IMG/VR virus record: IMGVR_UViG_3300042306_001554
Location: 1 to 20,901 of that record
Length of the DNA: 20,901 nucleotides
Source of the DNA: a virus
Strand: one strand, 5' to 3'
Both the position numbers and the translations under genes were made by a program. Position 1 is the first letter of the stretch. Each line of letters starts with the position of its first letter. The notes under the pieces were generated by a model, which saw only the letters and a list, made by a program, of their open reading frames with translations, made no database searches and was not told the origin of the DNA. Of the stretch, positions 1 through 20,901 are shown piece after piece.

Positions 1-363
1 AATTGATTTCATTTCAGCATAAATTAAACCCAAACTAATTATCTTGGTTGATAGATGTTGTATGGGTATTAAATATTTAACAAATTCATTTAGTAAAAAA
101 ACATCCAACATAAAAAACAACAATATCAGTGAGGTATACCCAATTAATTTTGGAACAAACCCTCGTACAAAAGCTCTTGAAGTCCATCTAATTTTAGCCC
201 CCTCTCTACGTTGTTTAATTATCCTACAATAAGCTGTAATGATATCAAGTAATACAAATCCTAGGATAACCAATAATATTCCAGCAGAAGGGGCAAAAAA
301 CGTCAAAATCGATAACCAAAATCCAAATAACCCCTCTTTGACAGTTTCAAATAAATGCTTCAT
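1..363 (-). CDS. Phage holin, partial (C-terminal end beyond window)
   Basis: An open frame on the minus strand runs from an ATG at 361-363 to the left edge (121 codons visible, no stop). The translation begins MKHLFETVKEGLFGFW and shows hydrophobic segments at about residues 15-43 and 73-92. Between them is LDIITAY followed by a basic stretch with GAKIRWTSRAF, and near the edge LGLIYAEMKSI. This matches the layout of small phage holins of the holin-4 type (an LDxxTG-like motif after the first helix, a K/R-rich loop, and an E-x-x-S-I motif near the end). Such proteins make holes in the inner membrane to release or activate endolysin. It lies downstream of a two-component operon on the same strand and has its own ATATTTAT box. 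The family call is from memory of the pattern; a non-holin membrane protein is the alternative. Confidence 0.72.
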   Translation of the reverse strand, partial: MKHLFETVKEGLFGFWLSILTFFAPSAGILLVILGFVLLDIITAYCRIIKQRREGAKIRWTSRAFVRGFVPKLIGYTSLILLFFMLDVFLLNEFVKYLIPIQHLSTKIISLGLIYAEMKSI

Positions 364-412
364 ATATATTTTTTCTTTTAAAAGTAAATAGTTTTTATTA
401 AATTTAACAATT

Positions 413-420
413 ATAAATAT
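413..420 (-). promoter_or_regulatory. ATATTTAT promoter-like box for the holin
   Basis: Minus-strand ATATTTAT lies 49 bases before the holin ATG, in the 81-base gap after the coiled-coil gene. It is one of seventeen such boxes found before gene or operon starts in this window. The long leader differs from the usual 4-20 bases, so the holin may be separately controlled. Confidence 0.5.
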
Positions 421-444
421 CTAAATTCGAATAAAAGTTGGTAT

Positions 445-1122
445 TTATCCCTCTTTGTCTTTACCAGAATACTTAACCCCCATTATTGTACCTATAATAC
501 TAAATGCGTTGGTTAAAAGAATACCTAACATATTTGACCAAGTAGACCCAATCATTTGAGTATCTTTATTTATTACTAATGCTAAAATATACATAAAAGT
601 GGTTATAACCCCAATCGAAATAATGACACCTAAAGCTATCTTTACAATATTACCAATTAGCTCTGTTTGTGTTTTCTTTTGTAATACATCTAAATCATTA
701 ATTGCCATTGTTTTAGCCTCCTCAGCCCCAATTCTAGCCAATTCTGACTTTGCCATTTCTTGTTGTAATTCCAAACTTATTCTCTCGTTATCTTGTTTCC
801 ATGCAATTAGTTCTCTATTCTGAACTTCAAAGGTAATTTTAGCATCTTCAACCTCTTTAAATGTTAATTGAAGTTCTGACATTATCCTTTGATTCTCAGC
901 ATTAACTTCAAGTAATTCTTTATTCTTTTCTTGAACTTGTTTTGTTATTTCTAACCTCTTTTTTCTTGTCTCTTTGTCTTTTTCTTTACAATTCTCAACA
1001 TATTTGGCAAAATCAGAATCATCTGAAGTGTCAATAATCTTCAAAATATTTCCCTCTAACCCAATATTTTTCTTTTCGAGTAAGTTTATTAACTCTTCCT
1101 TAGTTTCTTTATTTAATTTCAT
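445..1122 (-). CDS. Coiled-coil protein with two C-terminal membrane segments
   Basis: The protein has 225 residues. Residues about 47-150 are charged and helix-rich with heptad-like spacing, consistent with a long coiled coil. Residues about 155-184 and 195-216 are hydrophobic, giving two membrane helices, and the tail KDKEG is charged. With the N terminus in the cytoplasm, the tail would also be cytoplasmic. No enzyme motif is visible. The ATG overlaps the stop of the response regulator by one base (TAATG), which argues for translational coupling and a shared role. It sits between the regulator and the holin, so a membrane effector, antiholin-like protein or signalling adaptor are possible roles, but this is inference only. 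I do not recognise the family. Confidence 0.8.
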   Translation of the reverse strand: MKLNKETKEELINLLEKKNIGLEGNILKIIDTSDDSDFAKYVENCKEKDKETRKKRLEITKQVQEKNKELLEVNAENQRIMSELQLTFKEVEDAKITFEVQNRELIAWKQDNERISLELQQEMAKSELARIGAEEAKTMAINDLDVLQKKTQTELIGNIVKIALGVIISIGVITTFMYILALVINKDTQMIGSTWSNMLGILLTNAFSIIGTIMGVKYSGKDKEG

Positions 1123-1556
1123 TATCTATATACCTTGAATGGAGCAGTTCTCGTTTTATATCCTTCATAATCTTTTTTAAATTCTTCTAACCTAGGTTCA
1201 ATGTCATCAGATTTTATAATCCAAAATTGAGCTCCAGCTTGAACAGCTTTCGCTTGTTCTTCAGGTTCATTAGAAGAAGATATAATCCCTATAACCACAT
1301 TATTTCCATACTCAAAGTTAATTTTTCTAATCAATTCTATACCATCAAAGGAAGAACCAATTATATTTAAATCAACGAATACACACTCAGGTCTATCTGA
1401 AAAATCACCTTGTAACCATTTTTGAAATAGTTTTGCGGCTTCATCAGAACTATTTAACGATTTAAGTGAAAGACTAATGTCCAATAAAGAACATGCGTCT
1501 TCAAATACTAAATGGAACAAGTCCTCATCATCTACCAACATTAACGTATCAATCAT
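1122..1556 (-). CDS. Single-domain response regulator (receiver only)
   Basis: The protein has 144 residues and is a CheY-like receiver domain with no output domain. Expected residues are visible: the acidic pair D9-D10 in LMLVDDED, the phosphoacceptor D62 in CVFVDLNI, a Ser at 93-94 in GIISSSN (usual Thr/Ser position), and K115 in FWIIKSDD. The usual Pro after this Lys is Ser here. The receiver fills almost the entire protein, so it must act through a partner protein rather than by binding DNA. It starts 12 bases after the kinase stop and overlaps the coiled-coil gene, so kinase, regulator and membrane protein form one unit. The natural reading is that the 707-residue kinase upstream phosphorylates D62. 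Confidence 0.9.
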   Translation of the reverse strand: MIDTLMLVDDEDLFHLVFEDACSLLDISLSLKSLNSSDEAAKLFQKWLQGDFSDRPECVFVDLNIIGSSFDGIELIRKINFEYGNNVVIGIISSSNEPEEQAKAVQAGAQFWIIKSDDIEPRLEEFKKDYEGYKTRTAPFKVYR

Positions 1557-1568
1557 TTTAATTTTTTT

Positions 1569-3692
1569 TTATTTTAAGTTTATTTTCATTTTAGTACCAA
1601 TTTCATTTTTTTCACAAGTAATTTCAAATCCGTGTTCTTCTAAAATTGCAACACAAATATTTAAACCTAACCCTGTACCACTCTCTTTTTGTCCTTCTTT
1701 TCTAGTGTAAGGTTTTGATAAATGTTCAAAGTCTTGTTGAGTAATACCTCTACCATTATCTTGTATTATTAAAATATCACCCTCCATAAAAATCTTAACA
1801 AATTTTGTGTCAGAGTCGTTATATTTCAAACCATTTCGTATAAGATTATCAATAGATGTACAAAACAATGACTCGTTCACATCTTTAGTTATTAGTTCAT
1901 CGATATGAACCTGACTTTTGTATGAAGTTGTTGATAAGTAACTATCTAAAATACTTTTTAAATTACATTCTGTTTTATTTAATACAACATCTTTTTTAAC
2001 TAAGTTTGTGAATTCATAAACACCTCTATAAACTTTTTGTGCGTGAGCCAATCCATCTTTAATCATTTTAAATGGTGCGGATATTTTTAAATCCTCTATT
2101 TGTTCAAGTGTTAATCTTCGTTCTAAAGAACTAACACCTCTAGGTATGTATGTATTAATACCTGAGTGCATATCGTGTCTGAGAATCTTAGCTGCGTGTT
2201 CTAAATAGGTGTTCTTTTTCTCAATCTCAATAGATTGTGTGATTCTATCAGTTATATCTGTTGCAATTTTCATTACTCTTTGTACTTTACCATCAACCCC
2301 AAATACTGGATTATATGACGCTTGAATCCAAACTTGTTTTTTATCTTTAGTAAACCTTAAAAACTCATCAGTAACATAAACACCACTTCTCAACAATTTC
2401 CAAAATTCTTTATATTCGGGAGATTTTGAATATTCCTTTGAAACAAAAATTTTATGATGTTTACCTTTTAATTCTTTTTCAGAATATCCCATTTTTTCAC
2501 AAAATAAATTATTGGCAAACATAATTTTACCATCCAAATCGAATTCAATAACCATATTGGATGTATTAATTGCAGTCATTCTATTTCTAATCTCAATTTC
2601 TTTTTGCTTAACCTCCGTTACATCATATCTGATTGACATATAACCTAAAAATTTACCATTTTCATCAAAATCCCCCTTTATGTAAGAATCAACCCAATAT
2701 AATTCACCATTTTTTGTTTTATTCGTAACAACTTCATTCCAAATTTTCTTCTCATTAACAACTTCTCTGTACATATTAGTCCAAAAATCCTTTGGGTGTC
2801 TTCCAGAATTCACTATACTATGGTCTTTACCTTTTACCTCATCTAAACTCCATCCTGACACTTCCTGAAACTTTTTATTTACATAAGTTATTCTACCTTT
2901 GTTATCTGCTTTAGATACTAAAACCGAGGTATCAACAAACTTCTCAAATTCTTGTAAGTTATCTTTTAGGATATTACTTTCCTTAACTGAATATGCGAAT
3001 GAATAAAGTGAAGATAACATTTGTGCAAAATTAACTTCCAAATCAATCCAATTCCTTAAGGTTTCACTCTCAATACACACAACACCAATAACATCCCCTT
3101 TATACATAATTGGGACATCTAACATAGATTTAATACCAAGTGGTTTTAAGTAACCTTCAGTGAAACATGAGGTTGCAATATGGGTTTCCGCGTCATTAGC
3201 AATTATTATTGGTTCAATTTCCAATTGTTCAAAATAGAGGTTAAAATCCTTTTTGAACATTTCAGACCCACCATACCATTCGTTCTCCTTTTGTATATAT
3301 AATTGTTGACAGATAATTGAAGTTTTATCAGAATTATACAACCAAATAGAACATCTATCAGCATTAATTGATTCTGTCACTTCTTTTGTTAATGTTTTTG
3401 CCCCTTCTTTAATATTACCTTGGTAAAATAATGGATTATGCGATTGTGAAATGAGAACTTTATTAAGATTCTTTGAATATTTTGTTAAAAAAATATTATG
3501 TTTTAGTTTTTTGGTATATTCCTTAACCAAAATTAAAAAGAATGGTAAAAAAGTAATAAAACAAGAAAATTCAAATATGTTTATCAGTTGACTATTTCTT
3601 ATCAAGAAAAATGTTGAGATTGTCTTCAAAAGAAGAAAGGTAGTCATTATTAAAACTGAAAAGTAAAGTGTAAATCTGAATTTCTGTGTCAT
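1569..3692 (-). CDS. Membrane sensor histidine kinase (GAF-PAS-PAS-kinase)
   Basis: The protein has 707 residues. Hydrophobic helices lie at about 9-31 and 38-57 with only a few residues between them, so the periplasmic loop is very short. A GAF-like domain follows (about 80-237, with GIKSMLDVPI and GVVCIES), then PAS domains at about 245-365 and 368-485, each ending with a typical D-V/I-T tail. The catalytic part has an H-box with H506 in ILRHDMH, an N-box with N616 and N620 in DNLIRNGLKYN, a G1 box DNGRG at 645 and a G2 box GTGLGL at 672. All residues needed for activity appear present. The sensor parts are cytoplasmic, so the signal is probably internal or from the membrane. It heads the operon with the response regulator and is divergent from the endolysin. 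Complete histidine kinases are rare in phages. Confidence 0.92.
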   Translation of the reverse strand: MTQKFRFTLYFSVLIMTTFLLLKTISTFFLIRNSQLINIFEFSCFITFLPFFLILVKEYTKKLKHNIFLTKYSKNLNKVLISQSHNPLFYQGNIKEGAKTLTKEVTESINADRCSIWLYNSDKTSIICQQLYIQKENEWYGGSEMFKKDFNLYFEQLEIEPIIIANDAETHIATSCFTEGYLKPLGIKSMLDVPIMYKGDVIGVVCIESETLRNWIDLEVNFAQMLSSLYSFAYSVKESNILKDNLQEFEKFVDTSVLVSKADNKGRITYVNKKFQEVSGWSLDEVKGKDHSIVNSGRHPKDFWTNMYREVVNEKKIWNEVVTNKTKNGELYWVDSYIKGDFDENGKFLGYMSIRYDVTEVKQKEIEIRNRMTAINTSNMVIEFDLDGKIMFANNLFCEKMGYSEKELKGKHHKIFVSKEYSKSPEYKEFWKLLRSGVYVTDEFLRFTKDKKQVWIQASYNPVFGVDGKVQRVMKIATDITDRITQSIEIEKKNTYLEHAAKILRHDMHSGINTYIPRGVSSLERRLTLEQIEDLKISAPFKMIKDGLAHAQKVYRGVYEFTNLVKKDVVLNKTECNLKSILDSYLSTTSYKSQVHIDELITKDVNESLFCTSIDNLIRNGLKYNDSDTKFVKIFMEGDILIIQDNGRGITQQDFEHLSKPYTRKEGQKESGTGLGLNICVAILEEHGFEITCEKNEIGTKMKINLK

Positions 3693-3712
3693 TTTTTAAA
3701 ATTTTTTCATTA

Positions 3713-3720
3713 ATAAATAT
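3713..3720 (-). promoter_or_regulatory. ATATTTAT box for the kinase operon
   Basis: The minus-strand sequence TCTATATTTATTA lies 20 bases before the kinase ATG. It is the only box before the kinase, regulator and coiled-coil genes, which fits a single transcript. Confidence 0.55.
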
Positions 3721-3740
3721 AGAACATAACACATTATATA

Positions 3741-3748
3741 ATATTTAT
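3741..3748 (+). promoter_or_regulatory. ATATTTAT box for the endolysin
   Basis: Plus-strand ATATTTATAA lies 19 bases before the endolysin ATG. It is only 20 bases from the opposing box of the kinase operon, so the lysis enzyme and the signalling operon are divergently expressed from one short region. Confidence 0.55.
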
Positions 3749-3767
3749 AAAAAAAAACTATAAAACT

Positions 3768-4571
3768 ATGTTAAAAATTGGATCACAAGGAGCTTTAGTA
3801 AAACTCCTACAAGAAAAATTAGGTGTTACTGCAGATGGTGCTTTCGGACCTGGTACTGAAAAAGCACTCAAAGAATGGCAAACTAAAAATGGTTTAGTTG
3901 CTGATGGCGTTGCAGGTCAAATAACTTTGGGTAAAATGGGAGTATCTCTTCCAAAAGTCGAAAAAGAGACATTAAAATTAGAAAAACTAAAAGGTCAAAT
4001 ACCTGATGCTGTAATTTCTGAAATCGCAATGATTGCTGATAAGTTTGGAATCATCACTAATTTGAGATTATGTCACTTTTTGGCACAATGTTCAACAGAA
4101 TCAGGTAATTTCAAAGCTGTTTCTGAAAATCTTAATTATTCTAAAGATGGATTGTTAAAAATATTTCCAAAATATTTTCCAGGTGTACTAGCTGAGTCAT
4201 ATGCCCACCAACCTGAGAAAATCGCTTCTCGTGTTTATGGTAGTAGATTAGGAAATGGTGATGAAACAACTAAAGAAGGATGGAAATTCCGTGGTCGTGG
4301 TTATATCCAATTAACTGGAAAACAAAACTATCAAGTTTTCTCTGGTTTTATTGGTGAAGATTGTGTTGCTAACCCTGATTTGGTTGCTACAAAATATCCT
4401 CTAGGTTCTGCCGCGTTCTTCTTTAATAACACAAGCCTTTGGAATGTATGTGATGAAGGTGCGTCTGAAGAAGTTGTAACAAAAGTAAGTAAAAGAGTGA
4501 ATGGTGGTTATAATGGTTTAGACCACAGAAAACACGAATTTAAAAGATTTGAAAAACTATTGTTAGTTTAA
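3768..4571 (+). CDS. Endolysin: peptidoglycan-binding domain plus GH19 hydrolase
   Basis: The protein has 267 residues. Residues 1-57 form a PG_binding_1 domain (GSQGALVKLLQEKLGV, then DGAFGPGTEKALKEWQ), which binds peptidoglycan. Residues about 75-265 form a glycoside hydrolase family 19 (chitinase-like) domain that cleaves glycan strands. E111 in CSTESGNF is the likely acid catalyst, and the family signature FRGRGYIQLTG is at 174-184. RVNGGYNGLDHR near the end also matches family members in phage lysins. No signal peptide is visible, so release through the holin encoded 3.4 kb away is expected. It stands alone between an ATATTTAT box and a strong terminator. It has no N-terminal tag, unlike the two other wall hydrolases at 9330 and 11088, which fits a cytoplasmic lysis role. 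Confidence 0.93.
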   Translation: MLKIGSQGALVKLLQEKLGVTADGAFGPGTEKALKEWQTKNGLVADGVAGQITLGKMGVSLPKVEKETLKLEKLKGQIPDAVISEIAMIADKFGIITNLRLCHFLAQCSTESGNFKAVSENLNYSKDGLLKIFPKYFPGVLAESYAHQPEKIASRVYGSRLGNGDETTKEGWKFRGRGYIQLTGKQNYQVFSGFIGEDCVANPDLVATKYPLGSAAFFFNNTSLWNVCDEGASEEVVTKVSKRVNGGYNGLDHRKHEFKRFEKLLLV

Positions 4572-4575
4572 AAAT

Positions 4576-4603
4576 AAAACCCCACCTTTTTAGTTGGGGT
4601 TTT
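4576..4603. terminator. Bidirectional terminator between endolysin and phosphoesterase
   Basis: The stem AAAACCCCA/TGGGGTTTT with a 10-base loop is followed by a T run on the plus strand and has an A-rich left arm, so it can stop transcription from both converging genes. Confidence 0.85.
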
Positions 4604-4608
4604 TTTTA

Positions 4609-5328
4609 TTATAAGAATACAAGTTCATTGGTTTCTTGATTCCAATCCACAATTAATGGTTTATTACTATAAGCGTATTGTTCATTAAGAACTGATGCGT
4701 TTATGTAATGAGTGTCACCATCAAAAGTATATCCATAACCAGTATGAATGTGACCACAAACGTGAATCTTTGGTTTAATTTCTTTGATTCTATCAGCCAA
4801 TAGTTCACAACCAAGATGGTCAGTTCTACCAATTACTTTATCTAAGTAACCGTAAGCTGGTCCGTGAGTGATAAGGATGTCAGTATCAGTTGGGATATTA
4901 TCCCATCTACGTTTCAGTTCCTCACCTTTTCTTGGTAGATTAAATGCCCAATCAAAGAATTCTGGTTGCCAAGGACTACCATATATCTTCACAGGTTTTT
5001 CATCCCCAATTTGGACTTCTACTGAACTATCTCTTAGGTATTCAAAGTTCTTATAGGTATTTAATATTTCTTCGGTACGTCTAGGTATTAGAACACTCCC
5101 ATGAACAAAGAATGGTTCTCTATCTATGAAACCCCAATCGTGATTACCAGCAATGAATACTTTGAAATCGTAATCCAATCCATCAAACCATTGACAGAAA
5201 TCTTGTATCTCGTGATTATAACCCATTGAAGACATATCCCCAGCATGAATTAAAAGATTACCTCCAGGTAAATCCTTCTCGATTAATTTATGTTTGCTAT
5301 GGGTGTCAGATATAAAAGTAATTCTCAT
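4609..5328 (-). CDS. Calcineurin-like metallophosphoesterase
   Basis: The protein has 239 residues and shows all five metallophosphoesterase motifs: D8-x-H10 (SDTHS), GD at 30-31 (HAGDMS), GNHD at 61-64, the His of THGPAYG, and GHIH near the end. These bind two metal ions and hydrolyse phosphate esters; the substrate cannot be told. The pattern SPWQPEFFDWAF and the general layout resemble the stand-alone MPPED-like group. The start was set at the ATG at 5326-5328 because the motif DTH must lie close to the N terminus. A 16-residue upstream extension in the same frame lacks similarity and overlaps the promoter. It is untagged and has a host-type promoter, so it may be expressed early. Confidence 0.92.
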   Translation of the reverse strand: MRITFISDTHSKHKLIEKDLPGGNLLIHAGDMSSMGYNHEIQDFCQWFDGLDYDFKVFIAGNHDWGFIDREPFFVHGSVLIPRRTEEILNTYKNFEYLRDSSVEVQIGDEKPVKIYGSPWQPEFFDWAFNLPRKGEELKRRWDNIPTDTDILITHGPAYGYLDKVIGRTDHLGCELLADRIKEIKPKIHVCGHIHTGYGYTFDGDTHYINASVLNEQYAYSNKPLIVDWNQETNELVFL

Positions 5329-5345
5329 TTTTATGTTTTTTTTTT

Positions 5346-5377
5346 CAAACTTAACTATATTTATGATAAAAAACAAA
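5346..5377 (-). promoter_or_regulatory. Bacteroidota-type promoter for the phosphoesterase
   Basis: On the minus strand TTTG (5377-5374), a 20-base spacer and TAAGTTTG (5353-5346) match the Bacteroidota primary-sigma consensus TTTG-N19/21-TAnnTTTG. It overlaps the ATATTTAT box of the divergent gene at 5382. Confidence 0.6.
5357..5364 (+). promoter_or_regulatory. ATATTTAT box for the tagged gene at 5382
   Basis: Plus-strand CTATATTTATGATAA lies 17 bases before the ATG. It sits inside the spacer of the opposing host-type promoter, so the two could not easily be occupied at once. Confidence 0.5.
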
Positions 5378-5381
5378 CTTT

Positions 5382-6320
5382 ATGAAAAAAATAATTAGAC
5401 TAACTGAAAATGATTTAATAAAATTAGTTAAACGAGTCATTAAAGAACAAACCCAAAATATTAGAAAAGAAAATCGTTTATTGATAGGAGATTTTGAAAC
5501 ACCTACTTGGGTAGGTAAAGTAGTTTGGAAAGACTTAAGAGTAAGAATTGACAAAAGGTTAGGTAAACCAAACGTACAAAGAGGTCAAGGATTTAATATA
5601 CCTGAACTACCAAATGGAGTTAATGTTTTAATTTCATCTCAACAAATTACAAGTTCACTTACAAATTATCTAAATACTATATTAGGATTATCTTTAAGTC
5701 AAATGAAAGGTAAATTAAAGTATTCAAAAGGTGGAGCTGATTTTAATTCAATTAACACCCAATACATAAATTCAGTTCTTTCACCATTACTTGATGGATT
5801 AGGAGTACCACCAGAACCAACACAAAATGATATTGATAGATTTTTACAAAGAAGGTTACCTGAAATCATATCTCAAAATCCAGGTTCATTACTTGAATTA
5901 TTAAATAAACACAAAATAAATGTATCTAAATTTACACAAAATATTGAAAAACAAGGTGTGACAGGTTTTGATATGGGAACATCTTCATATAAAAATCTTA
6001 AAATGTCTGATGTCGCATTTAATGACACATTAAGTTTAATTTTAGAAATATCTATTGAAAATAGGGGGGCTACAAGTGAAAATGATTTTAAAACCATACT
6101 TAATAATGTTTACACTTCATATTCCCAATATATTGAAAACACATGGCGTGGAGACAGTAATGTGATTAATATACCATCTTTGGAAGGCTTGTTAGAAGTT
6201 GACCCAAGATTAGCATCTAAAATTAATGAAAATGGTGGAGTAAAAAATTTAAATCTTTCTATACCTAAAATAGTAGTTAAAATAGAAACAATCAATCCTG
6301 GAAAATTTAATATTGTATAA
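5382..6320 (+). CDS. Tagged protein of unknown function (class A tag)
   Basis: The protein has 312 residues. The first 23 or so form a basic amphipathic tag (RLTENDLIKLVKRVIKE, then Q) that is almost the same as those at 18968, 19878 and 20457. The tag ends with I-K-E, which fits the I/L-x-E cleavage site of T4-type prohead proteases; this link is inference. The remaining sequence begins TQNIRKENRLLIGDFETP and has no catalytic motif, signal peptide or membrane helix that I can identify. I do not recognise a family. It stands alone, with an ATATTTAT box before it and a perfect hairpin terminator after it. A virion-internal or structural protein is possible. Confidence 0.85.
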   Translation: MKKIIRLTENDLIKLVKRVIKEQTQNIRKENRLLIGDFETPTWVGKVVWKDLRVRIDKRLGKPNVQRGQGFNIPELPNGVNVLISSQQITSSLTNYLNTILGLSLSQMKGKLKYSKGGADFNSINTQYINSVLSPLLDGLGVPPEPTQNDIDRFLQRRLPEIISQNPGSLLELLNKHKINVSKFTQNIEKQGVTGFDMGTSSYKNLKMSDVAFNDTLSLILEISIENRGATSENDFKTILNNVYTSYSQYIENTWRGDSNVINIPSLEGLLEVDPRLASKINENGGVKNLNLSIPKIVVKIETINPGKFNIV

Positions 6321-6321
6321 G

Positions 6322-6353
6322 AAAAAAAACACTCCATATGGAGTGTTTTTTTT
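6322..6353. terminator. Bidirectional terminator, perfect palindrome
   Basis: The 18-base palindrome ACACTCCATATGGAGTGT at 6329-6346 is flanked by A8 on the left and T8 on the right. It separates the plus-strand gene ending at 6320 from the minus-strand gene ending at 6357. Confidence 0.9.
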
Positions 6354-6356
6354 GTC

Positions 6357-7055
6357 TTAAATATTATAAGAAAACTTGGTGTATAAAAATGTGAACCTTT
6401 TGTTTTTAATTAGATTACGAACATAATCTTTATTATGTACATTTTTATAAATTGACCCAATAAAATTACTATCCATCCAAAATCCCAATACTCCTATTTT
6501 ATCATTTATATCAACACCACAATTTAATTTTTCAATGTCAGGTAAAGTCTTGAACCATTCATATGCCATATTGAAACTATTTTCTGTTATAGAATCAAAA
6601 TTTATTTCAATAGATACAATTTTATCTTGTACATAGACTAATCCAATTCTAAAGTCGTGATTAGTTTTAAAATCTAAAACACTATCAACAAGAAAGTGAT
6701 GAAATGGAACATAACTATGTAATTCATTATCATTACCTATCAGCTCAATCGTAAGATTAGTACTTTTTAAAGTTAATTTAGTTGGGGTTTTTTCGTTATC
6801 AACTGAAAAATTAGACAATACGTTTTTAGTAAAACTATCAGATTGTTGTGTTACAACTTTTTCATTTGGGTTTCCTTCATCAATGTAAAATTTGGATAAA
6901 GAAATTTCACCATTATTTGAAGTGATATTGTTGATAGTTCTTTTTTGAGGGTTAAATTCACAAACTTCAACACTAATATATCCATCATTATAAACCACTT
7001 GTGAAAATGAAACAAATGGTAAAAGACAAAATAGGAATAAAATTGTGTTTCTCAT
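6357..7055 (-). CDS. Secreted protein of unknown function
   Basis: The protein has 232 residues from the ATG at 7053-7055. The N terminus MRNTILFLFCLLPFVSFSQ is a signal peptide of a form common in Flavobacteriia, with probable cleavage near SFS-Q. The longer frame (21 residues more) would bury this signal, and the better start lies after a host-type promoter, so the shorter form was chosen. The mature part is rich in beta-prone segments (TKLTLKSTNLTIELIG, KIVSIEINF) and has no enzyme motif I can name. It is untagged. A secreted or periplasmic phage protein on a host promoter could alter the host envelope, for example in exclusion of other phages, but that is speculation. It could have come from the host. 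Confidence 0.8.
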   Translation of the reverse strand: MRNTILFLFCLLPFVSFSQVVYNDGYISVEVCEFNPQKRTINNITSNNGEISLSKFYIDEGNPNEKVVTQQSDSFTKNVLSNFSVDNEKTPTKLTLKSTNLTIELIGNDNELHSYVPFHHFLVDSVLDFKTNHDFRIGLVYVQDKIVSIEINFDSITENSFNMAYEWFKTLPDIEKLNCGVDINDKIGVLGFWMDSNFIGSIYKNVHNKDYVRNLIKNKRFTFLYTKFSYNI

Positions 7056-7088
7056 AGTAGTGTTATTTTTCTGATGATTTAATAAGTA

Positions 7089-7119
7089 CAAAAATACAAT
7101 TCTATTTTCTTTTTCCAAA
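7089..7119 (-). promoter_or_regulatory. Bacteroidota-type promoter for the secreted protein
   Basis: On the minus strand TTTG (7119-7116), exactly 19 bases, then TATTTTTG (7096-7089), a full match to TAnnTTTG. The gene starts 33 bases further on. It is the cleanest host-type promoter in the window. Confidence 0.7.
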
Positions 7120-7146
7120 AAAATTAGAGTTTTTTTTTAAAAATCA

Positions 7147-7704
7147 TTAATCCCACCATCCACGCATTCCTGAACCATCAAAAATATCATCCCAATTCCC
7201 TTCATTTTCATAAACACTTGGGTGTTGACCTTTTAATGTTTCCCAAAGTTCATTCCATTCTATTTCTTCAAGTACTCTAATTCTTTCAAAATATTTACGT
7301 TTGAACTCTTGTTCTTCTTCAGAATCTTTATCTACCATTTCCAAGAAACCTGGTTTATCTTCAATAGGTATAAAATCATAATTAAACCCACTTAAACCTC
7401 TACCCATTTCTTTCTCTACAATATCAAAATATCTATCTTCACGTATGTTTTTAATTATCTCAACAACACGTCTCATTTTAACCACTTTCTTCATTCTGCT
7501 GTGTTCAACTTCAATACCTTTCTTTTCAACACCCTTAGCAATGTCATTTACACCAATTTCAACGAAATCTAACGTACCACTATAATCCCACCAATGATGA
7601 TTCCACAGAGCTTTTCTGAATTTGTATATATTCCTAAAGAAATTAGGTAAATCTCGCATTAAAAATTGTTTGGTTCTACCAAACCAAGTATAACTATAAC
7701 CCAT
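7147..7704 (-). CDS. Conserved phage-type protein with Trp-rich N terminus, unknown function
   Basis: The protein has 185 residues. It opens MGYSYTWFGRTKQF and has an aromatic basic stretch (FRKALWNHHWWDYS) followed by charged helices, then an acidic, Trp-rich C terminus (EIEWNELWETLKG). I have an impression of similar WNHxWWDY proteins in large tailed phages, but no function is known to me. It has no signal peptide, tag or membrane helix. It is the last of three genes on one strand (8160 to 7147) with gaps of 1 and 14 bases, so it is probably part of the operon that starts with the small membrane protein at 8160. Confidence 0.8.
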   Translation of the reverse strand: MGYSYTWFGRTKQFLMRDLPNFFRNIYKFRKALWNHHWWDYSGTLDFVEIGVNDIAKGVEKKGIEVEHSRMKKVVKMRRVVEIIKNIREDRYFDIVEKEMGRGLSGFNYDFIPIEDKPGFLEMVDKDSEEEQEFKRKYFERIRVLEEIEWNELWETLKGQHPSVYENEGNWDDIFDGSGMRGWWD

Positions 7705-7718
7705 ATGATTTAATTTTA

Positions 7719-7973
7719 TTAAAATAAAAAAAATTGTGATGAACCGAAAAGATTTGATTTACTTTTTCTTTTAAATGAAACCATTTTTGATTTCTTTTCC
7801 TTTTCAAAATTAGAATTGAAAGTTGAGATATGTTTTGTATTCATATTCATTTTCCATTTCTTCAAATATAACTCAAATAACTTAATAGTAGTTTCAATTT
7901 GTGAATAATTTTCACAAGAATCCAATACTTTCATTATCCAAGTAAATTCTTTTAATGACTCGTTACTCAACAT
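7719..7973 (-). CDS. Small hypothetical protein
   Basis: The protein has 84 residues. The N-terminal half is helical (LKEFTWIMKVLDSCENYSQ, then ETTIKLFELYLKKW). The C-terminal half is basic and Ser/Lys-rich and ends SSQFFLF. The ATG lies one base after the stop of the gene at 7975 and the stop is 14 bases before the next ATG, which supports a real gene in a tight operon. No family is recognised. Confidence 0.62.
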   Translation of the reverse strand: MLSNESLKEFTWIMKVLDSCENYSQIETTIKLFELYLKKWKMNMNTKHISTFNSNFEKEKKSKMVSFKRKSKSNLFGSSQFFLF

Positions 7974-7974
7974 T

Positions 7975-8160
7975 TTATTTTTTATTATTGGGGTTATTAA
8001 ATTTGTTTAAAATATTATTAACATTATATAAATCAGTAATACCATTTGATTTCAATAATTTTTGAAATAGAGGTTTACCAAATTTAAACACCAAATAAGC
8101 AATATAGATTGAAATGGTTAGCCAAACAACACCAACCAAAGACCAAATAATTTCAGACAT
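7975..8160 (-). CDS. Small single-pass membrane protein
   Basis: The protein has 61 residues. Residues about 5-27 (IWSLVGVVWLTISIYIAYLV) form one membrane helix, followed by a basic, Asn/Lys-rich tail, so the tail is probably cytoplasmic. It heads a three-gene operon and follows a promoter close to the Bacteroidota consensus. Proteins of this kind in phages can act on host membrane proteins, but nothing here shows a specific role. Confidence 0.65.
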   Translation of the reverse strand: MSEIIWSLVGVVWLTISIYIAYLVFKFGKPLFQKLLKSNGITDLYNVNNILNKFNNPNNKK

Positions 8161-8175
8161 AATTCTAATTTTAAT

Positions 8176-8206
8176 CTAAGATATGAAATTAAAATTACTC
8201 TTCAAA
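8176..8206 (-). promoter_or_regulatory. Probable Bacteroidota-type promoter for the 8160 operon
   Basis: On the minus strand TTTG (8206-8203), a 19-base spacer, then TATCTTAG (8183-8176), one base off TAnnTTTG. The upstream element lies in the last codons of the gene at 8195. Confidence 0.45.
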
Positions 8207-8497
8207 ATTTTTAACGTATTTTTTTATTGTTTGTCTTCTAACTTTGTCAGAAACATCAGGAAACTTATCTATAATTTCCAAATCAATTAAATCAACTAAT
8301 CTTTTAACATTATTTTTAACAGGAATTCCCTTATCGTCAACCATAATCTTATATTTCCCAAGAAAAGATATATAATATTCAGGCACTTCAACAGCTCTAT
8401 AATTACGTCTTATATAACGTAAAATATCATCATTAGCTTCTGAATATTTACTTAATATATCGTCTTTTTCTTCTTCAGTTATAATTAGTCTTTTCAT
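8195..8497 (-). CDS. Tagged small protein (class B tag), unknown function
   Basis: The protein has 100 residues. The N terminus MKRLIITEEEKDDILSKY is a class B tag nearly the same as those of the two hydrolases at 9330 and 11088, with I-T-E at 6-8. The rest is charged and mostly helical (ending RRQTIKKYVKNFEE), with no motif recognised. The start codon overlaps the end of a 16-base palindromic promoter, so its mRNA is probably leaderless or nearly so. Confidence 0.8.
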   Translation of the reverse strand: MKRLIITEEEKDDILSKYSEANDDILRYIRRNYRAVEVPEYYISFLGKYKIMVDDKGIPVKNNVKRLVDLIDLEIIDKFPDVSDKVRRQTIKKYVKNFEE

Positions 8498-8511
8498 ATT
8501 TATATAAATAT
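8496..8511. promoter_or_regulatory. Perfectly palindromic ATATTTAT box (divergent promoter)
   Basis: ATATTTATATAAATAT at 8496-8511 is its own reverse complement, so an ATATTTAT box faces each direction. On the minus strand six bases separate the box from the ATG of the 8195 gene. On the plus strand it faces the gene at 8547. Confidence 0.55.
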
Positions 8512-8546
8512 TGTTTATTTGTGTAAATTTAATTATTTTTTACCAT

Positions 8547-8819
8547 ATGAAAAAAGGAATTCATCATTTAGTTAATAAAATTTTCAAATCTGAACTAGAA
8601 CTCCTATATGGTGTAGGTAGTAACGTGGAAATTCAAAACATATTGTTTAGTACTAATAAAAAAATTCATGTGATTAGTTGTAAATTATTTATTGGTGATG
8701 TTAAATTATATGAAGAAATTGGTCAAGATGGTTTAAATTTTATTTTTGGGGAAGCTTGGAAATTTATGGGATTTTATAATAAAAAATTTATGTTACAAAT
8801 ATCTTTTGAATTGACTTAA
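8547..8819 (+). CDS. Small hypothetical protein
   Basis: The protein has 90 residues from the ATG at 8547. A longer frame from about 8511 would start inside the palindromic promoter and begins with a non-protein-like run, so it was not chosen. The sequence starts MKKGIHHLVNKIFKSELELL and is of mixed charge with beta-prone segments (KIHVISCKLFIGDVKLY). No motif, signal or membrane helix is seen. It precedes the FKBP gene by 40 bases and may be co-transcribed with it. Confidence 0.65.
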   Translation: MKKGIHHLVNKIFKSELELLYGVGSNVEIQNILFSTNKKIHVISCKLFIGDVKLYEEIGQDGLNFIFGEAWKFMGFYNKKFMLQISFELT

Positions 8820-8859
8820 CGAATTTGTATTATTATTGTTTCACTAAAATATTAATAAA

Positions 8860-9285
8860 ATGAAAAAAGTACAAAATGGTGACACCATTACAGTCAATTA
8901 TACAGGTAGATTATCTGATGGAACAATTTTTGATTCCTCATTAAATGAAGGTCGTGAACCTTTGGTTTCAACTTTAGGTCAAAATCAATTAATCAAAGGA
9001 TTTGAACAAGGATTGATGGAGATGAGTGTTGGTGATAAAAAAACAATTGAAATAGACCCAAGTGAAGCCTATGGCGATTATGACCCTGAAAGAATTACAA
9101 CAATCAGTAAATCTCAAGTTCCTCAAGATGTTAAAGTTGGTGAAACCTTACAAGGGATGAGTTCACAAGGTCCAATAATCGTTAAAATTGTGGATGTAAA
9201 TGAATCAAGTGTTACAATAGATGCTAATCATCCATTAGCTGGACAAAAATTAATATTTGATTTGGAATTAATTGGTATCTCTTAA
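8860..9285 (+). CDS. FKBP-type peptidyl-prolyl isomerase, SlyD-like
   Basis: The protein has 141 residues with the FKBP fold signatures VNYTGRLSDGTIFDSS (about 13-28), then GFEQGLMEMSVGDKKTIEI and PSEAYGDYD. A chaperone-like insert follows between the two halves of the FKBP fold, as in SlyD. It lacks the His-rich metal-binding tail of E. coli SlyD. It would catalyse cis-trans isomerisation of prolyl bonds and act as a folding chaperone in the cytoplasm. FKBPs of this type are usual in Bacteroidota, and a phage copy may help fold virion proteins. The upstream AAATATTAATAAA is a degenerate form of the ATATTTAT box. The stop codon lies inside the loop of its own terminator. Confidence 0.92.
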   Translation: MKKVQNGDTITVNYTGRLSDGTIFDSSLNEGREPLVSTLGQNQLIKGFEQGLMEMSVGDKKTIEIDPSEAYGDYDPERITTISKSQVPQDVKVGETLQGMSSQGPIIVKIVDVNESSVTIDANHPLAGQKLIFDLELIGIS

Positions 9286-9305
9286 GATACCAATTAATTT
9301 TTTCT
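9266..9305 (+). terminator. Terminator overlapping the 3' end of the FKBP gene
   Basis: A 14-base perfect stem, AATTAATTGGTATC (9266-9279) with GATACCAATTAATT (9286-9299), has a 6-base loop TCTTAA holding the stop codon, and is followed by a T run. Confidence 0.85.
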
Positions 9306-9306
9306 G

Positions 9307-9314
9307 ATATTTAT
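9307..9314 (+). promoter_or_regulatory. ATATTTAT box for the M15/hydrolase gene
   Basis: TGATATTTATAAAG lies 15 bases before the ATG at 9330 and directly after the FKBP terminator. Confidence 0.55.
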
Positions 9315-9329
9315 AAAGAAATTCATTTG

Positions 9330-10643
9330 ATGAAACGATTAATTATATCCGAATCAGAAAAAAATCATATTAAATCTCTATATAATATTAATGAAATTGA
9401 TACTGAAAAAGTTGTATCAAGTTTATTTACAAATGCTAAAAAAATAGCAAAAGATTTAGAATCAGGTTCAAGTTCAACAAGTTCAACAAGTTCAACAAGT
9501 TCAAGTGATACGAGCACCTCATCAGCTGGGGGGTCTTCAAGTGAATCAGGTCAAAGTGGTAGTGTTGCTGCTGGTGAATTTTTTAAACATCCTAATGCTG
9601 ATAGTATAACTTTAAAATCATACCCAACAGCAGTACCACTTAATGTTAATGCTGAAAAACTTTTAAAAAGTATATTCGCTGAAGCAGGTACACCTAATTT
9701 AACATATACAAGTACACTTAGAACTTATGAAGACCAAGCAAGAGCAAATTCACAAAACAGAAGGGTTGATATATTAAATTGGTATGGTAATGAGGTTGCC
9801 CAAGCTTGGGATAAACTAAAAGCAAATCAAATGACACAGCAACAATTTGCTGATTTTTTAAGAGAGAGAGATAAACGCACTGGAAAACTTATGAGTAACC
9901 ACTTATCTGGTTTTGCAATTGATATTACACCATATAATGAACAATTTGCTTCCACAGCTGAAAGATTAATGAAACAAGGTAACTCAGGGATTAGAAAAGT
10001 TCTAAGAGAAAAAGGAAATAATGCAGTACACATTGAGTTTAATTTTAGTGTTACTGATAAAAGTGGTATTTCATCACCAGGTAGTAGTTCAAAACAAGGT
10101 GAAAAAAAATCTGATAAAGCAATTTCTAAACAAGGAATTATTATTGATAAGAATGTTGATTCTTCTGATTATGCTATTGTTTTTGGTGGGTCACCTAGTA
10201 ATACATATGGTGCTCAGTTTATGTACCAACAAGGTAGTAATTACTTGAAAAATAAAAATGTTGTTTATAGTAATTTTGAGAATTCATTGGATAATGTTAT
10301 AAATTATATTAAATCAACTGACCCTAATGTTAAAATTAGTTCTGTAAGTGGTTTTTCAGCTGGGGGTAAAAATGCTTGGGCTGCGGCAAAACAAGGATAT
10401 AAAGCAGGACTTATAGACCCTGTAGTTACTCCAGATACTATATCTTTATTAGGGAATGATTTAAGTGGTTCTTTACCTCAGAATATTAAAATGGTATCAA
10501 GACAAGAGAATTGGAGTGGACAACATAGAAAACATGGTGATAGTTTAAGTAAAATTGAAAAAACTCAACCAGATATAAGAAGAAATGTTAATCACGCACA
10601 AATGCCAGCACAATTCTTTTCAGAATTTGCATCATTTGTTTAA
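9330..10643 (+). CDS. Tagged two-domain hydrolase: M15-type peptidase fused to an alpha/beta hydrolase
   Basis: The protein has 437 residues from the ATG at 9330; an in-frame TTG at 9327 is a weaker start. Residues 1-45 are a class B tag plus helical module (MKRLIISESEKNHIKSLYNI, then NEID) shared with the gene at 11088. Residues 46-80 are a Ser/Thr/Gly-rich linker. Residues about 85-240 look like an M15 (VanY/D-Ala-D-Ala carboxypeptidase-type) zinc domain: H191 and D198 in SNHLSGFAIDI and H234 in NAVHIEF are the zinc ligands. Residues about 268-437 look like an alpha/beta hydrolase, with nucleophile S343 in GFSAG, a candidate acid D363 and H422 in NHAQMP. The pairing suggests cutting of wall cross-links plus an ester or amide bond. 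I know of no named family with this fusion. Confidence 0.82.
   Translation: MKRLIISESEKNHIKSLYNINEIDTEKVVSSLFTNAKKIAKDLESGSSSTSSTSSTSSSDTSTSSAGGSSSESGQSGSVAAGEFFKHPNADSITLKSYPTAVPLNVNAEKLLKSIFAEAGTPNLTYTSTLRTYEDQARANSQNRRVDILNWYGNEVAQAWDKLKANQMTQQQFADFLRERDKRTGKLMSNHLSGFAIDITPYNEQFASTAERLMKQGNSGIRKVLREKGNNAVHIEFNFSVTDKSGISSPGSSSKQGEKKSDKAISKQGIIIDKNVDSSDYAIVFGGSPSNTYGAQFMYQQGSNYLKNKNVVYSNFENSLDNVINYIKSTDPNVKISSVSGFSAGGKNAWAAAKQGYKAGLIDPVVTPDTISLLGNDLSGSLPQNIKMVSRQENWSGQHRKHGDSLSKIEKTQPDIRRNVNHAQMPAQFFSEFASFV
9471..9506 (+). repeat. 9-base tandem repeat coding the Ser/Thr linker
   Basis: AGTTCAACA is repeated three times exactly (9471-9497) and followed by a diverged copy. It encodes SST units in the linker between the tag and the peptidase domain. 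Such repeats can change copy number by slippage and so change linker length. Confidence 0.85.
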
Positions 10644-11033
10644 TTACTCATACATCATATATTCCTTTTCAGGATGTAATTTTTCAAATATTTTAAGTAA
10701 CTTAGCGGCAATTGAATTGGCTTCATCTTCATTTATTCCACCAACATCTGGACCTTGTTCTCTATTTAAAATAGTAAGTTGGTATTCGTGTACCCATTCG
10801 TGAGCTAATGTTCTCAATATATCTCTTAACATTCTTCCCTTAGCCAAAACTTTAATTTCACTTTTTTGATTTCTTGAACCCGTTGTCATTAATCCAACTC
10901 TTTTAGGTAAAAATGTTATTGTGACATCCTTTTCAATTGGATAATTATTATACAAGAATTTTATAAACTCGTGAATGTATTTATGTTTCCCTTTATCAAT
11001 ACATAAATTTTTATATATTACATTAGCTTTCAT
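10644..11033 (-). CDS. Small zincin-type metallopeptidase (HEWVH)
   Basis: The protein has 129 residues from the ATG at 11031-11033; a longer frame of 11 residues more would run through the promoter box. HEWVH at 78-82 is an HExxH zinc motif, and NEDEANSIA at about 101-109 supplies the likely third ligand, as in small SprT/ImmA-like zincins. It has no tag, signal peptide or membrane helix, so it acts in the cytoplasm. The N-terminal half (VTITFLPKRVGLM) is beta-prone. It converges end to end with the gene at 9330, with no gap between their stops. The substrate cannot be told. Confidence 0.82.
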   Translation of the reverse strand: MKANVIYKNLCIDKGKHKYIHEFIKFLYNNYPIEKDVTITFLPKRVGLMTTGSRNQKSEIKVLAKGRMLRDILRTLAHEWVHEYQLTILNREQGPDVGGINEDEANSIAAKLLKIFEKLHPEKEYMMYE

Positions 11034-11037
11034 ATTG

Positions 11038-11045
11038 ATAAATAT
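11038..11045 (-). promoter_or_regulatory. ATATTTAT box for the small metallopeptidase
   Basis: Minus-strand AAATATTTATCAATATG: only four bases separate the box from the ATG, the same spacing as at 18926. A leaderless transcript is likely if the box is a -10 element. Confidence 0.55.
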
Positions 11046-11067
11046 TTTAATTTTTACTATTATCAAA

Positions 11068-11075
11068 ATATTTAT
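11068..11075 (+). promoter_or_regulatory. ATATTTAT box for the tagged muramidase-like gene
   Basis: AAATATTTATAAAA lies 12 bases before the ATG at 11088, divergent from the box at 11038. Confidence 0.55.
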
Positions 11076-11087
11076 AAAAAAAACAAA

Positions 11088-11936
11088 ATGAATAAAAAGT
11101 TAATCATTACTGAAGAAGAAAAGAAACAAATTAAATCTTTATATAGACTAAATGAAATTGATGCTGAAAGTATTGTAAATAGTTTATTTAAATCAGCACA
11201 AGATATTGCTAAACAAGCTGAACAAGGTAAACTAAGTGATAATTCAGATAATACTGAAGATTCCAATAGTGAGAATACAACAGATTATTCATCCTCTACA
11301 GATAGTGGTAGTGGTACTTCTTCAGATTTTATTGAGATAACCAAAAAAGTCATACAAAAATTTGAAGGTGGTTATTGGAATCCTGAATGTGCAAAATACC
11401 CAGGTACTAAGCATCCAAGAAAAGAGGGTGCTTATAGTAGGTCAGGTGAAACTATGTTTGGTATTGATAGAGAAGCGGGAGATATTGAAAAGGCCGTACC
11501 AACTGAAGGGAAACAATTTTTTGGTATAATTGACCAAGAAAAACAAAGAATGGGAATGGAAAACTTTTGTAAAAAATGGAAGTGGAATTATGGTGGTGGT
11601 GAATTAAGAGAAAATTTATTAGACTTGGCTGCAAGGATAATGAAAAATTTATATGATAAAAATGCAAACGCGTTTTTCAAAGGTGATACAAAGAAAGTTG
11701 TTGAAAGTAGTAGACCATTAATGTTACATTTTTCATATGGAAGTTGGAATGGACCTGGTTTCTTTAAACATTTTGCAGAAAGAATTAATCAAGGTGTAAA
11801 AGATGGTTTACCTATTCGTAAACTTGTGAAAATAGCTAAAGAAGACCGTACAAAAAGATTTGCAGGTACTTTTTGGGCTAAAGGAACAGAAAAAGTAAAT
11901 GCGGCAATTGATGATGAAGCAGGATATAGTGCTTAG
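11088..11936 (+). CDS. Tagged muramidase-like lysozyme (GH108-like)
   Basis: The protein has 282 residues. Residues 1-47 are a class B tag and helical module (KKLIITEEEKKQIKSLYRL, then NEID) closely similar to that at 9330, including SLF and IAK further on. Residues 48-80 are an acidic Ser/Asp/Asn linker. The remaining 200 residues contain FEGGYWNP (E93) and SGETMFGIDREAG, which resemble the catalytic Glu and the GxTxxGI signature of GH108-type N-acetylmuramidases. Further on is SYGSWNGPGFFKHF. I call it a glycan-cleaving lysozyme with moderate confidence. It pairs with the hydrolase at 9330: same tag, same layout, different catalytic domain. The tag suggests a place in the virion rather than the lysis role of the GH19 enzyme. 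Confidence 0.72.
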   Translation: MNKKLIITEEEKKQIKSLYRLNEIDAESIVNSLFKSAQDIAKQAEQGKLSDNSDNTEDSNSENTTDYSSSTDSGSGTSSDFIEITKKVIQKFEGGYWNPECAKYPGTKHPRKEGAYSRSGETMFGIDREAGDIEKAVPTEGKQFFGIIDQEKQRMGMENFCKKWKWNYGGGELRENLLDLAARIMKNLYDKNANAFFKGDTKKVVESSRPLMLHFSYGSWNGPGFFKHFAERINQGVKDGLPIRKLVKIAKEDRTKRFAGTFWAKGTEKVNAAIDDEAGYSA

Positions 11937-11939
11937 ATA

Positions 11940-12317
11940 TTATTTTTTATCCTCAATTTCATCATAACAAAATAATTGACTATTATCTTTAGTTAAATAA
12001 TATTGAAATTTTTTTGAATCTCCACTAATTGTTTTAGGTGTCTGTTTTTCTATTTCTTCTGGCATTGTCTTTGTACTACATTTACTATTCTTGTACTTAT
12101 CATCTTTAAAATCCTCTACAGATTTAATTTCAAAAGTTTTTGTCCCCCCACTTGATGGTGGAGGAGTACTTGGAGCTGGTGCTGGAGGTGCTGGAGGTGG
12201 TGGAGTGCCTGGTGCTGGAGGTGGTGGTGGAGGGGGTACAGGTCCTTGTTCCAATATGTATTTTCTTTCTAATAATATATTTCTCTCTTGAATTAATTTG
12301 GTTTTTCTATAAGACAT
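11940..12317 (-). CDS. Tagged proline-rich protein, unknown function
   Basis: The protein has 125 residues. The N terminus MSYRKTKLIQERNILLERKY followed by ILEQG is a variant tag with three I/L-x-E sites (IQE, LLE, ILE). A Pro/Ala stretch follows at about 26-58 (runs such as PPPPPPP and PPPAPP), then a charged domain of about 65 residues with two Cys (CSTK and FCYDE). The Pro stretch makes an extended rod-like spacer. The opposite strand reads as a Gly-rich frame, which is a shadow. No family is recognised. Confidence 0.75.
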   Translation of the reverse strand: MSYRKTKLIQERNILLERKYILEQGPVPPPPPPPAPGTPPPPAPPAPAPSTPPPSSGGTKTFEIKSVEDFKDDKYKNSKCSTKTMPEEIEKQTPKTISGDSKKFQYYLTKDNSQLFCYDEIEDKK

Positions 12318-12331
12318 AATACTTTTTTATA

Positions 12332-12339
12332 ATAAATAT
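12332..12339 (-). promoter_or_regulatory. ATATTTAT box for the proline-rich protein
   Basis: Minus-strand AAATATTTATTATAAAA lies 14 bases before the ATG, directly after the terminator of the gene at 12384. Confidence 0.55.
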
Positions 12340-12350
12340 TTTATAAAAAC

Positions 12351-12376
12351 AAAACACATCTAAAAAGATGTGTTTT
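12351..12376 (-). terminator. Terminator after the gene at 12384
   Basis: A perfect 11-base stem, AAAACACATCT with AGATGTGTTTT, has a 4-base A loop (T loop on the minus strand) and a T-rich tail on the minus strand. Confidence 0.85.
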
Positions 12377-12383
12377 TCTGTTG

Positions 12384-12569
12384 TTAACTAAATAACTTTT
12401 TAACTTTTTCCATTACTTCTCTTTGTTTATTCTCCAATTCTTGGATTTTTAACCTTTGTTCTCGATTCAAGTCTAAACTATCTCCCTTTATTCTATTTAT
12501 TTCATTAAAATATTTAGTATGTTCATTTAATAGTGAACCATAAACTTGAGCTTTTTGTTCGTCATTCAT
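12384..12569 (-). CDS. Small helical protein
   Basis: The protein has 61 residues from the ATG at 12567-12569 (MNDEQKAQVYGSLLNEHTK). An in-frame upstream extension of 10 residues is Lys/Asn-rich and overlaps the divergent gene, so it was left out. The C-terminal half (LNREQRLKIQELENKQREVM) is a likely coiled coil. LLNEHTK holds an L-x-E site, but the N terminus is not like the tags. A strong terminator follows. The function is unknown. Confidence 0.65.
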   Translation of the reverse strand: MNDEQKAQVYGSLLNEHTKYFNEINRIKGDSLDLNREQRLKIQELENKQREVMEKVKKLFS

Positions 12570-12585
12570 AATTTTATTTTTTTTT

Positions 12586-13077
12586 ATGGAATTTATCAAG
12601 AAATATGAATTTTATATCAAATTCTTTGTGATTATATTATCAATTATACAACCTTTTATTCTTTTGTCAATATGTGGTGAATTATGGTCAATATCAAGTT
12701 ATTGGAAAACACCATTACAACCACTTTTCATTTTAGTAAACGCAGTCACAAGTTATTTCTTTTTCAGTACTGACAAATGGTTAATACCTTCAATTTTTTT
12801 ATTACTCCTAACTGCGTTTTCAATAGAACTTTATCCCATTACTCATAACATTTTCGCGGGACTTTTTTTTCTCTCATGTTCTTATCCCTTATTAACACTT
12901 AAACGATTCCGATTATTTACGGTTTTTTATCTAATGTCTATTCTTGTTCTATTATCATCAGGTATGTTGTGGTTTGAAATTTATTGTGTTTTAATACTAG
13001 GGTCATACCATCTGACAATCTTATTATATAAACATTACTTGGATAAATTAAGAGAACATAATCATTACAAATTATAG
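12586..13077 (+). CDS. Multi-pass membrane protein, unknown function
   Basis: The protein has 163 residues, very hydrophobic, with about five membrane helices (near 10-31, 44-60, 64-82, 84-104 and 109-142). The C-terminal tail is basic (HYLDKLREHNHYKL), suggesting it is in the cytoplasm. Its ATG is 16 bases from that of the divergent gene at 12569, and its last 13 bases overlap the end of the convergent glucosaminidase gene. Use of Cys and Trp in the helices is higher than in neighbours, which may hint at a host origin. No family is recognised and no clear promoter was found. Confidence 0.72.
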   Translation: MEFIKKYEFYIKFFVIILSIIQPFILLSICGELWSISSYWKTPLQPLFILVNAVTSYFFFSTDKWLIPSIFLLLLTAFSIELYPITHNIFAGLFFLSCSYPLLTLKRFRLFTVFYLMSILVLLSSGMLWFEIYCVLILGSYHLTILLYKHYLDKLREHNHYKL

Positions 13078-13676
13078 GTTCTTTCCTCCATTCTTAACTT
13101 GTAATTATCGACATACTCATCATATCTCCATAACTCATAATATTCGATTACAGAACCAATGTGAGCCCAATACCCCACACCTCCGTAACCTTTACAATTG
13201 TTTACCCAAAATTTCCAATCCTTACCTACAGCATTTGGATAAAATCTGTGTAAAAAATCAGCATGGTCAGAAAATGAATGTTCAAAATTATCGTATTTTC
13301 TCCATTTAATACCACCTGGTGATTCCCAATAATCTCCATTATATAAAGTTTCATAATACTTCATACCAAAAAGATTATTTGTTTTCAAAGCAAGCTCTGA
13401 TTTCCCACCACCACTTTCAACTATTGCTTGTGCCAATTGGATACTTGTAGGAATACCACATTCAATATGGTATAATATCGCAACTTCTTGATACTCCTTA
13501 CAAAAATTGGTGAAAGGGTGGTTGTTTTTGATGTTCACATTTACTGAGAAACTAATAGCGGTAACATCTCTGTGAACTAAATTTTCATCTTCCGAAGAAA
13601 CTGAAATGTTTTGTGATTTATTTAAATTTGTAAATACTAATATAAACCACAAAATGATTACAATTACTTTTTTCAT
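13065..13676 (-). CDS. Secreted glucosaminidase (GH73/FlgJ-like)
   Basis: The protein has 203 residues from the ATG at 13674-13676, which begins a signal peptide (MKKVIVIILWFILVFTNLN). The frame upstream adds nine residues that would spoil it. The catalytic domain has the GH73 signature: IPTSIQLAQAIVESGGGKSE with the catalytic Glu in IVES, then ALKTNNLFGMKYY, and WRKYDNFEHSFSDHADFL. It cleaves the glycan backbone of peptidoglycan at N-acetylglucosamine. Export by its own signal peptide means it acts in the periplasm without a holin. It is the fourth wall hydrolase in the window and untagged. It has an ATATTTAT box 48 bases upstream, so it looks to be under phage control. Confidence 0.88.
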   Translation of the reverse strand: MKKVIVIILWFILVFTNLNKSQNISVSSEDENLVHRDVTAISFSVNVNIKNNHPFTNFCKEYQEVAILYHIECGIPTSIQLAQAIVESGGGKSELALKTNNLFGMKYYETLYNGDYWESPGGIKWRKYDNFEHSFSDHADFLHRFYPNAVGKDWKFWVNNCKGYGGVGYWAHIGSVIEYYELWRYDEYVDNYKLRMEERTYNL

Positions 13677-13724
13677 TTTGTTTTTTGTTTTGTAAAACCA
13701 CAATTCGTTTTACCCCATTACATA

Positions 13725-13732
13725 ATAAATAT
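13725..13732 (-). promoter_or_regulatory. ATATTTAT box for the glucosaminidase
   Basis: Minus-strand AATATATTTATTATG lies 48 bases before the chosen ATG, and is a long-leader case like the holin. Confidence 0.5.
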
Positions 13733-13800
13733 ATTGAATGAATAGTTAAAGACTTGATTGGAATAATTTTTGGTTTTACTTAGTCTTTTTTTTGGGTATA

Positions 13801-14253
13801 CTACTTGTTAACAAATCTATCCAAAATATATTCTTCAATGATTTCCCAATTTTCAGCATAATAATCATCATCAGAAATATAAGTTGGTTCAAATTCCCAT
13901 TCATCTGCTCTACCAGAACTATATTGGCTCAATTCCCCCTCCAATTCAAATATTTCACCATTATCCATTGTTTTTTCTAATCTAACATCATTACCATCAA
14001 ATTCAATGGTCGCCTCAAACTCCTTTTCAAATTTTATTTCCAATCTAAGGTTTTTACCTGAAAATACACTTTTCAAATCATTTTTAATATCGGATTCCAA
14101 TTCAGCCATTGTTGACCAATTTGGTTCACCTTCTAAGGTTATAGTAATTTTAGACCCTTCTATTTCAATATCCATAATTTTATCGGAATAGAATCTTTCT
14201 AAATACTTTTTAATTACACCCTCAAGTTGAGATTCATTAATTAATATTTTCAT
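13801..14253 (-). CDS. Tagged protein (class C tag), unknown function
   Basis: The protein has 150 residues. The N terminus MKILINESQLEGVIKKYLER matches the tags at 14250 and 15568 (hydrophobic start, I-x-E-x-Q-L). The rest is acidic and beta-prone (KITITLEGE, EATIEFDGN) and ends in a helix. Its ATG overlaps the stop of the gene at 14250 by four bases (ATGA), so the two are translationally coupled. It is the last gene of the operon 15185-13801. No family is recognised. Confidence 0.78.
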   Translation of the reverse strand: MKILINESQLEGVIKKYLERFYSDKIMDIEIEGSKITITLEGEPNWSTMAELESDIKNDLKSVFSGKNLRLEIKFEKEFEATIEFDGNDVRLEKTMDNGEIFELEGELSQYSSGRADEWEFEPTYISDDDYYAENWEIIEEYILDRFVNK

Positions 14254-14711
14254 TTCTTACAATTTTCAATAAATTTATTTTTGATTATATCACCATAATT
14301 TTCAATTAAATAATTTGACACCAAAAAAACAACATTCTCAAATTCAACACTATCGTCATCTAATATATCCTGAAAATGTTTGTAATATAAGAAGTCAAGA
14401 ATTACTTCTTCAACTACATTGAGAAATTTGTCAGGGGTTTCATATCGTTCACAATATAAATCCTTATCTTTCTCAAAATTATATATTTTATCAAATTTTT
14501 TATCCATATAATTTTTGATAAGTTTCTTTGCCTTCTCATCATCAAATGGAATTTCAAATTTATTAATAAAATCCTTATAATCCATACCTAACATTCTTGA
14601 CGTATCCATAATACCATCCTCGTTAGCTTTTTGTCTTATCAAATTTTTAGTTCTTTCAACTTTATTTTCTGTGAGTTTTTTTAATTGCGACTCAGTTATT
14701 ATTATTTTCAT
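14250..14711 (-). CDS. Tagged protein (class C tag), unknown function
   Basis: The protein has 153 residues. The N terminus MKIIITESQLKKLTENK is a class C tag with I-T-E and L-T-E. The remainder is helical and highly charged (KKLIKNYMDKKFDKIYNF), with an acidic, hydrophobic C-terminal half (EVILDFLYY, VVFLVSNYLIE). It starts six bases after the stop of the 14718 gene and has no promoter box of its own. Two tagged genes in tandem in one operon may encode partners. The function is unknown. Confidence 0.78.
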   Translation of the reverse strand: MKIIITESQLKKLTENKVERTKNLIRQKANEDGIMDTSRMLGMDYKDFINKFEIPFDDEKAKKLIKNYMDKKFDKIYNFEKDKDLYCERYETPDKFLNVVEEVILDFLYYKHFQDILDDDSVEFENVVFLVSNYLIENYGDIIKNKFIENCKK

Positions 14712-14717
14712 AATTCT

Positions 14718-15185
14718 TTATATTGAATAGTATATATTTTGAGAAGGTTTATTGACAAAATAATGTATATCAATAAAACATTTATTTTTTTTACTATTTA
14801 AATCCTTATCCTTAAATCTATAAAACAAAGAAAAATCATCAGGTAAAATTGAATATAATTCTTCCAATTTTTCTTTAATTTTATTTGTCTCAGCTAAATT
14901 GTCCAAATGATTATTATTAGCCATTGACAAAATATATGATGTGTCTGTTATTTCATCTGATTTCCATCTATCAAACCAATAATTTGAAATATCAACATTA
15001 TAATACTCCCTAACCTTTTCAAGGTCAACTATCAAGTTAATAAAAATAATATTAAAATACTTATCCCACCTATCACTTAGTTCCCAACCTGTAACAAATG
15101 GAAATTTTTTAGCCAATGCTTTAACAGTCAAATTTATTCCCTTCATCTCCATCTCACCAAATTCTCCTATTCTATATCCGTTCAT
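14718..15185 (-). CDS. Hypothetical protein, first gene of a three-gene operon
   Basis: The protein has 155 residues starting MNGYRIGEFGEMEMKG; Met residues at 12 and 14 are other possible starts. The spacing from the promoter box (16 bases) supports the first. The sequence has many Trp, Tyr and Phe (TGWELSDRWDKYFNI, YWFDRWKSDE) and a C-terminal beta-like end. It carries no tag, signal or membrane segment. I do not recognise it. It shares the transcript with the two tagged genes downstream. Confidence 0.75.
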   Translation of the reverse strand: MNGYRIGEFGEMEMKGINLTVKALAKKFPFVTGWELSDRWDKYFNIIFINLIVDLEKVREYYNVDISNYWFDRWKSDEITDTSYILSMANNNHLDNLAETNKIKEKLEELYSILPDDFSLFYRFKDKDLNSKKNKCFIDIHYFVNKPSQNIYYSI

Positions 15186-15201
15186 AGTGTATAATTTTAC
15201 T

Positions 15202-15209
15202 ATAAATAT
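15202..15209 (-). promoter_or_regulatory. ATATTTAT box for the 15185 operon
   Basis: Minus-strand TGTTATATTTATAGT lies 16 bases before the ATG. A partial box, TATTTATAAGAATATT, lies 13 bases further upstream. Confidence 0.55.
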
Positions 15210-15230
15210 AACACAATATTCTTATAAATA

Positions 15231-15266
15231 AAAATCCCCACCATAATATTATATGATGGGGGTTTT
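15231..15266 (-). terminator. Terminator after the acidic protein gene
   Basis: An AAAATCCCC/GGGGGTTTT arm pair with an inner ACCAT/ATGAT stem. The T run on the minus strand follows the gene that ends at 15281. Confidence 0.8.
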
Positions 15267-15280
15267 ATTATGATTTTAAA

Positions 15281-15538
15281 TTAATAATCTTCATCCTCTT
15301 CTTCATCTTCCATTTCATCTCCTTCTTCATCTGAATCTATATCTAAGTAATAATCTTCTTCATCCTCTTCATCATCTTCCATACTATCCTCTTCTTGTTC
15401 AAGTAAAGGTTTCACATTTCCAAGTTTTGAATTTATAAACTTGTTAAATTTCTTTGTTTCGACAATCAAAGAATTATTATATTGTTCCAATATTCTATTT
15501 TTTTCAGAATCAGATAGTTCGTTTAATAAATGTTTCAT
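15281..15538 (-). CDS. Tagged, highly acidic small protein (prohead-core-like)
   Basis: The protein has 85 residues. The N-terminal part MKHLLNELSDSEKNRILEQY is a class B-like tag with L-N-E and I-L-E, and a further L-L-E-Q-E lies near residue 47. The last 37 residues are almost all Glu and Asp with a few Tyr (EDDEEDEEDYYLDIDS). In T4 the prohead core protein gp67 is also a small protein of about 80 residues with a very acidic C-terminal half, cut by the prohead protease. The likeness here is in size, composition and cleavage-site pattern, not in demonstrated homology. A role as an internal core or scaffold protein is therefore a hypothesis. Confidence 0.8.
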   Translation of the reverse strand: MKHLLNELSDSEKNRILEQYNNSLIVETKKFNKFINSKLGNVKPLLEQEEDSMEDDEEDEEDYYLDIDSDEEGDEMEDEEEDEDY

Positions 15539-15549
15539 AGTTTTTATTT

Positions 15550-15557
15550 ATAAATAT
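15550..15557 (-). promoter_or_regulatory. ATATTTAT box for the acidic protein
   Basis: Minus-strand TTATATTTATAAATAA lies 11 bases before the ATG. The sequence continues into a near-palindrome. Confidence 0.55.
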
Positions 15558-15567
15558 AAAGAATTTA

Positions 15568-16512
15568 TTAAATATCAAAATTTATAACTGATTTAGCCAA
15601 TAATTTTAAATTTGGTATTGCCATAGATAAAAACCCATTTAAACTTGTAATACTGAAATCATTATTGAAAAATGTATCAAAATAAAGTTTAATTGATGAA
15701 AATTTATTTAATAATTCTTGTTTTGTTGGATTATCAGTATTTGAATTATTAGATGACATATCTTTTCCTTTACCAATTTTTTTAAGTAATTCATCAACTT
15801 TGTTTAGATACATCATAACAGCCGCAATATTATTTATAACCATTCTTCTTAATTCCATATCCCCATTAACAAATTTTTCAAAATTGGGTTTTAAATATTC
15901 TTCAAAGTTACCCTTAACATATTTCAATTCTGACATAATTTTGTTAATTACTTCTTGGTTACTATTTCCATTTGAGGTTTCAGTTGAAGGTTCTCCACCA
16001 AACATATCTTTCTTTTCATCTGAATACATAATTACATTTTCTTTCCCTTCTGGTGCAAAATTGGCCTTTAAATACTGAACACTCTTTTTCTGTTCAATCT
16101 CGTCATTTGAATACACTTCAATTGGAAATGAATCCAAACCCAACTCAAATGCCGCCAATAATCTATGTCTTCCATCAGCAATACCTATCTTAGGTTTATC
16201 AAAATTAATTTTCTCTCGATTGTCACCCCATTTCCACCATTCAACATATACATTTGTCGCCTCAAAAGTATTGGCCTCAACATTCATCAAATATTCTTTT
16301 GCTTTTTCCAATCTATCACCAATTCTCACACCTTGTCTTCTAATATCAAAATCAGGCATATCTTGTCCAACTCTTTCTAAAATCTTACTAGGTGATAAAA
16401 ATAATATATCTGAATGTGGAGCTCTCTTTCTAATCTTTTTTGTATTCCAATCAATTTTAGTTTGACTTTCCACCAAAAATCTAAGTTGTTTTTCCGTAAT
16501 TAATATTCTCAT
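15568..16512 (-). CDS. Tagged protein with a ParB/sulfiredoxin-like domain
   Basis: The protein has 314 residues. The N terminus MRILITEKQLRFLVESQ is a class C tag. At 110-132, GIADGRHRLLAAFELGLDSF is the DGRHR signature of the ParB/sulfiredoxin-like fold, which in ParB-type proteins binds CTP or acts on DNA. The preceding part (SPSKILERVG at about 40, then a variable loop) also fits. Residues about 180-314 are mostly helical with an Asn/Ser-rich spacer (SSNNSNTDN at about 254-262). Activity cannot be read from sequence. A tag on a DNA-binding-type domain would fit a protein packed or ejected with DNA, but this is inference. Confidence 0.8.
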   Translation of the reverse strand: MRILITEKQLRFLVESQTKIDWNTKKIRKRAPHSDILFLSPSKILERVGQDMPDFDIRRQGVRIGDRLEKAKEYLMNVEANTFEATNVYVEWWKWGDNREKINFDKPKIGIADGRHRLLAAFELGLDSFPIEVYSNDEIEQKKSVQYLKANFAPEGKENVIMYSDEKKDMFGGEPSTETSNGNSNQEVINKIMSELKYVKGNFEEYLKPNFEKFVNGDMELRRMVINNIAAVMMYLNKVDELLKKIGKGKDMSSNNSNTDNPTKQELLNKFSSIKLYFDTFFNNDFSITSLNGFLSMAIPNLKLLAKSVINFDI

Positions 16513-16526
16513 ATTTTTATTTTATT

Positions 16527-16534
16527 ATAAATAC
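16527..16534 (-). promoter_or_regulatory. GTATTTAT box for the ParB-like gene
   Basis: Minus-strand TGTATTTATAATAA lies 14 bases before the ATG. It is the only one of the set with G in place of the first A. Confidence 0.5.
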
Positions 16535-16553
16535 ATTAATAATAAATTCCCAA

Positions 16554-17786
16554 TTACCTTGGGGATTTCTTGTCCATATCATCAATAACACGTTTTATTA
16601 TTTTCTTCAAATCATTCTCACCCAACATCCTTGGTTTTATTTTATTAGTGATTTCACTTTTTGTACCCTTTAATTGGTGATACATATCCCAATCCCAAAT
16701 TGAATTATTCATAGTTCTTGATTCTTTAATGTTTATATAAGTCATTTCATATAATCTTCCCAATTTCTTAATCATATTAGTTGCAGTCATCCTCATATAT
16801 TTTTCCTCATTTTTATAGAAAGATACATAATCATTAGCATATTTTTCAGTCTTCTTATAAAAATTATTTAAATAATTGTCCTTATCTTTTGTTTGGAAAA
16901 TTGGAAATAATGGATTATTAACTCCCATAGGATAAATATAAGATTCAATTTTGTCATTTTTCCAATTAACTATGTTAAAATAAAATAATTGTAATATTCT
17001 GTCAACCTTTTCTTCAATATTATCATAATGTTCATTAAGAATTACCAATAATTCATCAATCTCAGACCCATAATTCATTAATTCATATCTTAACCCCTCA
17101 AAAGTTAATTCTTTTATTTTTTTCAACGTCTGGAATATTTCACTGTCCACAAAAAATTTATAAAACTCATTTGGTTTTGTTTTATTTAATTCAATACTTG
17201 CCGCCATCTCAGTTGGTCTCACCAAATTCTCAATGTTATGAATATAATATGAATAAAATAAAAATTCGGTCAATGGAGTTATTCTTCCAAAATCCGCATT
17301 ACTAAATATTGTGTAATCAATATGTTTGGATAAATTATAAGTTCTTTTTTTAAATGTATCATATCCGTGTTTTAACTCGTGAGCCATAACAGGGATTAAT
17401 TTATTTCTATTTAGTTTTAAAAATTCAGTCAGTTCTTCATTCTCAAAACTTTCAGGACACCCCAAATCCAACATCAAATCAACCTCGTCATTTCTTATCA
17501 CCGCCTCCAACTGAAATAATGAATTTATCTTATTCTCAGCCGATTTACCCATTCCAAATAATTTAAAATTCAATCCAGGTCTTTTATATAACTCAATTTC
17601 CAAATTAATCTTTTTCAAGTTCATGTCAGAAATTCTGAAATTACCAATGAATTGAGTTTTATATTTATCCTCAGAATCAATTTGTCTTAAACTTGAAACA
17701 TATGCAAATATATAATCATATAATTTAATCGCACTGTTAATAATATTTTCAGGTACACCCAATGCTTCATTAATCTTTCTTCTCAT
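16554..17786 (-). CDS. Zinc metallopeptidase (HELKH) with a C-terminal copy of the tag
   Basis: The protein has 410 residues. HELKH at 136-140 in VMAHELKHGYD is the zinc motif and E193 in VRPTEMAASIE is the likely third ligand, as in gluzincin-like peptidases. The N terminus MRRKINEALGVPEN is short but contains I-N-E before Ala, a perfect T4-type prohead-protease site. The C-terminal residues from about 387 (MLGENDLKKIIKRVIDDM) closely match the class A tag found at the N terminus of other proteins, so the tag works, or has been placed, at the other end here. The central part is helical with many Tyr and Phe. The substrate is unknown. A role in virion maturation or host entry is possible. Confidence 0.8.
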   Translation of the reverse strand: MRRKINEALGVPENIINSAIKLYDYIFAYVSSLRQIDSEDKYKTQFIGNFRISDMNLKKINLEIELYKRPGLNFKLFGMGKSAENKINSLFQLEAVIRNDEVDLMLDLGCPESFENEELTEFLKLNRNKLIPVMAHELKHGYDTFKKRTYNLSKHIDYTIFSNADFGRITPLTEFLFYSYYIHNIENLVRPTEMAASIELNKTKPNEFYKFFVDSEIFQTLKKIKELTFEGLRYELMNYGSEIDELLVILNEHYDNIEEKVDRILQLFYFNIVNWKNDKIESYIYPMGVNNPLFPIFQTKDKDNYLNNFYKKTEKYANDYVSFYKNEEKYMRMTATNMIKKLGRLYEMTYINIKESRTMNNSIWDWDMYHQLKGTKSEITNKIKPRMLGENDLKKIIKRVIDDMDKKSPR

Positions 17787-17800
17787 AAATTAATTTTAAT

Positions 17801-17808
17801 ATAAATAT
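17801..17808 (-). promoter_or_regulatory. ATATTTAT box for the metallopeptidase
   Basis: Minus-strand TGATATATTTATATTAA lies 14 bases before the ATG, just after the repeated element at 17816. Confidence 0.55.
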
Positions 17809-17815
17809 ATCATTT

Positions 17816-17858
17816 TAAAAAGGGGCTGGGGATTGATTACGACCGAAGGGAGAGAAAA
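17816..17858. repeat. Repeated noncoding element, copy 1
   Basis: The gap between the genes at 17863 and 17786 holds GGGGATTGAT at 17828-17837, then CGA and GAGAGAAAA ending at 17858. Copy 2 at 19781-19821 has the same blocks with identical spacing from GGGGATTGAT onward; the bases in between vary. It lies between a gene end and an ATATTTAT box. No stable stem is conserved, so it is not a plain terminator. It could be a protein-binding site, an RNA-processing site or a mobile remnant. Confidence 0.6.
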
Positions 17859-17862
17859 TATT

Positions 17863-18516
17863 TTAATTAAAAACACTCCCAAATTGTTCATGTTGTTTTA
17901 CATATAATTTAACGTCAGCCAAACTCCACATTACGGAATCATCATAATTAACATTTATATTATTTTTGGTACAATCAATAAAACCATACCCAACATACTT
18001 GTCATCAAAGTTGAAAGTAATTTCTTTATTAGCAAGATAAAAATTATGAAATGAAATATATGTTTGACCAACCCAAGGAGCATTATCACTCCTACGTGCA
18101 ACAGTCATAACCCCCTCACTCTGAGGCAATGTATCATGCAATAATACATAACCAGTACACAATGGAACAATTTGTTTAAATATATAATCCATATATTCCT
18201 TATAATGCACGGTGTCCATTATAATAAAATCATAAGAATCCAAAAATGAAAACTTCTTGAATTCCTCAAAAGACAAATAATGATATGGAAAATTATAGAT
18301 TTTATAATCCTTTAATTTACATTCAATATCCAATATCGCATCCTCCTGAATTAATATATAATCAATATGTATGTTATCTGAATATGTTACCATATTAGGT
18401 AATAACCATTCCTCACAAAATGCCTTTGCCAAGAATAATATTTTTTTAGGTTGAGTCTTATTTACAACTGAATTAATCACGGAATAAAACATCTCCGTTA
18501 AATGGTCTGGAGTCAT
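17863..18516 (-). CDS. Class I methyltransferase-fold protein with degenerate cofactor loop
   Basis: The protein has 217 residues. YDFIIMDTVHYKEYMDYIFK and then GYVLLHDTLPQ resemble the post-I and strand-5 motifs of methyltransferase-24-type enzymes (usual form: IDGDH..., then GGxxxxHD). The N-terminal motif I, normally a Gly-rich loop, reads KKILFLAKAFCEEW and has no Gly, so S-adenosylmethionine binding is doubtful. It is untagged. It follows the gene at 18534 by 17 bases and has no promoter box of its own, so they are probably one operon. It may be a degenerate or repurposed methyltransferase; other Rossmann-fold enzymes are possible. Confidence 0.68.
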   Translation of the reverse strand: MTPDHLTEMFYSVINSVVNKTQPKKILFLAKAFCEEWLLPNMVTYSDNIHIDYILIQEDAILDIECKLKDYKIYNFPYHYLSFEEFKKFSFLDSYDFIIMDTVHYKEYMDYIFKQIVPLCTGYVLLHDTLPQSEGVMTVARRSDNAPWVGQTYISFHNFYLANKEITFNFDDKYVGYGFIDCTKNNINVNYDDSVMWSLADVKLYVKQHEQFGSVFN

Positions 18517-18533
18517 AATTTTTTAAATTGGAT

Positions 18534-18926
18534 TTATCTCAAAGTTGAATAAAAATTATATTCATACTCTAACATTTTATTTTTTACATCTTCTATTTTA
18601 TTTATAAACTCTTTCAAATTTATTTTAAAATTTTTTATATCTACCATATTACTCTTATTTAGATAAATGTCAATATTGTTAATTAATTCATATGAAGTAC
18701 GTATTATTTGTTCCTCACATGTTTTTTCAGTGAAATATATTGTCTCATATGTTATGTTGTCATAAATATGATAATGACCCTTATTCTCCCCATAACAATC
18801 AAATTTTAAATATTCATTTATATATAAGGATACCGCCGAACCAAAACCCCCATTAAATGTTTTGTGAAATACTAAAAAATACAAACCATCTTGTATATCA
18901 ATTTTATATGTATCTTTCCTAATCAT
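18534..18926 (-). CDS. Hypothetical protein with a FDCYG/GHYH signature
   Basis: The protein has 130 residues from the ATG at 18924-18926. An in-frame ATG six bases upstream lies inside the ATATTTATG box, and the four-base spacing from box to the second ATG equals that of the gene at 11033, so the second was chosen. The N-terminal half is beta-prone (LYFLVFHKTFN, SAVSLYINEYLKFDCYGENK, then GHYHIY). I have a vague impression of other hypothetical proteins with FDCFG...GHYH but cannot name a family. The C-terminal half is helical. It heads the two-gene operon with the methyltransferase-like gene. Confidence 0.7.
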   Translation of the reverse strand: MIRKDTYKIDIQDGLYFLVFHKTFNGGFGSAVSLYINEYLKFDCYGENKGHYHIYDNITYETIYFTEKTCEEQIIRTSYELINNIDIYLNKSNMVDIKNFKINLKEFINKIEDVKNKMLEYEYNFYSTLR

Positions 18927-18930
18927 ACCC

Positions 18931-18938
18931 ATAAATAT
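18931..18938 (-). promoter_or_regulatory. ATATTTAT box overlapping a terminator
   Basis: Minus-strand GGATATTTATGGGTATG lies four bases before the chosen ATG of the 18534 gene. It forms the tail of the terminator of the gene at 18968. Confidence 0.5.
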
Positions 18939-18963
18939 CCCCCAATCTATTATGAATGGGGAT
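18937..18963 (-). terminator. Terminator after the gene at 18968
   Basis: The ATCCCC/GGGGAT stem has a partly paired interior. The minus-strand tail ATATTTAT is AT-rich, and it resembles the terminators at 19828 and 20424 in sequence. Confidence 0.65.
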
Positions 18964-18967
18964 TTAA

Positions 18968-19753
18968 TTATTTTTTATACTTTATTAATTCAGGATAATC
19001 ATTTAATAAGTCTTTATCAAATTTAATAAAATTAACATCATTATAATTGTCATCAATAATTTTAACAATGTCTTTATCAGTTCCCTTATATATCGCAAAT
19101 ATTCTTGATGATGTCTCACCATCAATATAAAAACTATAAAAATCTGGGTCTTTAATTAGTTTTGTCCAAATTCTTTGAGACTCCGCACTGACATTGGAGG
19201 TTGAACTACCCCATCCCAAATATTTTATGAATTCTTGATATATCAAATAACCCAATCCAGTCCCCATTAAAATTGATGGCAAGCCACCAATAAAATGTAT
19301 CCTATTTCTAGGTTCACCCTCAGTTTCAATCACAACACCCCAATCATTCAATATCTCATCAACATTCTTCATTATCCCCCTATTTGTTTTTTTCATTGCG
19401 GGAATCTCCAAACCATAATGCTCATTCCCATACAAACCACCATTTTCAAAATTAACCCTAGATGGAAAATGCTTAATCCCAAAATTTGGGGGAAATTTAA
19501 CATCATACAAATTTTTACCTTTAGTTATAAACTTCAATCCATACGGATTACTACGAGTAATCGGTTCATCCTTGAATACATTACCATAATCCTTAACAAA
19601 AGTGTCATCCAAATGCTTTTTCCTATAATAGTCGGTATTAGGTTTCTCCAAATATGTTCCCTCAATGTCAATCTCATCTATTTCACCCTCATTAATAACC
19701 CTCTTAATCAATTTAACCAATTCACCCTCAGTTAATCTTATAATTCTTTTCAT
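18968..19753 (-). CDS. Tagged protein (class A tag), unknown function
   Basis: The protein has 261 residues. The N terminus has the class A tag (RLTEGELVKLIKRVINE, then G), ending in I-N-E-G, a good fit to a T4-type cleavage site. The segment RIHFIGGLPSILMGTGLGYL at about 149-168 and the following YQEFIKYLGWGSS are striking, with the Gly pattern and helix of a GNAT-like loop, but other acetyltransferase motifs are not clear. The C-terminal part is charged and ends DYPELIKYKK. No signal or clear membrane segment is seen. The function is unknown; a GNAT relative is one possibility at low confidence. Confidence 0.8.
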   Translation of the reverse strand: MKRIIRLTEGELVKLIKRVINEGEIDEIDIEGTYLEKPNTDYYRKKHLDDTFVKDYGNVFKDEPITRSNPYGLKFITKGKNLYDVKFPPNFGIKHFPSRVNFENGGLYGNEHYGLEIPAMKKTNRGIMKNVDEILNDWGVVIETEGEPRNRIHFIGGLPSILMGTGLGYLIYQEFIKYLGWGSSTSNVSAESQRIWTKLIKDPDFYSFYIDGETSSRIFAIYKGTDKDIVKIIDDNYNDVNFIKFDKDLLNDYPELIKYKK

Positions 19754-19767
19754 AATCTAATTTTAAA

Positions 19768-19775
19768 ATAAATAT
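19768..19775 (-). promoter_or_regulatory. ATATTTAT box for the tagged gene at 18968
   Basis: Minus-strand AATAATATTTATTTTAA lies 14 bases before the ATG, directly after the second copy of the repeated element. Confidence 0.55.
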
Positions 19776-19780
19776 TATTA

Positions 19781-19821
19781 AAAAAGGGTAGGGGATTGAT
19801 ATCGAGTATAACGAGAGAAAA
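19781..19821. repeat. Repeated noncoding element, copy 2
   Basis: AAAAAGGGTAGGGGATTGAT (19781-19800) then ATCGA and GAGAGAAAA ending at 19821. From GGGGATTGAT onward it has the same length as copy 1 at 17828-17858. It also lies between a gene end and an ATATTTAT box. The left part, AAAAAGGG then GGGG, is kept with a one-base length change. Confidence 0.6.
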
Positions 19822-19853
19822 AAAATATCCCCACTCTAATTAAAGAATAGGGA
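19818..19853 (-). terminator. Terminator after the gene at 19878
   Basis: A ten-pair stem, TCCCCACTCT with AGAATAGGGA (two G-U pairs in the minus-strand RNA), has a 6-base loop and a T-rich tail on the minus strand. The tail is formed by the A run that ends repeated element copy 2. Confidence 0.78.
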
Positions 19854-19877
19854 ATGTTTGAATATATAAGTTATTGT

Positions 19878-20366
19878 TTAAATAGAACCCATTTCATCAT
19901 CAGACCTTTCACGTTCTTTATCATGAATACCACCAGTCTTAAAATCCCAAAATGCTGAATCCTTTAATAAATATGAAACTAAAGCAGTAACAGCCAATCC
20001 TAAAGCAGCACCACCTCCAACAAACATAGCGGTAGGTGCAATACCTAACATAGATAAAACACCAGCCTTTTTTATTATTTTATTAATAATATCTCTGAGT
20101 TTATATTCCTTTTCACTCATTTCTTTTTCCTCACTTAATTCACCATCTTCATCAGCGCTCATAACATATTCAACTTCATTTTTAAATTCTTTCTTACCCA
20201 AATTTTGGTATTCTTTTTTCAAGAATTCAATTTCACTTGGTTTTAAAATATCTTTGAGTACCTCAACTACCTTCTCTTTTTTTGAATCAGTTTCATTACT
20301 TTCTTTTATAACTCTTTTCACCAATTTAATTAAATCAGATTCAGTTAATCTTACTATTCTTTTCAT
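19878..20366 (-). CDS. Tagged protein (class A tag) with a hydrophobic Gly/Ala segment
   Basis: The protein has 162 residues. The class A tag reads RLTESDLIKLVKRVIKE, then S. A charged helical part (about 24-100) follows, with an acidic patch (SADEDGELSEEKEMSE). Residues about 101-134 are a long hydrophobic Gly/Ala-rich segment (AGVLSMLGIAPTAMFVGGGA, then ALGLAVTALVSYLL) suited to a membrane helix or hairpin. The tail is charged (KERERSDDEMGSI). The mix of a possible delivery tag and a membrane-active segment would fit a protein that enters the host membrane, but nothing proves it. No family is recognised. Confidence 0.8.
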   Translation of the reverse strand: MKRIVRLTESDLIKLVKRVIKESNETDSKKEKVVEVLKDILKPSEIEFLKKEYQNLGKKEFKNEVEYVMSADEDGELSEEKEMSEKEYKLRDIINKIIKKAGVLSMLGIAPTAMFVGGGAALGLAVTALVSYLLKDSAFWDFKTGGIHDKERERSDDEMGSI

Positions 20367-20395
20367 CGTTTTTTTTTTGATTAATTTATTTTATT

Positions 20396-20403
20396 ATAAA
20401 TAT
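20396..20403 (-). promoter_or_regulatory. ATATTTAT box for the tagged gene at 19878
   Basis: Minus-strand AATATATTTATAATAA lies 29 bases before the ATG and directly after the terminator of the next gene upstream. Confidence 0.5.
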
Positions 20404-20416
20404 ATTATTGATAACA

Positions 20417-20452
20417 AAAAAATATCCCCACACTAATCAAAGAATGGGGATT
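20417..20452 (-). terminator. Terminator after the gene at 20457
   Basis: The ATCCCCA (20424-20430) and TGGGGAT (20445-20451) arms enclose a 14-base loop, with a T run on the minus strand. It is close in sequence to the terminator at 19828. Confidence 0.78.
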
Positions 20453-20456
20453 ATTT

Positions 20457-20901
20457 TTAATAATAAAGTATTAAATCTATAGGTTCACCCATAATGTTTT
20501 TCTTTTTAAATACATCTCTAATATTTTGGCCTTGTTTTTCTAATTTAATTTTTGACGTATTAATTGCATCGTTTAAACTACCAACAGATAAATCAATTTC
20601 AAATCCAAAATCATTTTCCCCAGGATTATAACCCATAATCATAGCTTGATGATATCTATTACGTATCTTATAAAATACTCCAGACATATCAAGTGCGGTT
20701 AAAAACTCATCAATATCTTTTGGTAATTTTTTAGTATCAACATTAATCATAATATATTTATTATCCATATTTAACGTTCCATCAGGTTGTAAATTTTTAA
20801 AAAATATTTCAGAAAATTCTTTAGGAACTCCCACAAAATTTTTGAACCCTGATGCGCTTTCATTTATTACCCTTTTTACCAATTTAACCAAATCAGATTC
20901 A
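20457..20901 (-). CDS. Tagged protein (class A tag), start beyond window
   Basis: The frame stays open to the right edge. At the edge the translation reads ESDLVKLVKRVINESASG, the second half of a class A tag, so the true ATG lies a few codons outside the window; a TTG at 20891 is not the start. The tag ends in I-N-E-S. The rest (about 130 residues) is mixed alpha/beta, with YIMINVDTKKLPKDIDEFLT and DFGFEIDLSVGSLNDAI, and has no motif I recognise. It shares tag and terminator style with the genes at 19878 and 18968. Confidence 0.78.
   Translation of the reverse strand, partial: ESDLVKLVKRVINESASGFKNFVGVPKEFSEIFFKNLQPDGTLNMDNKYIMINVDTKKLPKDIDEFLTALDMSGVFYKIRNRYHQAMIMGYNPGENDFGFEIDLSVGSLNDAINTSKIKLEKQGQNIRDVFKKKNIMGEPIDLILYY

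Follow-up and report, generated by a model that had tools for sequence, protein, structure and literature searches.

A phage-encoded kinase–receiver–membrane hairpin module associated with endolysin genes and its predicted role in lysis timing

The window, i.e. the whole stretch of DNA analysed, is a 20.9-kb IMG/VR virus record, and the five genes named in a preliminary description of it were all confirmed in position. Four genes on the minus strand follow one another in the order membrane sensor histidine kinase (HK, 707 aa, 1569..3692), receiver-only response regulator (RR, 144 aa, 1122..1556), coiled-coil/two-helix membrane protein (CC, 225 aa, 445..1122) and PF05105 holin (1..363, with its 3′ end beyond the window edge). 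The plus-strand endolysin (267 aa, 3768..4571) combines PG_binding_1 with a GH19 chitinase-type muramidase domain (PF00182, Glyco_hydro_19) and matched the endolysin family phrog_181 at E 1e-61. It diverges from HK across an intergenic region of exactly 75 bases (3693..3767, unstranded), the length given in the preliminary description. The same description had treated HK, RR and CC as one overlapping unit, which is correct for RR and CC, sharing 1 base (TAATG), but not for HK and RR, which do not overlap and are separated by 12 bases. A holin does lie downstream of CC as described, after a gap of 81 bases that places it outside the overlapping unit; it has transmembrane (TM) segments and scored 25.4 bits against PF05105 (cut-off 22.2) although truncated, and the full-length holin of the relative L003 (165 aa) scored 31.7 bits. 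Nothing in the window matched Rfam or was called as a tRNA.

The domain composition of HK was assigned from Pfam and from motif positions, and these agreed on a complete membrane kinase with a GAF domain, two PAS domains and intact H, N, G1 and G2 boxes, as had been described. The GAF domain (residues 98–231), both PAS domains and the HATPase domain were above their Pfam cut-offs, the last with 53.3 bits for HATPase_c PF02518 (cut-off 26.4). The DHp domain carries the phospho-accepting His506 in the motif RHDMHSG, and the N, G1 and G2 boxes are at residues 615, 645 and 670. Because the two TM segments (7–32 and 35–57) leave almost no periplasmic loop between them, the sensing parts are expected to be cytoplasmic or within the membrane. 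For RR, PF00072 was above cut-off and was the sole Pfam match at E 0.1, with no second or output domain, in keeping with the earlier account of a receiver-only regulator. The acidic pair D9 and D10, the phospho-Asp D62 and K115 are present, and these residues together with an SSS stretch were invariant in the relatives compared. The H box was kept in 137/138 unique kinases among the relatives and the phospho-Asp motif FVDLN in all 103 unique RRs. RR shared 72–89 % identity with 15 relatives from phages and 64 % with a bacterial relative, and was mostly 83–98 % identical where CC was only 54–65 % identical. By sequence criteria HK and RR are an intact kinase and receiver of the two-component type, between which phosphotransfer is predicted.

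The layout of CC was determined from TM prediction, an AlphaFold2 model and segment conservation. It comprises an N-terminal input domain (about residues 1–62), a cytoplasmic coiled coil and a C-terminal hairpin of two TM helices (153–186 and 195–218). The AlphaFold2 model, which had a pLDDT of 84.6 but a low pTM of 0.33, shows a small N-terminal cap, a continuous helix (36–184) that becomes TM1, and TM2 (189–219). No match to the model was found in the PDB at E ≤ 0.001 using Foldseek, and comparison of CC with Pfam and PHROGs returned no confident family and no holin or antiholin profile, only weak unrelated matches. Among 120 unique CC proteins TM2 was the most conserved segment, at 94 %, the N-domain reaching 64 % and the coil 57 %, and it contains the polar residues N197, T204, N205, S208 and T212. 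Conservation of this degree suggests that anchoring is not the only role of the hairpin. It was present as a single copy in each of the 23 large records searched. CC thus appears to be an undescribed and previously unnamed membrane protein family, and it is proposed as the predicted target of RR and the effector of the module.

To establish how widely the gene order is conserved, RR and CC were used as queries against IMG/VR viral contigs, giving at least 590 relatives of RR (the best 80 being 83–100 % identical) and at least 461 relatives of CC, both counts including near-duplicates from different samples. The order HK-RR-CC was found wherever the locus was long enough, save for occasional inserted genes. 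Indeed, CC directly followed RR in all 267 loci holding RR (duplicate contigs included), 106 of 116 unique RR/CC pairs overlapped by 1 or 4 bases, and RR was a single-copy gene with an adjoining CC in 21/23 large records. Direct fusions of RR to CC or of HK to RR were sought among the relatives and none was found. In some lineages a YceI gene adjoins HK or lies between HK and RR, and in L121 and L124 a patatin-like phospholipase gene is found between HK and RR. Against 50,697 deposited phage records neither RR nor CC gave a match, and the module is therefore known only from metagenomes, with no cultured model phage; HK gave only partial PAS or kinase matches, in ten of these records.

The genomic position of the module relative to the endolysin was compared across records and CC clusters. 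A strong GH19 endolysin match was present as a single copy in 17 large records, and in 14 of these it was no more than 5 kb from the hairpin gene (Poisson-binomial chance 6e-14 under random placement, uncorrected for relatedness between records). When CC proteins were clustered at 85 % identity, 33 of the 41 clusters with full context had a GH19 endolysin in the locus and 8 had none in the locus fetched. Among all clusters with an endolysin, it was divergent and upstream in 16, upstream on the same strand in 7, immediately downstream, no more than 25 bases away, in 9, and 0.5–1.3 kb downstream in 7. Repeated re-arrangement with closeness retained is better evidence of association than synteny alone. 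Several loci illustrate the range. L358 has a run of a PAS-hairpin gene, 24 bases, an endolysin, 2 bases, a PF05105 holin and two overlapping coil genes, whose products are spanin-like but match no spanin family well; this run lies after GroES/GroEL. L064 has the order HK1-X-HK2-RR-CC, followed by a 2-TM protein, an endolysin and spanin-like genes. At the other end of the range, the endolysin of L060 is 26 kb from the module, about 91 kb separates the GAF-hairpin fusion of L195 from the endolysin, and no GH19 endolysin was found in the record of L125; in L109 the GH19 endolysin is 10 kb away and an M15 endolysin adjoins the module. The connection to lysis genes drawn in the preliminary description is supported by the short distances in the large records and by the L358 operon. 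It had also named a kinase and regulator far from lysis genes in related phages as evidence against a lysis role, and this is the situation in part: the endolysin is within 5 kb in most large records that have one, but about a fifth of the full-context clusters have none in the locus fetched. In L271 and L291 a TM protein gene and a lipoprotein-like gene before HK were considered as a holin/spanin pair and rejected, the TM protein matching only phrog_38283, of unassigned function.

The PF05105 holin showed a much narrower distribution. It follows CC in the window, in L002–L004 and in the near relatives L095, L289, L376 and L377, and it appears independently in L358, where the holin has no significant similarity to those of the window clade. 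Only 1/23 large records had a PF05105 match anywhere. The expectation that related phages would share the whole order was thus borne out for HK-RR-CC, which recurs in hundreds of contigs, but not for the holin as a conserved neighbour, and the adjacent holin does not hold up as part of the system beyond the close relatives of the window and L358. The idea that a phosphorelay gates the holin keeps its core, a route from RR to CC and a link to lysis genes, but loses its conserved holin. On the evidence of gene conservation, the conserved partner and predicted output of the relay is the CC hairpin protein and not the PF05105 holin. CC would then either regulate holins of various families or itself be a signal-gated holin.

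Variation in the sensory parts was informative as to the direction of signalling. The kinase core is constant and its sensor part variable, consisting of GAF+PAS+PAS, of PAS only, or of nothing, as in the 277-aa kinase of L199. A second kinase was present in about 30 of the loci fetched (e.g. L058, L060 and L064), in the order HK1, secreted coiled-coil protein, HK2, RR, CC; HK2 has a signal peptide and a periplasmic coil, and its H box is the same as that of HK1. When only the TM hairpin was used as query, natural fusions were identified in which hairpin and coil are kept but the N-domain of CC gives way to a sensor domain of the kinase, GAF in L188, L195 and L216 and PAS in L358. The L188 protein is 51 % identical to the window HK (residues 71–296) and 53 % identical to CC (residues 59–223), and the L358 protein shows 44 % identity to an HK PAS in its PAS region and 60 % identity to CC in its hairpin. 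Among the 23 large records RR was absent only from G405 and G406, the two in which the hairpin protein has GAF where others have the RR-type N-domain; it was likewise not found in the possibly incomplete records of L216 and L358. The kinase core was not found in L188, L195 and L216, also possibly incomplete records, using searches that were positive for the controls L029 and L204.

The reverse exchange was observed in L154, a Bacteroidota MAG contig (G001), in which HK and RR are accompanied by a third protein that couples a CC N-domain (36 % identical) to HisKA-HATPase. Its neighbouring genes are cellular, including CreD and a T9SS sorting domain. The presence of this N-domain on a kinase marks it as a portable input module. 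L154 was the only convincing match to the CC N-domain in 396 genomes of the phylum Bacteroidota and 198 family-level genomes, the other bacterial matches (E 4e-5 to 1e-3) covering mainly the coiled-coil part, and it was the only one found when 84,980 species genomes were scanned with two short peptide patterns. Domain swaps in both directions indicate that information runs from the sensor through RR to the CC hairpin. On this reading the N-domain takes input from a receiver and the hairpin delivers the output, both being portable parts, and RR seems to be retained only where the output protein has a receiver-input domain. Together these observations are strong, if indirect, evidence for the flow HK to RR to CC, in which binding of RR to CC is predicted. 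The earlier proposal that RR acts through protein contact with CC is supported in the same way, by their invariable adjacency and by the absence of RR from the records in which the hairpin has its own sensor.

The likeliest function of the module, and one that we regard as reasonably probable, is a signalling switch, encoded by the phage, that sets the time of lysis. In the proposed mechanism a membrane kinase, or two in some relatives, would sense a signal from the cytoplasm, membrane or envelope by means of GAF/PAS domains, or of a periplasmic coil, and would phosphorylate the small receiver RR. RR, which would bind no DNA, would dock on the N-terminal domain of CC, whose cytoplasmic coiled coil would relay the state to the two-helix membrane hairpin. 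The hairpin would act on the membrane lysis machinery, most likely by restraining or releasing a holin, and holin release would allow the adjacent endolysin to get to the wall. The intact kinase and receiver, the strict coupling of the genes, the exchange of sensors on the hairpin and the linkage to the endolysin are read directly from the genomes; from them we infer phosphotransfer, RR-CC binding, contact between hairpin and holin, and the direction of the effect, delay or trigger. On balance we lean towards a genuine phosphorelay whose sole output is a dedicated hairpin of the lysis cassette, with interchangeable parts and a relay that is dropped in some phages, where the sensor domain is joined to the hairpin itself; such a system would be widely distributed among large phages of fresh waters and the sea, with Bacteroidota as their probable hosts. 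The occurrence of the module in hundreds of large phages, usually near lysis genes, suggests that phosphate signalling decides the time of lysis.

Other functions were weighed against the same observations. The module could serve a different late envelope task, such as superinfection exclusion, sensing of envelope damage or membrane organization for assembly, its closeness to the endolysin reflecting a shared late region. The clusters with no GH19 endolysin nearby (8/41) would fit such a role, as would the frequency of DnaK, YceI, metallophosphoesterase and tRNA-synthetase-like genes as neighbours. However, the endolysin link survives four different arrangements and is seen with the fusions in L188, L216 and L358 despite their differing neighbourhoods, and we consider this reading possible but rather improbable. 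It is unlikely, too, that CC is itself the holin or a second holin, with a hairpin that oligomerizes and opens holes once RR or a fused sensor switches the state of the cytoplasmic coil. CC resembles class II holins in having two TM helices and an N-terminus in the cytoplasm, the almost invariant TM2 carries polar residues, in nine clusters CC immediately precedes the endolysin, where a holin is usually found, and 22/23 large records have no PF05105 match elsewhere. Against this, the window and L358 have a PF05105 holin in addition, further small 2-TM proteins are encoded close to the endolysin in many of these phages, a long conserved N-domain and coil would be unusual for a holin, and CC matches no family.

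A main role of the phage kinase and receiver in rewiring two-component pathways of the host, with CC as a membrane tether or phosphate sink, would account for the unusual conservation of RR, as if it met a conserved partner, and for the existence of a homologous bacterial module in L154. It is nevertheless very improbable: RR is missing from the records in which the hairpin has its own sensor, and so is not needed apart from CC, and among the bacterial genomes searched a single one carried the module. Stray host genes do occur in phages, and a chance neighbourhood or a recent host-derived moron might have been suspected on that general ground, but the conservation of order, overlaps and catalytic residues in hundreds of loci from many samples refutes such an origin and leaves it practically no probability.

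The lysis-timing switch favoured here can be set beside several known systems. In T4 lysis inhibition the antiholins RI and RIII act on the holin T (PMC11413866, PMC8385771). As proposed here, sensor input delays or releases the holin, the regulator acts by protein contact, and one T4 antiholin is cytoplasmic; however, the T4 antiholin itself senses superinfection, with no kinase, receiver or phosphorelay, and CC has no Pfam or PHROG antiholin match and no significant match to a solved structure. The lysis inhibition proteins TeaA, a GTA_holin_3TM protein, and ArrA of ICP1 (PMC7182436) are likewise phage membrane proteins encoded together that set lysis timing, but they have no two-component system. 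In Caulobacter the single-domain receiver DivK controls the membrane signalling protein DivL by binding (PMC5361649, PMC4211667). DivL is a repurposed kinase, and the third protein of L154 similarly has the receiver-input domain on a kinase, whereas the output of DivL is the kinase CckA and not a membrane hairpin, and serves cellular development rather than phage lysis. In Yersinia entomophaga a PhoB-like regulator is reported to govern a holin/endolysin cassette (PMC10101115); this too is a two-component-type regulator at such a cassette, but the system so described is bacterial and PhoB-like, and the window RR has no DNA-binding domain. The cREC domains of jumbo phages are also receiver-fold proteins of large phages; they reportedly never accompany histidine kinases and are connected instead with NAD/ADP-ribose enzymes (PMC7824862), whereas receivers of the window type have a kinase beside them and an intact phospho-Asp site.

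Kinases and receivers, antiholins as lysis regulators and single-domain receivers acting by contact, as in DivK-DivL, are therefore already known. The literature searched, the coverage of which was partial, contained no example of their combination with a dedicated membrane effector family in lysis neighbourhoods and with natural sensor-effector fusions. Nor did it describe any phage lysis cassette with a kinase-receiver pair, and the huge-phage literature examined made no mention of an HK-RR-CC module. Phage yield is fixed by lysis timing, and the known environmental input to it, in T4 and ICP1, passes through antiholins. If the proposed mechanism is true, phages use cell-type signal transduction with replaceable sensors to time killing, and the natural fusions make the claim of lysis control testable.

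The carriers of the module are probably large freshwater and marine phages with hosts in the Bacteroidota. A gene for ribosomal protein S21 was found in 8/23 large records and a DnaK gene in many loci, features also reported in jumbo phages of freshwater Bacteroidetes (PMC9723584, PMC12619734).

A YceI-family gene repeatedly adjoined that of the membrane sensor histidine kinase in loci carrying relatives of the module (L199:5827-6363, L261:4030-4554 and L306:2811-3335), lying between the kinase and the receiver-only response regulator in L261 and being identified by eye only in L306. YceI proteins bind isoprenoid lipids, and these neighbours offer a hint as to the signal sensed. Within a lysis-linked operon, a patatin-like phospholipase gene separated the kinase and regulator genes in L121 (6600-7592) and also in L124.

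Several loci (L064:6019-7979, L060, L074 and L058) encoded a second kinase with a signal peptide and periplasmic coil, with a secreted coiled-coil protein located between the two kinases; this pair may add an envelope input. In a Bacteroidota MAG contig (L154:5744-9050), the same kinase and regulator were followed by the N-domain of the coiled-coil membrane protein fused to a second histidine kinase, where it represents an apparently undescribed receiver-to-kinase input domain.

Among the relatives, L358 (108-5984) encoded GroES and GroEL together with a complete set of lysis genes in one run: a two-TM protein, PAS-hairpin, endolysin, holin and overlapping spanin-like genes. Flavobacterium phage immuto (NC_055915) has a similar succession of GroEL, endolysin and holin. 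L147 carried a full GH19 endolysin (3895-4698) and a degenerate-looking GH19 relative (1306-2301). Close to the module, L003 encoded a 277 aa catalytic domain resembling that of class II tRNA synthetases (6070-6903) and a full DnaK (7209-9077), both recurrent in many relatives.

Other wall-active or virion-carried candidates in the window were a glucosaminidase (PF01832; 13065-13703), a weak M15-like peptidase (9327-10643) and an unmatched 282 aa protein (11088-11936) whose N-terminal motif is similar to a common one. The latter, of 15-25 residues and of the form M..IIRLTESDLIKLVKRVIxE or MKITRRQLRKLI.E, was found at the start of many unrelated proteins (window 5382-6320, 18968-19753, 19878-20366 and 20457-20900, among others) and of proteins in L006, L052, L125 and L306. 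It may be a peptide that directs virion-carried proteins to their target or into the particle and is then cleaved off.

Follow-up and report, generated by a model that had tools for sequence, protein, structure and literature searches.

The window analysed here was the whole IMG/VR record IMGVR_UViG_3300042306_001554 (20,901 bases), in which an open reading frame on the plus strand (9330-10643, ATG at 9330) encodes a protein of 437 amino acids. The product comprises a tag, a Ser-rich linker, an M15-like domain, a short linker, and a compact alpha/beta hydrolase domain, in that order (Table 1). A sequence-only reading had described the tag, the Ser/Thr linker, and both domains in these places and had named six residues (H191, D198, H234, S343, D363, and H422), which proved correct and were all invariant across five divergent full-length sequences, i.e., the window protein and its homologues from L003 (84% overall identity to the window protein), the L004 group (59%; start codon GTG in L004), L023 (55%), and L031 (43%). 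A chance ORF or an assembly-error fusion was ruled out because the whole architecture was conserved in these five distinct sequences. Searching the full protein against 50,697 phage records gave no match beyond one weak M15-only match, and no convincing relative of the fusion or of the hydrolase was identified among cultured phages. These searches, together with those of Pfam, PHROG, and NCBIfam, were consistent with the earlier claim that no phage enzyme with this order had been described; the M15-hydrolase fusion appears to be undescribed, each of its domains being of a broad known kind. Within the Ser-rich linker, a nine-base repeat (ttcaacaag) at window positions 9476-9505 marks a possibly length-variable stretch.

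Table 1. Coordinates of the fusion protein and of associated genes in the window.
Feature	Positions	Strand	Residues	Remarks
GH19 with PG_binding_1	3768-4571			untagged wall hydrolase
FKBP-type prolyl isomerase	8860-9285	+		Pfam FKBP_C, E 7.7e-23; conserved left flank of the cassette
Tag part 1	9330-9395	+	1-22	MKRLIISESEKNHIKSLYNINE; terminal [IL]xE; prohead protease proposed to cut after E22
Tag part 2	9396-9461	+	23-44	putative phage-specific address segment
Ser/Thr/Gly-rich linker	9462-9581	+	45-84	from sequence; poorly conserved
M15-like zinc peptidase domain	9582-10058	+	85-243	weak Pfam and Foldseek matches, invariant residues
M15-like domain codons	9900-9902, 9921-9923, 10029-10031	+	H191, D198, H234	
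Second linker	10059-10121	+	244-264	95% identical to L003, 50-60% to others
Compact alpha/beta hydrolase domain	10122-10640	+	265-437	AlphaFold2, Foldseek
Hydrolase codons	10356-10358, 10416-10418, 10593-10595	+	S343, D363, H422	
Tagged neighbour, EGGY-type muramidase-like (by eye)	11088-11936	+		282 aa; same two-part N-terminus; proposed partner
Glucosaminidase	13065-13703			untagged; N-terminus looks like a signal sequence

The first catalytic domain contains SNHLSGFAID (pattern SxHxxGxAxD, with H191 and D198), a later second zinc histidine (H234), and RTYEDQA. Its profile matches remained below the Pfam cut-offs for both Peptidase_M15_4 (E 8.6e-4, 20.3 bits compared to a gathering threshold of 25) and M15_3 (E 0.008, 16.7 bits compared to 23.2). 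The glutamate of the ExxH/ExWH motif (Glu/Asp three residues before the last histidine, as in VanX/VanY) was absent from the five homologues, which have N231 or a glycine there, and E236, invariant in the same proteins and two residues after H234, may substitute for it. A model built from the five sequences (pLDDT 82.6) placed D198 and H234 within strands and H191 in a low-confidence loop (pLDDT below 50), and Foldseek with this weaker model ranked VanY first in the PDB (5hnm, E 0.3, TM 0.35) and LdcB fourth and eighth, with E values of 0.3-0.65. A PDB sequence search with either domain returned nothing meaningful. The earlier label of an M15-type peptidase stood with regard to the motif and the named residues, but the domain scored below the family cut-offs and lacked the ExxH glutamate. 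We consider that it is, in good likelihood, M15-type and probably represents a zinc peptidase with an unusual active site, its activity being a prediction.

In the second domain, the serine, aspartate, and histidine were invariant among 15 domain sequences down to 30% identity, and the nucleophile elbow GFSxGG (GFSAGG in the window), LIDP, and H422 were conserved. An AlphaFold2 model from these 15 sequences (pLDDT 95.5) positioned S343 at a strand-helix turn, with D363 immediately behind the following strand and H422 where the final helix begins. The leading Foldseek matches in the PDB were alpha/beta hydrolases, including monoglyceride lipase, the surfactin thioesterase domain SrfTE, and cinnamoyl esterase (best E 1.7e-4, with TM only about 0.4-0.5), as were the best viral structure matches, and the model makes an alpha/beta hydrolase fold very likely. 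Separate folding of the two domains, as the sequence-only reading had proposed, was confident for the hydrolase, with its three residues at the strand and helix positions given above, and weaker for the M15-like part. No Pfam, PHROG, or NCBIfam family covered the hydrolase, including the FSH1 serine hydrolases (PF03959; 14.8 bits compared to a gathering threshold of 21), and a known family as its identity was rejected since none passed the cut-off. One GTDB genome scan, which tested two peptide patterns only, gave no cellular relative.

The hydrolase module was identified at about 40 viral loci in five settings, namely behind the M15-like domain, behind only a tag and linker (L035, L037, L042, L053, and L056), behind a PG_binding_1 domain (L045, E 1.6e-9, and weakly L057), as the last part of a 1388-residue protein, following a VanY domain (L055, E 8.5e-15), and alone (L060-L066). 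The N-terminal 900 residues of the L055 protein resemble the tail-region product gp033 of Flavobacterium phage immuto, and a neighbouring gene matches baseplate families. In L042 and L037, gp25/gp6-like baseplate wedge genes immediately follow tagged copies, and in L060 and L057 genes for tail sheath and tube lie downstream of other copies. Together these settings support a virion enzyme working on the cell envelope, and their gene contexts point to the module as part of such an enzyme, the likeliest guess for its substrate being an ester of wall or outer-membrane material. The suggestion that the second domain acts on a wall decoration or a capsule was plausible, with the recurrence near PG-binding, VanY, baseplate, and sheath genes favouring the envelope role. 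In L055, two paralogous large tail proteins are encoded consecutively (6332-10498 and 11086-14196), and the first also contains a GDSL-like motif (AIIMGDS) besides its VanY and hydrolase domains. A tagged protein in L045 (8008-9534) combines a GDSL-like motif with a transglycosylase-like region and matches PHROG 342, "internal virion protein with endolysin domain" (E 7e-16).

Comparison with related phages showed that the fusion gene belongs to a cassette with conserved flanks, the FKBP gene on the left and the genes around 12400-13700 on the right. Between them the tagged set varied, comprising the M15-hydrolase plus the muramidase-like protein, the M15-hydrolase with M23 and GH19-like enzymes, M23 plus GH19-like enzymes, or a GH19-like enzyme alone; tagged wall enzymes are exchanged at this site. 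The two tagged enzyme genes of the window flank a HEWVH metallopeptidase-like gene of opposite orientation (10644-11066, minus strand), which is kept in L003 and L023. With regard to a lysis cassette containing a holin, the contig has its other, untagged wall hydrolases and a multi-pass membrane-like ORF at 12586-13077. Elsewhere in the window, inspection by eye suggested a sensor histidine-kinase-like protein with GAF/PAS-like regions (1569-3692, minus strand) beside a receiver-domain protein (1122-1556, minus strand); the receiver-like ORF (144 aa) has counterparts in L003 (2075) and L004 (516).

The N-terminal tag consists of two parts. Across the five homologues, invariance within the first 30 columns was limited to M1, I6, E8, I14, and E22. 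Part 1 ends in NINE in the window, compared to LNE, ITE, IKE, ISE, LKE, LLE, and others at the ends of other tags in these phages, with P3 (I/L) and P1 (E) kept and P2 free. Over 475 genes of these phages, [IL]xE occurred at residues 10-32 in 41%, compared to 22% at residues 60-82 and 28% (sd 1.8) in shuffled sequences. A loose set of tag-like ORFs carried the motif in 55% of 71, i.e., not in every one; the loose regular expression caught some false positives, and stricter tag sets were relied on instead. The related cultured phage immuto displayed some N-terminal [IL]xE enrichment yet almost no such tags, and no paper on virion proteomics of this phage was found. Genes for an S77 prohead protease and a Gp23 capsid protein were identified in related long records (G001, G003, and G009) well above cut-off; neither was seen in the 20.9-kb window contig, which is too short to tell. 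The capsid N-termini of the related records read ENQASFLINE followed by ATSDG, and the junction of LINE and A apparently corresponds to the place where gp23 is cleaved in T4. Both G001 and G003 have two tagged ORFs immediately behind the capsid gene. The internal proteins of T4 are directed into the head by N-terminal propeptides of 10-19 residues, which the protease then removes, with residues 8 and 10 governing processing (PMC9026906); the prohead protease cuts after glutamate (PMC5694885). By analogy, part 1 is probably a T4-like capsid-targeting propeptide, and we infer a capsid location and cleavage for the window protein.

Further tag-like sequences were observed in these phages and in the window. 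Tandem arrays of small tagged proteins of the MKIIITEEQ... type occur in G001 (L081-L088, 136891-141786), L105, and G003 (L089-L099, 170000-182000) and perhaps represent a large set of internal head proteins. Another tag type, MNLQEQISRMKSMMGVINE, also ending in IxE, is carried by many small ORFs of L045 (5370-6242 and 15412-20462). A proline-rich ORF of the window (11940-12317, minus strand) starts with MSYRKTKLIQERNILLERKYILEQ, has an [IL]xE-rich N-terminus, and shows low identity to L003 at 12015-12194.

Part 2, about 20 residues following the motif, was alike within one genome on unrelated wall enzymes, with about 62% identity within a genome compared to about 29% between orthologues, and the same comparison for part 1 gave no difference (58 vs. 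59). The part 2 of the window protein was 56% identical to that of the neighbouring gene and 29% to its L003 orthologue. In the window, L003, and L004, the M15-hydrolase and the muramidase-like protein formed matched pairs, and matches also united the M15-hydrolase, M23, and GH19-like enzymes of L023 and the M23 and GH19-like enzymes of L121; a counterpoint is that L031 and L122 have a part 2 in common yet are separate records. The segment differed between genomes even where the catalytic domains were at least 90% identical. Permutation of genome labels never reached the within-genome mean score in 20,000 trials (58 compared to 11.5, sd 6.5, max 48), and with permutation restricted to each enzyme class p was 0.00045. 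At the DNA level, the window and its closest relative L003 (median 93% identity) aligned by blastn over 6975-15549 with only two breaks (9394-9534 and 11135-11276), each covering the part 2 and linker region of one of the two tagged genes, and these are the two longest low-identity runs in 8.6 kb; a finer scan displayed other low 60-base windows within 10755-11654 and at 12015-12194. A similarity search for a partner found no part 2-like segment on any other ORF in the available sequence of these phages.

Taken together, we propose at a probability of roughly 0.45 that the protein is a virion-borne envelope enzyme of a T4-like (gp23/S77) phage, carrying a propeptide and a docking segment. Part 1 would bring the protein into the prohead core in the manner of a T4 propeptide, and the prohead protease would remove it by cutting behind the [IL]xE motif, while part 2 would dock, such that the wall enzymes of the cassette meet each other or one common partner. 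On infection the enzyme would be brought to the envelope; there, the M15-like domain is predicted to cut a stem-peptide bond and the serine hydrolase to remove an acyl or similar group, easing DNA passage through the wall; the docking, both activities, and the timing of action are conjectural steps of this scheme. A precedent for a wall enzyme packaged in the head is T7 gp16 (PMC8954989). Counting against head packaging, such an enzyme would have to withstand passage through the tail tube at ejection, and T4-like phages have no established route for folded enzymes into the periplasm.

Attachment to the tail or baseplate, the tag being a tail assembly handle, fits the hydrolase genes found among baseplate and sheath genes or within a tail protein, i.e., the L055 form ending a tail protein after VanY beside a baseplate-family gene and the copies preceding wedge, sheath, and tube genes. 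The enzyme would then act locally while the envelope is punctured, like the gp5 lysozyme of T4. The L055 tail form has no tag, however, and the tag is common to many small proteins and to genes beside the capsid gene and ends in a head-protease motif, and we regard tail attachment as unlikely. A late endolysin or lysis helper, with a tag for folding, regulation, or protein interaction, would agree with domains that all suit wall degradation and with the nearby GH19 endolysin and glucosaminidase, but the window protein has no apparent signal peptide or anchor and neither of those two enzymes, one of them with a signal-like N-terminus, is tagged. An ordinary endolysin was kept only as a rival, because the contig already holds untagged wall hydrolases; a lysis role, which also leaves the head-protease-like motif common to head-operon proteins unexplained, is improbable.

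The matching of part 2 might instead be a mere trace of gene conversion or duplication between neighbouring genes, with no docking function; the tagged genes stand close together and concerted evolution of neighbouring genes is common. Recent gene conversion is contradicted by the DNA identity of part 2 within pairs, which is mostly 55-72% (81% in L121). In addition, the immediately adjacent part 1 was not homogenised, and in L121 part 2 matches despite two different types of part 1. We hold conversion as the whole explanation to be unlikely, and the similarity could in part reflect an old event. These sequences are most simply read as a docking segment whose partner is specific to the phage and may be the sister enzyme. 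Extended to a two-part address, in which a propeptide removed by the prohead protease precedes a fast-changing, phage-specific docking helix that joins the wall enzymes of one phage into a virion-packaged, dockerin-like multi-enzyme complex, the proposal is tentative and rather doubtful.

If the tag is a head-import propeptide, tags ending in [IL]xE would offer a simple, purely sequence-based way of listing the internal proteins that uncultured T4-like phages encode; the list would include wall enzymes as cargo, and no description of such cargo for this head type was found. A genuine docking role would make the genome-matched segment a natural specificity code for assembling phage enzymes. The hydrolase represents a new family of small alpha/beta hydrolases, probably tied to the passage of phages through the envelope, and might be used as a lytic enzyme module.

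Among known systems, the closest likeness is to the T4 internal proteins IPI-III, with a capsid targeting sequence processed by gp21; both have a short N-terminal segment with a prohead-protease-type motif on many unrelated proteins in a gp23/S77 head system. The present segment, a putative packaging signal, has about 22 residues instead of 10-19, is placed on wall-degrading enzymes, and is followed by a second, genome-specific segment. As a working model, the T7 internal virion protein gp16, with its transglycosylase domain, is a head-carried wall hydrolase delivered at ejection, but it has no sequence relation and a different chemistry, and T7 is a podovirus with a structured core. In cellulosomes, the various enzymes of an organism carry similar dockerins that are specific to it; the analogy lies in a genome-specific segment common to different enzymes, whereas here a single N-terminal segment of unrelated sequence is found, with a postulated partner. 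The M15 peptidases VanY, LdcB, and Peptidase_M15_3 share SxHxxGxAxD, the second zinc histidine, RTxxxQ, and weak profile and fold matches with the window domain, which differs in its sub-threshold scores, N231 in place of the glutamate, and the invariant E236. Finally, mycobacteriophage LysB, like other phage alpha/beta hydrolases, is a serine hydrolase used on the host envelope (PMC7246905); the window domain is much smaller (173 aa), shows no sequence relation that was found, and is not assigned a lysis role.
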